Notes: generated from the sequence alone by a model not told the origin. A stretch of DNA of 64,000 nt from Candidatus Poribacteria bacterium (GCA_022822085.1 JAJECK010000136.1:1-64000); one strand, 5' to 3'; positions 1 to 64,000 are shown, counted from the first letter of the stretch. Numbers and translations: made by a program.

Positions 1-48
1 TCTATATGATAACATGACATTATTTCGTCCGTCGGGTAGAAGCGGTAG

Positions 49-85
49 CGAAACCCGACTTCTTATAGCGTCATGTCGGGTTTCG
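49..85. repeat. Hairpin CGAAACCCGAC / GTCGGGTTTCG
   Basis: Perfect 11 bp inverted repeat; flanking GTCGGG/CCCGAC motifs; related sequence near 54580. Confidence 0.7.
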
Positions 86-273
86 TTCCTCAACCCGACC
101 TACAATATATTATGACAATTTGTCAATTAGAAATGGTATAACCCTATCCAGCAAATCCTTTTATCCCGGTGAATCATATCGAATACCCGAAGAGGACCAA
201 AAAGACATTCGTCCTGTTGATTTGTTATCCAAGTTGCAGATAAAAAAATATATACATAATATATAAAATATAG

Positions 274-302
274 TTGACAAACGTTATATGTTGTGTTAAT
301 AT
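274..302 (+). promoter_or_regulatory. sigma70-type promoter upstream of dnaE
   Basis: TTGACA (274-279), 17 nt spacer, TAATAT (297-302). Confidence 0.55.
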
Positions 303-396
303 ATATTACACATTTAAATTAAGTGAAGATGGTCCAATTGATTGTAGCATCCACTATAAATGACAAAGGAGACACCTCAACGATTGAGGTTATATT

Positions 397-3267
397 TTGG
401 GATTTGTTCATCTACACAACCACAGCGAATATAGCATGCTTGATAGCGCATGCCGCATATCTGATATGATTCAGTGGGCAATTGAAAATAACGCGCCGGC
501 TGTCGCACTCACCGACCACGGTAATATGTTCGGCGCATGGGAATTTTACACCACCGCACAAAAGGCAGGTGTCCCACCTATCATCGGCTGTGAGGTATAT
601 GTCGCATCCGGAGATAGAAGAACTCACGGATTAGGACAAGATAATCCGGACCATCTAACACTTCTCGCAGAAAATGCAACAGGCTATCGAAACCTGCTCA
701 AATTGGTATCGCTCGGTTACATAGACGGGTTCCATAACAAACCGCGTATTGACATGGAAATTCTGCGCGAATACCGTGAGGGTATCATCGCTTTGACAGG
801 GTGTATCCAAGGACAGGTACCGCGACTTCTCTACGAAAATAGGCGTGAGGAAGGTATCCAAAGTTTCAAAACACTGATTGATATAGTGGGATCCTGCAAC
901 CTATATGTTGAAATCCAAAATCACTACATTGGCAAAGAACAAAAAGTATACCCGATGATGGTCCATTTAGCGAAAGAATACAATATCCCTATCGTTGGGA
1001 CAAACAACTGCCACTATCTCCGAAAGTCCGACCATCGCGCACACGATGTGCTCCGCTGTATCCAAACAAAGACCACCGTCAAAGACCAGCATCGAACACG
1101 GCTTGATAATCATTATTACTTTAAGAACCTGAACGAAATGCAGGAAACATTTAAGAATTACCCGCCTGAAGCCATCAGTAACACTTATAAGATTGCTAAA
1201 AGGTGTTCTAATTTCAAACTGGATTACGGCAACCTAGTTCTGCCGAAATACGAAGTCCCTGAAGGACACACAAATGATAGCTACCTAAAGGAACTTTGCT
1301 ATCAAGGTTTGCATGAAAAATTTGGTCAAAAACTTCCACCAGATGTTCAGAAACAGCTGGATTACGAACTTGATATAATTCGGAAGACAGGTTATGCCGG
1401 CTATTTTCTGGTAGTGTGGGACTACGTCAACTACGCAAATAAACAAGGATATCCACTTTCAGCACGCGGCTCTGCCGCCAGCAGTTTGGCTCTTTATGCA
1501 CTCGGCGTCATTAACTTCAACCCGATGGATTATGACTGCATGTTTGAACGGTTCTTGAACACCGAACGCGTTAGTCCGCCTGACATTGATATTGATTTTT
1601 CTGATAAAGCTCGTGATCACGTCATAACGTATCTCGTCGATAAATACGGTCAAGATTCTGTCGGCAAAGTTGCCACTTTTTCTACTTTAGGACCGAAGGC
1701 AGCTATCACTGATGTCGGACGTGCACTGGAAGTTCCTCTTAAAAATGTGAGAAAATTGACAAGACTCATTCCGGGACTCGCAAAAACCACACTTGAAGAT
1801 GTATTAGCACTTATTCCAGAATTTCGGAAAATAGCGCAGCTCCCTGAAAACAGAGAATTAATAGACATTAGTAAAGCAATCGTAGGATTGAAAAGGCACG
1901 TCTCGTGCCACGCTTCTGCAGTCGTCGTTTCAAGCGGCCCTCTCACCGATTATGTCCCACTGTTCAAGGATAAACACGGTCAAGTCGCAACCCAATTTGA
2001 AGGCAAAACTGTAGAAGATGTCGGTATTGTCAAATTTGATTCCCTCGGATTACGAAGTCTCACCAAAACCGACGATTGTGTTCGGATGATAAAGGAAAAT
2101 CGCGGTAAAGACATCAAACTGACAGAAATTCCGTTTGACGATGAAAAAACCTATTCGCTTGTTAGCAAAGGCTTGATTGCCGGTTTATTTCAATTGGAAA
2201 CTTCTCCAGGTATGTATCGCGTTGTTACGCAGCTCAGACCAGAGAACTTTGAGGATTTCACCGCAATTCCCGCAATCTACCGTCCCGGTCCATTAGAAAG
2301 CGGAACGACACAGCAGTTCATCGCACGGAAAAACGGCTTGCAAAAAGTGGAATATATACACCCGTCACTTAAAAATGCTCTTAAAAACACTTACGGTCTA
2401 TGTGTCTATCAGGAACAGGTGATGCAGATCGCCCGCGATATGGCAGGTTTCACGCTCGGTGAAGCGGATGTGCTGCGCAACGCAATGGGTAAGCGTAACA
2501 AGGGACTTCTAAAAGCACAACGGCAAAAATTCATCGCAGGTGCATCTACAAACGGCATATCCAAAGCAGAGGCAGAAAAGGTGTTTGATATATTGGAACC
2601 TTTTGGCGGATACGCATTCAATAAGTCGCATACTGTGGCTTACTCTATCGTGACTTATCGGATGGCATACCTAAAAACACATTTTCCGCACGAATTTATC
2701 GCAGCAATCATGACGGGAGAAGCAGACGATGCATCAAAAATTATCTGCTACCGAGAAGAGTCCAAAAATCTCGCAGACTTTTTAGGTGTGCAAATCAACC
2801 TACTGCCACCAGACATAAACAAAAGCAGCAAGTTTTTCACGGTGGAAGGTGATAATATCTACTTCGGTCTTATCGCCGTAAAACACATCGGCAACAGAGC
2901 CGTAGATGCCATCTTAGAAGCAAGGGAACAGAAAGGGCCGTTTACATCGCTACAAGACTTCTGCACACGCGTGAATACGAGAGTCGTCAATAAACGGACA
3001 ATCCAGAGTCTGATTTTGTGCGGTGCATTCGATTCACTTGAAGCGCATCGTGCACCGCTCGTCGCAAACTTACAAACCATTCTGAAAGCCGCAAAAATCG
3101 AAAAAGCAGAACGCGAACGGGGACAGTTGAGTCTCTTCAAGGATGCTGCGATGATATACGCCATAAATCCAGCACACATGAATATCCCAGACTATGAACC
3201 TTGTGAGAGATTTAAGATGGAAAAGGAACTCCTCGGTTTTAGATTGTGTGTCAAGAATCTCGGTTAA
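397..3267 (+). CDS. dnaE: DNA polymerase III alpha subunit (DnaE), TTG start, short C-terminus
   Basis: N-terminal PHP motif HLHNHSEYSMLD; PPDIDIDFSD; SCHASAVVVS; FNKSHTVAYSIVTY; ends at MEKELLGF. Confidence 0.93.
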   Translation: MGFVHLHNHSEYSMLDSACRISDMIQWAIENNAPAVALTDHGNMFGAWEFYTTAQKAGVPPIIGCEVYVASGDRRTHGLGQDNPDHLTLLAENATGYRNLLKLVSLGYIDGFHNKPRIDMEILREYREGIIALTGCIQGQVPRLLYENRREEGIQSFKTLIDIVGSCNLYVEIQNHYIGKEQKVYPMMVHLAKEYNIPIVGTNNCHYLRKSDHRAHDVLRCIQTKTTVKDQHRTRLDNHYYFKNLNEMQETFKNYPPEAISNTYKIAKRCSNFKLDYGNLVLPKYEVPEGHTNDSYLKELCYQGLHEKFGQKLPPDVQKQLDYELDIIRKTGYAGYFLVVWDYVNYANKQGYPLSARGSAASSLALYALGVINFNPMDYDCMFERFLNTERVSPPDIDIDFSDKARDHVITYLVDKYGQDSVGKVATFSTLGPKAAITDVGRALEVPLKNVRKLTRLIPGLAKTTLEDVLALIPEFRKIAQLPENRELIDISKAIVGLKRHVSCHASAVVVSSGPLTDYVPLFKDKHGQVATQFEGKTVEDVGIVKFDSLGLRSLTKTDDCVRMIKENRGKDIKLTEIPFDDEKTYSLVSKGLIAGLFQLETSPGMYRVVTQLRPENFEDFTAIPAIYRPGPLESGTTQQFIARKNGLQKVEYIHPSLKNALKNTYGLCVYQEQVMQIARDMAGFTLGEADVLRNAMGKRNKGLLKAQRQKFIAGASTNGISKAEAEKVFDILEPFGGYAFNKSHTVAYSIVTYRMAYLKTHFPHEFIAAIMTGEADDASKIICYREESKNLADFLGVQINLLPPDINKSSKFFTVEGDNIYFGLIAVKHIGNRAVDAILEAREQKGPFTSLQDFCTRVNTRVVNKRTIQSLILCGAFDSLEAHRAPLVANLQTILKAAKIEKAERERGQLSLFKDAAMIYAINPAHMNIPDYEPCERFKMEKELLGFRLCVKNLG

Positions 3268-3644
3268 GTGTAAATTTAAGAAGATAAATCCATTCTGATA
3301 GTTCTTCAGTCTCGTCCGGATGATATGTTTATAGAAAACGAATGTCTCCGTCCGTGGGGTAATCTCTTTGAACTGACACCGATGATCTCTTTCCTATTAG
3401 CGGGGTAACGCAAAGACTCATGGATATATTCATAAAACGTCTCGAAAGTGAAGCACCAGACCAGTGCCCGAATCTGAGTCACAAGTAACCGAAAAAACCC
3501 TCTAAACATAGACGGTACAAGGATCGGGTAATTCCAAAAAGCCGAAAAATAGGGCACAATAGGGCACAATAGGGCACGATGCCATCCCACAAAAAATTTA
3601 GATGTTTGTCCAAAACTGGACACACCCGTGGATTGATTCTCAAG

Positions 3645-3673
3645 TTGTAATTTTCATGTATGTATGATATAAT
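3645..3673 (+). promoter_or_regulatory. candidate promoter upstream of ThuA-like gene
   Basis: TTGTAA, 17 nt spacer, TATAAT. Confidence 0.45.
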
Positions 3674-3701
3674 TCCTATATAATTCATTAGGAGGCTAAA
3701 A

Positions 3702-4334
3702 ATGGCAAAGATTAATACACTTGTTTTCGCTGGTGGCGCAATTCATAATTGGAAAGGCTGCAGTGAAGAGATAGTGAAATCACTTTCACAACGAGACGAA
3801 TTTGAACTGACGACTGTTGAAGACGATTTAGATGCATTGGTATCCCCAAACTTAGATCCTTATGATCTCATCGTTTTCTATTATACGGTAGGTGAAATTT
3901 CTGACGAGCAGAAAAATGGCTTGTTAAACTACGTCGCTTCAGGTAAAGGATATGTCGGTATACATTCTGCTGCAGATTCATTCCGAGGTTGTCCTGAATA
4001 CCGTTCTATGGTGGGTGGGTACTTTACGACACATCCACGTTACCGAGATTATCAGGTTAGCATTGTAGATAATGAACATGAAATAACCCAAGGTCTTGAC
4101 GAATTTGTCGTGAAAGATGAACAATACATTCTTGATTACGATCCACGCAATCATGTGCTCGCTTCTGCTTTGTGGAAAGGTGAAGCAATGCCAGTAGCAT
4201 GGACAAAAAATTGGGGTGAAGGTAAGGTATTCTACCTTGCACTTGGACACGACCCTGCGGCATGTCAACATGAGATGTTTAGTACGCTACTGCAGCGTGG
4301 TGCTTTATGGGCAGGTTCAAACGGCAATGAATAA
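3702..4334 (+). CDS. ThuA-like domain protein
   Basis: FAGGAIHNWKGC..., GYVGIHSAADSF, ALGHDPAAC typical of the ThuA/glutamine-amidotransferase-like family. Confidence 0.8.
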   Translation: MAKINTLVFAGGAIHNWKGCSEEIVKSLSQRDEFELTTVEDDLDALVSPNLDPYDLIVFYYTVGEISDEQKNGLLNYVASGKGYVGIHSAADSFRGCPEYRSMVGGYFTTHPRYRDYQVSIVDNEHEITQGLDEFVVKDEQYILDYDPRNHVLASALWKGEAMPVAWTKNWGEGKVFYLALGHDPAACQHEMFSTLLQRGALWAGSNGNE

Positions 4335-4441
4335 CTGATTTTTTCTGATATAGTGTTCTTGTATATTCAGAAACAATTTGCAAACTTTCACGATTCCTAT
4401 AAAACATTTTATGGGCGGATTTATATATCTGCCCTTATATT

Positions 4442-5083
4442 TTGGAATCAGAACAAATGAAACAGAAAATAACAGATATACAACCCCAACTAAAAAACGC
4501 CTCACACCTACAGATTTATTTGGATGACAAGCCAAGTGTAGTTGTTCCGCTAATGCTTGTTGAGAATTTAGGGTTACGAATCGGTTTAGAAATTGAAGCT
4601 GAAGTTATAGAGAAACTGATTGAAGCAGATGAAATGATGCGCGCAAAGAATAATGCGCTTGAAATGCTACGTGAAGAGATTTATAGCAAAATACAAATGA
4701 CGCGACACCTTGATAAAGAAGGATTCAGCGAAAATACCATTGAAACAATTGTCACAGAATTAATACAATCAGGACACATACGAGACCGACAGTTCGCAGA
4801 AAAATGGGTACAACGTCGTCAAAAGTCAAATCCACGAGGACGTACGGTGTTAAAACAGGAACTCATTGAAAAAGGTGTTGACAGAGAAACAGCAGAACAA
4901 GTTGTAAATAAAATAAATACGAAGGATGAGGAAAGTTTAGCATTCCAAATAGCACTGAAACAAGCAAAGAAATATAAACGTCTACCTCATCAAGTTGCCC
5001 AACGAAGATTACACGGTTTTTTATCTCGACGTGGGTACGATTCTGATCTGATTATGAAGATTATGCATCAAGTATTTTGCTAA
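4442..5083 (+). CDS. recX: Regulatory protein RecX
   Basis: RecX three-helix repeats (HLDKEGFSENTIETIVTELIQSGHIRDRQFAEKWVQRR, PRGRTVLKQELIEKGV); located just upstream of alaS. Confidence 0.85.
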   Translation: MESEQMKQKITDIQPQLKNASHLQIYLDDKPSVVVPLMLVENLGLRIGLEIEAEVIEKLIEADEMMRAKNNALEMLREEIYSKIQMTRHLDKEGFSENTIETIVTELIQSGHIRDRQFAEKWVQRRQKSNPRGRTVLKQELIEKGVDRETAEQVVNKINTKDEESLAFQIALKQAKKYKRLPHQVAQRRLHGFLSRRGYDSDLIMKIMHQVFC

Positions 5084-5284
5084 AACAGAACAGACCTTCT
5101 TTTGTTCTTGACTTCTTAATCAAGAATAAACTATAATTAGATTTACTTTATTGTCGCTATTTATTCAACAATTTGACCAAAATGTGAAATTTTCAGTTGA
5201 ATTTTGAGGTCCCTTCGCGTTTACAAAGTGCGGCTACTGTTTGTATATATTCCAGTTATAATTGGGTATGGGAGATATGTCAAT

Positions 5285-7948
5285 ATGACATCAGATGAAA
5301 TCAGAGCAAGTTACTTAGATTTTTTCAGGGAAAAGGGGCATACTATCGTTCCGAGTGCTTCTTTAATCCCCGTCGATGACCCAACACTGTTATTTACAAA
5401 TGCAGGAATGAACCAATTCAAAGATGTATTTCTCGGAATTGGACAACGTGAATATACGCGGGCAGTGGACACTCAAAAGTGCCTACGTGTTAGTGGTAAA
5501 CACAATGACCTTGAAGAAGTAGGACACTCACCAAGTCATCACACCTTTTTTGAGATGCTCGGTAACTGGTCATTTGGAGATTACTATAAACAGGAAGCCA
5601 TCGCGTATGCATGGGAATTAGTGACGGAGTTGTGGAAAATACCCCAAGAGTTATTATGGGCAACTGTGTATAAAGACGATGATGATGCAGAAAAACTTTG
5701 GCTGCAGGAGACCGACCTTCCGCTGGAACGTATTCGTCGGTGTGACAAGGACAACTTTTGGGAAATGGGTGAGACCGGCCCCTGTGGTCCGTGTAGTGAA
5801 CTTTTCGTTGATTTGGGTGTAGAAGCATTTCCAGAAACCGCAAATGACCCAGATGCTGGTCCTAACACAAGTGACAGATTTCTTGAATTTTGGAATCTTG
5901 TGTTTATTCAATACAATCGAGACCAAAGTGGTACACTTGAACCGCTCCCCGCCACACATGTAGACACTGGAATGGGGTTTGAGAGAATCACCTCTATTTT
6001 ACAAGGTGTTGACTCAAACTACAAAACAGACCTTTTTATCCCACTCCTGGATACAATTTCTGATATGACAGGTATAGATTATGCTGAAGACATTAATGGA
6101 CTTCCACATAGGGTAATTGCCGATCATATCCGTTGTTTAACATTCACGATTGGTGACGGTGTAATGCCATCTAACGATGGACGGGGTTATGTGATTCGAA
6201 GGATTTTACGGCGCGCAGTACTTTATGGCAAAAAACTGGGAATGAATGAACCTTTCATCTACCGTCTGGTCGACAAAGTTTGTGATTTAATGGGTAATGT
6301 ATTTCCAGATGTCTTACCCCGAAAAGAATTTATTACGCGCACCATTCAAGCTGAGGAAAATCGTTTCCATCAAACCCTTGCCCGTGGATTAGAGATTCTT
6401 GAACAGTCAATTGACACTCTAAAAGATGATGGAAAAACCGAACTTGACGGTGAACGGGCATTTGAATTGTATGATACCTTCGGTTTCCCATTGGATCTGA
6501 CACAACTCCTGACGCAGGAACGCGGGTTTTCAGTAGACGAAGTTGGGTTCGAAGATAACATGGCGAAACAACGGGAACGGGGACGGGCAGCATGGCAAGC
6601 AACAGGTAGTGGTGCAAATGACGATGAAATCTCACTATATGCTGAAGTGTTAAAAGAGACGGGTAGCACAGAATTTGTCGGATACATGGACAGCACTATT
6701 GACTCAGAAATTGTAGCATTGATCGCTGGATCAGAATCAGTTGCGCGCGCAAAACAAGATGATGAGGTATCGGTTTTACTCAAGCAAACACCATTTTATG
6801 GTGAATCAGGTGGTCAAGTTGGTGATATAGGATTGCTTGAGAGTTCAGATGCAAAACTCAAAGTACTCGATACGAGCAAACCTTCACCCGACCTAATTGT
6901 ACATAAATGTAAAGTCCTTGAAGGTGAAATTACCCCATTTACCAAAGTTAAGGCTCAGATTGACATTGACAGACGGAACGCAATTGCGATAAGCCATACC
7001 GCTACACATCTGCTTCACAGTGGATTAAGAAATATTCTGGGAACACATGTAGCACAAGCCGGTTCACTTGTTCAGTCCGGTAGATTACGTTTTGATTTTA
7101 ATCATTATGAGGCAGTTTCATCTGAACAACTCCGCGAGATTGAAACATACATAAACGAAAAAGTACGTAGTAATGACGCAATTGAAATCAATGAAATGTC
7201 ATTGGATAAAGCCAAAGAAAGAGGCGCGTTAGCATTCTTTGGTGACAAATATGGTGATATTGTCCGTGTTGTGCAAGCGGGAGAATATAGCGTTGAGTTA
7301 TGCGGTGGGACTCATGTTGATGCTACTGGTGAACTCGGTTATGTCAAATTGGTGAGTGAGAGTAGTATAGCTGCAGGTGTACGACGCGTGGAAGCACTCA
7401 CAGGGAGTGTTGCCCTCACAACCAATCAGGAAGATGAAGCATTTTTATCAGAAGTTTCTAATCTCCTAAAGACACCTAAAGCAGGTTTATTAGATAGAAT
7501 TCAACAACTCCTTCAAGAACAGCGTGAGTTGGAACAGCAAGTACAACAGTTGAAAAGTCAGAACGCGCTCTCAAATATTGATACTATGGTTGATGGAGTA
7601 ACAATTGTAGATGATGTCAAGGTAGTCGCTACAAGGTTAGAAAAAACCGATAGAGATAGTCTACGACAGATGGTAGACGAACTAAAAACTCGATTGGAAT
7701 CCGGTGTTGTTGCACTTGTCTCGGTGTCTGGAGATGATGCCGCCTTTATCGTTGGGGTTACATCTGATCTTGTGAAAAATCGCGGTTTGAACGCTGGAAA
7801 ACTCATACAAGAAATCACAAAAATCGCAGATGGACGCGGTGGCGGTCGTCCTGAATTGGCACAAGGTGGGGCAAAAAATCTTGATAAAGTTGATGAAGCC
7901 ATTGCAGCAACTACCAATATTATAGAGAACCAACTAAAATTTGAATGA
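5285..7948 (+). CDS. alaS: Alanyl-tRNA synthetase (start reassigned to MTSDEIRASYLDFF)
   Basis: FTNAGMNQFKDVFLG, TGMGFERI, HTATHLLHSGLR, CGGTHV motifs. Confidence 0.97.
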   Translation: MTSDEIRASYLDFFREKGHTIVPSASLIPVDDPTLLFTNAGMNQFKDVFLGIGQREYTRAVDTQKCLRVSGKHNDLEEVGHSPSHHTFFEMLGNWSFGDYYKQEAIAYAWELVTELWKIPQELLWATVYKDDDDAEKLWLQETDLPLERIRRCDKDNFWEMGETGPCGPCSELFVDLGVEAFPETANDPDAGPNTSDRFLEFWNLVFIQYNRDQSGTLEPLPATHVDTGMGFERITSILQGVDSNYKTDLFIPLLDTISDMTGIDYAEDINGLPHRVIADHIRCLTFTIGDGVMPSNDGRGYVIRRILRRAVLYGKKLGMNEPFIYRLVDKVCDLMGNVFPDVLPRKEFITRTIQAEENRFHQTLARGLEILEQSIDTLKDDGKTELDGERAFELYDTFGFPLDLTQLLTQERGFSVDEVGFEDNMAKQRERGRAAWQATGSGANDDEISLYAEVLKETGSTEFVGYMDSTIDSEIVALIAGSESVARAKQDDEVSVLLKQTPFYGESGGQVGDIGLLESSDAKLKVLDTSKPSPDLIVHKCKVLEGEITPFTKVKAQIDIDRRNAIAISHTATHLLHSGLRNILGTHVAQAGSLVQSGRLRFDFNHYEAVSSEQLREIETYINEKVRSNDAIEINEMSLDKAKERGALAFFGDKYGDIVRVVQAGEYSVELCGGTHVDATGELGYVKLVSESSIAAGVRRVEALTGSVALTTNQEDEAFLSEVSNLLKTPKAGLLDRIQQLLQEQRELEQQVQQLKSQNALSNIDTMVDGVTIVDDVKVVATRLEKTDRDSLRQMVDELKTRLESGVVALVSVSGDDAAFIVGVTSDLVKNRGLNAGKLIQEITKIADGRGGGRPELAQGGAKNLDKVDEAIAATTNIIENQLKFE

Positions 7949-8018
7949 AGTTTTTCTGAAAATGGATTATTTATGCTACCATGTTGATAACGAAATAGCA
8001 TAAGAGAGGACAATACGA

Positions 8019-8669
8019 ATGGACCCAAATCTAATTCTTACTATTTTCTGGCAATGTAGTCTTGGCATCGCTCTACTTGCATTAACTGCTCTATTTATTT
8101 ATCTATGTGCTACATTAGGAAGTTTGAGAAAATCTTTGAATAGCATACAGAATACACTTAACTCTACAGAAAATCTTGTAAATCAAGAAGTTGGAATCCT
8201 CATTACTGATGTCACACAGACAGTGAAAGAGATCAATAAAGAACTACCACAACTACTACAAAACCTTAACGGTGTGACTGCATCTATACAACAAATCAGT
8301 GAAAATGAGATACAACCTACTTTACACAATATCCAAGAGATGACAGAACAGTTAAATCAAGCAGTGCAAAAACTTGAATCACTTGTTAATTCTGTCTCAA
8401 CATTTTCTGGACAAACAATTGAACAAGCAGAGTACTTTCGCAATCAGATCGCTGTTTCACTCGCAGATGTCATCAGTATGTGGCACGGGGTGAAGGCAGG
8501 TTGGGAGAAATTTTATAGACCCTCCAAACCTGATGGAACACCAAACTCTTCTGACGAAACACCAAACTCTGATGACGGTCAAGGTGAAGTACAGCCGGAA
8601 AGCGAACCTGAAGAATTGCAAACGGAGGCAGACCCAGCGGAATCTCAAGATACACAATCAGAAAATTGA
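8019..8669 (+). CDS. DUF948-like membrane-anchored coiled-coil protein
   Basis: N-terminal TM then long coiled coil, acidic repetitive tail. Confidence 0.5.
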   Translation: MDPNLILTIFWQCSLGIALLALTALFIYLCATLGSLRKSLNSIQNTLNSTENLVNQEVGILITDVTQTVKEINKELPQLLQNLNGVTASIQQISENEIQPTLHNIQEMTEQLNQAVQKLESLVNSVSTFSGQTIEQAEYFRNQIAVSLADVISMWHGVKAGWEKFYRPSKPDGTPNSSDETPNSDDGQGEVQPESEPEELQTEADPAESQDTQSEN

Positions 8670-8804
8670 AAGAATTATATGTTAATCATCAACTAAATGT
8701 AAATGTTTTACAAAAACAAACGTTGTGTACAACAAAATATCATTCCATACTAATCAATCTGAAATGATTAGTCTCTTATTAATACAGATAGAAAGGATAA
8801 ACTC

Positions 8805-9215
8805 ATGAGTAATGATGGACGGAATAATGGCTTGACAATGATTTTTGCCTTCTTCACCGGTTTTCTGACAGGTGCAGTGCTAAGTCTACTTTATGCCCCA
8901 GCACCAGGAAAAGAAACTCGACAGAAAATCCGTGATACCTCTATTCAGGCAAAAGATAAGACCCTTGAAATAGCTCAACAAGCATCTGAAACTGCGAAAG
9001 ATAATGTACAACAAATTGTGGATCAAGGGAAAGAAAGTGTACAAGGACTTGTTGAAGTAGGTAAAGAACGTATCAAAGACGCAACGAATCAAGTGAAATC
9101 TGCTGTCGAAACTGGAAAAAAAGCTTCATCTGAAGTTCGCAGCAAAATCACTGAGACGATTCCAGGACTTGCTGACAACAAGAAATCAGATAAGCAGGAA
9201 TCTGATGACGCGTAA
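8805..9215 (+). CDS. YtxH domain-containing protein
   Basis: FFTGFLTGAVLSLLYAPAPGKETRQKIRD motif. Confidence 0.8.
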   Translation: MSNDGRNNGLTMIFAFFTGFLTGAVLSLLYAPAPGKETRQKIRDTSIQAKDKTLEIAQQASETAKDNVQQIVDQGKESVQGLVEVGKERIKDATNQVKSAVETGKKASSEVRSKITETIPGLADNKKSDKQESDDA

Positions 9216-9268
9216 TCTCAAATTTAATATTGAGAAAGCGATAGACTCAGAAACCGGATACTTTTCTG

Positions 9269-9380
9269 ATACCATTTCTATTTAAAAACTGTCATAAGGC
9301 TTCCTTAAAGTCCCACTGATAAGGGGGATTTAGGGGATTCTTCCAATTGGCAATGAGACATTATTATTTAGAAATGGTAT
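9269..9380. mobile_element. 112 bp MITE-like element with 12 bp perfect TIR ATACCATTTCTA
   Basis: ATACCATTTCTA at 9269-9280 and TAGAAATGGTAT at 9369-9380; the same terminal sequence follows the IS630 remnant at 54513-54528. Confidence 0.65.
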
Positions 9381-9429
9381 GACATTAGCAGTATTCCTTA
9401 ATGTAACCCCTGACATAATTTCAACATAT

Positions 9430-10182
9430 ATGGAAGTTGAAAAGTTAAAAAACCTCCTTGAGAAGGTCAAAAGTGGAGAGATAGAGGTGAGTGATGCACT
9501 TCAATCTCTCCGAATACTCCCATTTGAAGACCTCGGCTTTTCCAAAATTGACCACCACAGGCAGCTTCGGACAGGTTTCCCTGAAGTTATATTTTGTGAA
9601 GGTAAGACAGACAAACAGGTCGCTCAAATCAGTGAACGAATCTTAAATGCCGGACATCCGCTGCTTGCTACCCGTGCCACACCGTCAATGTATGAAGAAG
9701 TAAAAGCCATACAATCTGACGCTCGTTATAATGAACTTGGACGGACAATTTCTGTCCTGCAAACCACCCATGAAGGTAAAGAAGGTATCCTTGTCGTATC
9801 TGCAGGCACCTCAGACTTGCCAGTTGCAGAAGAAGCCGCAGAAACTGCATATATGATGGGCAACTCTCCTGAACGCCTTTACGATGTCGGGGTCGCAGGA
9901 TTACATAGACTTATTAGTAATCACGAAAAACTTCTCCAAGCTCGTGTCATCATAGTAGCTGCTGGTATGGAAGGGGCATTACCGAGTGTCGTTGGGGGAT
10001 TGGTTGACACACCGGTAATTGCTGTGCCTACCAGTGTGGGATACGGGGCAAGTTTCGGTGGACTTGCAGCATTACTCGGTATGCTAAATAGTTGTGCTTC
10101 CGGAGTAACCGTCGTTAACATTGATAATGGGTTCGGGGCAGGATATAGTGCTTCGCTAATCAATAGTTTGTCCTATACATAA
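9430..10182 (+). CDS. larB: Nickel pincer cofactor biosynthesis protein LarB (AIR carboxylase-like)
   Basis: [66 protein letters not shown]. Confidence 0.88.
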
Positions 10183-10281
10183 ACACCGTCTGCATCCATT
10201 TAGGAACAATCCCTCCAAATACTGTAGGTATGGTACAGAGGCCCTCTCTACAATGTACTGTACCTTCCAATGAAAACATGC

Positions 10282-10310
10282 TTGCACTCTTCCTCTAATT
10301 GTGCTAAAAT
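10282..10310 (+). promoter_or_regulatory. candidate promoter upstream of LarA-like gene
   Basis: TTGCAC, 17 nt spacer, TAAAAT. Confidence 0.4.
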
Positions 10311-10363
10311 AAGACTAAATTAAATCCATAAAATATTTTCTGTATAATAGATTTGTTGAGTCA

Positions 10364-11914
10364 ATGAAATACTTCACCTACTTCGGAAACCACCTGGTCA
10401 ACGCAAAAATACCGGATAACTCAGAGGTGTACTTTGCGAAACCGCCCATTCCCGGAATAAAACGCGGTGAACTCAGTGTCCAGACACAGAACGCATTTGA
10501 AAACCCGCTTGAGATGCCACCGCTGCGTGAACTTGTAGACGGTAATTCAAAGGTACTAATCCTATTTGATGATAACTGCCAACCATTTCCCGCAACCAAA
10601 AAACCTGATTTACGGCAGATCATGATAGAAACGCTTTTGAAGCTGTTATATGAGTATGGAGTAGAAAAGAAGAACATAGAATTGATGTGCGCAGTCGCAT
10701 TACACCGCAAAATGAAGGAACATGAACTCAGATATATGTTAGGGAAAGACATCATGGATGAGTTCTATCCGCATCAACTCCGAAATTTTGATGCTGAAGA
10801 TGCAGACCAGATTGTAGAAGTAGGGAAAACAGAACATGATGAAATCGTTGAGACAGATAAAGCCGCGCTTGATGCCGATCTGATCATATATGTTGATATG
10901 ATACAGATCCCTCTAAATGGAGGACACAAATCTGTTGCGGTAGGTCTTGGCACATATAACTCCATCGCCCCGCACCACTCACCCCACATGACATCGGAGA
11001 GCCCACATGTGATGCAGCCAGAGGGTTCACACATGCACGCTTGTATTGAACGGATGAGCCGTCTAATTCAGAAAGAGACTCCTATTTTTGTACTTGAAGC
11101 AGCGATGAACGGGGCAATTTATCCATTCCACCTCCGTTATGTTGGAAAACCTAATAAAGACTGCAACTTTGTTGAAAAGGTGATAAAAACCTTTACACCG
11201 CCAACCTTATCTATATTACCAGAATCCGCAAGGTATAAGATACTAAAGAGTATCCGAACAGATTACGAACCGATGGAAGTAAACGCAGGTGATATAGATG
11301 CCGTTCATACTAAAACACTTGCATTGATGAAGGATCAGTTAGCAATTGATATTCCACGTCAATTTAGTACTTTAGTGTTTGGTTTGCCAGACATGAGTCC
11401 TTACGCAGTTGATGCACGTATCAATCCTGTCTTGGTTGTAAGTGATATCTTGGGTTATGTTTTCAACTGGTTTTACAACAAACCGATCATCAAAGAGAAT
11501 GGCGTTGTCATCATAATGAATCCGACTTATGAGATATTTCATGAGGAATATCACGTCGCATATAAGATGTTTTATGAAGAAGTACTTGAGGACACTACTG
11601 AACCGTTTGAAATGCAACAGAAATATCAGGAAAAATACGCAAAAGACGAATATTTGATTGATTGTTATCGTAACAAATACGCACATCACGGTTTTCATCC
11701 ATTTACCGTATGGTATTGGGCAACTTATCCATTAAAATATCTTTCAAAGGTAATTTTAGTCGGACCGAAAGACCCACGTGTGGCACAACGTTTAGGCGTT
11801 GAATGGGCTAAGAACTTGGATGATGCACTCGGCATGGCACGCGCAATTTCCGGAGAAGATGACGTAGTGGCATTGACTATGCCACCATTTTTCTATGCAA
11901 ATGTAGGTCCGTAA
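10364..11914 (+). CDS. LarA-like (lactate racemase N-terminal / DUF2088) protein
   Basis: VLILFDDNCQPFPATKKPD..., ALHRKM, GGHKSVAVGLG; adjacent to larB. Confidence 0.75.
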   Translation: MKYFTYFGNHLVNAKIPDNSEVYFAKPPIPGIKRGELSVQTQNAFENPLEMPPLRELVDGNSKVLILFDDNCQPFPATKKPDLRQIMIETLLKLLYEYGVEKKNIELMCAVALHRKMKEHELRYMLGKDIMDEFYPHQLRNFDAEDADQIVEVGKTEHDEIVETDKAALDADLIIYVDMIQIPLNGGHKSVAVGLGTYNSIAPHHSPHMTSESPHVMQPEGSHMHACIERMSRLIQKETPIFVLEAAMNGAIYPFHLRYVGKPNKDCNFVEKVIKTFTPPTLSILPESARYKILKSIRTDYEPMEVNAGDIDAVHTKTLALMKDQLAIDIPRQFSTLVFGLPDMSPYAVDARINPVLVVSDILGYVFNWFYNKPIIKENGVVIIMNPTYEIFHEEYHVAYKMFYEEVLEDTTEPFEMQQKYQEKYAKDEYLIDCYRNKYAHHGFHPFTVWYWATYPLKYLSKVILVGPKDPRVAQRLGVEWAKNLDDALGMARAISGEDDVVALTMPPFFYANVGP

Positions 11915-11943
11915 TACCTTCAACATAATTATAAGAGTTTCAG

Positions 11944-12144
11944 ATGAATTATAACTCCCCAATAGTAGAAGAGACTCGCCAAGTTCGCTATCTAATCTCA
12001 TTGAAATTTGATCATGATATCAATCGCTTTATTGAATATTTGCAGAATGAAGAAATTAAACGTAAAAAGAAAAATGTAAGCAATAACCATTCGCAAAGTG
12101 AAACATCAACGTCTGAAACCTATCAACCAAAAACTGAAAACTAA
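11944..12144 (+). CDS. Small hypothetical protein upstream of ClpX-like ATPase
   Basis: Short ORF with ATG; tight spacing to the next gene. Confidence 0.4.
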   Translation: MNYNSPIVEETRQVRYLISLKFDHDINRFIEYLQNEEIKRKKKNVSNNHSQSETSTSETYQPKTEN

Positions 12145-12154
12145 ATGTATCACT

Positions 12155-13738
12155 ATGTTTAATAATAAAAAATTCCCATCACAAGAAGAAATGCAAAAGG
12201 AACTCCAAGAATTCAAAGAGAATTTGGAGAAAAAATACGGTGTAGGAATCGGTATAAACCTTGTTGGTGGAAGTGGTAGTAATGTTTCACCAAATGCAAC
12301 TCAAGAGGACACACCAGAACCTCAAGAAACATTTGACCTGAAGTTCGATTTAAAACCAAAAGACATTAAGCAGTATTTAGATAGGTATGTCATTAAGCAA
12401 GATGATGCTAAAAAGGCACTTGCTATCGCCGTTTGCGACCATTACAATCACGTCCGAGAATGCCATGAAAATCCTGATGCATCAGATACAGACTACTCCA
12501 AACAGAATATCGTCATGCTCGGTCCAACTGGTGTCGGTAAGACATACCTGATTAGACATATTGCCAAACTCATCGGAGTTCCCTTTGTAAAAGCAGATGC
12601 AACACGATTCAGTGAAACCGGTTATGTTGGTGCGAATGTTGACGACTTAATCCGTGAACTTGTTACACAAGCAGATGACAATCTTGAACTTGCACAATAC
12701 GGAATAATATACCTTGACGAAGCGGACAAAATCTCAACACCTCCAAATATCATCGGGCGCGATGTCAGTGGGCGCGGCGTTCAAATCGGACTTCTCAAAT
12801 TAATGGAGGAAACCGAGGTAGACCTTAGGTCCGGAAACGATGTTGCTTCACAGATGCGAGCTGCAATGGAATTTCAGCAACGAGGGAAAGTTGAAAAAGA
12901 GGTCATAAACACCCGACATATCCTATTTATTATCAGTGGGGCATTTACCGGTATGGAAAAGATTATTAAGAAACGTATGCATCAAAGCAGAATAGGTTTT
13001 AATGCTAATGTAGTGAGTCAGACAGATGATGCAGCCCAATATCTCAAGCATGTCACGCCAAAAGATTTTATTGATTTCGGTTTTGAACCTGAATTTATTG
13101 GACGTTTACCTGTACATGTACTCTGTAATGAATTGGAAGTGGAAGACCTTTTTCATATTTTGAAACACTCAGAAGGTTCTATTGTCCGACAATATGAGAA
13201 TGCATTCAAGGCTTACGGTATAACCGTGCTTTTTGCAGATTGTGGGTTACGTAGAATAGCAGAAAGTGCGATTGAGCAAAAAACAGGTGCGCGTGCATTG
13301 ATGACTGTTTGTGAGAGAGTCTTACGCAATTACAAATTTGAACTCCCATCAACAGGTGTTTCAAATTTTGTTGTCACTGCAGAGGTAGTAGATGATCCTG
13401 AAAATCAATTGCAACGGATAATAAAGGACAGTGACTACAACCAAAACACTATCTTACAAGAACATGTACGTAGATACGAATCACAATTCAACAATGCCCA
13501 CGGTTTAGAAATATTGTTTGATGCGGAAGCAACGAGTGCTATCTGTGAACGCGCATTATCGCAGAAAAAAAATGTCAATCAGATCTGTGATGAAATACTA
13601 ACAAGCTACCAACACGGGTTGAACCTTATAAAACAGAATACAGGACAAACTTCTTTCACATTTCCAATAGATGTCGTCGAAAATCCAGATCCAATCCTTG
13701 AACAGTGGATCCGGGATTCTTACAACACCAAACGATAG
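12155..13738 (+). CDS. ClpX-like AAA+ ATPase lacking the N-terminal zinc domain
   Basis: Walker A GPTGVGKT, Walker B IIYLDEADKI, DRYVIKQDDAKKAL, RIGF loop, sensor region FGFEPEFIGRLPV. Confidence 0.85.
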   Translation: MFNNKKFPSQEEMQKELQEFKENLEKKYGVGIGINLVGGSGSNVSPNATQEDTPEPQETFDLKFDLKPKDIKQYLDRYVIKQDDAKKALAIAVCDHYNHVRECHENPDASDTDYSKQNIVMLGPTGVGKTYLIRHIAKLIGVPFVKADATRFSETGYVGANVDDLIRELVTQADDNLELAQYGIIYLDEADKISTPPNIIGRDVSGRGVQIGLLKLMEETEVDLRSGNDVASQMRAAMEFQQRGKVEKEVINTRHILFIISGAFTGMEKIIKKRMHQSRIGFNANVVSQTDDAAQYLKHVTPKDFIDFGFEPEFIGRLPVHVLCNELEVEDLFHILKHSEGSIVRQYENAFKAYGITVLFADCGLRRIAESAIEQKTGARALMTVCERVLRNYKFELPSTGVSNFVVTAEVVDDPENQLQRIIKDSDYNQNTILQEHVRRYESQFNNAHGLEILFDAEATSAICERALSQKKNVNQICDEILTSYQHGLNLIKQNTGQTSFTFPIDVVENPDPILEQWIRDSYNTKR

Positions 13739-13765
13739 TTCAACAAGGAATCTGCAATACACATC

Positions 13766-14500
13766 ATGCAAACTAAGACAGAGAGACCTAAACGACCCGA
13801 ACCTGTAGAAATACGCGAGTCAGGTGCTCCTATTGATGGAGAACCACAGTACAGTGATCGTAGACTGTACTTTCAACTCCACGTTTTTTCAGATTGTTAC
13901 AACCCTACAAATGTCCTTGAGACACTTGAAAAGGAAAACTTAAACGCAGTTTTATACGAGGATCTGAATCATCCAACGGGTATTGGTGTGCTTTTTATGG
14001 ATGAAGACCCAGAAGCGTTGATGAACGGTTCACGGAACATACTACATGAAGTAATAGATGCTACTAATTTCACATATCGTCCTGAAATGAAAATGATTGG
14101 ACGCACCTATTCAAGTGGAAGAGAACCAGATTTAGAGCAGTGGCTTATCAACAAACCACGTAACAATGTCCTCAACCCAAACTATCCGTGGGCGATTTGG
14201 TATCCGCTCCGACGAAAATCGGAATTCTATCTACTTGATGCAGCTGAACGTGGAAGAATTCTTGGTGAGCATGCTATGCTTGGACGCAGCTATGCTGCAG
14301 GTGGTTTTGCAAGTGATATACGATTAGCTTGCTTCGGTTTGGATACGAATGATAACGAGTTTGTTATCGGTTTAGTCGGAAAAGAACTATATCCTTTATC
14401 AAAACTGATACAAGATATGCGGAAAACAGAACAGACGACAAAGTATATTGAATCCCTTGGTCCATTCTTTGTAGGAAAAGTACATAAGCAATTTAGCTAG
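13766..14500 (+). CDS. Chlorite dismutase / HemQ family heme protein
   Basis: WAIWYPLRRKSEFYLLDAAERGRILGEHAMLGRSYAGG-like and TKYIESLGPFFVGKV. Confidence 0.82.
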   Translation: MQTKTERPKRPEPVEIRESGAPIDGEPQYSDRRLYFQLHVFSDCYNPTNVLETLEKENLNAVLYEDLNHPTGIGVLFMDEDPEALMNGSRNILHEVIDATNFTYRPEMKMIGRTYSSGREPDLEQWLINKPRNNVLNPNYPWAIWYPLRRKSEFYLLDAAERGRILGEHAMLGRSYAAGGFASDIRLACFGLDTNDNEFVIGLVGKELYPLSKLIQDMRKTEQTTKYIESLGPFFVGKVHKQFS

Positions 14501-14631
14501 TGCTTTGCCAACATATTATTGTCCGTCGCGATTCGGAGATCGCTCCTACCGATGAGTTGCTTATGGTAGGAGGGAACTCCGATTCCCGACTACTTTCAAA
14601 ACCCATCAATTAACGCTTGACGGAGCACTAG
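14497..14631. repeat. Palindromic MITE-like element
   Basis: Inner 26 nt inverted arms (14525-14550 / 14565-14590, 22/26 match) and outer CTAGTGCT/AGCACTAG. Confidence 0.55.
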
Positions 14632-14674
14632 TGTTCCTTTTCACAAAATCTACCCCATTTAACAGAACAGATAA

Positions 14675-15400
14675 ATGAGAAACATCCTTGCTGTTTGCAC
14701 TAAAGAACTTTATACATATTTTGTTTCACCCATTGCATATTTTGTCTGCATTGTCTTCTCTGCAATTTCCGGTTTCCTTTTTCAATTTTTTCTGCGACAA
14801 GCAAGCAGCAATAATGGATTTGGTATTGGTGTGATGCAGTCTACATTCGGAATTATGTCAACCATTCTCCTATTCTTTACGCCAGTCCTGACAATGAAAT
14901 TATTTGCAGAAGAACGCAAATCCGGCACGATTGAACTCCTACTCACTTCGCCGATTACTGATGGTCAGGTGGTGCTTGGAAAATTTTTTGCCAGCTGGGC
15001 TCTACTGATCATTATGTTGGCACCTACGCTCGTATTTCCTTTACTAACACAACGGTTCGGTCCACTTGACGTTGGCCTCATAATCAGTGGTTACCTTGGA
15101 CTCATCCTTATCAGTTCATGCTTTCTCGCATTCGGACTATTGATGTCATCGATGAGTAAAAATCAGATAGTCGCTGCACTGACAAGTTTCGGTTTTTTCA
15201 TAGCACTATGGGTGATAGGCGCAATCTCTGATCGTGGTGGTACTATTGGACAATTTCTTAAATATCTATCGTTTAGTGAACATTTTAGCGGCTTTTCACG
15301 TGGCGCAATCATGATTAAAGATGTAGTCTATTATCTCAGTTTCACAAGTGTTTGCTTATTTGGGACATTCAAATCTGTTGAGTCCTCAAAATGGAGATAG
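14675..15400 (+). CDS. ABC-2 type transporter permease (GldF-like)
   Basis: KELYTYFVSPIAYFV, MKLFAEERKSGTIELLLTSPI, multiple TM segments. Confidence 0.85.
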   Translation: MRNILAVCTKELYTYFVSPIAYFVCIVFSAISGFLFQFFLRQASSNNGFGIGVMQSTFGIMSTILLFFTPVLTMKLFAEERKSGTIELLLTSPITDGQVVLGKFFASWALLIIMLAPTLVFPLLTQRFGPLDVGLIISGYLGLILISSCFLAFGLLMSSMSKNQIVAALTSFGFFIALWVIGAISDRGGTIGQFLKYLSFSEHFSGFSRGAIMIKDVVYYLSFTSVCLFGTFKSVESSKWR

Positions 15401-15402
15401 AG

Positions 15403-16974
15403 ATGAATAGAAAAAACTTAACAGGACCACTATTTGGATTCTTATCTTTAATATTCTGTTTTGTGACCATCGCATGTTTCTTTCTGAAAGCATGGGTTAT
15501 ATTCTGGATATGTCTGATTCTTTTTATAACAGCACTTGCTATTTTTTCTGTCTTACACTACAAAGAATTCGTTAACTTCTTTGTTAGCAGACAATTACGG
15601 TATGGAACTAATGTTGCACTGAGTATAATTGGCGTATTAGGTATAGCAGTTTTTGTGAACATAATAGTAGCTCAACGATTAGATAAGAGTATAGATTTAA
15701 CTAATTTAGGACATAATTCATTATCTGAACAGACGAGGAAAATTCTAAAATCACTAGACAAAGAAATTGAAGTTATCGCATTTTACAGTGATGAAACTTC
15801 ACAATTTGCAATCCATGCAATGAATAAATTAGAACTATTTCAACGTGAATCTAAGTTTATCAATGTGTCGTTAAAAAATCCGTACTTAGATGCCGAACTT
15901 GTAGATAGTAGATTAAGAGACGGAACTATTGTATTTCGCACAAAAGACAGGCAAGAAGAGGTTACCATTGTCAGTGAACAGAAGTTCACCAGTGCGATTC
16001 TAAAACTTATTCAGGACAAAACGAAAAAAATATATTTTCTGGTTGGGCACGGTGAATATGAAATTGATGATTTAACCAATTCTGGTCTCAGCAAATTTAA
16101 GACAGCATTAGAAGATCATAATTACGAACCTATACCGTTATCTCTACTGACAGAACCAGACATTCCCACCGATTGTGATCTCCTTGCAATTGTCGGTCCA
16201 ACTTCAACATTATCCGCCAATGAAATCGGAATTATCAGCAAATATCTTGATAGGAATGGAAAACTACTCCTATTATTCCATCCATCAGATACAGCTGAAG
16301 ATGTCAATCAGAGACTTGTTCAACTAATGAAAAAATGGGGTGTGTCTATTGGAAACGATCTCGTGTTGGATATGGTCGTCTATGATGTTCACAGAAGCAC
16401 AAGTGCGCCTTTTCCAAGATTTGAACTACATGAAATCACACGCCAATTGCCATCTTATCTTGCTTTTCCCAAAACACGTTCTGTTACACCGATAGAAAGT
16501 CCTAAGACAGACCTCACTGTGAAATCACTTGCTAAAACAGTGAGTCCATTAGGTGTTAGTTGGGGAGAAGTAGAACGCACATCTGATGGGAAGTTCAGTG
16601 GGAACGGTTATACCGAGGGTGTAGATTTACCCGCTCCGGTGTCTCTTGCTGTTGCTGTCGAAAAACACATTTCAATGAATACCAATAACATGAGTCCCAC
16701 GCGTATTGTCGTATTCGGGTGTTCAAATATTGCTATGAATTTTTATTTTCAAACGGCAAATCGCTATCTCTTATTAACTACAGTGAATTGGATTACTGAG
16801 GAGGGTGACCTCATTGCTATTATTGAACCAGATTTATCAAAACAGATGTTACGAAGTATGACTTCACAACAAGCAGGAGTTGTACAGATAACCGCAATCT
16901 TCCTTATTCCTTTGGTTGTGTTTATTGCTGGTTTAGTTGTGTGGTGGAACCGACGTGAAGGGGGAACTATATGA
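15403..16974 (+). CDS. GldG-like / ABC_transp_aux family membrane protein
   Basis: LSEQTRKILKSLDKEIEVIAFYS, YFLVGHGEYEI, C-terminal TM; follows the ABC-2 permease. Confidence 0.8.
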   Translation: MNRKNLTGPLFGFLSLIFCFVTIACFFLKAWVIFWICLILFITALAIFSVLHYKEFVNFFVSRQLRYGTNVALSIIGVLGIAVFVNIIVAQRLDKSIDLTNLGHNSLSEQTRKILKSLDKEIEVIAFYSDETSQFAIHAMNKLELFQRESKFINVSLKNPYLDAELVDSRLRDGTIVFRTKDRQEEVTIVSEQKFTSAILKLIQDKTKKIYFLVGHGEYEIDDLTNSGLSKFKTALEDHNYEPIPLSLLTEPDIPTDCDLLAIVGPTSTLSANEIGIISKYLDRNGKLLLLFHPSDTAEDVNQRLVQLMKKWGVSIGNDLVLDMVVYDVHRSTSAPFPRFELHEITRQLPSYLAFPKTRSVTPIESPKTDLTVKSLAKTVSPLGVSWGEVERTSDGKFSGNGYTEGVDLPAPVSLAVAVEKHISMNTNNMSPTRIVVFGCSNIAMNFYFQTANRYLLLTTVNWITEEGDLIAIIEPDLSKQMLRSMTSQQAGVVQITAIFLIPLVVFIAGLVVWWNRREGGTI

Positions 16975-18827
16975 ACTATAAAACCACCTTCATAATCATA
17001 ATTCTGCTGATCGGTGTTGCAGCAACATATTTTCTATTTTTTAACAAACCTATTGAAAACGACGCCAGAGATAAAAAACCGACAATAGCTGAAACTTATG
17101 ATCTACCCCGCGATCACATAGAAAAATTACAACTCTCCTACGCCGATGAAGCCTATAAAACTATTACTATAGTCAAAGACACTGACGGTAGGTGGCAGAT
17201 TACAACTCCCTTTAATGCACATGCAGATTTAGAAAAGGTTAACACTGTTTTAGATGATTTTGTCAAGAAACGGGTGAGACAAACCTTTGATGTTACTGAA
17301 TACGATCAATATGGGTTAGATAATCCTAAAATTACTGTCCAACTGTGGAAAGATGTAGACAGTTCACCAAAGATCTTTCTCGTTGGAAATAAGGGCATAA
17401 ACTATTCCGTCTATGTAAAAGAAAAATCCGAACAACATATCTTTATAATTGAATCCAGCGCGCTTGATGACTTAGCAATATCAACGACTGATATTCGTGA
17501 CAGATCTGTTATCAAGTTTAATCCCAATTCTATCACAGAAATTGCGTATCAAATGCCTGAACAGTTTACCTGTGTGAAAAATGGTGACACATGGCAGATG
17601 ACACATCCGATCTCTGCTAATGCTGATTCGGACGACATCAGTTACATCCTCACTGAATTACAGAATCTACTTGTCTCTACCTTTGAATTAGATGGAAAAG
17701 ATGTTCAAGAATCCTTATCAAAATATGGATTAGAGACACCACGCATTAAACTCACACTGACTGACGAAAATAAAAGTTACGGTCTTGCAATTGGATCAAC
17801 GGTCCCATCATCAATGGATCAACAAAACAGAGATAAAAATGCCGTTTATGTTCAGGCACTTCACCAAGGAGGAATATATACTGTAACAGATGACATTTTC
17901 AAACTTCTCAATAAGACAGCTTTTGACCTACGTGACAAACACATGGTTGATTTTCAGCGGGGAGATGTTACAAAATTTGAAATTCAGCACGGAAAGGAAA
18001 AAATAGAAGGGACAAGACTCAAGAAAGACCTGTGGGAAATACAAGGTAACAATAACAAAAATGCAGATCCACAAGCAATAATTGCAGACCCAAAAGCAGT
18101 CAGTGACTTGATATACGGTGTTGATTCACTTGAAGCTACATCATATTTAACCAACTCTACTAAAAACCTTTCATTATATGGCTTAAACACTCCTTCATAC
18201 AACGTCAAATTCACGATCCGCGGAAAAGAAAAACCTATTGTGCTGTCCGTAGGAGATTTTGCACAGAACGACACCGTATTTGTCAAAACCAACATTTCAG
18301 ACCAAATCGCACTAGTCAAACGCGATCTCATTGATATGATTGCAGATGGGGTTTCATGGCTACGAGAAAAACAGATATTCAAATTTACTATTGATGATCC
18401 GATTAGGTGTATAGTAAAATATACCGAAGCTTCAAGGGGTCCTGTTGCGTTTACATGTCAACGGCTTGGAACGAACTGGCGGTTAACACACCCAGTTCAA
18501 GAAAATGCAAAAGATGCAGAAGTCAACGCACTCCTATATGAATTAATTGATTTAAAAGCAGAAGAATATGTAGGTTTATCCTTTGATGGTAAAGAAAATA
18601 AGCTTACTGATGTCCTTACAGGTTTCAAATCTCCACTATTACAAATTACTGTAGAATTGCGAAATAAGACTGTTTTAACTTTGCAAGTTGGAAAAACAGA
18701 ATCATCTGGAAATTACTATGCAAGAATTCAAAATCAACCTACGCACATATTCCTACTCAAATCTGAACTGGTCCCAAAACTTAAACCGAAGCTGGAGTGG
18801 TTACGTGTTAATTCAGAAGAACAATAA
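16971..18827 (+). CDS. DUF4340 domain-containing protein
   Basis: Repeated YGLDNPKI/YGLETPRI/YGLNTPSY modules; N-terminal TM; overlaps the GldG-like gene. Confidence 0.8.
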   Translation: MNYKTTFIIIILLIGVAATYFLFFNKPIENDARDKKPTIAETYDLPRDHIEKLQLSYADEAYKTITIVKDTDGRWQITTPFNAHADLEKVNTVLDDFVKKRVRQTFDVTEYDQYGLDNPKITVQLWKDVDSSPKIFLVGNKGINYSVYVKEKSEQHIFIIESSALDDLAISTTDIRDRSVIKFNPNSITEIAYQMPEQFTCVKNGDTWQMTHPISANADSDDISYILTELQNLLVSTFELDGKDVQESLSKYGLETPRIKLTLTDENKSYGLAIGSTVPSSMDQQNRDKNAVYVQALHQGGIYTVTDDIFKLLNKTAFDLRDKHMVDFQRGDVTKFEIQHGKEKIEGTRLKKDLWEIQGNNNKNADPQAIIADPKAVSDLIYGVDSLEATSYLTNSTKNLSLYGLNTPSYNVKFTIRGKEKPIVLSVGDFAQNDTVFVKTNISDQIALVKRDLIDMIADGVSWLREKQIFKFTIDDPIRCIVKYTEASRGPVAFTCQRLGTNWRLTHPVQENAKDAEVNALLYELIDLKAEEYVGLSFDGKENKLTDVLTGFKSPLLQITVELRNKTVLTLQVGKTESSGNYYARIQNQPTHIFLLKSELVPKLKPKLEWLRVNSEEQ

Positions 18828-18889
18828 TTACAAAATAGTGCTAAGCAATAATCCTGTAAATTCCTATTAGGGACAATTTACTGAACATA

Positions 18890-20098
18890 ATGAACACTTC
18901 TATAATATTATATACAACCTACTTTCTATTCATCCTTGAGATGTTATTGATAAGTCAGTCCTTTTTTTATACAAGACGTGAACGTAAAACGCAGCGACCA
19001 ACATATACACCAAATGTTGCAATAATCGCACCACATTATGGTTGGGATGATGACACTGAAGAACATGCAAAAAGCCTACTTGTTCAGGACTATGAAGGTG
19101 AATATCACATCTATTTTGTAACTCACGAAACCGAAGACACTGGACACGATATTTCATACCCACACTTGCAAGAAGTTGCGAAAGACAATCCGCATGCTGA
19201 TGTCCTCTTAGCTCCCAATATTATTGATAACGACCTCCCACGTTCTCAAAAAGTTCAGAATCTGATAACCGTGATTGAAAATCTCCCTAATGACGTTGAA
19301 GTCATCGCATTTGTTGATGCTGATGTTGAAATACAAAAGGATTGGCTAAAACTCCTCGTTACGCCACTCCAAGATGATACTATCGGGGCAACAGTTGGAG
19401 GGAGATTCTATTTTCCGCAAACGTGGAACTTTCCATCACTTGTTGAAGCATCATGGATCAACTTTCAATTGTCATTACAAGGTGACCATTGGTTGACTAT
19501 GGTATGGGGTGGTTCAAATGCTTTTCGGCGAGAATTTCTTGAAAAAGGTCAGATACTTCAACGATGGGAAAATGCAACTATTGAAGACCTGAATACAACT
19601 CGCGCTGTCAGAGATGTCAAGCGCAAAATACATTTCGTCCCCGATTGTATAGCGGTAACTCAAACATCGAACCGCACATGGAGACAAATTTTTGAATTTA
19701 CTAATCGACAGATGATAATGACCCTACACATGGGATTATGGGCACAATGGTTAGGAAGTTTAATTCTCTGTCTGCCAAAAGCAATTCTGATTGTTGGCAC
19801 ACTCCCCTTTATTTTTTCACGCCAAACACTCTTGCCTGTTGTTTTCATCCCATTTTTAGAGGTAATCGGTTTCCACTTATGTTGTAGAAACCTACCGAAA
19901 TGGCTTCGTGAAAAGCAAGGAGTTCGGGATTCTCTTCGTATTAGTAAATATGCTGCACCGTTTTCCATTTTCCTCGCAGGTATAAACGCATTCTATGCAA
20001 TATTCCAACGAAAAATTGTTTGGGGCGGTGTCCGATATAAAATCCTATCTGCGACAACATGCAAGGTCCTGGGACGCGTAAAAAATAAAAATCAATAA
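18890..20098 (+). CDS. Family 2 glycosyltransferase, membrane-bound
   Basis: FVDADVEIQKDWLKLLV, GGRFYFP, IEDLNTTRAVR, TSNRTWRQIFEFTNRQ, C-terminal TMs. Confidence 0.82.
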   Translation: MNTSIILYTTYFLFILEMLLISQSFFYTRRERKTQRPTYTPNVAIIAPHYGWDDDTEEHAKSLLVQDYEGEYHIYFVTHETEDTGHDISYPHLQEVAKDNPHADVLLAPNIIDNDLPRSQKVQNLITVIENLPNDVEVIAFVDADVEIQKDWLKLLVTPLQDDTIGATVGGRFYFPQTWNFPSLVEASWINFQLSLQGDHWLTMVWGGSNAFRREFLEKGQILQRWENATIEDLNTTRAVRDVKRKIHFVPDCIAVTQTSNRTWRQIFEFTNRQMIMTLHMGLWAQWLGSLILCLPKAILIVGTLPFIFSRQTLLPVVFIPFLEVIGFHLCCRNLPKWLREKQGVRDSLRISKYAAPFSIFLAGINAFYAIFQRKIVWGGVRYKILSATTCKVLGRVKNKNQ

Positions 20099-20246
20099 AT
20101 AAAGGTGGTTTTACACTGCATTTTGTACTATCAGTCCCAGAAAACACAACGTATCTTTGTTTAGACTGTCAATATCATTTGATATATAAAACACACTTGC
20201 ATTTTTTGCTAAAATATGTGATAGTACACACCAAGAAAATAGAGGA

Positions 20247-20669
20247 GTGGAAAATGTTGTGGAAAAAGTAACAAAGACAGACAAAGAATGGAAAGAACAA
20301 CTATCACCCGAAGAATATAAAATAACTCGGAAGAAAGGCACTGAACGCGCCTTTACAGGAAGATACCACGACTGCAAAGACGCAGGCACATATCACTGTA
20401 TCTGTTGTGGTAGTCCACTGTTTACGTCTGAAACTAAATACGAGTCTGGAACAGGTTGGCCAAGTTTTTGGCAACCAGTAGCTCCAGAATGTATTGAGAC
20501 AAAAACGGATTTTAGCATCTTTTTTATGCCACGCACAGAAGTCCTGTGTAGCAAATGTGATGCACATCTCGGACATGTGTTTGATGATGGACCAGAACCA
20601 ACAGGTAAACGATATTGTCTCAATTCCGCAGCACTCACGCTTGTCCAGTCAAATGACGAAGCCGAATAA
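20247..20669 (+). CDS. msrB: Peptide-methionine (R)-S-oxide reductase MsrB
   Basis: YHCICCGSPLF, SGTGWPSFWQP, CSKCDAHLGHVFDDGPEPTGKRYCLNSAAL. Confidence 0.96.
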   Translation: MENVVEKVTKTDKEWKEQLSPEEYKITRKKGTERAFTGRYHDCKDAGTYHCICCGSPLFTSETKYESGTGWPSFWQPVAPECIETKTDFSIFFMPRTEVLCSKCDAHLGHVFDDGPEPTGKRYCLNSAALTLVQSNDEAE

Positions 20670-20757
20670 TAGATCGTTAGATGAATCTTAATTTGAAATC
20701 ATACATACAATAATACATAAAATGGTGTATATCCTTGAAGTATGAAATGGAGTAATT

Positions 20758-21978
20758 ATGGCAATAAGAAGTCGAATCTCATCGCGGTTCCTTGTAAATC
20801 AACTTGCAACCGCATTAACACAAGATTGGAAAACAGCACGCAAACTCATGCGATACCAAATGGCAAAAGAGACCTTTAACATGCGTCATCCTTTTGGAGC
20901 GAAGCATGGAAAAGGAGACGATATCCAACTGGTAAGTCTACGCATCACTGATATGTGTAATCTACGGTGCCATTCCTGCGGTCAGTGGGGTGACAACGGC
21001 TATCTTCTCGGAAAATCTCTCAAAGAATTAAAACAACGAGAAGTCCCTGTAGAAATATACAAAGACCTTGTTGATCAAGTTGTTGACGCTGGCTGGTCTC
21101 CTGTATGGTATATTTGGGGTGGTGAACCGATGCTATATCCCGGTATCATTGAGTTGATGCATTATATTAAAGAAAAGGACATGCCGATCTCACTGGTTAG
21201 TAATGCAACAAACATCGCAAGACGGGCAGATGATATATTGGAAACATGTAAAATAGTATATCTCAGTGTTGACGGACCTAATGAAGAAATCCATAACACA
21301 CAACGCCCCGGTGTTTCAGAGAATTATGACAATTTTAAAGATGTCAAAGCTGCATTAGAGACGCTGAATGCTGAAAAAGAACGCAAAAACCTTACTTTCC
21401 CATATATTATCCCACTCAGTTGTATTACAATGTATAATATTGATTTTGTAGTTGACTTGTATAAGTTCACAAGTCAGTACGCAGACGCGCAGATATTATA
21501 CTTGACTTGGTGGATTGATGCTGAATCTGCACAGGAACATACCGAAGACTTTGAAAACCGTTTTGGGTTCAAACCACAAACACATTATGGATGGATAGGC
21601 ACATGGCACGACTTTGACCATGGTGTTATCCTTGATCGGTTTGAAGAGATGGAAAACCTGTCACATGAGCAGAAACGATGTCCACCCATTATGATGCCAA
21701 GATTAAATTCAAAGGGCGAAATTCAAACATATTACACAGACCACGGTGAAACCTTTGGATATAACCAGTGTGTCAGTATCTTTATGACGCTTGAGGTAGA
21801 TAGCAACGGTGATGTCAGCCTGTGTCGTGATTATCATGACTATACCATTGGCAACATCAAAGAGGATAAAGTTGTTGATATGTGGAACAATCAGAAGGCA
21901 CTGAAATTCCGACAATCAGTCAGCACTGATGGACCAATGCCTGTTTGTCGTCGCTGTTGTGGTTTAATGGGATTTTAG
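20758..21978 (+). CDS. Radical SAM/SPASM domain protein
   Basis: CNLRCHSC radical SAM motif, WGGEPMLYP, SPASM-like C-terminal cysteines (SLCRDY..., CRRCCG). Confidence 0.9.
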   Translation: MAIRSRISSRFLVNQLATALTQDWKTARKLMRYQMAKETFNMRHPFGAKHGKGDDIQLVSLRITDMCNLRCHSCGQWGDNGYLLGKSLKELKQREVPVEIYKDLVDQVVDAGWSPVWYIWGGEPMLYPGIIELMHYIKEKDMPISLVSNATNIARRADDILETCKIVYLSVDGPNEEIHNTQRPGVSENYDNFKDVKAALETLNAEKERKNLTFPYIIPLSCITMYNIDFVVDLYKFTSQYADAQILYLTWWIDAESAQEHTEDFENRFGFKPQTHYGWIGTWHDFDHGVILDRFEEMENLSHEQKRCPPIMMPRLNSKGEIQTYYTDHGETFGYNQCVSIFMTLEVDSNGDVSLCRDYHDYTIGNIKEDKVVDMWNNQKALKFRQSVSTDGPMPVCRRCCGLMGF

Positions 21979-22014
21979 CAGAATTATCAGAATAACATAT
22001 ATAAAGGATATATT

Positions 22015-22878
22015 ATGAAAATAGGTTTACGTATTCCCGGCACAGCCCGGCAAATGCCGTTCGCGGATTTCTGTAAGTGGTGTGCTGATAACGGATTTGA
22101 AGCAATTGATATTGGAGAAGCTACACCCGAAGTTGTGAAAACTGCAAGGGATGCAGGTTTAGAAATCGGAACTGCGGACTTACCGGGAACCCGTGAACTC
22201 CTCAGCGCTAAAAAATCAACACAAAAATCTGGTGCAGATAAAGCAAAAGCAGCTATTCAAGCCGCAGCTGAAAACAGTGTTCACCTTATGTTTTGTGTTT
22301 TTGTGCCAGAGGATGCAAGCCTCGGACGTGGTAAGAATTTCGATATTTGGAAAGACACGGTACCACCAGTCGCAGAATTTGCTGAGTCACATGATGTGAC
22401 AATCGTTATTGAGGGTTGGCCCGGCGGAGCACCATCCTACCCTGCACTCGGATGTACACCCGAAATGTGGCGTGCAATGTTTGAAGAATGTCATTCCTTT
22501 GGTTTAGGGCTCAACTATGATCCTTCACACCTTGTTAGAATAGGCATAGATCACATCCGCGCCCTCAACGAATTTGCGTCTTATGTGAAACACGTCCATG
22601 GAAAAGATACCGCTTTTGACGAGGAAGCACTATACGCACATGGCAATTTGGGTCCAAGTTTTGATTCTCCACGCGGATTTGGTGAGGATTGGTGGCGATA
22701 TACTATTCCCGGTGATGGCGTAGTGGATTGGCTGAAAGTCGTCCAACGTTTGGAAGATGAAGGATTTGATGGAATTATCAGCGTTGAGTTAGAAGATTAT
22801 CGGTATTGGCAGACATGGGAATCAGAATCACAAGGGTTGCTCCGTTCCCATGAATATCTCTCCTGCTTTGTGCGTTAG
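22015..22878 (+). CDS. Sugar phosphate isomerase/epimerase (xylose isomerase-like TIM barrel)
   Basis: GLNYDPSHLVRIGIDH, KHVHGKDT, PGDGVVDW, ISVELED. Confidence 0.82.
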   Translation: MKIGLRIPGTARQMPFADFCKWCADNGFEAIDIGEATPEVVKTARDAGLEIGTADLPGTRELLSAKKSTQKSGADKAKAAIQAAAENSVHLMFCVFVPEDASLGRGKNFDIWKDTVPPVAEFAESHDVTIVIEGWPGGAPSYPALGCTPEMWRAMFEECHSFGLGLNYDPSHLVRIGIDHIRALNEFASYVKHVHGKDTAFDEEALYAHGNLGPSFDSPRGFGEDWWRYTIPGDGVVDWLKVVQRLEDEGFDGIISVELEDYRYWQTWESESQGLLRSHEYLSCFVR

Positions 22879-22893
22879 TTTATACCATTCCTT

Positions 22894-23218
22894 AATGAAT
22901 ACTATAGTTTGGACAATTCTTGTCTCGTGGAAATTGAGTTTTCAATAGAAAATACCGCACTCCAGCGGAGTGCTATGTCTATAGAAAAAAGTCTGCCGAC
23001 ATGCTCGCACTCCAGCGGAGTGCTATGTGCAGGAAATCACGGACCGCTCCGCTGGAGCGGATATGTTGACACATAATGCGGCTATAAACATATTGCTCCG
23101 CTGGAGCAAAGAGGATTCTGATTTGTCCGTTGTGTCTTGACTTGGTGAAAAAATAGTGAACCAATTCCTTATATCAACTCACGTTTGAAAAAATTGTCCA
23201 AAGTTTAGTAATGAATAC
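22894..23218. mobile_element. MITE-like element with TIR TTTGGACAATT and 9 bp flanking direct repeat AATGAATAC
   Basis: TTTGGACAATT 22908-22918, AATTGTCCAAA 23192-23202; AATGAATAC at 22894-22902 and 23210-23218. Confidence 0.55.
22956..23109. repeat. Four short palindromic units (GCACTCCAGCGGAGTGC x2, GCTCCGCTGGAGC x2)
   Basis: Direct reading; CGCACTCCAGCGGAGTGCTATGT repeated at 22956 and 23006. Confidence 0.8.
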
Positions 23219-23236
23219 CTATATAGGAATTATTTC

Positions 23237-23470
23237 ATGCACCTTGTACCTGCAATAGAAAACCTAATTGAAGTGGTTGGTAACACTGGAACCCATCTAT
23301 TAGAATCATTGACAGAACGCGATTACAATCAACTTGTTAAGATTTTAGACGATCTGATTGATGTAGTCGGCGAAGATGAGAACCACATATTAGCCACTGT
23401 GATGGATTTCATCAGTATCTTAATTGAATACTATGAAGATGAACACGTGCCAGAACTAATAGAGATATAG
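23237..23470 (+). CDS. Small hypothetical protein
   Basis: ORF with upstream spacing compatible with expression; acidic. Confidence 0.4.
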   Translation: MHLVPAIENLIEVVGNTGTHLLESLTERDYNQLVKILDDLIDVVGEDENHILATVMDFISILIEYYEDEHVPELIEI

Positions 23471-23516
23471 GTGTAAAACAACTCAGGATCAGACTAAAAT
23501 ACACACGAGAATAACA

Positions 23517-24482
23517 ATGCCTATTTTTAGATTAGAAGGTGACGATATATCTAACGCTGAACTCGTCATCGCTCAAGAAACCAATTTAGAACTTGAAAGT
23601 CATCTTGAAGATTGGCTTGAGAATAGTCCGTTAGCTCTTATTCAAGGAGAACCAATTCTCTGGATCGGCAGACAAACGAGTGCTTCTGTTGAAGAAAGTA
23701 CTATCTTTCCTGATTTACTTGGACTTGATACCGAAGGAAATCTTGTTATAGTTGAGTTAAAACGTGACGAGGCACCACGCGAAGTAGTTGCACAGTTGCT
23801 GGAATATGCAGCATGGGCAAACGAACTTTCAGAGCAACAGATTCAGGTAATTGCAGAAGACTACTTTGAGAATGGCGAAGAATTTAAAGGGAAACATTTC
23901 CAAGATGTCTTCCAAGATGTCTTTGACATACCCGATACTGACGAAGTTCCACCGTTAAATCGGAACTTGCGATTGTACATTGTTGCTTCAGATATTCCCA
24001 CAAGAGTTGCAAGGGTTTGTCGATTCCTCCGAACTTCACAAGGTATGGACATTAATTGTATCAATGTTTCCACCTTTCAAACGGAGGAATCTGAGGAAAT
24101 AATTGTTAGTATTGAAAAGAAGGTGGGAGATGAAGATGTTGTCACTTCTAAGACTCATAAACAACGCTCATCGCAAACATCTCAATGGTCGGGTGATAAA
24201 GGTAGAAGAGATATCGTACGAGATGCTGTTGGAACAGTAACCCAAGACAAAACAGATGTTGAATTTGCAATCAGAGAAATCGCAACCGTAATCCATAAAA
24301 CTGATCCTAGTTTTCCAAAGGGCACAGTAAGCGGACAGATAACTGCGAATTGTGTCAATCACCCTTCACGCCGTCATCATCCTTCTGCTAAACATGATTA
24401 TTATTGGCGAGTAACTCAAGGAAAGTACCGTCTTTATGATCCAGAAAAGGACAAAATAGATAACAATGGAGAGACTAACTAA
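23517..24482 (+). CDS. NucS/DUF91-like PD-(D/E)XK nuclease with C-terminal wHTH-like domain
   Basis: FPDLLGLDTEGNLVIVELKRDEAPREVVAQLLEYAAWA = D...ExK nuclease core. Confidence 0.75.
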   Translation: MPIFRLEGDDISNAELVIAQETNLELESHLEDWLENSPLALIQGEPILWIGRQTSASVEESTIFPDLLGLDTEGNLVIVELKRDEAPREVVAQLLEYAAWANELSEQQIQVIAEDYFENGEEFKGKHFQDVFQDVFDIPDTDEVPPLNRNLRLYIVASDIPTRVARVCRFLRTSQGMDINCINVSTFQTEESEEIIVSIEKKVGDEDVVTSKTHKQRSSQTSQWSGDKGRRDIVRDAVGTVTQDKTDVEFAIREIATVIHKTDPSFPKGTVSGQITANCVNHPSRRHHPSAKHDYYWRVTQGKYRLYDPEKDKIDNNGETN

Positions 24483-24483
24483 T

Positions 24484-24804
24484 ATGCCAATTAAACCTAC
24501 AGAACGATGGACAGGTCCCATACCTGTAAATCAGGTAGTCTGGGAAGCAGCACAGGAATTTTGTGGCGGAAATACAAATAAAGTCTTTATGAGGGCAGAT
24601 CTTGAAGCAATTATCAAGAAAAAGTACTCTGATTTTAAGATGGTCAACATTGGTGCAGAGTTATCTATAGATTGTGTCAATTCAGATTCAAAAGACAGTA
24701 AATATAGAGGCAGGCGTAGATACTGGCGCGTAGGACAGGGAAAATACCGTCTTTATGCCCTTGAAAAGGATAAAATCGAAAGTGATGGGAAAACCAACCA
24801 ATGA
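24484..24804 (+). CDS. Small protein resembling the C-terminal domain of the upstream nuclease (wHTH-like)
   Basis: Shared RRRYWRVGQGKYRLYALEKDKIESDGKTN vs HDYYWRVTQGKYRLYDPEKDKIDNNGETN. Confidence 0.7.
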   Translation: MPIKPTERWTGPIPVNQVVWEAAQEFCGGNTNKVFMRADLEAIIKKKYSDFKMVNIGAELSIDCVNSDSKDSKYRGRRRYWRVGQGKYRLYALEKDKIESDGKTNQ

Positions 24805-25034
24805 CTAAGCTAAAGATGAAATATTTTGACCAAGAAGACATACTACATCTCGTGATTTCTGAAGAACCACAAGGAGATAGTCTTGAGTTGAGTCCTAATA
24901 TCACTGCAGAATTGAATGAGAACGGAGAACTCATCGGTATAGAGATTCTGAATGCAAGTTCGTTTATTCAGGAAGCAGTTTTAGATAAAGGAACTGCAAA
25001 AGAACTTACACTTTCCAAAGTCAACATTGCTTAA
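24801..25034 (+). CDS. DUF2283 domain-containing protein
   Basis: KYFDQEDILHLVISEE..., ITAELNENGELIGIEILNAS. Confidence 0.75.
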   Translation: MTKLKMKYFDQEDILHLVISEEPQGDSLELSPNITAELNENGELIGIEILNASSFIQEAVLDKGTAKELTLSKVNIA

Positions 25035-25069
25035 TTGGAGAATCCATCATAAAGAGAGAACTAAAAAGT

Positions 25070-26206
25070 ATGGAAACAACACTTTCTCTCTTTGATGAAT
25101 TTTCACTTGATACACCATCCACAGAAGGCATAAAATACGCAGGATCCAAACTAAAACTCATTCCACAAATCCTCCAACTCGCAAAGAAAGTTGATGCAAA
25201 GACTATATTAGACGGATTCTCAGGCACAACCCGTGTCTCACAAGCATTTGCTAAACTCGGTTATTCTGTCCACAGCAACGACATTGCACACTGGTCAGAA
25301 GTTTTGGGAACCTGCTACCTTCTTAACACAAAACCGAGAACTGAATATCAACCATTTATTGACCATCTCAACGCAGTCCCACCAATAGATGGATGGTTCA
25401 CAGAACATTACGGTGGAAACGCAAACGATGGCTCTGCAATCCAAGCAGATGGACTTAAGAAACCGTGGCAACTACACAATACCCGCAAATTAGATGCAAT
25501 TCGTCAGGAAATTGAGAATCTCAAACTTGTTCCCATTGTTAAGGCAGTTGCACTCACAAGTCTAATGTTGGGTATGGATCGTGTGGACAGCACACTCGGT
25601 CATTTCTCTGCCTATCTCAAGGATTGGTCCCCGCGTTCCTATAAGGAACTTGTCCTTGAAGTCCCAAAACTCTTTTCATCAGAAGGAAACCACCGAGTCT
25701 ATAGATCGGATATTTTTGAATGTGTGCAGCAAGTTTCTGTTGACCTTGCATACTTTGATCCTCCTTACGGTTCAAACAACGAAAAGATGCCGCCATCCCG
25801 TGTGAGATATGCGGCATATTACCATCTCTGGAAAAGCATCATTTTGTCCGACAAACCGAACCTATTCGGAAAAGCAAAGCGACGTGAGGATACTTCCGAT
25901 CAACTCTCTGCATCCGTGTTTGAGGAATTCAGACGCAATGAAAATGGACGATTCATCGCTGTTGAAGCATTAGAAAAGTTGATTAGAATGACACAAGCAA
26001 AATGGATTATCTTGTCATATAGTTCTGGAGGACGGGCAACTGCCGAAGAACTCAACGATGTTTTACAAACAAATGGTAAACTGCTGGCAGTTGTTGAGGT
26101 TAACTATAAACGCAACGTTATGGCAAGTATGAAATGGACAAACGAATGGTTAAGCACAACGGATAATCCTAATCGTGAATTTTTGTTCCTACTTGAAAAA
26201 TATTAG
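25070..26206 (+). CDS. D12-class N6-adenine DNA methyltransferase
   Basis: GIKYAGSKLKLIPQI, DGFSGTTRVSQAF motif I, FDPPYG motif IV. Confidence 0.88.
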   Translation: METTLSLFDEFSLDTPSTEGIKYAGSKLKLIPQILQLAKKVDAKTILDGFSGTTRVSQAFAKLGYSVHSNDIAHWSEVLGTCYLLNTKPRTEYQPFIDHLNAVPPIDGWFTEHYGGNANDGSAIQADGLKKPWQLHNTRKLDAIRQEIENLKLVPIVKAVALTSLMLGMDRVDSTLGHFSAYLKDWSPRSYKELVLEVPKLFSSEGNHRVYRSDIFECVQQVSVDLAYFDPPYGSNNEKMPPSRVRYAAYYHLWKSIILSDKPNLFGKAKRREDTSDQLSASVFEEFRRNENGRFIAVEALEKLIRMTQAKWIILSYSSGGRATAEELNDVLQTNGKLLAVVEVNYKRNVMASMKWTNEWLSTTDNPNREFLFLLEKY

Positions 26207-27246
26207 CGACTAATTCGGACACTCCCAGCCTGCATCGCTTTCTCTGCCTCTGCTACCGTTGCCCAGTTAAAGTCTCCTGGGAAAGTATGCGCCAATGCAG
26301 AATATCCCCCTGCAAAGTCAACCGCATCTTGTGGAGATTTCCCATTCAACAGACTATAGATCAATCCAGAAGAGAAACTATCTCCACCACCGACTCTATC
26401 TACCAGTTCTAAATCTTCATAGATGCGTGATAGGTAGAAATTATCACCATCATATAATAGAGTCCGCCAGTCATTCAACCATCCGGTCTTGGCATCACGT
26501 AACGTTGTACCGATCATCTCTATGTTCGGGAATGCCTCTTTAACGCGTTCTGCCACCTCTTTGTAACTATCAGGTTCAAGTTTACTATACGATTCTGTTG
26601 CACCTTCTGCAGCAAAACCGAGAGATTTCTCAAAATCCTCCTCATTACCGATAAGAACAGAGATGTGTTCCATCATCGGTCTATTTGCTGCTTGTGCCTG
26701 TTCAGCATTCCATAATTTTGAACGAAAGTTAAGGTCATAACTGGTAGTGACTCCTGCTGCGCGCGCTGCTTTCAATGCTTCTGCTGATACTGCAGCAGCT
26801 GACTCTGACAATGCAGGTGTAATTCCACTCAGATGAAACCATCTTGCATTACTAAAAATAGACTTCCAATCAATTTCACCTGTTTTCACTTTTGAAATTG
26901 CTGAATGTCCACGGTCATAAGTAACACTACTTGCACGGGGGCCAGCCCCCATTTCAAGATGATAAAACCCGTTTCGCTCATAACCAACCCCGTCAAAGTC
27001 AACCCAGACAATGTTGGACATATCAACACCTAACTCCTGCCCTTTGTTGCGAATATAACGACCTGACCAGTTGTCTACAAGTCGTGAAACCCATGCAGTT
27101 TTTAATCCGAGTTGTGCGGCGTTGACGGCGACATTCATCTCCGCACCACCCGCAGTGATAGATAATGATGAGACCTGTTCCAAGCGCATAAACTCTGGTG
27201 CTGTGAGGCGTATCATCGCTTCCCCAAATGTTACCAAATCGTACAT
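26203..27246 (-). CDS. PfkB-family sugar kinase (KDG kinase-like)
   Basis: FGEAMIRLTAPEF, AGGAEMNVAVNAAQLG, VDRVGGGDSFSSGLIYSLL. Confidence 0.88.
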   Translation of the reverse strand: MYDLVTFGEAMIRLTAPEFMRLEQVSSLSITAGGAEMNVAVNAAQLGLKTAWVSRLVDNWSGRYIRNKGQELGVDMSNIVWVDFDGVGYERNGFYHLEMGAGPRASSVTYDRGHSAISKVKTGEIDWKSIFSNARWFHLSGITPALSESAAAVSAEALKAARAAGVTTSYDLNFRSKLWNAEQAQAANRPMMEHISVLIGNEEDFEKSLGFAAEGATESYSKLEPDSYKEVAERVKEAFPNIEMIGTTLRDAKTGWLNDWRTLLYDGDNFYLSRIYEDLELVDRVGGGDSFSSGLIYSLLNGKSPQDAVDFAGGYSALAHTFPGDFNWATVAEAEKAMQAGSVRISR

Positions 27247-27249
27247 ATC

Positions 27250-27513
27250 TTACTCTCCTGTCTTTATCCCAGTTCGTTCATTAAATTCGTTGTATAACTT
27301 ATCTACACACTCATTACAGAAACAGTATATCTTTCCATAAGTTCCTACCTCTTTTTCTAACAACTGATTGAGTGGAAAGTCTTCCTGACAGATTGCGCAA
27401 ACTTCCATCGGTTCAGTCTGTGGCGTTTCACCCTCTGTTTTCTGTTTAGCTGCAAAATGCAAAATAACAAACACTATTGTAGGTAAAATGAATACACAAA
27501 AAACAAAAAACAT
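27250..27513 (-). CDS. Small membrane protein with Cys-rich zinc-ribbon-like motif
   Basis: N-terminal TM; CAICQEDF...YCFCNECV. Confidence 0.55.
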   Translation of the reverse strand: MFFVFCVFILPTIVFVILHFAAKQKTEGETPQTEPMEVCAICQEDFPLNQLLEKEVGTYGKIYCFCNECVDKLYNEFNERTGIKTGE

Positions 27514-27723
27514 ATCTTAAAACCTTACGATAGAATATACCTTTATGCATTCTGTTACTATAATCCATTAGTGTCATAATGTCAAAGGAATTTGGTGTTG
27601 TGATGAGTAATATCAGAAAGCATTTGACACATCATGCACCTGTTGCTAATATAATAGCAATGTAAATATGTTGAGATTATACATAAAGATTTTTTTGACA
27701 CATAAGCGAAACGTTGGAGGATA

Positions 27724-29919
27724 GTGGAAAACATGGAAAACCGAGTAGCCATCGGTCAACTTGATATACATAAAGATTTATATGCATTAGTTAGTGATGA
27801 GATTGCCCCTGGAACAGGGATAGATGCTGATACATTCTGGAAGGAATTTGACACCATTGTCTCAGACTTAGCACCTGAAAACAGAGAATTATTGGACAAA
27901 CGAGATTCTCTTCAGCAACAGATTGACACATGGAACCTGGAACACAAGGACGAACCTTTCGCTTTTGATACTTATTCTACTTTTCTCAAAGAAATCGGCT
28001 ATCTGCTACCTGAAGGTGATGATTTTAAGGTTACGACAGAAAATGTTGATCCAGAAATTGCAACGATTGCTGGACCGCAGTTAGTTGTTCCTGTTGATAA
28101 CGCGCGCTATGCATTAAATGCTACCAACGCACGATGGGGTAGTCTTTATGATGCCCTGTATGGAACTGATGTAATTGATGAATTGGACGGAGCTGGACGT
28201 GATGGTGGATACAATCCAATTCGTGGGGCAAAGGTGATCGCATTCACGGAACAGTTATTGGATGAAGTTGTTACGCTCGAATCAGGAAGTTATTCCGATA
28301 TAACACAATTTTCTCTCAAGACCGTTAATGGATTATCACAATTAAATGCAACACTTCGCAATGGAAATGTCGTCCCGTTGGAAAAACCTGATAAATTTGT
28401 TGGATTTACTAAAAATAACCAAAAACTAAATTCAATATTACTAAAAAACAACGGTCTACACATAGAAATTCAGATAAACAGAGATCATCCTATAGGTAAA
28501 GATCACCCTGCGGGAATTGTTGATGTCCTCCTTGAATCTGCCATAACTACAATACAGGATTGTGAAGATTCCGTCGCTGCTGTTGATGCAGAGGATAAGG
28601 TGCGTGTCTATAGCAACTGGAATGGGATAATGAAAGGCACTCTGGAGTCTACCTTTGAAAAAAATGGGAAGAAAATCAATAGAACATTAGCACCTGACAA
28701 AACATGGACATCTTCAGATGGAAGCACTTATGTACTACCCGGGCGAAGTTTACTACTCATACGCAATGTCGGACTCCACATGTATACAGATGCTGTTACA
28801 ACAGCAGATGGAGAAGAGGTCCCCGAAGGATTTTTGGATGCAATGATGACAACATTCGCAGCTATGCATGACTTACAAGGAAATGGAGCATATACCAACA
28901 GCAGAACTGGAAGTGTTTACATCGTCAAACCCAAATTCCACGGTCCCGAAGAAGTTGATATAACCATTCGGTTATTCCAAAAGATCGAGACAGCATTAGG
29001 ACTCCCTCAAAATACTATCAAAATCGGTATTATGGACGAGGAACGACGAACTACTGTCAATCTCAAGGAAGTGCTTCGGATTGCATCGGAACGACTTGTC
29101 TTTATTAACACTGGATTTTTAGACAGAACAGGTGATGAAATACATACAAGTATGCAAGCAGATGCAATGATACCAAAAATGGACATTCGTAATGAGCCTT
29201 GGATGCGTGCTTATGAAGATTGGAACGTTGATATCGGAATTGAAACTGGATTGCCCGGTATTGCACAGATTGGTAAAGGGATGTGGACCAAACCTGATGA
29301 GATGGCAGAGATGCTTGAGACAAAAGTCCATCACCCCTTGGCAGGAGCAACGACTGCATGGGTGCCTTCACCTACGGCAGCTACACTACACGCGATACAT
29401 TATCACCGAGTAAATGTAGCGACTAAATTAGAACTATTGACATCACGTGGACGCGCAAGTATAAAAGATCTGTTGACTCCTCCCCTGTTAAAAAACAAAA
29501 CGTTATCTGCAGATGTCATACAAAGGGAAATTGATAACAATGCACAAGGAATCCTCGGTTATGTTGTGCGATGGGTAGACCAAGGGATCGGTTGTTCAAA
29601 GATACCTGATATTAATAATATCGGTCTGATGGAGGATCGCGCAACACTGCGGATCTCAAGTCAACATATTGCAAACTGGTTGCATCATGGGATTGTGTCA
29701 AAAGAACAGGTTACTGAGACATTTCAAAGGATGGCAAAGATAGTAGATGAACAAAATGCTGATGACCCAAATTACAGGAATATGGCACCTAATTTTGATG
29801 ACAGCATCGCTTTTCAAGCAGCATTAGACCTTGTATTTAAGGGTTGTGAGTTACCTAATGGATATACAGAATTTGTTCTACACCCGCGAAGACGTGAGGT
29901 AAAGGAAAGAAATAGATAA
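27724..29919 (+). CDS. glcB: Malate synthase G
   Basis: [69 protein letters not shown]. Confidence 0.96.
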
Positions 29920-30089
29920 AACGATATTATGCCCAAATTTGTGAAAGGCATTGGTCTAACTAAGGACCTATACAAGTTGCTACAATACAGCCTTTAAGGC
30001 AATTGTAAAAACATCAAGAAACTAAATAACACTGCAAAAAGTTTGACATTCCGATCAAAATACTATATATTATATATGCTTGCAGTACT

Positions 30090-30452
30090 TTGGTTCTACT
30101 TATCAAAGAGCAACACACCGAAATAGAGGTATCAGTGCCCCCCGTAAAAACATCGCGTATACGACTTATTGAAATTGAAGATACTGCGTTTCTTGAAAAA
30201 TACACAGCCTATGTGATCCAAAAAGCATCGCGCTGGTGTGGTTGGATCCCTGAGTTTCCTGACTTCAGATATGAAGAAAAAACTAAAACGGAATTGATCG
30301 AAACGCTTACAAAGGAACTTCATCAAACCTTAAAGGAGCGCGATAAGACATGGGATAAGCAAATTGAAGAAGATATAAAAGCTGGGAAACTTGATCATCT
30401 TCGAGAAAAAGCTCTTGAGGATATTGATGCAGGAAACTTCACGTATCTATAA
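30090..30452 (+). CDS. Putative antitoxin-like protein paired with RelE-like ORF
   Basis: Small charged protein, overlaps the RelE-like reading frame. Confidence 0.45.
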   Translation: MVLLIKEQHTEIEVSVPPVKTSRIRLIEIEDTAFLEKYTAYVIQKASRWCGWIPEFPDFRYEEKTKTELIETLTKELHQTLKERDKTWDKQIEEDIKAGKLDHLREKALEDIDAGNFTYL

Positions 30453-30699
30453 GGCTACCTCAGAGTTCTGGGATTGTTTTAATAACCTTCCAGATGCCGT
30501 TCAAAAACGCGCTAAGAGGAAATTTGAACTGTTCAAGCGAAATCCAAGACACCCTTCTCTTGAGTTTGAGAAACTTGACATCGGGTCCTGGAGAGTAAAA
30601 ATAGGCGATGGTTACAGAGCATAGGCATTTGAAGATGAGGAAGGTCTTTGTTGGTTTTGGATAGGAGACCACAAAACTTACGAGAGAATAATTCGGTGA
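30427..30699 (+). pseudogene. RelE/HigB-like toxin with in-frame TAG at 30622-30624
   Basis: FWDCFNNLPDAVQKRAKRKFELFKRNPRHPSLEFEKLDIGSWRVKIGDGYRA*AFEDEEGLCWFWIGDHKTYERIIR in one frame. Confidence 0.8.
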
Positions 30700-30759
30700 T
30701 AACCTAAATAGAGCAGATATAAATACTTGGTACTTCGGTTGGCAATGTATAAAACTTGC

Positions 30760-31611
30760 TTACTTCAGTCTATAAAATCTCTCTGCATTGTCGTGAAATA
30801 GTTTATTCAACTCTTCATCTGTACAACCCGCAACTGCAACCTGTAACGTGTGAACCCATTGCTTATATTCCGATGCAAGCGTTGAGACAGGCCAATCACT
30901 ACCATAGATTACCCTATCAAATCCAAAACACGTTATAACGTGGTCAATAAAAGGTTGTAGGTCAGCAGGTGTCCAAGACTCGTGGTCTGCCTCTGTCACC
31001 AACCCAGAAAGTTTACAATAGACATTTGGAAATTCGGCAAGCGTCTTCAGTTCTTGTTTCCAAGGTTCAAACAATTGATTTTTTATGTCAGGTTTACCGA
31101 TATGGTCTAAGATAAACTGGACATGTGGACACTGCTCAACAAGACGAATAGCATTAGCAAGCTGCGGGTGAAAGATACAGATATCAAAACTCAAACCATA
31201 TCGCGCGAGGGTTTTGACACCATCCACAAATTTGGGTTGGATACAAAAATCAACACTTTCACCTTGAATTAGTCTACGGATACCTTTTACAAGATGTTCC
31301 TCAGCCAATTTTTCCACGAAAGGTGCAACTTTCTCACCTTCCTCAAGCGGTGCCCACGCAACAATACCTCTAATACGCGGTTCCGCAGCGACAAGTGAAG
31401 TGACCCACGCAGCCTCTTTTAATCCATCATCTGGATGTGTATCACACTGAACGAAGACAATGGATTCAATTTCCAGATTTTCGTGCGCGGCTGAATAATC
31501 ATCAAGTAGATACGGTCTGTTTAATGCCGGAACCTGCTTAAGCCAAGGATACCTCAGCTGCTTTGGATGCCACAAATGAACATGTGTATCAACAATAGGG
31601 AAATTGTCCAT
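30760..31611 (-). CDS. Amidohydrolase 2 family (TIM-barrel lactonase-like)
   Basis: IVDTHVHLWHPKQLRYPWL, FILDHIGKPD, KLSGLVTE, IYGSDWPVS. Confidence 0.88.
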   Translation of the reverse strand: MDNFPIVDTHVHLWHPKQLRYPWLKQVPALNRPYLLDDYSAAHENLEIESIVFVQCDTHPDDGLKEAAWVTSLVAAEPRIRGIVAWAPLEEGEKVAPFVEKLAEEHLVKGIRRLIQGESVDFCIQPKFVDGVKTLARYGLSFDICIFHPQLANAIRLVEQCPHVQFILDHIGKPDIKNQLFEPWKQELKTLAEFPNVYCKLSGLVTEADHESWTPADLQPFIDHVITCFGFDRVIYGSDWPVSTLASEYKQWVHTLQVAVAGCTDEELNKLFHDNAERFYRLK

Positions 31612-31764
31612 AGTTTTCCTCTATAGTACAAAATATTATTTCCCATGATACTGATTTTATATAAATTAGTCAATCAATTATGATATAACATCAGCGGCAT
31701 TCAGTTTTCCATAGATAACAATATCTTCTATAGATATAGAGACGGTATTCAAGCATGTTGCATA

Positions 31765-31830
31765 GTAGTAGGCACACTCGGTGTGCCGTTATCTTTGGAT
31801 TGCGAACGGCACGCGGAGCGTGCCTGCTAC
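31765..31830. repeat. Imperfect inverted repeat (26 nt arms, 22/26)
   Basis: GTAGTAGGCACACTCGGTGTGCCGTT / AACGGCACGCGGAGCGTGCCTGCTAC; partial copy at 33111-33136. Confidence 0.75.
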
Positions 31831-31913
31831 CATGCATATTAACAATTATTCAGACTTCGTCTTCAAATTTTTGAGATGTGACAGAAAACTGAATGGCTCT
31901 GTCTGAATAAAAC

Positions 31914-32097
31914 GGGTGTGTAAAGTTTTTGGCACTATATGTGTCTAAGAGTGAGTCCATATTTAGTCAATCGTTTGTAGACGCGTTGCACGGCTTCTGT
32001 CCGAGCGAGCTTTGCTCACGACATTGGGGGAACGGTCGCGAGCAAAGCTCGCTCGGACAGAAGAAAAAACGGTTAATGCCAAAAACTTTACATAATC
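31914..32097. mobile_element. MITE-like element, TIR GTAAAGTTTTTGGCA, internal 24 bp perfect palindrome, 9 bp TSD-like GAATAAAAC
   Basis: TIR 31920-31934/32077-32091; palindrome arms 31994-32017/32040-32063; GAATAAAAC at 31905-31913 and 32098-32106. Confidence 0.75.
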
Positions 32098-32199
32098 GAA
32101 TAAAACATAATTATTGATTATTAAGACATTATAAGATATAATCAAAGTAAAGATAGGAACTACAACGAGCATCTCTTCATATTATAAGGAGTAAAACAG

Positions 32200-32997
32200 A
32201 TGTCAACAAGGTTAACCTTATTTACAATTCTCGGATTATATATGCTTTTTCTTACTATTTCTGTAGCAACCGCCCAATTTCCTGAAGATGGGGTTGTGGG
32301 ATATTGGTCATTTGATGAAGGCACAATCAATGGAAAAAATGTTAAGGATGTTTTAGGTGGAAACGACGGTGAACTTGAAGGAGCTCCAAAACATGTTAAG
32401 GGTAAAGTGGGCAAAGCACTTGAATTTGATGGTCAAAATTTTGTACATATTGCAGGGTCAAAAACCTTAGATGTCAATGGTTCAGAAGCGATGACCGTTG
32501 CTGCTTGGATAAATGGTGATAGTGACAGTCCTGTGGTAGGTGTTGTTGCTGGATGCTGCGGGACCATTGTTGCACAGCGCGACGCAGATAGTTGGGCAAT
32601 TCGATTTGATGGAAGAAATCCTGGTGGTACAGAATTAGAATTTATTATCAATGCAGGAGGCTGGCAAGGTGATGGTGGCTTCGGTATACCTGTATATCCT
32701 AAAGGTGAATGGCATCACATTGTTGGAATCGTTGATGGAAACAAAAAATATATTTACGGTGATGGTAAACTATTGAAAGAGGATAACTTTAACGGTCCAA
32801 TGCAAGCAAAAAGCACTGAACATGAGATTGGTAATGCACTTGATGGAGGATTTGTGGGATTAATTGATGAAGTTGTTATTTACAATAGGGCACTTTCTGC
32901 CAATGAGGTCCAGATGCTATATAGAGCAGAAGGACTCCCAATCGAACCTGGTGGGAAACTTGCAACACGCTGGGGTAATATCAAAAAATCGTATTAA
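32200..32997 (+). CDS. Secreted LamG domain protein
   Basis: Signal peptide; GVVGYWSFDEGTI, AMTVAAWINGD, GLIDEVVIYNRALSANEV; C-terminus GKLATRWGNIKKSY. Confidence 0.85.
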   Translation: MSTRLTLFTILGLYMLFLTISVATAQFPEDGVVGYWSFDEGTINGKNVKDVLGGNDGELEGAPKHVKGKVGKALEFDGQNFVHIAGSKTLDVNGSEAMTVAAWINGDSDSPVVGVVAGCCGTIVAQRDADSWAIRFDGRNPGGTELEFIINAGGWQGDGGFGIPVYPKGEWHHIVGIVDGNKKYIYGDGKLLKEDNFNGPMQAKSTEHEIGNALDGGFVGLIDEVVIYNRALSANEVQMLYRAEGLPIEPGGKLATRWGNIKKSY

Positions 32998-33279
32998 TAC
33001 TCTACCAGTTATACGTTGGTAGAATATAGGTTTCTACCAATGTATAACAAACACAATACTTAACTAAGGGGTGTGCATAAATAACTGCAATGTCAGAAAT
33101 GCGCTTAAAGGTAGTAGGCACACTCCGTGTGCCGTAACTAAAGTGGATGATGCCAGCGTCGTACACGACTACAAACGCACTTGGAGAAATGAAGCAGCTC
33201 CTGAAGTGCCGTCTTATCTGTGTTGATTCACAAATATTTATTCACACCCTCACTTAACATAAGAGAAAACATGTTCTTA

Positions 33280-34098
33280 AATAAACACGTTTTCATCACA
33301 ATTATAATAGGTATTATGTTCTTCTTCGGTTCGAATTCGTCTGCACAAGCACCAAAAGGCGATCTAATCGGATATTGGTCACTGGATGCTCCGTTATTTG
33401 ACGAAAATACCGAAACAGATATCCTCGGTAGACCTTGGACGATGGACGAAGTTGGCAATATATTCACAATATTACGTGGAAATCCTGAAGTTGTCCCCGG
33501 TAAAGTTAGAAAAGCATTTAAGTTTAATGGCGCAAATGCAGTACACCTATCACACGCACAATGGTTAGATTTCAATGGAGTCAATGAGATGAGTGTTGCA
33601 GCATGGATCAAACCTACAAGTGCTAAACCGATCAGAATCGGATTACACAATCATCCTTGCTGTGGCACAATTGTTGGACAACGCGATGCAGGAAGTTGGG
33701 TAATACGGTATGATAGTAGAAATGTAGGCAAAGAGATTAATTTTAGCGTTCAACCCGGATGGCAGGGACATAACACGATCGGTGTCCGCAGCTTTGTAAC
33801 AAATACTTGGCACCATGTAGTGGGTGTCGTTGATAATGACCAATTACTGTTTTATGTTGACGGTAAATTAGAAGATCAAGCACCTTACGAAGGTCCAATG
33901 GAGAGGAATGGTTTAACTGCAGAAATCGGTGGTTCAGTGTCACATGGAGGATTTATAGGTGTCATTGACGAAGTATACCTATACAAAAAAGCCTTATCCT
34001 CAGCAGAAGTCCAGCAAGTTTATAATGCAAAAGGTCTATCTGTAAAACTCCAAGGCAAACTTGCTACACGATGGGGTAAAATTAAAATGCTCCATTAA
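33280..34098 (+). CDS. Secreted LamG domain protein (start approximate)
   Basis: Signal peptide; LIGYWSLD, EMSVAAWIKP, GVIDEVYLYKKALSSAEV; C-terminus GKLATRWGKIKMLH. Confidence 0.82.
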   Translation, partial: NKHVFITIIIGIMFFFGSNSSAQAPKGDLIGYWSLDAPLFDENTETDILGRPWTMDEVGNIFTILRGNPEVVPGKVRKAFKFNGANAVHLSHAQWLDFNGVNEMSVAAWIKPTSAKPIRIGLHNHPCCGTIVGQRDAGSWVIRYDSRNVGKEINFSVQPGWQGHNTIGVRSFVTNTWHHVVGVVDNDQLLFYVDGKLEDQAPYEGPMERNGLTAEIGGSVSHGGFIGVIDEVYLYKKALSSAEVQQVYNAKGLSVKLQGKLATRWGKIKMLH

Positions 34099-34166
34099 GA
34101 CCATTTATCTGACACAACTATATAGATAGTTGTGTCAGGGCTCAAAAACACAATGACATAAATTGT

Positions 34167-34214
34167 AAAAGAGCATATTCACTAAGGTAAAACCTTAGAA
34201 TATGCTCTTTTTCT
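34167..34214. terminator. Bidirectional intrinsic terminator between convergent LamG genes
   Basis: AAAGAGCATATTC-A-CTAAGGT AAA ACCTTAG-AATATGCTCTTTTTCTT. Confidence 0.8.
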
Positions 34215-34241
34215 TATTAGTTATCTATGTCCAAACACACC

Positions 34242-35030
34242 TTAATAGCGTGCCTTAACGTTACCCCAAGTGGTAGTCATTTTACCTTCAGCTTGAACAG
34301 CCGTTAAGGTAGTTCCAAGACCATCATTCATAAGTGACTTGATGTCAGCTTGTTCTAATGCAACACTGAAAATAGCAACATCGTCAATGAGTGCATTTCC
34401 CAATCTGCCATCACAACAACTATCTCTGCCGATAAATACAGGACCCGTATCAGCATCAAGCGGTGTCTTATTTATATCCATTTCGCTTGCAACTTCGGCA
34501 TCAATATATATCATCCATTTTCCTGATGCACTGTCAAAAGTTGTGGTATACATATGCCATTGGGTTATATTATCTGGTCCAGTTGACATATCGTTCCAAC
34601 CACCAGGTTTATTCCAACATCCTCCATTGCATAATGCCCAAGCTACAACTTTTGTATTTTGATTAGGGTGCACAACAAATGCATTCCGCTTTTCTACAAA
34701 CCAGCCATGTTGATTCCAAGTCTCTGTATTGCTTTTTACCCATATTGAAATTGTAATGGCATCACGTGGATTCTCATGACCTGGCACTTCGACATACGTA
34801 CTTCCATCTAATGCGAGTGCCATGCCAAATGGACCATCTTCCCACTTAGGATTGCCCAGTATAGAGCCATTTAACTCGTTCCCTGATGAATCTCCCGCAA
34901 CTTCACCGTTACCTTCTTCAAACATCCAGGCACCGACAACTGTCTCTGGATCAATCGCAGCATCAATCGAGATCACAAGATAAGCAAGACAAAAACAAAC
35001 AACTATTGACAATACTGTACAGAGTTTCAT
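34242..35030 (-). CDS. Secreted LamG domain protein
   Basis: Signal peptide; VVGAWMFEEGNGEVAGDSSGN, ITISIWVKS, LIDDVAIFSVALEQADI; C-terminus GKMTTTWGNVKARY. Confidence 0.87.
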   Translation of the reverse strand: MKLCTVLSIVVCFCLAYLVISIDAAIDPETVVGAWMFEEGNGEVAGDSSGNELNGSILGNPKWEDGPFGMALALDGSTYVEVPGHENPRDAITISIWVKSNTETWNQHGWFVEKRNAFVVHPNQNTKVVAWALCNGGCWNKPGGWNDMSTGPDNITQWHMYTTTFDSASGKWMIYIDAEVASEMDINKTPLDADTGPVFIGRDSCCDGRLGNALIDDVAIFSVALEQADIKSLMNDGLGTTLTAVQAEGKMTTTWGNVKARY

Positions 35031-35229
35031 GAAAATAATCCTCCAATTTAAAGAAAGAAATTGTAATTAAATAAGTGTACTGAATGCAATAAATTTAGTA
35101 AATTTTGAATAATTCAAATACTATAATATGTAGAAAATAATAGATAGTGTAAATTATTCCAAGATATAGAAATAAAATGAACCATTTAATTTAGTAATAA
35201 AATCTTTAGTTATATTAAGATATAAACAA

Positions 35230-36021
35230 CTAATACCGCGTTTTAACGTTCCCCCATGTGGTTGTCATTTTGCCTTCAACATCTACATCAAGGACTGTGC
35301 CTTCAAGTCCATTTTTCATAAGCGACTTGATATCTGCTTCCTCTAATGCGACATTGAAAATGGCAACTTCGTCAACAATAGCGTTTCCAAATCTACCAGC
35401 ACAACACGTATCATTGCCTATAAAAACAGGACCAGCATCAGCATCCAATGGGGTTTTGTTAATTACCATTTCACTTGCAACCTCGGCATCAATGTAAATG
35501 AACCATTCTCCTGTAGCACTGTCGAATGTTGTCGTATACATGTGCCATTTGGTAATATCATCTGGACCAGTCGATTTATCATTCCAACCACCAGGTTTGT
35601 TCCAACATCCACCATTACATATTGCCCATGCAACATTTTTTGAATTTTGGTTAGGATGCAGAACAAAAGCATTTCGCTTTTCTACAAACCAACCGTGCTG
35701 GTTCCAAGTAGGTGTATTGCTCTTGACCCATATTGAGACTGTTATTTCTTCTTGCGGGTTAGCATGGCCAGGAACTTCAACATAACCAGTCGCACCATCA
35801 AATTCAAGTCCTTTACCAAACTGACCATCCACCCACTTAGTATTTCCTTTCAAAGCACCATCTAAACCATTACCGGAGGAATCTTCCGCTACTTTACCAT
35901 TACCCTCATCAAACAACCAGACACCTACCAGCGTTTCTGGGTCAAATGCAGCTTCACTTGAAAATATTAGTATTACAAACATAAAACACGCGATCATTGA
36001 TAGTGAAAGACCAAATTTCAT
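35230..36021 (-). CDS. Secreted LamG domain protein, close paralog of 34242-35030
   Basis: LVGVWLFDEGNGKVAEDSSGN, ITVSIWVKS, IVDEVAIFNVALEEADI; C-terminus GKMTTTWGNVKTRY. Confidence 0.87.
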   Translation of the reverse strand: MKFGLSLSMIACFMFVILIFSSEAAFDPETLVGVWLFDEGNGKVAEDSSGNGLDGALKGNTKWVDGQFGKGLEFDGATGYVEVPGHANPQEEITVSIWVKSNTPTWNQHGWFVEKRNAFVLHPNQNSKNVAWAICNGGCWNKPGGWNDKSTGPDDITKWHMYTTTFDSATGEWFIYIDAEVASEMVINKTPLDADAGPVFIGNDTCCAGRFGNAIVDEVAIFNVALEEADIKSLMKNGLEGTVLDVDVEGKMTTTWGNVKTRY

Positions 36022-36772
36022 CAAAATTACCTCCATTTATAATTTTATTAATAATATTACATTAGACATTTTACCGATTTAATTCCGGCACTCTGTTACG
36101 AACAGCACGCATCACGCAATGCTGAATGTAACAACAAAAACCCGCGACGATCCAAAATGGACGTGCGGGCACAGCAGCAGTAGAGCTACTAAGGTTTTCA
36201 AAGTTGTTTTGTTGTCTTGTGTTGTTATATTTAAAGGTGACGTGCGGGGGGGGGGGACTCAAAACTGGTGTTAAAACAAAACTATCAAGCAGGGCATAAG
36301 CCCAATCTTCGCGCAGACAATAGATATCTGAAACGTTTATCTCTAAATGATGATTCGTTTGTCGGTTTTTCATTGTCCCAAAAATTTCAAGTCCAAACCC
36401 TAAAATCCGTGATAGCATAATTTCTTATTCACCCACTCGCAAATTTTATTATGACCTTCAAAATGTAACAATGTCAATCTCTTTCTGAAAACGAGTATGT
36501 AGACATTTTGTTATTATTTGTTATTTACCATATCATCTGTTTTTTTTTTTTGTCCGAGGGCTTTGTCAATCCGAAAAATCCGCGTTCTCTGCAATAATTC
36601 GCGCTTCAGACAATCCAAATTATACTAAACTGCCATTTTTTTGTCAATATTTTAGTTAGAGTCGGATGTATAAAGTTATTGTCACCATTCTTTTAGAAAC
36701 GGTATAACATAATTGACAGTGAATTCTATGTGTTTTTCTACCAGTTGCATAAATCATACCTTTGAAAAATCA

Positions 36773-36801
36773 TTGCCTTACAAAGACTAATCTGCTATAA
36801 T
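36773..36801 (+). promoter_or_regulatory. candidate promoter upstream of tsaD
   Basis: TTGCCT, 17 nt spacer, TATAAT. Confidence 0.45.
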
Positions 36802-36843
36802 TGACACAAACTTGAATCTATATGTAATACCAAATTATTACTT

Positions 36844-37866
36844 GTGAAAATACTCGGAATTGATACATCTTGCGACGAAACAGCTGCAGCGATTGTTGAG
36901 GATGGTCGAGAAGTCATCTCAAATGTAGTTGCCTCTCAGATAAAAGCACATCAAGAATATGGTGGTGTTGTGCCTGAGTTAGCATCACGTAAGCACATTG
37001 AAGCGATCAACTACATTGTCAATAAGGCTTTGAAAGAAGCAAACGTCTCATTTTCTGATATTGATGCCATCGCGGTTACTAATCGTCCCGGACTAATCGG
37101 TGCATTACTTGTAGGTGTCGCAGCTGCAAAAAGCCTGGCGTTCTGTCATAATCTACCACTACTCGGTATCAATCACATAGAAGGACATATCTATGCCAAT
37201 TACATGGTGTATGATACATTGACATTCCCGCATATATGCTTGACTGTGTCAGGTGGACACACCCTACTTGTGGAAGTTCAGGAGGGATGGAAATATAAGG
37301 TACTAGGTACAACGCAAGACGATGCTGCGGGTGAAGTCTATGACAAGGTTTCCAAGTATCTCGGACTCGGTTTCCCAGGTGGTAAAATAATTGATGATTT
37401 AGCACAAAAAGGTAATCCTACAGCAATAGATTTTCCCCGTCCTATGCTGCGTAGCGGTGATTATCAATTCAGTTTTAGTGGCATCAAGACCTCAGTCCGT
37501 TATTTTGTCCAGAAAGCAGAACGCGCAGAAAAAATTGCAAATGGAGAAATCACGATTGAAGATATAGCAGCCAGTTTTCAAGCTGCTGTCGTGGAAGTAC
37601 TTGTTGCCAAGACAGTTCATGCAGCCAAAACTACCAATGCACGCACCATTACATTGACAGGTGGTGTGGCAGCGAACAGTCATTTACGTTCTTCCCTTAC
37701 GAGTGCAGCGAAAGATATTGATGCGGAAGTCTACTATCCTCCTATTAACCTTTGTACCGATAACGGTGCAATGATTGCAGGAATCGCCTACGAAAAATAT
37801 CAGCAAGGATTGCGAGATGAACTATCTCTCAACGCCGCAGCAAACGGATCTATCGTTGATGTCTAA
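36844..37866 (+). CDS. tsaD: tRNA N6-adenosine threonylcarbamoyltransferase TsaD (GTG start)
   Basis: MKILGIDTSCDETAAAIVEDG, VPELASRKHIE, NHIEGHIYAN, TLTGGVAANSHLR. Confidence 0.97.
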   Translation: MKILGIDTSCDETAAAIVEDGREVISNVVASQIKAHQEYGGVVPELASRKHIEAINYIVNKALKEANVSFSDIDAIAVTNRPGLIGALLVGVAAAKSLAFCHNLPLLGINHIEGHIYANYMVYDTLTFPHICLTVSGGHTLLVEVQEGWKYKVLGTTQDDAAGEVYDKVSKYLGLGFPGGKIIDDLAQKGNPTAIDFPRPMLRSGDYQFSFSGIKTSVRYFVQKAERAEKIANGEITIEDIAASFQAAVVEVLVAKTVHAAKTTNARTITLTGGVAANSHLRSSLTSAAKDIDAEVYYPPINLCTDNGAMIAGIAYEKYQQGLRDELSLNAAANGSIVDV

Positions 37867-38507
37867 TGGGAGTTTTATACTTGAATTCCGATACACGCGT
37901 TTACGATGCAGTAAATACTCTGAAATCAGGCGGTATCATTGCAATCCCTACCGATACTGTCTACGGAATAGGTGCAGACCCTTTCAACTCTGTTGCAGTC
38001 CAAAAACTATATACGATCAAAGGTAGACCTGAAGACAAACCTATACCCTTAGTCCTCGGATGTGTAGACGATGTTCATAAAGTCTCACAGAACCTTCCAT
38101 CCTTCTTTTTTTACCTTACAGAAAAATATTGGCCTGGTGGATTGACAATCATCGTCAAAGCAAAAGACCTACTGCCACAACTGACTGCAAACGGATCCAC
38201 CGTCGGTTTGCGTATACCAAATCAACCTTTGTTATTGAAAATCCTACAGAAATTTGGGGGCCCCATTGCAATAACCAGTGCAAATCTGTCCGGACAACCT
38301 GCAGCAACATCACCACAAGAATTTGGAGACGAACTATCAGCCAAATTAGATTACATCGTAGATGGTGGACAAACACCCGGTCCCATTCCATCGACAGTAT
38401 ATGATATATCTGTATCACCCCCTCAAGTCCGTAGAGAAGGCGTGATTTCTACTGAAACACTGCATAAGGAGTTGATGTGCTTCAACAAACATTTAAAGAA
38501 ATCCTGA
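37866..38507 (+). CDS. tsaC: L-threonylcarbamoyladenylate synthase (Sua5/YciO/YrdC family)
   Basis: GGIIAIPTDTVYGIGADPFN, KGRPEDKPIPLVLG, YWPGGLTIIVKA, ITSANLSGQPA. Confidence 0.93.
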   Translation: MGVLYLNSDTRVYDAVNTLKSGGIIAIPTDTVYGIGADPFNSVAVQKLYTIKGRPEDKPIPLVLGCVDDVHKVSQNLPSFFFYLTEKYWPGGLTIIVKAKDLLPQLTANGSTVGLRIPNQPLLLKILQKFGGPIAITSANLSGQPAATSPQEFGDELSAKLDYIVDGGQTPGPIPSTVYDISVSPPQVRREGVISTETLHKELMCFNKHLKKS

Positions 38508-39061
38508 AGTTGTTCACAACACCAACTGGACATTGGATTTTACTCGGTTTGGGATGTATTGTTATATTAGCGATTGTTTACCACAGATGGCGACAAATTC
38601 CCAGTTTGACAGTGCAGATAATACAGGATGATACATGGTTTATCAATCGTGATGATAATAACAAGTTGGCAATTGTTATCTCGCTACATCTCATTAACAA
38701 ATCGGGGGCACCTATTCAAATAAATCGATGTAAATTAAGCGGTTATACCCCAAAATCACCACCTGAACGATTATTTTTGGAGGGATACGACAAGACTATA
38801 GAGCTTCCCTACCCAGAATACGATTCTTTTTCTGAAATCGTAGGGAAATCTGAAAATATCAACTCCGCTTATGTTATCAATCCCTATACGGAACAGCGAA
38901 TGTGGGCATATTTTGAATCAGGTATTGTAACATTAACCAATATGCTTCGCACCCCAATTGTCCTAAAAGATGTAAAAAGAAAACGGAAATCTCAACAAGT
39001 TGCAGTGCCACGGAATATGGAACAGATTCAGTTATATCGTGAAGCAGCAACGCGTTGGTAG
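38477..39061 (+). CDS. Hypothetical single-TM protein
   Basis: ORF overlapping the tsaC end; N-terminal TM. Confidence 0.55.
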   Translation: MLQQTFKEILKLFTTPTGHWILLGLGCIVILAIVYHRWRQIPSLTVQIIQDDTWFINRDDNNKLAIVISLHLINKSGAPIQINRCKLSGYTPKSPPERLFLEGYDKTIELPYPEYDSFSEIVGKSENINSAYVINPYTEQRMWAYFESGIVTLTNMLRTPIVLKDVKRKRKSQQVAVPRNMEQIQLYREAATRW

Positions 39062-39195
39062 AGTATCTTCAAAATTAAAATAATCGTCAATTTTATCCCA
39101 TCCCTGCATCACAATCATAACCCAATATTTTCAATTTATTTGCCATTTTCCGTTATGTGTGGTATCCTATATCTTCAAGGAGGATTACGCAACCT

Positions 39196-39954
39196 GTGGC
39201 ATCAATAAATGACATCGAGAACGAATTCATCCGTGAAGAAATTGAAGAATACCTTGAACGGCCTGATGAGATAGAACGTTTTATTGATATGTTCTCACAG
39301 GCAACCCCTGCTATGCAGGACATTTCCGCTGCACTGATTGATGGCGACCATCACACCGTTGACGAACTCACAGAAGAAGCACTTGCTGGGGGCACTGAAG
39401 CTTTAGAAATAATGGATGATGGATTAATTATAGGCATGGGAATTGTCGGCATCAAGTTTCGTGAGAACTTCATCTTTGTTCCAGAAGTCCTTGCGTGTGC
39501 AAGAGCTATGAAAGCAGGAATGGCACACATTGAACCGATCCTTTCCGACTCAGGTATTGAACCTATCGGTACCGTTATAATGGGAACTGTCAAGGGAGAC
39601 CTACATGACATTGGCAAAAACTTATGTATCATGATGCTGCGCGGTGCAGGTTTTGTCGTCCACGATTTAGGAGTAGACACATCCGAAGACGAGTTTATTG
39701 ATGCAGTAGAAGAATACGAAGCACCTATCTTAGGTATGTCTGCTCTGCTCACAACTACAATGCCAAATATGGGCAAAACGATTGACGCATTTATTGATGA
39801 AGACCTGCGTGAAGAAGTGAAAATTATGGTCGGTGGTGCGCCAGTTACGCAGACCTTTGCAGATGATATGGGTGCAGATGGATATGGAAAAGATGCATTA
39901 GCATGTGTCGCATTAGCAAAACAGTTTCTTGAAGAACCTGACGAAGAATGGTAA
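39196..39954 (+). CDS. Corrinoid (B12-binding) methyltransferase protein, MtbC/MtaC-like
   Basis: TVKGDLHDIGKNL cobalamin motif, GLDTSED-like and GGAPVTQTFADDMGADGYGKDA. Confidence 0.92.
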   Translation: MASINDIENEFIREEIEEYLERPDEIERFIDMFSQATPAMQDISAALIDGDHHTVDELTEEALAGGTEALEIMDDGLIIGMGIVGIKFRENFIFVPEVLACARAMKAGMAHIEPILSDSGIEPIGTVIMGTVKGDLHDIGKNLCIMMLRGAGFVVHDLGVDTSEDEFIDAVEEYEAPILGMSALLTTTMPNMGKTIDAFIDEDLREEVKIMVGGAPVTQTFADDMGADGYGKDALACVALAKQFLEEPDEEW

Positions 39955-40087
39955 CGTTTGAAGTTATATTTATAGTAAAATCCGAAAATATGTTCACATT
40001 TCAATTAACAACAATCCCCACACTATCTCCCGCTGGCGAGGTTTCCTAACCTCGCTAATGTACAGGTAATTATGGATTTAACTATAT

Positions 40088-42001
40088 ATGAAGAAAATTG
40101 ACAAAGCCGAATACGAAAAACGCCTCAACAAAATCACAGAAATATTTGAAGACCTCGTCATTCATGCCGACGAACAAGCCACCTACCGCTGTCCCTACAA
40201 AAATAGATATGACCAGTGCACAGCACAATTCGGATGCCGAAACCAGCGTAAGATAGACGAAGGCACAGGGTTACTGTGTGTCGGTGACGATAAACTGGAT
40301 TATCGCGATGCATGGGAAACTGATGCAACCGATGATACAGACAGATTAGATACTCAATCTAACGGCACAATTACCTGCGATGGTAAAACATATCAACTCT
40401 CCCCCGGTAAAACTGTATTTGATTACGCTGACGACTTAGCCGTTCAAGTACCTACCTCATGTCTTCGGACAGGACAGTGCCACGAGTGTATCGTTGAGAT
40501 AAAGCATGGCATGGAACACCTGCGTCCCCCTAATGAAGCAGAAGCATTCCTCCGTGACAACTATCGTCTTGCTTGTCAATCCGTTGTTTTGGATGTAGAT
40601 GCCAACATTGAGTTTACCCCACTCCGTCGCTCACCCCGTATTCTCACACATATCGGTACGGATGAAGCCAAAAACGACACCTCTATATCTCTCAACCCTT
40701 TAATCACACAGAAAGATGGGACTGTCTATTATAATGACGAACCCATTGATCGGTTCAGAGGACATATCTACGGACTTGCCTTAGATATCGGCACTACCAC
40801 TGTAGTAGCCAATCTTGTGGATTTAGAAAATGGAGAGACAGTCTCTGTCAGTTCTTTTGAAAATCCACAACGTTTCGGTGGAAGCGACATAATGCATCGT
40901 ATCTCTTATGATGGTGAGTTTGAAGGTGAATTACGAAAATCACTGATAGCAGCATTGAACAGTCAAATCATGGAGATGTGTGAACTGCATGATTTTGTTC
41001 GGCAGGAGATATACGAAATAGTTGTCGCTGGCAACACAACGATGCGTGACATCTTCTTTCGACAAGATGTCCAAAGCATTGGGCAAAAACCTTATAAATC
41101 CATAATAGAACATGAATTCCTCGATGGAATCCGCTCAACAACATCACTAACAGAAAAAGCACGCAGGATTGGCATCCGTTCTAATCCCAAAGCGATGGTC
41201 TACAGTTTGCCACTCATTGCCAGTCATGTTGGAGCAGATGTCGCTGCTGATTTAGTCTCTATTGACATGCAATCACAAGATGACATCGTGATGTTAGTGG
41301 ATGTGGGAACAAATACAGAAGTGGTTGTAGGAAATTCAGATCGGATGGTAGCCGCATCTTGTCCAGCAGGTCCAGCCTTTGAGGGGGGTGGCATAGAATA
41401 CGGTATGCCTGCCTACCCCGGGGCAATTGAAGCGGTGAAATGGATTGACGGTAAAATTGACTACGAAACAATAGATAGTGAAAAACCACAAGGATTGTGC
41501 GGTTCTGGTCTTATCTCTTTGTTAGCTGAATTACTTCGTAAAAATCAGATGAGTCCCAAGGGCGTTTTTGCAGATAGAAAACAACGGATTATGGAGCTTT
41601 TGCCCGAACACGGAATCACCTTCTCACGAGATGATGCAAGCAACTTAGCACAAGCAAAGGCTGCAAACTACTGCGGTCAATATATTGTACTACGACATTT
41701 TGGGTGTTCACCACAAAACATCAGCAAACTCTATTTAGCAGGCGGATTTGCGAATTACGTCAACATTCAAGACGCAATTGATATTGGCTTTCTTGCACCT
41801 ATTCCTCAAGAGAGAATCGTCAAAGTCGGTAACGCTGCTGTTGGTGGTGCGAAAGAAGTTCTGCTTTCTAAAGAAAAACGTGCAGAAATTGAGGCATTTG
41901 TCAAAAACATTGAGCATATTGAACTTGAAACGACACCTGATTTCTTTGATGTATTCGTAGAGGGGTGTCAATTCAAACCCATGCCGACTGATATTACATA
42001 A
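40088..42001 (+). CDS. 2Fe-2S/ASKHA protein, RACo-like corrinoid reductive activator (DUF4445-type)
   Basis: Ferredoxin-like CysRTGQCHEC...LACQ; GLALDIGTTTVVANLVDLENG; VDVGTNTEVVVGNSDRM; CGSGLISLLAELL. Confidence 0.88.
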   Translation: MKKIDKAEYEKRLNKITEIFEDLVIHADEQATYRCPYKNRYDQCTAQFGCRNQRKIDEGTGLLCVGDDKLDYRDAWETDATDDTDRLDTQSNGTITCDGKTYQLSPGKTVFDYADDLAVQVPTSCLRTGQCHECIVEIKHGMEHLRPPNEAEAFLRDNYRLACQSVVLDVDANIEFTPLRRSPRILTHIGTDEAKNDTSISLNPLITQKDGTVYYNDEPIDRFRGHIYGLALDIGTTTVVANLVDLENGETVSVSSFENPQRFGGSDIMHRISYDGEFEGELRKSLIAALNSQIMEMCELHDFVRQEIYEIVVAGNTTMRDIFFRQDVQSIGQKPYKSIIEHEFLDGIRSTTSLTEKARRIGIRSNPKAMVYSLPLIASHVGADVAADLVSIDMQSQDDIVMLVDVGTNTEVVVGNSDRMVAASCPAGPAFEGGGIEYGMPAYPGAIEAVKWIDGKIDYETIDSEKPQGLCGSGLISLLAELLRKNQMSPKGVFADRKQRIMELLPEHGITFSRDDASNLAQAKAANYCGQYIVLRHFGCSPQNISKLYLAGGFANYVNIQDAIDIGFLAPIPQERIVKVGNAAVGGAKEVLLSKEKRAEIEAFVKNIEHIELETTPDFFDVFVEGCQFKPMPTDIT

Positions 42002-42026
42002 GAATTAAGGAGATAACACAACAATT

Positions 42027-43019
42027 GTGATTAACTTTCAAGAACGATTGCAATCTGAGAAACCAATACTATATGATGGTGGATTCGGTTCTCAACTTTT
42101 TGCACGAGATATTCAACTTGCCAACAGTGCACTTGCCAACGAAACCCATTCTGATGCTGTAGTTGACATCCATTCCGATTATATCAATTCGGGTGCGGAG
42201 GCTATCGGCACAAACACATTTGTTGCTTCCCCTCTTCACTTGGATATGGCAGGACAAGATAAATCGGATGCACAACGTCTCATACGACTCGCTGTTCAAC
42301 ACGCAAAGCAAGCAGTTACTGAGAGCGGAAAAGATGTCTACATTGCAGGTTCTGTCGGTCCATCACCCGGAGCAATTGAGGCGGATAGCGGTGATACTAC
42401 CTTCGGCATTGCCAACGATGATGTGCGGGAAGCACACAAACTGGTAATCCACACGCTTGCTGAAGAAGGTGTGGACTTCCTCTGCCTTGAAACGATGTTC
42501 TCCGCAAAAGAAGCTGCCATTGCAGCAGATATTGCACGAGAAACTGCTCTCCCGATCGCAGTAAACATGACATACAAATGGACAAAAGAACGGAGAACAG
42601 GCAATGAAATATATAAAACTGACTGGGGACATTCCGCTTCAGACTTACTTCAAATCCTTGCAAGCGGTGAGTTTTCACATGGAGACAATCTATTAGATTA
42701 CATTAATATAATCGGAACAAATTGTGGAGCAGAGTCCAAGTTAACTGAACATACAGGGATGCCGTATGCAATAACTGGCACGCAGCAACTACACACCGCG
42801 ATGGCTGATATGGAAGTCAACAACATACGCATGATGGCATATCCAAACGCAGGTATGCCCGAACTTGATGAAAACTATAAAACAGTTTATTCGCAATCAC
42901 CGACAGAGATGGCGGAATATGTATCTTCACTTCTTGATAACGGTGCATACTTAATCGGGGGTTGTTGCGGCACAACTCCCGCACATATCAAGGCTTTCAG
43001 AGATGCAATTGACACATAA
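42027..43019 (+). CDS. Homocysteine S-methyltransferase family protein
   Basis: LYDGGFGSQLFARD, GTNTFVASPLHL, IGTNCGAES, LIGGCCGTTPAHIKAF zinc motif. Confidence 0.9.
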   Translation: MINFQERLQSEKPILYDGGFGSQLFARDIQLANSALANETHSDAVVDIHSDYINSGAEAIGTNTFVASPLHLDMAGQDKSDAQRLIRLAVQHAKQAVTESGKDVYIAGSVGPSPGAIEADSGDTTFGIANDDVREAHKLVIHTLAEEGVDFLCLETMFSAKEAAIAADIARETALPIAVNMTYKWTKERRTGNEIYKTDWGHSASDLLQILASGEFSHGDNLLDYINIIGTNCGAESKLTEHTGMPYAITGTQQLHTAMADMEVNNIRMMAYPNAGMPELDENYKTVYSQSPTEMAEYVSSLLDNGAYLIGGCCGTTPAHIKAFRDAIDT

Positions 43020-43026
43020 CACAACA

Positions 43027-43539
43027 ATGCAAACAATCACACTTACATATAAAAGATTACCTAACCGAGTTAATTATTTTAAACAGCAGTTACTACATAA
43101 AGACAAAGAGGTGATCGTCACAGCACAAAGAGTAACACCTTCTACCCCAATCGTTATAAATGGTGAAACGGTTTTAGGTGATAATTTCAACGTTATCTGG
43201 TTTGTATTCACAGGATTGTGGTATGACATCGGCAAAATCTACAATCTTAACAACGAATGGACGGGATATTATTGTGATATAATTTTACCTGTGGAACGCA
43301 CTGATGATAAATTTGAAATTGTTGACCTATTTCTTGATCTGTGGGTTTCACCCGATGGCACTTACGAAGTCCAAGACGAGGACGAATTTGAAACTGCACT
43401 TGAAAATGGTATAATAGATGCAGATTTGGCAGAAAAGGCACGCAATGCACTAAATAATCTGATTAATCAAGTTAAATCAGGTAATTTTCCACCAGAATTC
43501 GTCAAAAAATTCAGAACTGAATTACCAAGGGAGTCTTGA
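43027..43539 (+). CDS. DUF402 domain-containing protein
   Basis: WTGYYCDIILPVER...IVDLFLDLWVSPDGTYEVQDEDEFETALENGIID. Confidence 0.7.
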   Translation: MQTITLTYKRLPNRVNYFKQQLLHKDKEVIVTAQRVTPSTPIVINGETVLGDNFNVIWFVFTGLWYDIGKIYNLNNEWTGYYCDIILPVERTDDKFEIVDLFLDLWVSPDGTYEVQDEDEFETALENGIIDADLAEKARNALNNLINQVKSGNFPPEFVKKFRTELPRES

Positions 43540-43540
43540 C

Positions 43541-44749
43541 ATGTCAACATTAGCAATTAATGGCGGAGAACCGATCAGAACAAAATCATTTCCCACTTGG
43601 CCAACGCTTGATCCTGCTGACATAGAAGCGTTTGAAAACATCTATAATAGTCGTCGATGGGGTGTTGGTGGCACAAAAGTTCCTGAATTTGCACAACAAT
43701 TTGCAGAATTCCAAGGGGCAAACTTCGGTGTCTGTGTCAATAGTGGCACAACAGCACTCTATATTGCACTAAAGGCAGCGGGTGTCTGTCCTGGAGACGA
43801 GGTTATCACCACCCCGTATACATTCCAAGCCACAGTGGTCGCTATTCTGATGACGCATGCAGTACCTGTTTTCGTAGATACTGCCCCCGACAGTTTCCTG
43901 ATTGATGTCTCCAAGATAGAAGATGCAATCACAGAAAAAACAAAAGCAATCCTACCAGTCCACATTGCAGGATACCCCTCTGATTTAGACACTCTCGTTG
44001 AAATTTCCAACAAACACAATATCAAAATAATTGAGGACTGCGCGCAAGCACACGGTGGCGAATGGCGCGGTAAAGGTGTCGGTAGCTGGGGACATTTCGG
44101 TTGCTTCAGCTTTCAGTCGTCCAAAAACCTATGTGCAGGTGAAGGAGGCATTATTTTGATGAATGACAGAGAACTCTATGAACGCACATGGGCACTCCAC
44201 AACTGCGGACGCACACCACCGGATGCAGAATTCGACAATATTGAACCTTTCGGGGCAAATTTCAGAATGACAGAATGGCAGGCAGCACTACTCCTCTCAC
44301 GACTCACCCGACTTGAAGAGGAAACGAACCTTAGACACATGAATATGCGATGGTTAGACGGATGGTTTGGTGAAATTCCCGGCATCAAAGTTACGCCAAT
44401 TGACCCGCGGGCGACACGATGCGGTTCTCACGGATACAAAGCACTTTTCAATTCTGAGGAATTTGAGGGTATCTCACGGAAGGTCTTCCTTGATGCGATG
44501 CGTGCAGAAGGCATTCCTATAGGATATTGGTACACAACCCCGATGTACCGTTCTTCGTTTCTAAAATCCAACCTATTTGGTCAAGACCTCGACTATTCCG
44601 ATGTCCATTGCCCAGAAACAGAAAAAATCTGCCAATCAGGGCTCGCCTTAAGCCAAAATGTGTTGATGGGATCAGAAGAGGACATGGAGGACATCATTAA
44701 GGCAGCCATCAAAATCAGACGCAATGTTGGAGAGTTATTGTCTGAATAG
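43541..44749 (+). CDS. DegT/DnrJ/EryC1/StrS family aminotransferase
   Basis: NSGTTALYIALKAAGVCPGDEVITTPYTF, IIEDCAQAHGGEWRGKGVGSWGHFGCFSFQSSKNLCAGEGG. Confidence 0.93.
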   Translation: MSTLAINGGEPIRTKSFPTWPTLDPADIEAFENIYNSRRWGVGGTKVPEFAQQFAEFQGANFGVCVNSGTTALYIALKAAGVCPGDEVITTPYTFQATVVAILMTHAVPVFVDTAPDSFLIDVSKIEDAITEKTKAILPVHIAGYPSDLDTLVEISNKHNIKIIEDCAQAHGGEWRGKGVGSWGHFGCFSFQSSKNLCAGEGGIILMNDRELYERTWALHNCGRTPPDAEFDNIEPFGANFRMTEWQAALLLSRLTRLEEETNLRHMNMRWLDGWFGEIPGIKVTPIDPRATRCGSHGYKALFNSEEFEGISRKVFLDAMRAEGIPIGYWYTTPMYRSSFLKSNLFGQDLDYSDVHCPETEKICQSGLALSQNVLMGSEEDMEDIIKAAIKIRRNVGELLSE

Positions 44750-44989
44750 GTTTTGAAAAAATTACAATTTTCTGTAACCTGATGTTTAATCTCATATTCC
44801 GTAGTGCATGAATACTGGGTTTATGGCAATTTTGATGCACAAATTTCTATATTTTTGACTTAGATTGAATTAATTCCAGGGTTCAATCAGATCACAAAAA
44901 ATTGAAGAATTCAATATCTACAAGGGTCCATAACTTCTCAATAAATGTCAAAATACGAAAAAAGAACTGTGGAATGTAGGTTTAAACAG

Positions 44990-45220
44990 ATTTTGCATAA
45001 GAGAAAGGAGTGAGATCATCCGATAACTCGATGTCATATTGGGACAACCATTCTTTTGGTTTTTCTTCTTGAGAGGCAAAGCGAGAAATACCAGGAATTG
45101 GAATGCGCGTAACACTCCACTATCTTGTTCAATATGACGAAAATGAGATCTAACATTCTCAATGGTTTTTTGTGCTATATTCTCTATTTCAGTTTCCGAT
45201 GTATACATCCCCACAATCAT
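44990..45220 (-). pseudogene. Frameshifted gene remnant of unknown family
   Basis: Protein-like sequence splits across two frames: ...IENVRSHFRHIEQDSGVLRAFQ and RIPIPGISRFASQEEKPKEWLSQYDIELSDDLTPFSYAKSV*. Confidence 0.35.
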
Positions 45221-45363
45221 CTCAGAAATTTCTATCCATTTTTTGATTTAGGGAGAAGCCCCATTCGTATATGACCCATAATTTAATCTCCACTTATCGT
45301 GTTGTTACCTAACAGTGATAAATGTTGTATTTCATACGAAACATGTAGGCGAAACTGAAAATA

Positions 45364-46818
45364 CTACCCCTTCACAACCCCAATCGGACGGAGGCGTGCA
45401 ACGCGGCGTGAAAGACCCGCTTCATCAACGACGCGGACCACCTCATCTACATCCTTATATGCTTCAGGCACCTCCTCCTGCAAAGTCCGTTTGCCTTCGG
45501 CACGCACATAGATACCTCGTTTCTCAAGATCATCCTTGATGGATCTTCCTTTTGTCAATTCAATGGCTTTCCGCCGTGAGAGAACCCTACCCGCACCATG
45601 ACAGGTTGTGCCCCATGTTTCAGCCATTGCCCCCGGATTGCCAACCAATACATAGGAGGCAGTCCCCATATCGCCAGGTATCAACACAGGTTGCCCAACC
45701 TTCTGATATTTTTCAGGAATTTCCGGATGTCCAGCAGGAAAAGCACGGGTTGCCCCTTTGCGATGGACAAACAACTCGCGTTCCTTACCATCAACTTCAT
45801 GTTTTTCAAACTTCCCAATGTTATGTGATACATCATAGACAAGTTCCAATCCGAGCTCGTCTTCAGTTGTATCAAAATACTTCATAAAGGTTTGGCGAAC
45901 AAGGTGCATAATACATTGGCGATTGTTCCATGCATAGTTAGCACTACACGCCATAGCAGTGATGTAATCTTGTCCCTCTGGTGAGTTGATCGGTGCAGAG
46001 GCAAGTTGGCGGTCAGGCAGGTTTATGCCGTATCTTTCTGTGACTTGAACCCAACTTTTGACATGCTCATCACAAATCTGATAACCGAACCCACGCGAAC
46101 CTGTATGAATCATGACACATACGTTGCCTTCGTTCAACCCCATCGCATCTGCTGCTTCCCGATAAAAGATACGGTCAACGACTTGTACTTCAAGGAAGTG
46201 GTTCCCTGAACCGAGCGTCCCGAGTTGATTTTTTCCGCGTTCTAACGCACGTTGACTTGCAGCGTCAGCATTGGCATGTTGAAGAAACCCTGATGCTTCA
46301 GTGAACTGCAGGTCATTAGGATGTCCGTATTCACGCTCTATCGCCCAATTCGCACCTTTTTCCAACATATAACGTTCTTCATTGATAGAAAGTTGTATCT
46401 GTCCTTTTGAACCGACACCACAAGGAACATTGTCAAAGAGTTCGCCAATGAGTCCTTTCGTTTTCCCCTTTAATTGTTTGGCATTAAGGTTTGTTCGGAT
46501 TAACCGCACGCCGCAATTAATATCGTACCCGATACCGCCGGGAGAAACGACACCGTCTGCTTGCGGATCCGTTGCTGCAACACCGCCGATGACAAACCCG
46601 TATCCCCAATGCAAATCTGGCATGGCAAGTGAATGTTTAACTATGCCGGGGAGATGTGCGACATTTGCAACTTGTTGCAATGCTTCATCACTTTTTGCTT
46701 GCTCAAGCAGTTTTTCGTTGGCGTAAATTATTCCATCTACACGCATTCCTTCCATGTAACTTTTGGGAATGCGCCAACGGTAGTCGTCAATTTTTTGTAG
46801 GACTACATTGGATTCCAT
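45364..46818 (-). CDS. rtcB: RNA-splicing ligase RtcB
   Basis: MPDLHWGYGFVIGGVAA, GGIGYDINCGVRL, GTLGSGNHFLEVQ, HTGSRGFG, GDMGTASYVLVG, SRRKA. Confidence 0.96.
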   Translation of the reverse strand: MESNVVLQKIDDYRWRIPKSYMEGMRVDGIIYANEKLLEQAKSDEALQQVANVAHLPGIVKHSLAMPDLHWGYGFVIGGVAATDPQADGVVSPGGIGYDINCGVRLIRTNLNAKQLKGKTKGLIGELFDNVPCGVGSKGQIQLSINEERYMLEKGANWAIEREYGHPNDLQFTEASGFLQHANADAASQRALERGKNQLGTLGSGNHFLEVQVVDRIFYREAADAMGLNEGNVCVMIHTGSRGFGYQICDEHVKSWVQVTERYGINLPDRQLASAPINSPEGQDYITAMACSANYAWNNRQCIMHLVRQTFMKYFDTTEDELGLELVYDVSHNIGKFEKHEVDGKERELFVHRKGATRAFPAGHPEIPEKYQKVGQPVLIPGDMGTASYVLVGNPGAMAETWGTTCHGAGRVLSRRKAIELTKGRSIKDDLEKRGIYVRAEGKRTLQEEVPEAYKDVDEVVRVVDEAGLSRRVARLRPIGVVKG

Positions 46819-46847
46819 CTTTTCAGCTCCTTTAAATACAAATAAAA

Positions 46848-48020
46848 TCAAGTAATTGGGACAAGTTCAGGTAATTCAACCCATTTTCTGGATTTCCAAG
46901 ATTCCATACCTAAATCAGCTAACTGTACACCCTTTGCACCTTCAAGTAGCGTCCATGGGAACGGTTCATCAGCAACAACATGTCGGAGAAACAACTCCCA
47001 CTGTGCTCTAAAGGCATTTTCATAAGTCTCTTGTTCCGGAATCTTGAGCCATCCATCAAAAAACTTGATCGGTTGTTCAATATCAGGGTTCCAGACAGGA
47101 CGCGGTGTTCCAGTGAGTGGTTGAATCCAACAGTCTCTCAATCCAGTAACTGCAGAACCATTTATGCCATCTACATGAATGGTTAATAGATCGTCACGTC
47201 GGACACGGACTGCCCATGATGAATTAAAATGAGCAATTATATCGTTTTCAATTTCAAAAGTAGCATACGCAGCATCTTCCGCAGTACATTGATACATCTC
47301 ATTGGACTCATCCCATCGTTGCGGAAGATGTGTCGTGGCGATACAGGATACTCCCTTGACCGCACCGAAAAGGTTATCTAACACATATCGCCAATGGCTA
47401 AACATATCAAGGATAATTCCACCCCCATCTTCGGAGCGATAGTTCCACGAGGGACGTTGTGTTGGTATTGCATCACCACAAAAAACCCAATATCCAAATT
47501 CCCCACGAACAGCGATGATTCTTCCAAAAAAATCAGCATCAATCAGCCGTTTCAATTTCTGAATTCCCGGTAACCAGAGTTTGTCCTGCACGACACCGTT
47601 TTTTAGTCCTGCTTTTGCAGCCTGTTCATATAATCTATAGGCATCAGCAGTATTGGTAGCCGTTGGTTTTTCACAATAGATGTGCTTTCCTGCTGAAATT
47701 GCAGCTTGCACTGCATCAACTCGCAAGGATGTAACTTGTGCGTCAAAATAGACAGAGTAGTTATCATCAGCGAGGGTAGCATCAAGGTCTGTGCTCCATT
47801 TTTCAACACCTGTGGTTTCAGATAGTTTTTCCAGTTTCGCAGGATTTCTCCCAACGAGAAACGGGTCAGGCATAATCACTTCGCTATCTCCGATTGGAAT
47901 ACCACCATCTTCAGCGATTGCTAAAAGCGAGCGGATGAGATGTTGGTTTGTTCCCATCCTGCCTGTGACTCCGTTCATGATTATCCCAACACGATGTGTT
48001 TTTGGGGTATGATTTGTCAT
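46848..48020 (-). CDS. Gfo/Idh/MocA family oxidoreductase
   Basis: VGIIMNGVTGRMG, GKHIYCEKPTA, GGGIILDMFSHWRYVLD. Confidence 0.88.
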   Translation of the reverse strand: MTNHTPKTHRVGIIMNGVTGRMGTNQHLIRSLLAIAEDGGIPIGDSEVIMPDPFLVGRNPAKLEKLSETTGVEKWSTDLDATLADDNYSVYFDAQVTSLRVDAVQAAISAGKHIYCEKPTATNTADAYRLYEQAAKAGLKNGVVQDKLWLPGIQKLKRLIDADFFGRIIAVRGEFGYWVFCGDAIPTQRPSWNYRSEDGGGIILDMFSHWRYVLDNLFGAVKGVSCIATTHLPQRWDESNEMYQCTAEDAAYATFEIENDIIAHFNSSWAVRVRRDDLLTIHVDGINGSAVTGLRDCWIQPLTGTPRPVWNPDIEQPIKFFDGWLKIPEQETYENAFRAQWELFLRHVVADEPFPWTLLEGAKGVQLADLGMESWKSRKWVELPELVPIT

Positions 48021-48039
48021 TTACAATCCTTTCTCCATC

Positions 48040-48954
48040 TCAGTTTTCAAGGTTCAAGAGGACTTGTGTAAACGCATCTATATCTGATGCTTGGGCAGCG
48101 ACTCGGTGTAAATGATCCAGACGTTGCAGATCGTCAATGGTACTGAGAAAAGGTTTTAATTTCTCTGCGACATCGGTCTGAAACCTGACCTCTAACACCG
48201 TGAGGATTGCTTCAACGGCGTGTTCTTTTTTACCTTGTTCAATCCCTTGTTCAATCCCTTGCTGTATGCCGCGTTGTATCACGGTTTCGTAAACAGGTGA
48301 TTCTCTCATAAGTGCCTCCAATTTACCATCCTGAAAAAGTTCAGGTGGATGAATTAAACCCCCAAATACAGAGAGGGCATATAATAACGTACCTCGGGTG
48401 CGGCTGTCTACTGGGGCCGCCTTCGTCGTTTCTATACACCTCTCAACCCATGCTTTTGGTGCGGTCCCTGTAGGAGGTCTCATCAAAGGTGTAAATGGCA
48501 ACAAACCAACAGTACCTGGATCCAAATATGACTCGCCTTCTAACTCGAAGACCCTAATCACATTATACGTAAACCGCAATCCTCCGATGACTTCATCTCC
48601 ATACGTATAATGTCCGGGGTCGTTTTGTCCCGCAGGTGGTCGGAGGTAGAAGACCGTGGAATAGACGTTCATCTCATGCTGGTGGACAAGAAAACTCACA
48701 TACGCCAACATCCGTAACGGCATCGGCTTATCCCGACTCTCCTCGGTTTGTGCCTCTATATGCAGGATTGCATCTTCACCTCTATCAGGCAGCGAGACCC
48801 GAAACGTCAGATCACTGTGATGTAACTTCACCGTGGGTTGCTCGGTGTTCAGAGAGTCTCTCACTCTCACCTGTTCTGTATTCAGAGCCAACGCTGCGAG
48901 TTGGTCGGGCGAGTATTCTCCTAAATGTTTGAATAGTTCATCATAATGTGCCAT
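48040..48954 (-). CDS. Rpn/PD-(D/E)XK nuclease-family transposase-like protein
   Basis: MAHYDELFKHLGEY, ILHIEAQTE, RGIQQGIEQGIEQGKKEHAVE repeat typical of Rpn-like proteins. Confidence 0.65.
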   Translation of the reverse strand: MAHYDELFKHLGEYSPDQLAALALNTEQVRVRDSLNTEQPTVKLHHSDLTFRVSLPDRGEDAILHIEAQTEESRDKPMPLRMLAYVSFLVHQHEMNVYSTVFYLRPPAGQNDPGHYTYGDEVIGGLRFTYNVIRVFELEGESYLDPGTVGLLPFTPLMRPPTGTAPKAWVERCIETTKAAPVDSRTRGTLLYALSVFGGLIHPPELFQDGKLEALMRESPVYETVIQRGIQQGIEQGIEQGKKEHAVEAILTVLEVRFQTDVAEKLKPFLSTIDDLQRLDHLHRVAAQASDIDAFTQVLLNLEN

Positions 48955-49024
48955 GATGAGTATTATACACACCATTAAGGAAAATATCAAGGAGATGCTT
49001 TGCGAATGCAGAGACATTCAATTG

Positions 49025-49477
49025 TCACAAAGCATTAGGTTTGTCAGTACATTGCGGTGCTGCCTCTTCTGGTAGTGGAGGTACATCTATACCGGCTTTC
49101 GGTAGTGTACCAGCAAGTTCCTGTTTCCAATGGTCAACATCACCTGCCGGACCGTAGCAGTATACCATCTTCATCGGTGTGTCACTGGTATTCGTCAACT
49201 GATGGAAAACCCATGAGGGAATAAAAACGGTTTGTCCTGTAGAGATCGTTTGACGTTCCTCACCGAGACACATTTCACCTTCGCCTTCAACGATAAAGTA
49301 TATCTCTTCCTGTTCGTGGTTGTGCCACGGGACTTGTCCACCGTGTGGCTCTAAAACGACAAACCCCATGCAAAATTCATCTATCTGTATCGGGGATGCA
49401 CCACCGACAAGATTTCTGGTTAGTCTACGGGCAGGATATGTTCTGCCTTCCATTTCATTTACATCTGCGATTAACAT
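49025..49477 (-). CDS. Cupin domain protein
   Basis: PHGGQVPWHNHEQEEIYFIVEGEGEM, VFIPSWVFHQLTN. Confidence 0.88.
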   Translation of the reverse strand: MLIADVNEMEGRTYPARRLTRNLVGGASPIQIDEFCMGFVVLEPHGGQVPWHNHEQEEIYFIVEGEGEMCLGEERQTISTGQTVFIPSWVFHQLTNTSDTPMKMVYCYGPAGDVDHWKQELAGTLPKAGIDVPPLPEEAAPQCTDKPNAL

Positions 49478-49510
49478 TGTGTTATCCTTTCCAAGTAATT
49501 TTATGATGTT

Positions 49511-50077
49511 CTATTCAAAAAGTTCGGCAACCGAACAAGTAAATCCTTCTACTACATCTTCACCGCTGAGCGTATCATTCTGTGTTAGCAGTGCGATTTC
49601 TGTTTCTGAACGATAGACAGTTACTGTTTTAGATCGGGGTTTGAGCACCCATACCAACTGTGTGCCTGCCTCAAGGTAGATAAACGCCTTTTCTTCAACG
49701 CGATGGGATGAATCTGTAGGTGAAACAACTTCAACCGCAAGGTCCGGCGGAACAGGGGATGCCTTGCTCTGATCAGCAGGAAGCCGATCTGTTGAAATAA
49801 AGGCAACATCTGGTATCAGCACCCGTTCACCAACACGGAATCCTGTCTCCGAGAGAACACGCCCCAGTTGATTTTCACGAGCATACAAGTGTAACAGAGA
49901 ACTTAGGTTCACACTAACGTAGCCGTGTTCTACTGACGTAGGTGCCATGGGAATTAACTCTCCTTTTATGTATTCATACCCCTCTAAATCGCTTTCAAGG
50001 AATTCTTCCAAAGTCATCTTGGGAATATCAGCGGGAAGACTATCTGGTGCGATTTGATGAACTTCTTGCGCATCCAT
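49511..50077 (-). CDS. Uma2 family (DUF820) nuclease-like protein
   Basis: YEYIKGELIPMAPTSVEHG, PDLAVEVVSPTDSSHRVEEKAFIYLEAGTQLVWVLKP. Confidence 0.9.
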   Translation of the reverse strand: MDAQEVHQIAPDSLPADIPKMTLEEFLESDLEGYEYIKGELIPMAPTSVEHGYVSVNLSSLLHLYARENQLGRVLSETGFRVGERVLIPDVAFISTDRLPADQSKASPVPPDLAVEVVSPTDSSHRVEEKAFIYLEAGTQLVWVLKPRSKTVTVYRSETEIALLTQNDTLSGEDVVEGFTCSVAELFE

Positions 50078-50178
50078 TGTTTCTCCTCCTATGATGTTTA
50101 ATCTCAGGTTTTCTACTGTCTATTGACAATTTTTACCACAATTCCATTCTACTTGATATACAGTTGGACAATTCCTAT

Positions 50179-50745
50179 CTATTCAAAAAGTTCTGCCACT
50201 TGACATGAAAATCCTTCTACTACATCTTCACCACTGAGTGTGTCATTCCGCGTTAGCAGTGTGATGTCTGTTTCTGAACGATAGACAGTCACTGTTTTTG
50301 ATAGAGGTTCAAGTACCCATACCAACTGAGTGCCTGCCTCAAGATATGCAAACACCTTTTCTTGAATTCGGTGTAAAGTGTCTGAAGGAGAAACAACTTC
50401 AACAGCCAGGTCTGGTGGAACTGGTGATGCTTTACTAATGTCATCAGGGAATCGGTCTGTTGTTAAGTAGGCAATATCAGGTATTAGCAAACGTTCCCCA
50501 ACCTTAAATCCTGTGTCCATGAAGATATCTCCCAATTGATTTTCACGGACGTACATTCCTAAAGGTAAAAATAGATTTGTATTTATCTTGCCATGTTGTA
50601 TTGATGTAGGCACAATAGGTAATAATTCTCCTTTTATATATTCATACCCCTCTAAATCGCTCTCAAGGAATTCCTCCAAAGTCATCTTGGGAAGATCAGC
50701 GGAAAGACTATCTGGTGTGATTTGATGGACTTCTTGCGCATCCAT
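50179..50745 (-). CDS. Uma2 family (DUF820) nuclease-like protein, tandem paralog
   Basis: YEYIKGELLPIVPTS, PDLAVEVVSPSDTLHRIQEKVFAYLEAGTQLVWVLEP. Confidence 0.9.
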   Translation of the reverse strand: MDAQEVHQITPDSLSADLPKMTLEEFLESDLEGYEYIKGELLPIVPTSIQHGKINTNLFLPLGMYVRENQLGDIFMDTGFKVGERLLIPDIAYLTTDRFPDDISKASPVPPDLAVEVVSPSDTLHRIQEKVFAYLEAGTQLVWVLEPLSKTVTVYRSETDITLLTRNDTLSGEDVVEGFSCQVAELFE

Positions 50746-50860
50746 TGTTTCTCCTCCTATGATGTGTAATTGCGTGTATTTTCTTTCTGTAGATAATTTA
50801 CCACAGTCCACTTGGAGAATTCAATAACCTTTTTCATAATTGGCATTTCAATATAAATAT

Positions 50861-50893
50861 AGGCGTGTGCACACATATGAGGAACACACGCCT
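50861..50893 (-). terminator. Inverted repeat downstream of ppdK, possible terminator
   Basis: AGGCGTGTG ... ACACACGCCT; T-rich on the minus strand but no long U tract. Confidence 0.45.
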
Positions 50894-50919
50894 ACCAAAT
50901 TAGGATATGTAAATATATA

Positions 50920-53553
50920 CTATGCTTTTGCTTCAATGACAGCCTGCGCTGCAGAAAGTCGAGCGATCGGCACCCGGAACGGAGAACACGATACATAATT
51001 GAAGTCTAATCCGTAGCAGAACTTCACAGAATTCGGTTCGCCACCGTGTTCGCCACAGATACCGACTTTGAGTTCAGGTCGTACGGATCGTCCCTTTTCG
51101 CAACCGATTTGCAATAGGCTGCCGACACCTTCTTGGTCTAAAACTTGGAAGGGATCGTATTCAAGTACACCATTTCTAACATAGTCATCAAGGAATTTGA
51201 CTGCATCGTCACGACTCATTCCGAAAGTCGTTTGCGTCAGGTCGTTTGTGCCGTAGGAGAAGAATTCGGCTTCCGCAGCGATTTTGTCAGCCGTGAGTGC
51301 AGCACGCGGCAGTTCTATCATCGTTCCAACAAGATATTCAATACGAGAACCTGTCTCCTTGAACACCTCTTCTGCAGTATAAACGACGACTTCACGTTGT
51401 AATGAGAACTCATTGATATGACCAACAAGTGGTATCATAATTTCAGGCAAAACCTTTATACCACGTTTGGTAACATCAACAGCAGCTTCAAAGATAGCAC
51501 GTGCTTGCATCTCCGTTATCTCTGGATAAACGATACCGAGGCGGCATCCACGATGTCCAAGCATTGGATTGAATTCGTGTAATTCTTCAACGCGTTCACG
51601 AAGTTTTTGTGCATCTACGTTAATTCTTTCAGCAAGCTCATTGATTTCTGATTCGTTTTTCGGTAGGAACTCATGCAATGGTGGGTCGAGGGTTCGGATA
51701 GTAACGGGATAGCCAGCCATCGCTTCAAAGATACCGATGAAATCGGTGCGTTGATGTGCCAATAGTTTTGCCAATGCCTGTTTTCGTTCTAACGTATCAT
51801 CTGCCAGAATCATCTCTCTAACCGCATCAATTCCAGTTCCGAAGAACATGTGTTCAGTCCGACAGAGCCCAATTCCTTCCGCACCAAAACTTCTTGCAGT
51901 TTTCGCATCATCAGGTGTATCAGCATTTGTCCGAACATCCAGTGTCCGCACATCATCTGCCCACTCCATCAGAGTCCCGAATTGACCACTCAGTTCAGGT
52001 TGAATGAGTGATACTTGCCCCTTGAGTACATCTCCAGTTGATCCGTTGAGTGTGATAAAGTCACCTTCAGCGTAGCGATTTCCTCCCACAATGAATTCCA
52101 AAGACTCTTCGTTGATAAATAGGTCGGAACATCCAGCCACACAACATTTTCCCATACCGCGTGCGACAACAGCAGCATGGCTTGTCATGCCACCACGAGC
52201 GGTTAGGATACCTTCTGCTGCATCCATACCACCGATATCTTCTGGAGAAGTTTCAGAACGGACGAGTATTACTTTTTCGCCTTTTGCAGCCATTTCTTCT
52301 GCGCGAAGTGCAGTGAAGACGACTTTACCAACTGCTGCTCCTGGTGATGCTGGCAAGCCTTGGGCAATTATCTCAACAGATGCGTCTGGGTCTACACTCG
52401 GATGCAATAATTGATCAAGATCGTTTGCGGGAACTCGTGTTAATGCAGTTTCTTTATCTATCAAACCTTCATCAACCATCTCTACGGCGATTCGAACAGC
52501 AGCTTGACCGGTTCGTTTACCATTCCGTGTTTGAAGCATATAGAGCGTGCCATCTTGAATTGTGAACTCCACATCCTGCATATCCCGATAGTGTTTCTCT
52601 AATTTCAAACCAATATCTACTAATTCGTTGTATGCTTCAGGATTAATATTTCTCAATTCAGATATTGGCAACGGTGTTCGGATACCGGCAACAACATCCT
52701 CGCCTTGTGCATTCATCAGAAATTCACCGTAAAACTGATTCGCACCAGTTGATGGGTTCCGCGAAAAAGCAACACCTGTTCCAGAGCTTCCACCCATATT
52801 ACCGAATACCATTGCCTGAACATTCACCGCTGTACGCCCGAGTTCTTCAGATATATCATTGATTCGACGGTATGTAATTGCCCGTGGATTACCAGAAGAT
52901 TCAAACACTGCATCACGGGCCATGTCTAACTGACGACGGGGTTCATCTGGGAAATCATTACCTGTTTTCTGTTTAATAATACTCTTGAATTCGTTGACAA
53001 GTTCTTCAAGATCGGATGCTTCTAATTCTGTGTCTAATGTAACACCTTTATCTTTCTTCTTTTCTTCAAGCAGATGTTCAAATTCATCGTGGTCAACGTC
53101 TAACACCACGTTACCAAACATCTGAACAAATCTGCGATATGCATCGTAGGAAAACCGTTCATTGCCAGACTTAGTAATGAGTCCTTTCACGGCATCATCA
53201 TTCAGACCGAGATTTAGGATTGTGTCCATCATTCCGGGCATTGAAACTGCAGCACCTGAACGAACTGACAGAAGCATCGGATCCTCAGTATCACCAAACT
53301 TCGCATCAAGTACATCTTCCAATTTCTGGATGTTTTCAGTTATCTGTTGGTCAAGACCACTCGGGTACTTCTTATCGTTATCATAATAGAATTTGCATAC
53401 TTCAGTGGAGATAGTGAATCCTGGTGGTACTGGGATGCCGAGAGTAGACATTTCGGCAAGATTTGCACCTTTCCCTCCGAGTAGGAGACGCATCGTTGCA
53501 TTTCCTTCGGAATCACCGCCTCCAAAGAAGTAAACATACTTTGGTTGTGACAT
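50920..53553 (-). CDS. ppdK: Pyruvate, phosphate dikinase
   Basis: GGKGANLAEM, ARGGMTSHAAVVARGMGKCCVAGC, GAEGIGLCRTEHMF, GICGEHGGEPNSV. Confidence 0.97.
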   Translation of the reverse strand: MSQPKYVYFFGGGDSEGNATMRLLLGGKGANLAEMSTLGIPVPPGFTISTEVCKFYYDNDKKYPSGLDQQITENIQKLEDVLDAKFGDTEDPMLLSVRSGAAVSMPGMMDTILNLGLNDDAVKGLITKSGNERFSYDAYRRFVQMFGNVVLDVDHDEFEHLLEEKKKDKGVTLDTELEASDLEELVNEFKSIIKQKTGNDFPDEPRRQLDMARDAVFESSGNPRAITYRRINDISEELGRTAVNVQAMVFGNMGGSSGTGVAFSRNPSTGANQFYGEFLMNAQGEDVVAGIRTPLPISELRNINPEAYNELVDIGLKLEKHYRDMQDVEFTIQDGTLYMLQTRNGKRTGQAAVRIAVEMVDEGLIDKETALTRVPANDLDQLLHPSVDPDASVEIIAQGLPASPGAAVGKVVFTALRAEEMAAKGEKVILVRSETSPEDIGGMDAAEGILTARGGMTSHAAVVARGMGKCCVAGCSDLFINEESLEFIVGGNRYAEGDFITLNGSTGDVLKGQVSLIQPELSGQFGTLMEWADDVRTLDVRTNADTPDDAKTARSFGAEGIGLCRTEHMFFGTGIDAVREMILADDTLERKQALAKLLAHQRTDFIGIFEAMAGYPVTIRTLDPPLHEFLPKNESEINELAERINVDAQKLRERVEELHEFNPMLGHRGCRLGIVYPEITEMQARAIFEAAVDVTKRGIKVLPEIMIPLVGHINEFSLQREVVVYTAEEVFKETGSRIEYLVGTMIELPRAALTADKIAAEAEFFSYGTNDLTQTTFGMSRDDAVKFLDDYVRNGVLEYDPFQVLDQEGVGSLLQIGCEKGRSVRPELKVGICGEHGGEPNSVKFCYGLDFNYVSCSPFRVPIARLSAAQAVIEAKA

Positions 53554-53725
53554 TAAATTCCTCCTGATTGAGTTCATCACACTGTAATTATTGGTATCAT
53601 CTATTAGTACTATGTCCTTCAGCGAATTCCAATCTATAACTCAAATTATATAGCACCATTATGAAAAAGTCAAAGAAAATCAGGGTGACGTATGTATTGT
53701 TCTATCTTCTGAATCTTGATTTCTG

Positions 53726-53960
53726 TCAAGAAACGGTCTTAAGTGCATTATCAAGATCTTCTTTGAATTCGTTTTCATAATCTGTGTTATAGAACGACGG
53801 CACACCGATTATACGATATCTGCTATCCTCTGTGAGAATTCTGCTTGGATATTCGGCACGGATCTGTTCCAAAAATTCCTCTTTCCAGCGATCTCCTTCC
53901 GCAATATGTTCGCCTTTGGGTTCTATGAAGAGTTGGTAGGTAAAGGCTTCTCCGTTGTTT
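53726..53960 (-). pseudogene. C-terminal fragment of type III restriction Res subunit
   Basis: Minus-strand frame NNGEAFTYQLFIEPKGEHIAEGDRWKEEFLEQIRAEYPSRILTEDSRYRIIGVPSFYNTDYENEFKEDLDNALKTVS*. Confidence 0.65.
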
Positions 53961-54528
53961 TTGATGCTATTGACAAGAAAAAATCAGACTATCACACCAT
54001 CCGCCTTTTCAGTCAAGATGAGACAAGATATGGTCTTTTGCCTGCTGCCCATAGGCGTATTACCTTAGCAGGCATCAAACCTGTAGCGGAAATAGATTAT
54101 AGTTGGACCTCAATGTCCCTTTATGGTGCGGTTGACCCCGTCCATGGTGATCATTTTTTCCTGGAGTTCCGCAACTGAACGCAGCTTGTTTTCAAATCTT
54201 CATAAATCAGTTTTCAGCAACATTTCTGAAAGTTTGAATGTAATCGTGCTTGATAATGGTCGTTTTCATCAGGCAAAGATTTTAGAATACCTGACAATGT
54301 TATCTTGTTATTTCTACCGCCTTATAGTCCGGAGTTGAACCCGATTGAAAGACTATGACAAGACATTAAGGCAAAGTTATTTTGCCAAATATACGAAACC
54401 CTTGAGGATATGCAGGGAAAAATAACAGAGGGACTTCACGCTTATTCCGCAGCAATGATAGCCAAAATAACAAGGTTTTCATTTTTTATAGAAGCCGCTA
54501 ATGTAATATAATCAATTAGAAATGGTAT
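53958..54528 (+). pseudogene. Decayed IS630-family transposase with right terminal repeat
   Basis: FSQDETRYGLLP...GIKP...SLYGAVDPVHGDHFFLEF; VIVLDNGRFHQAK; LFLPPYSPELNPIERL*QDIKAK; frameshifts and stops; CAATTAGAAATGGTAT at 54513-54528. Confidence 0.85.
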
Positions 54529-54652
54529 TAGGTCAGGCAGAACTTACGATATTCGATAAGGTTAGTATTCCAGTAACGACATGTCGGGTTTTTCGTATGC
54601 TCTATCAACCTACAACTTTGGCATATTTAACTCTTTTGTCATAAGCTTATCT

Positions 54653-55093
54653 TTAAGGTCCCTTATCATCTTCCGGTTTCTTGAGTTGTGCCTCATATTC
54701 CTCTGAAATTGGAGTTTGAGAAACTTCTTCGTCTATTCTATCTCTAATTGTTGATACTACTTCCGAGATTGATACTTTAGTTCGCCACCAGATTAGTATA
54801 AGGCACAAACCTACCAAAATACCTACCACAATAATAAAAGCGAAGATTGTTTCTGCAATTTGCCATCTAAAATCCGCTGTTGCTAAAGCAGCTATACATG
54901 TAAATGCAATTGAAAACAGAAAAATTGCTAAATTCAATAGTAGTGTTCCTGCTGCTCCTTTTTCTAACAACTCTAATTCATGCTCTTTGACCTCATATAA
55001 ATTAACAGAATCAACCCTACCTCTTCTAATGAGAGGCTTTTCACGTCTTATGGGAGGCTTTTCATCATTATTAGGAAAATCAGGATCAACCAT
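54653..55093 (-). CDS. Hypothetical protein with two TM segments
   Basis: LLLNLAIFLFSIAFTCIAALA and IFAFIIVVGILVGLCLILIW segments; immediately follows the Cas2/SinR-like ORF. Confidence 0.55.
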   Translation of the reverse strand: MVDPDFPNNDEKPPIRREKPLIRRGRVDSVNLYEVKEHELELLEKGAAGTLLLNLAIFLFSIAFTCIAALATADFRWQIAETIFAFIIVVGILVGLCLILIWWRTKVSISEVVSTIRDRIDEEVSQTPISEEYEAQLKKPEDDKGP

Positions 55094-55363
55094 TTATAAT
55101 TTTTCCTTTAGCCATTCATCATATTCGGTTCCGTAACTATTTCTCCATGCGGCGGAGGTTCCGGACCGTATAACAAACACCCGATCTGATTCAGAAATAA
55201 CCTCACTCAAAGAATCTCGAATCTGGACTGGAGTCTGATCGGAAACAATTGCCCAACAATTACCGTGTACGGCACAATAACCTGCATATTGTTTAAGCTT
55301 TTCTTTAATCTGACTCTTACTAAGATTATCAGTTACATCGAAAGTAACAATATAAGTTGTCAT
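55094..55363 (-). CDS. Small Cas2/SinR-like ferredoxin-fold protein
   Basis: MTTYIVTFDV...NCWAIVSDQTPVQIRDSLSEVISESDRVFVIRSGTSAAWRN pattern; no CRISPR nearby. Confidence 0.5.
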   Translation of the reverse strand: MTTYIVTFDVTDNLSKSQIKEKLKQYAGYCAVHGNCWAIVSDQTPVQIRDSLSEVISESDRVFVIRSGTSAAWRNSYGTEYDEWLKEKL

Positions 55364-55504
55364 CATATCTTCCTGAATTCTAAATGTTAAATTTCACAAT
55401 CGGTCATAGACACCGTAAGTTTATCATACGGCAGAGAATAGGTCAAGGGTATATAGTAGGGGTTCGTCGGGGATGTTTGTATTTTTATATTCGGATGTTT
55501 AGAA

Positions 55505-56866
55505 TTAAATTGAATATATCATTCTACTTGCTTCTTCAAACTCAGGTTCAAGTGGATCTGTAGATAGGTATAGTTTTTGGTATGGTTCATATAATTGGAT
55601 ATAACTCCAATTGACACCACACAGAACTTTTCCGTTATTGACGAGTTTGATAAATCTACCACGAAACTTTGCACGTGTGCGTTCTGGTGGCACATGCATC
55701 GCACGACGAATCTGGTTCTCATCTAAGATCCTTTCCGTTAATCCTCTCTTTTCTGCCTTATAATATACACTGATATCTTGACGAATGTTGTGGTATTCTA
55801 AATCTAATCGCCTAACTTCAGCAGAATTCCAGTCAACCGATCTACGACTGACATAAGCCTCAAGCCACTTACGTTTGATGACCCAATCAAGTTCACGGTC
55901 CAATTGCATTGGATCGTTCTCAAGACGTGTCATAACATATTCCCATCGTGACATAACTTCATCAGTGGTTGGATCAGATTCAGCTTGTTCAAGGTAACGT
56001 TTTGCACATTCAAAATACTGCCATTGAAGTTCAATTGCAGATAGACGTTTTCCATTTTCAAGTTCAATTAGACGTTTACATGAAATATCTTCGGAGATTT
56101 CGTGTATAGCTTGGACAGAATTGCGGAGGGCAAATCGTTCGGTAATGAAATGGTCCTCAATCATTCGAAGGATTATACCTGTCGTTCCGACTTTCAAAAA
56201 GGTAGAAAATTCGGACATATTGGAATCACCTACGATGACGTGCAGACGTCTATATTTTTCTCGGTCAGCGTGGGGTTCGTCGCGTGTATTGATAATACCG
56301 CGTGCAGTGGTTGTAGCAATGGAAATTTCTTCTCGGATGTGTTGTGCCCGTTGCGAAATCTCATAGAAGCCTTGGTCGCTCCGTTTGACTTTGCCTGCAC
56401 CAGAGTATATTTGTCGGGTGACAAAAAATGGAATGAGTTGTGATGCTAACTGCCGAAAACTAACTTTTTCGCGTTCCATAAGATAGTTTTCATGACATCC
56501 ATAAGTGTTGCCTACTGTATCCAAGTTGTTTTTAAATATGGATATTTTGCCTCGGAATCCGTCTGTACGCATTCTACGTTCTGCTGTCGTTGCAAGACGT
56601 GTAACAATCCGCTCTCCTGCCTTATCGTGTGCAACAAGTTCAATGACATCGTCACATTCTGGAGTCGCATATTCAGGATGGCAACCTATGTCTTGATAAA
56701 ACCTTGCACCGTTTTCCAAAAACACATCAGGATACATACGACCCGATATGATTTCACGAAACAGGTACATTACAACGTTCTGAACAGTTAACTTTTTCCC
56801 TCTGTTTTTATCAGGGGTACAGATTATACCGTATTCAGTTTCCAACCCGTATATTCTACGATGCAT
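55505..56866 (-). CDS. pafA: Pup--protein ligase PafA
   Basis: RRIYGLETEYGIICTP, HPEYATPECDDV, NTYGCHENYLMER, INTRDEPHADREKYRRLHVIVGDSNMSEFSTFLKVGTT. Confidence 0.96.
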   Translation of the reverse strand: MHRRIYGLETEYGIICTPDKNRGKKLTVQNVVMYLFREIISGRMYPDVFLENGARFYQDIGCHPEYATPECDDVIELVAHDKAGERIVTRLATTAERRMRTDGFRGKISIFKNNLDTVGNTYGCHENYLMEREKVSFRQLASQLIPFFVTRQIYSGAGKVKRSDQGFYEISQRAQHIREEISIATTTARGIINTRDEPHADREKYRRLHVIVGDSNMSEFSTFLKVGTTGIILRMIEDHFITERFALRNSVQAIHEISEDISCKRLIELENGKRLSAIELQWQYFECAKRYLEQAESDPTTDEVMSRWEYVMTRLENDPMQLDRELDWVIKRKWLEAYVSRRSVDWNSAEVRRLDLEYHNIRQDISVYYKAEKRGLTERILDENQIRRAMHVPPERTRAKFRGRFIKLVNNGKVLCGVNWSYIQLYEPYQKLYLSTDPLEPEFEEASRMIYSI

Positions 56867-57566
56867 GGTTTAAAATCTCTGCTATCTCTTCAACGGTGAA
56901 ACGACGAAATTGTCGTCGTCCATAAGTGGCATCCAGACATCCAACTTCAATAGTATGAGGAGTAATCTGATACGGTTCTGTTTCTTCAACTTCAATAGAT
57001 TCAAAAGTTTGCGATGCAAGCTGCATCGCTTGAGTTAATTCCAACCCCTCAGTATAAGTCTCATTTAACTTCTCGGTTATGGCTTCTGCTCTCCCTCCAA
57101 TTACTGCGAATTTCTCCATTTCTTCATAAGTTCCATCAAATGCAATCTTGTATATCTGGCTTCTAAAATCCGGGTTTCCATCAACTTCACAGACAAGTAG
57201 TTCTATCTCTAACGGTTTTACGTCCCACGCCTGGGCAATTGTCATCATATGTTGAGAATATAGATTTGTCAACCATTTACCTGTTACATCTTCTCGGTAA
57301 TATGTGTACCCTTTCACTTCTGCTTCACGGATACCTACGACACGAAGTGTTTCATATTCGGAAACCCGACCAGTGGAGGCGAGAGCAATTCTATCATATA
57401 TTTCAGAAATTTTAAATATGGTTCTCCGCGGGTTTTCTGCGACCATCAGGAGACCGTTGTTATATTCTAAAACAACTACTTCCTTCGCTTGCCCTATACC
57501 GCGATCGACAAATACCTTCTTATCTTCCCAAATCTGGTCCGGTGAAACGTAGTAAGGTGTTGACAT
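56856..57566 (-). CDS. prcA: Proteasome alpha subunit
   Basis: YVSPDQIWEDKKVFVDRGIGQAKEVVVLEYNNGLLMVAENPRRTIFKISEIYDRIALASTGRVSEYE. Confidence 0.95.
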   Translation of the reverse strand: MSTPYYVSPDQIWEDKKVFVDRGIGQAKEVVVLEYNNGLLMVAENPRRTIFKISEIYDRIALASTGRVSEYETLRVVGIREAEVKGYTYYREDVTGKWLTNLYSQHMMTIAQAWDVKPLEIELLVCEVDGNPDFRSQIYKIAFDGTYEEMEKFAVIGGRAEAITEKLNETYTEGLELTQAMQLASQTFESIEVEETEPYQITPHTIEVGCLDATYGRRQFRRFTVEEIAEILNHAS

Positions 57567-57605
57567 TTATTCCTCAAATCTAAATTCTATATTTCACAAT
57601 TACAT

Positions 57606-58391
57606 CTATCCTAATCGGGACACTAATTCATCAAACAAACCTGCAACTATTTCATCTGAAACTTCTGATACACCTTGTTCTGTAATTGCTATCAGAGTTG
57701 GAAATATCTTTCTAATCAGATCTGGACCACCTGTTGCTATATCCTCATCCGCAGCATCCCATAATGCTTCTACAACAGCGGTTAGGGCATCTTGTTCAGA
57801 CATATCAGGTCGGAACATCTTTTTTAAAGTAGAACGTGCATCTTTACCACCCGAACCGATTGCATAATAGGTGTCTTCCTCATATCGTCCACCCAGAGCA
57901 TCATATTTAAAAATTCGTCCCTTTTTCTGTTTTAAGTCGTATCCAGCAAAAATCGGAAGAACGATCAGACCTTGCATGGCTAAACTCAAATTCATTCGAA
58001 CAAGGCTTGACAGATAGTTGGCTTGTCCATCCAAACTTAGAGAAATACCTTCCATCTTTTCGTAAAATTCTACTTGAACTTGGAAGAGTTTGGCAGTTTC
58101 AAAACAGGGACCTGCGACACCTGCAACAGCAATTGCAGAGTGCCTATCAATTTTAAAGACTTTCTGAATTCGTCGTTCCCCAACTTGAAATCCTTCTGTT
58201 GCTTGACGATCCCCTGCAATTATCACACCGTCATTATAAACAAGCGCAAGAACAGTAGTACCTTCCAAATAATTGTGTGGCAAGGTGTTATGTGTACTAT
58301 TTAGACGATTCCAATCTGCAACTTGATCAGGACATCTACTCTTCAGAATTTGTAAGAAATCGGTCTTTCCATAGTCATCGGGTTTGAGCAA
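57606..58391 (-). CDS. prcB: Proteasome beta subunit, with about 44 aa propeptide
   Basis: YLEG/TTVLALVYNDGVIIAGDRQAT catalytic Thr; AIGSGGKDARSTLKKM. Confidence 0.96.
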   Translation of the reverse strand: MLKPDDYGKTDFLQILKSRCPDQVADWNRLNSTHNTLPHNYLEGTTVLALVYNDGVIIAGDRQATEGFQVGERRIQKVFKIDRHSAIAVAGVAGPCFETAKLFQVQVEFYEKMEGISLSLDGQANYLSSLVRMNLSLAMQGLIVLPIFAGYDLKQKKGRIFKYDALGGRYEEDTYYAIGSGGKDARSTLKKMFRPDMSEQDALTAVVEALWDAADEDIATGGPDLIRKIFPTLIAITEQGVSEVSDEIVAGLFDELVSRLG

Positions 58392-58393
58392 TC

Positions 58394-58591
58394 CTATTGT
58401 CCTCCCCGCTGAATATAGTTTTCAACAAATTCTTCCGAATCTTCTTCTAAAATTTCGTCAATTTCATCAAGAAGTGCATCTAAATCATCCGTTATATCAT
58501 CTACATTTTCATTGAGTTCGGGATTGGGTTGGATCTCCTCATTTTCATTGATGGGGTGATCTCGGTATTCTTGCTGTTTTTCGCTTGGCAT
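58394..58591 (-). CDS. pup: Prokaryotic ubiquitin-like protein Pup
   Basis: 65 aa, acidic, DDLDALLDEIDEILEEDSEEFVENYIQRGGQ ending in GGQ; between prcB and dop. Confidence 0.95.
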   Translation of the reverse strand: MPSEKQQEYRDHPINENEEIQPNPELNENVDDITDDLDALLDEIDEILEEDSEEFVENYIQRGGQ

Positions 58592-58673
58592 TTTGTGCTC
58601 CTTTACAATTATGGTTAAGTATAACCTTTATAAGTAAGTAATGAACATAATTCCTATATCAACAAGATTAATT

Positions 58674-60155
58674 TCAGTCAGTTCGGATTTTGCCAACAAG
58701 TTCATCAACAGTACAAGTATTCAACAGTTCACCGACGATAGCTTGAGTGCCAAAGTGGGGACGATCCATCATTATCTTATCAAATCCGCTTGAACCGTTG
58801 AAAACAATTGAATTCCAGCTTACGCTGTGAATGTTATTTGGAAATTTACGTAAACATGTTCCTCGAAAATAGGCTCGCGTGTCTAACGGTGGATGCTGTA
58901 TACCATGAACTATCTCTTCATGTGTTAATATACGTTCTACATGCCCATTTTTTAATAAGCGATAATAAAGTCCTTTATCTGGACGAAGGTCATGATATTG
59001 TAGATCAAGCATCCGGACACGTGGGTCCGTCCACTTAAAACCGTGACGTGCTACATAAGCATCAATCAGATTTTTCTTAATTACCCAGTCCAAATGTTGT
59101 CCCAAACTCATTGGGTCAGCTTTTAGACCTTCTAAGACATATTCCCATTTCTCTAAAACATCTTCCACTATAGGTGTCCGTTCTTCAGTGGACAGGTGCT
59201 GATGGGCAAGTTCAAGATATGCCTGTTGGATTTCTATTGCTGTCCATTTTCTGTTGTCCTTAAGTTCATAACTACTTTTGGCGGACAGATCACGAGATAC
59301 TGATTTTATCACTGCAACAGGATCTTGTAAAGCAAATTGCTTGCCAACGACACCTTTTTCAATTAATTGTAGCACAATTGCAGTGATGCCAACTTTTATG
59401 TATATTGCAAATTCGGACATATTGGAATCACCAACGATAACATGCAACCGACGATACAACTTAGAATCGGCATGCGGTTCATCGCGGGTGTTGATCAATG
59501 GTCGTTCAACCATTGTACTCAGTCCTACCTCTTTTTCAAAGAAGTCTGCACGTTGCGAAATTTGGAATTCAGTTTCGTCCGCACCGTTTTCTGCACCTAC
59601 TTTTCCGCTTCCAGTGATAATTTGCCGTGTAACGAGAAACGGTGTTAGACCGTTTACAATGTTTGGAAACGGAATCTTACGTGACATCAGGTAGTTTTCA
59701 TGTGATCCGTAACTATGTCCTTTGTAATCTGTATTATTTTTATAGATTATGATTTCTTGGTTATCTAACAACAACTGTTCAGCAGCGAGGCGACTCAAAT
59801 CTAAAATCAATTCACCCGCTTTTTCATATTTTACCAAGTCACGAGCATTACTGCATTCAGGTGTACAATATTCAGGATGAGCGTGATCAACATAATATCT
59901 ACCACCGTTTATTAGAATATCGTTGATTACACTATTGTTGGCATCTTCACTTGATGGTTTTTCACCTTCCACTGTGAATCCGCGAGCGTCCAACATTGGA
60001 CTTTCCTGTGCGTAATCCCACGAAATTGATGGAATGTTACGGCTTTTATATGCGTTGACAACTAATGTTGATGCCGCTACCGGGTCTTGTTCTCGCGCAT
60101 TCTTGACAGAGATACCGAACTCAGTTTCGGTGCCGATTATTGTTGGTACTGTCAT
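58674..60155 (-). CDS. dop: Pup deamidase/depupylase Dop
   Basis: IIGTETEFGISV, SWDYAQESPMLDARGF, NGGRYYVDHAHPEYCTPEC, SHENYLMSRKIPF, INTRDEPHADSKLYRRLHVIVGDSNMSEFA. Confidence 0.96.
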   Translation of the reverse strand: MTVPTIIGTETEFGISVKNAREQDPVAASTLVVNAYKSRNIPSISWDYAQESPMLDARGFTVEGEKPSSEDANNSVINDILINGGRYYVDHAHPEYCTPECSNARDLVKYEKAGELILDLSRLAAEQLLLDNQEIIIYKNNTDYKGHSYGSHENYLMSRKIPFPNIVNGLTPFLVTRQIITGSGKVGAENGADETEFQISQRADFFEKEVGLSTMVERPLINTRDEPHADSKLYRRLHVIVGDSNMSEFAIYIKVGITAIVLQLIEKGVVGKQFALQDPVAVIKSVSRDLSAKSSYELKDNRKWTAIEIQQAYLELAHQHLSTEERTPIVEDVLEKWEYVLEGLKADPMSLGQHLDWVIKKNLIDAYVARHGFKWTDPRVRMLDLQYHDLRPDKGLYYRLLKNGHVERILTHEEIVHGIQHPPLDTRAYFRGTCLRKFPNNIHSVSWNSIVFNGSSGFDKIMMDRPHFGTQAIVGELLNTCTVDELVGKIRTD

Positions 60156-60205
60156 TATTCACTTTCAATATGAAATTGGTCAATAGTCAGGATAGACAAC
60201 AAGTG

Positions 60206-62002
60206 TTAAAGGTAAGTTCCACCTTTGCTCACGCGCACCTCTGGATTTCTACGTGGCCCCGGTTCATTAATCAATGCCCGAATGTTGACGATTTTCTCAC
60301 CTTTCCTACCAGAAATTTTTGCCCAATCATCAGGATTAGTGGTGTTTGGTAGGTCTTCGTTTTCGCGGTACTCTTCACGAATTGCGGTTTTCATATCGTC
60401 AAGCGAAATCCCTTTCTCCTTTCCATCAGAACTGATCAATCGTTTAATTGCCATCTTCTTTGCGCGGGAAACTATATTCTGAATCATAGCACCACTAACG
60501 AAGTCTTTGAAATAAAGAGTCTCACGTTCACCACGGGTGTAAGTAACTTCAATAAACTTATTTTCGTCAGTAGTCGCATACATTTCATCCACAGCTGCTG
60601 ATATAATGTGTTCTGAAACACTTTCAGTATTACCATCAAATTTATCTACTTCTTCTTTGGCGAACGGTAGGTCAGATGTTAGATAGATAGTAAATATATC
60701 TTTTGCCCCTTCAATACAAGGACGATCAATCTTGATCTTTATATCAAGTCTACCCGGTCTTAATACTGCTGGATCTAACAGATCTTGACGATTACTCGCA
60801 CCAATTACAATAACATCACGGAGATTTTCTACTCCATCTATCATCGCAAGGAACTGCGGGACAAGAGTAGACTCCATGTCCGATGAAATCCCCATACCAC
60901 GCGAACGGAACAGCGAATCCATTTCATCAAAGAAAATAACAACAGGAAACCCTTCTTTAGATTTTTCTCGTGCTTTAGCAAAGATTTCTCGTATCTTTCG
61001 TTCTGTTTCACCTACGTACTTATTTAATAATTCGGGTCCCTTGATATTTATGAAATACCCCTTAACATCGTCTCTATCAGTTTCTTGGCGGATACGTTCA
61101 GCAAGACAATTAGCAACCGCACGGGCAATCAATGTTTTCCCACAGCCCGGAGGACCATACAGAAGCACCCCTTTTGGAGCTGTAAGATCAAATTCTTTGT
61201 ATTCATCCGGATATAGATACGGCATTTCAATGGCATCCCTGATTGCTTCTATCTGCGAATCTAAGCCACCGATGTCTTCATAACTTATATCCGGAACTTC
61301 TTCAAGGAGTAGGTCATCAAGTTCGCGTTTTGGAAGTTTTTCAAGAAGCATTCCACTGGTATGATTCAGTAAAACGTTGTCTCCCAATTTCAATGTCTCC
61401 CCCTTCAAAGATTCAGAGATACGTACAACTTGTTCTTCATCTGTTCTGACATTGATAACTGCCCTATCAGCATCAAGCATCTCTTTAATTTTGACTATAT
61501 CTCCATGTTTTTCTGGGGGTTGGATAGATACAACATTCAGACCGCTATTGACAATAACTTCTTGTCCAATTTGTAGTTGATCAAGATTTAGGGAGGGATC
61601 GTGGTTGACACGCCATTTTTTACCGCTAATGTCAACATCAATTGTACCATCATCATTTGCACCTAAAAAGATACCGTAGTTATTCGGAGGTGCACTGAGT
61701 TGTTTAACTTTTTCTTTTAGCAGTTCAAGCTTCTCTTTTGCTTCTTGTAGTGTGTTTCGTAATTTTCGGTTTTGACGGTGTGACTGCATCAGTTCTCGCG
61801 TCATTTCATACAGCCGCGCATCAACGTCCTCATCCGGTGCTGTCCTGAGTTGTCTCCGCAAATCACTGATTTCGTTTTCAAGCATCTCTATCTGCCAGTT
61901 CAACTCACGTATTTGCTGCGGATAGTTTATCTGATCCGATGCAGTATCTTCTACATCAGAACTAATCAATATCTCTGAAGAAGTCTCTCTTTTACTTGCC
62001 AT
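60206..62002 (-). CDS. arc: Proteasome-associated AAA ATPase (ARC/Mpa)
   Basis: Coiled coil, OB domains, EDIGGLDSQIEAIRDAIEMPYLYPDEYKEFDLTAPKGVLLYGPPGCGKTLIARAVA, VIFFDEMDSLFRSRG, C-terminal TYL. Confidence 0.96.
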   Translation of the reverse strand: MASKRETSSEILISSDVEDTASDQINYPQQIRELNWQIEMLENEISDLRRQLRTAPDEDVDARLYEMTRELMQSHRQNRKLRNTLQEAKEKLELLKEKVKQLSAPPNNYGIFLGANDDGTIDVDISGKKWRVNHDPSLNLDQLQIGQEVIVNSGLNVVSIQPPEKHGDIVKIKEMLDADRAVINVRTDEEQVVRISESLKGETLKLGDNVLLNHTSGMLLEKLPKRELDDLLLEEVPDISYEDIGGLDSQIEAIRDAIEMPYLYPDEYKEFDLTAPKGVLLYGPPGCGKTLIARAVANCLAERIRQETDRDDVKGYFINIKGPELLNKYVGETERKIREIFAKAREKSKEGFPVVIFFDEMDSLFRSRGMGISSDMESTLVPQFLAMIDGVENLRDVIVIGASNRQDLLDPAVLRPGRLDIKIKIDRPCIEGAKDIFTIYLTSDLPFAKEEVDKFDGNTESVSEHIISAAVDEMYATTDENKFIEVTYTRGERETLYFKDFVSGAMIQNIVSRAKKMAIKRLISSDGKEKGISLDDMKTAIREEYRENEDLPNTTNPDDWAKISGRKGEKIVNIRALINEPGPRRNPEVRVSKGGTYL

Positions 62003-62165
62003 ACGAAGAGTTCCCACTTTCTATTGAAATGTATGATACTATGGTAGATGTTAGGTATTACTAAACCAATCTAAGTGCATAAAAGTATAGCATGTTGAAA
62101 TTTATACATCAATAAAAAATAACTAATTTAATCATTGACAAAGGTTAAACAGACTAATGTTCTAA

Positions 62166-63314
62166 CTACTCATCATCAGTATCAGAAGTTTCAGATGGAT
62201 TTTCAAAACCAGTTTCAATGTCTTCGTCTTCATTAACTCCACCGGGTATTTCTCCTGCAACAGACGGGGTAATAGCACCGATATTTTCTCTAATTTTTCT
62301 TTCCAGTTCTACGGTTACTTCAGGATTCTGTTCCAAATATGCTTTTGCATTATTCCTACCTTGTCCGATCCGTTCTTTGTTATAAGAGAACCAAGAACCT
62401 CTTTTCTCAATGAAACCCGCATCAACGGCAATATCTAAGAGAGTACCCTCTTTTGAAATTCCCTTGCCAAAGGTAACATCAAATTCTGCTTCTCTGAAGG
62501 GAGGCGCGACTTTGTTTTTCACGACTTTTATTAGCACCCTATTTCCAAGGACATCAGTCCCTTCTTTAATCTGCGTAGCGCGTCGTATTTCCAATCTAAT
62601 GGAGGCATGAAACTTCAGAGCAAGTCCACCAGGAGTGGTATCTGGATTACCATACATCACGCCAATTTTCTGACGTATCTGATTTGTAAAGATGACACAT
62701 GTTTGGGATTTGTTCGTTACACCTGATAATTTTCTCAATGCTTTTGACATCAAACGTGGCAGTAGACCGACATGGGCATCACTCATTTCACCTTCAACTT
62801 CGGCTTGAGGTGTTAATGCTGCTACTGAATCTACAATCACAACATCTATAGCTCCACTTCGGATAAGTGTTTCAACTATTTCCAATGCTTGTTCACCGGC
62901 ATCCGGTTGTGAAATCAACAGATTTTCAAGGTTCACACCAATGTTGCGTGCATAAGTTGTATCAAGCGCATGCTCTACGTCAATAAATGCTGCAATACCG
63001 CCCATTTTCTGTGCTTCTGCAACAATGTGAAGAGCTAATGTTGTTTTTCCTGTTCCTTCGTGCCCAAAGATCTCAATTATTCTGCCTCTTGGCACACCAC
63101 CAACACCTAATGCTAAATCAAGTGAAAGTGCCCCAGTAGGAATTGCTTCAACAGGAACTACTTCGTTGTCTGTTAACCGCATTATAGCACCTTTGCCATA
63201 GGCACGTTCTACTTGTGATATGGCATCGTCAACAGCTTTCTTTTTCGCTTCAACTTTCTTTTGGTCTTCTGGATCCAGTTCTACTTCCGGTATTCTTTTC
63301 TCGTCATTCGCCAT
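62166..63314 (-). CDS. recA: Recombinase RecA
   Basis: [88 protein letters not shown]. Confidence 0.98.
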
Positions 63315-63897
63315 TATTTGCTTTCTCCCTACCCAATTGATAGATATTTATCGGTGTGTAGACTGCACCACTGGGATGCAACTCACTTCTGACAAGTGTG
63401 ATGTGGTTAACATTCACCACTGTCCCTGCTATTGTTTCATATTTCTGAAATAATTTCGTATAAATTCTCATATTCACCTGTTCTTTAATTCTTGCAAGTG
63501 TAAAATGTGGATGAAAACGACTATCTGTTGGATAACCCAACTTCGCAAGTTCTCGGTTGATCATCTTCGCCAAGGTTGTTACTTCTCTTACACCTTGTGT
63601 TAACCCCACCCATAATACGCGTGGATGAGATAAGTTCGGAAATGTACCAATACCACCAATTTCAATAGAAAAAGGTTTTAGAAAATCAACTACTTTTTGT
63701 AGCGTTTTATCTATCTCCTGAATTTGACCCGTTTCAGCATCACCGATAAACCTTAAGGTCATGTGGAAATTCCCATGCCGCGTCCACGATGCCTTTTTTA
63801 TTCTTGAACGAAAATCTGACTGAACTTCAGATAAAATAGCCTGAATTCTATCAGGTATTTCAATTGCAACAAAACACCTTATAGAATCAGGTTTCAT
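63304..63897 (-). CDS. thpR: RNA 2',3'-cyclic phosphodiesterase (ThpR/LigT family)
   Basis: [12 protein letters not shown], two HxT/S-x motifs: [10 protein letters not shown] and [12 protein letters not shown]. Confidence 0.92.
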
Positions 63898-64000
63898 TCG
63901 AATCTACCTCAGATTGTGATGGGTTATCCTATTCTAAGCGGAACGCGTCCGTAAGTTACCATAGAAAAATTCTAAACCAGATGTCACTGTTAAAATAAGC

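Follow-up and report, generated by a model that had tools for sequence, protein, structure and literature searches.

A conserved C-terminal tag without a transmembrane helix on exported proteins throughout Candidatus Poribacteria

A C-terminal tag of about 18 residues is present throughout the phylum Candidatus Poribacteria, where it ends secreted proteins of many unrelated kinds. In our judgement it is, on balance, a portable sorting or anchoring tag that lacks a transmembrane (TM) helix and occupies the mature C-terminus of exported proteins. We give only an even chance to the broader proposal that such a tag system serves some 100 exported proteins per genome across the phylum, operates in parallel to the type IX secretion system (T9SS), and has also arrived in another lineage, which is labelled Pseudomonadota. 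The window, i.e., the whole stretch of 64,000 nucleotides that was analysed, is contig 95 of a Candidatus Poribacteria genome of 5.63 Mb in 158 contigs, referred to below as the host genome.

Four secreted LamG proteins in the window, two encoded on each strand, bear the tails that the original prediction had quoted for them, and all four are found where it had placed them (Table 1). The Pfam model Laminin_G_3 matches each of the four ORFs with E-values from 1e-18 to 4e-23. Protein 4 shares 72% identity with protein 3, and proteins 1 and 3 are about 33% identical. The Met at 33271 is a likelier start of protein 2 than the GTG. Each of the four proteins, protein 4 included, has a hydrophobic N-terminal segment of Sec type. 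In the four proteins, the LamG domain matches (PF13385) stop 27-31 residues short of the C-terminus. In an AlphaFold2 model of protein 3 (mean pLDDT 88.7), the LamG blocks are mostly above 90 and the tag is a loose helix with pLDDT values of 53-65. In the PDB, this model matches lectin-like domains of the jelly-roll type, among them a GH43 accessory domain and binding domains of clostridial toxins, and this modelled likeness is one of shared fold only. The conserved unit is longer than the motif originally proposed, GK[LM]xTxWGx[IV]K, and reads VxPxxKLxTxW[GA]x[LI]K.

Table 1 Tagged LamG proteins of the window, their C-terminal tags, and T9SS component genes of Poribacteria
Feature	Location	Strand	Details
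Secreted LamG protein 1	32200..32997	+	265 aa; N-terminal signal peptide (hydrophobic segment); Laminin_G_3 4.3e-21
C-terminal tag of protein 1, PIEPGGKLATRWGNIKKSY	32938..32994	+	profile 32.4 bits
Secreted LamG protein 2	33220..34098	+	292 aa from GTG; hydrophobic N-terminus; Laminin_G_3 3.6e-23
C-terminal tag of protein 2, SVKLQGKLATRWGKIKMLH	34039..34095	+	profile 28.4 bits
Secreted LamG protein 3	34242..35030	-	262 aa; hydrophobic N-terminus; Laminin_G_3 8.2e-20
C-terminal tag of protein 3, AVQAEGKMTTTWGNVKARY	34245..34301	-	profile 33.3 bits; low-confidence helix beyond LamG fold
Secreted LamG protein 4	35230..36036	-	268 aa from first ATG; second Met at 36021; Laminin_G_3 1.1e-18
C-terminal tag of protein 4, DVDVEGKMTTTWGNVKTRY	35233..35289	-	profile 32.2 bits
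SprA-like translocon, PorU-like C25 peptidases, PorV-family barrel	L363:4611-11096; L366:2044-3057, 3111-9614; L364:1843-8340; L365:1060-6306		

The tail is not confined to the window, and over 100 tagged proteins are found in the genome as a whole. Its consensus is xVxPxxK-L-x-T-x-W-G-x-[LI]-K, usually followed by 2-3 residues more. The DNA pattern TxWGx(hydrophobic)K gave 104 genome matches compared to 6 for the reversed control. A profile of 19 columns, built from 47 tails, gave 131 matches in the host genome at E<=0.1 and at least 105 at E<=0.01, which puts the number of tagged ORFs at about 105-131. We used 114 profile-matching ORFs from 88 regions of the host genome as a detailed sample. 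The tail is terminal in 113 of them and, where WG is present, has its W[GAS] 4-13 residues before the stop. The 17 sampled ORFs that are WA/WS variants or partial profile matches are terminal as well. The single non-terminal tail stands 94 residues from the end, immediately before a T9SS CTD. Of 82 tails, 80 have a valine five residues ahead of the K of VxPxxK, although no filter required it. The median net charge of the last 16 residues of tagged proteins is +3, and 2-3 residues follow the conserved K in 70 of 112 tag-only proteins. Tagged proteins are short, with a median of 271 residues, and CTD proteins are long, with a median of 889. Synonymous codons are all used at the conserved positions (for the second T: ACA 26, ACT 18, ACG 22, ACC 8). 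Since the codons vary freely, selection acts on the peptide, and a DNA-level repeat or mobile element is ruled out. A chance origin of the tail is likewise ruled out by the reversed-pattern control together with the outgroup genomes described below.

The bodies that carry the tail fall into about 19 unrelated clusters among the 114 ORFs. Pfam assigns LamG to 60 and TolB/PD40-like propellers to 14, and the other assigned bodies, a few each, are NPCBM, CBM9, 3-keto-disaccharide hydrolase, F5/8 type C, RhaB_D2, HmuY, LDL-receptor class B, and FG-GAP/UnbV. Among tails partly selected on TxWGxxK, identity over 15 residues is 55.9% for non-homologous bodies and 57.7% for homologous bodies, compared to 6.7% in the 15 residues upstream of the tail. 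Because of this partial selection, the unselected valine and a sample of LamG ORFs selected by body are better evidence. In the latter sample, obtained by a LamG protein query that itself bore the tail, 49 of 51 short LamG ORFs have a terminal tail; one of the remaining two has the variant VEAKDKLTTIWALQKK and the other is seemingly disrupted. A hydrophobic Sec-like N-terminal segment is present in 105 of the 114 tagged ORFs. As predicted from the four window proteins in distinction to PEP-CTERM and LPXTG signals, a TM helix is lacking: none of the 114 exceeds a hydropathy of 1.6 over any 17 residues within the last 45. The same C-terminal peptide on unrelated secreted proteins of one genome is what generally marks a sorting tag, and this is what we observed; the original prediction had proposed to look for it.

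The original prediction had also allowed for the motif being only part of the LamG fold, as its final beta strand. That the tail is simply such a last strand, or a loop, of this fold might be supposed from the 60 tagged LamG proteins. We regard this as next to inconceivable, since the LamG domain is complete ahead of the tag, which lies outside it as a low-confidence helix in the model, and tagged proteins without LamG belong to unrelated folds or match no known domain; the non-LamG bodies rule the explanation out. Encapsulin and microcompartment cargo peptides are short and C-terminal, so that the tag matches them in length and place. Microcompartments were moreover once proposed for Poribacteria, as discussed in PMC3909097. 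That the tag is a cargo-loading peptide of either kind is nevertheless very improbable, as the Sec-type N-termini, and the outer-membrane secretion CTD that some of these proteins also have, imply that tagged proteins leave the cytoplasm. A cytoplasmic cargo peptide is accordingly disfavoured by the signal peptides.

In order to assess the phylogenetic extent of the tail, a profile search of related genomes was performed, as had been proposed. The tail is present in all 85 Poribacteria genomes, with 14 to at least 106 tails per genome, and the matches of a pattern scan of genome contigs are nearly all from Candidatus Poribacteria. The tail is absent in 74 of the 76 genomes around the sponge MAG G085 (labelled Pseudomonadota), and these 74 therefore serve also as a negative control; only G085 and G087 match. 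In these two genomes the tags end at least 12 ORFs belonging to at least two unrelated families (tagged loci L412, L413, L414, and L415 in G085, and L408-L411 and L416 in G087). The first family is paralogous and trypsin-like by eye, with no Pfam match in the five members tested. The second, also assigned by eye, has a lipoprotein-like N-terminus and an HExxH-type motif followed by ankyrin-like repeats. We found no likeness of the tagged bodies of G085 and G087 to poribacterial tagged bodies. The Pseudomonadota label of this lineage is taken from the database label and from neighbours such as Lon, NifS, and DppA. As for the scattered matches, L121, at first a stray match, has the support of another genome, in which a contig measures 2.84 Mb. 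L150 lies on a 3.8 kb contig of a Deltaproteobacteria MAG, where a frame of 28 residues bears the tag, and L183 is a tagged ORF on a short contig binned as a Thermoprotei archaeon MAG; both are probably mis-binned poribacterial DNA. In one further genome, G050, the tails have shifted to SVDPxGKAxxxW[GA]xLKxR on several bodies together (L378, L385, L391, L397, and L403; a small sample). Within this small sample, such coordinated drift is as expected of a shared reader.

The relationship of the tag to T9SS requires closer consideration. Kamke et al. (2014) noted TIGR04183 on poribacterial WD40 proteins and did not report structural T9SS genes (PMC3909097). The host genome has 51 TIGR04183 (classical CTD) matches. 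A search of the host genome for SprA with PF14349 gave nothing at the E 0.001 threshold. A weak SprA_N (PF14349) match to an ORF of 2,150-2,200 residues was obtained in 17 of 21 relatives, and the SprA of genome G010 matches TIGR04189 with an E-value of 1.9e-43, under the model's cut-off. Long C25 peptidases matching PorU models occur in 21 of 21 genomes at 2-3 per genome, with NF033707 E-values as low as 8.7e-125. Next to one of these PorU-like C25 genes lies a gene for a PorV-family barrel. PorU and the PorV family are present in the host genome itself. T9SS genes were found alongside the tag wherever tested in Poribacteria and, since T9SS is invariant across the phylum, phyletic profiling is unable to link it with the tag.

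The tag stands immediately ahead of a CTD in 51 of 83 genomes, in few proteins and on about five body types (FG-GAP/UnbV, WD40, Fn3-like, BNR-like, and others, some assigned by eye). In these proteins a fixed spacing of 2-3 residues separates the conserved K from the CTD start, so that tag-only proteins end where the CTD would begin. The arrangement applies to 1 of the 51 CTDs of the host genome, and no tag was found before 20 other CTDs that were inspected; being rare, it indicates that the tag is no usual part of T9SS cargo. FG-GAP/UnbV proteins retain the tag and a complete T9SS CTD in many genomes (L256:8133-10085; orthologues among L329-L353). In a model of one tag+CTD protein, based on a shallow alignment, the tag is disordered (pLDDT 23-33) between the body and the folded CTD. 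The PorU of Bacteroidota cuts at such a stretch beside the CTD (PMC11969387). The bodies of seven tagged proteins have homologues in CTD proteins, and one long LamG ORF that was read ends in a T9SS CTD where short LamG ORFs end in the tag. At L370:48-7386, two CTD genes, one of them with a LamG domain, adjoin a tagged WD40 gene, so that both signals occur in one gene cluster.

These relations invite the reading that the tag is a minimal T9SS signal, i.e., an extremely short CTD that is read by PorV/SprA and sends small proteins through the poribacterial T9SS. We consider this unlikely, although it deserves real weight. Poribacteria have the requisite SprA (below cut-off), PorU-like C25 peptidases, and PorV-family barrel; the tag and the CTD, which are found on homologous bodies, almost exclude each other. 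In Bacteroidota, short CTDs with some 40-55 residues are functional, and the last 22 residues of HBP35 are needed for GFP secretion and attachment (PMC11969387). However, the CTD motifs B, D, and E are all missing from the tag, which has neither GxY nor a basic-hydrophobic last strand, and tag and CTD are conserved jointly across about 50 genomes, in which a second export signal would be redundant. In roughly 0.5 Mb examined of G085 and G087, moreover, we found no CTD and no SprA, PorV-family, or PorU homologue beside their tags, which for this partial sample is a hint of independence from T9SS.

A functionless vestige, either a linker stub after CTD loss or a sequence hitch-hiking via duplication or 3'-end shuffling, would agree with tag-only proteins stopping at the CTD start point of tag+CTD proteins and with tagged genes often being tandem paralogues. 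We find this quite improbable given a peptide that is strongly conserved phylum-wide while synonymous change is free, and conserved equally in homologous and non-homologous bodies. It is also opposed by the lack of tags at the 20 other CTDs and of any CTD-like peptide in the 450 nt downstream of 296 tag-only genes, and the latter rules out readthrough or frameshift into a hidden CTD.

Terminal position, unrelated bodies, and the lack of a TM helix support the original prediction of a sorting, anchoring, or processing tag, a function that we infer from these features. Under this reading of the tail as a portable tag, tagged proteins would be exported by Sec and their signal peptide removed. The last 18 or so residues could then be free to dock to a conserved factor of the envelope, a putative trans-acting reader, which would retain or attach the protein at the cell surface or the outer membrane, its presumed destination. 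The tag would act after export and, where a CTD is present, after CTD removal; in tag+CTD proteins it would sit exactly at the CTD cut site, and both classes would share the same end peptide. To speak of a mature C-terminus here presupposes a PorU cut beside the CTD, as in Bacteroidota. Attachment may be covalent, e.g., by a PorU paralogue, or by binding. PorU paralogues are candidate readers on the grounds that they are conserved, resemble transpeptidases, and act at the corresponding site. That the tag is kept before the CTD in about 50 genomes argues for a role of the tag that the CTD does not fill.

One could instead take the tag for a quality-control, stability, or degradation signal, e.g., the handle by which a chaperone or tail-specific protease of the periplasm grasps a protein. 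Its extreme C-terminal position, its shortness, and the lack of a fold in the models fit such a handle. Tail-specific proteases, however, usually favour non-polar last residues, and the end of the tail is basic. Nearly all members of abundant families are tagged and selection preserves the tag, and a degron on about 100 exported proteins would be unusual; this explanation is therefore improbable.

Poribacteria are an uncultured, mostly sponge-dwelling phylum and are among the dominant sponge symbionts, so that the decoration of their surface bears on life with the host. The tag offers a sequence handle on a large share of poribacterial exported proteins, and raises the testable question of which factor recognises a C-terminal signal devoid of both a TM helix and a folded CTD. 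In addition, SprA, PorU, and the PorV family are evidenced here in Poribacteria, having not been found in the single-cell genomes of 2014 (PMC3909097).

In order to compare the tag to known C-terminal signals, the 114 tagged proteins were scanned with Pfam and NCBIfam. No model for the tail was found in either, and no CTERM model in NCBIfam is common to the tails, with one weak match each to SVAGG and TIGR04131; known families of these libraries are thereby rejected as the identity of the tail. TIGR04183 and PF18962 match only the ORF with the additional CTD. No poribacterial tag of this kind is described in the open-access literature that we searched. C-terminal sorting signals are known as a class, and it is the TM-less, unfolded version of about 18 residues with this motif that is absent from the libraries and papers searched. 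PEP-CTERM/exosortase, GlyGly-CTERM/rhombosortase, and LPXTG/sortase resemble the tag in having a short C-terminal signature and a basic end, and in these systems many targets are served by one processing enzyme; they have a TM helix after the signature, whereas the tag has none. A TM helix is also included in the MYXO-CTERM tag, which with its myxosortase is similar in being a phylum-wide C-terminal tag on many secreted proteins. MYXO-CTERM was first recognised by sequence, occurs on dozens of secreted proteins per genome phylum-wide, and is tripartite with an invariant Cys (PMC11980579); the poribacterial tag has neither the Cys nor the TM segment. The T9SS type B CTD (TIGR04131), also a C-terminal signal, is anchored by binding an outer-membrane barrel (PMC9143113) and is a model for non-covalent retention, although it is a longer folded domain to which we found no convincing sequence similarity of the tag. 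The T9SS type A CTD (TIGR04183), like the short CTDs of Prevotella intermedia, is also C-terminal and borne by Sec-exported proteins; the type A CTD occurs in the same genomes as the tag, on homologous bodies and near tagged genes, and the two can adjoin. The type A CTD is folded and about 70-80 residues long (40-55 when short), and its motifs B, D, and E are defined for long and short CTDs (PMC11969387). By comparison, the tag has about 18 residues and a consensus free of B, D (GxY), and E, and it can stand before a full CTD.
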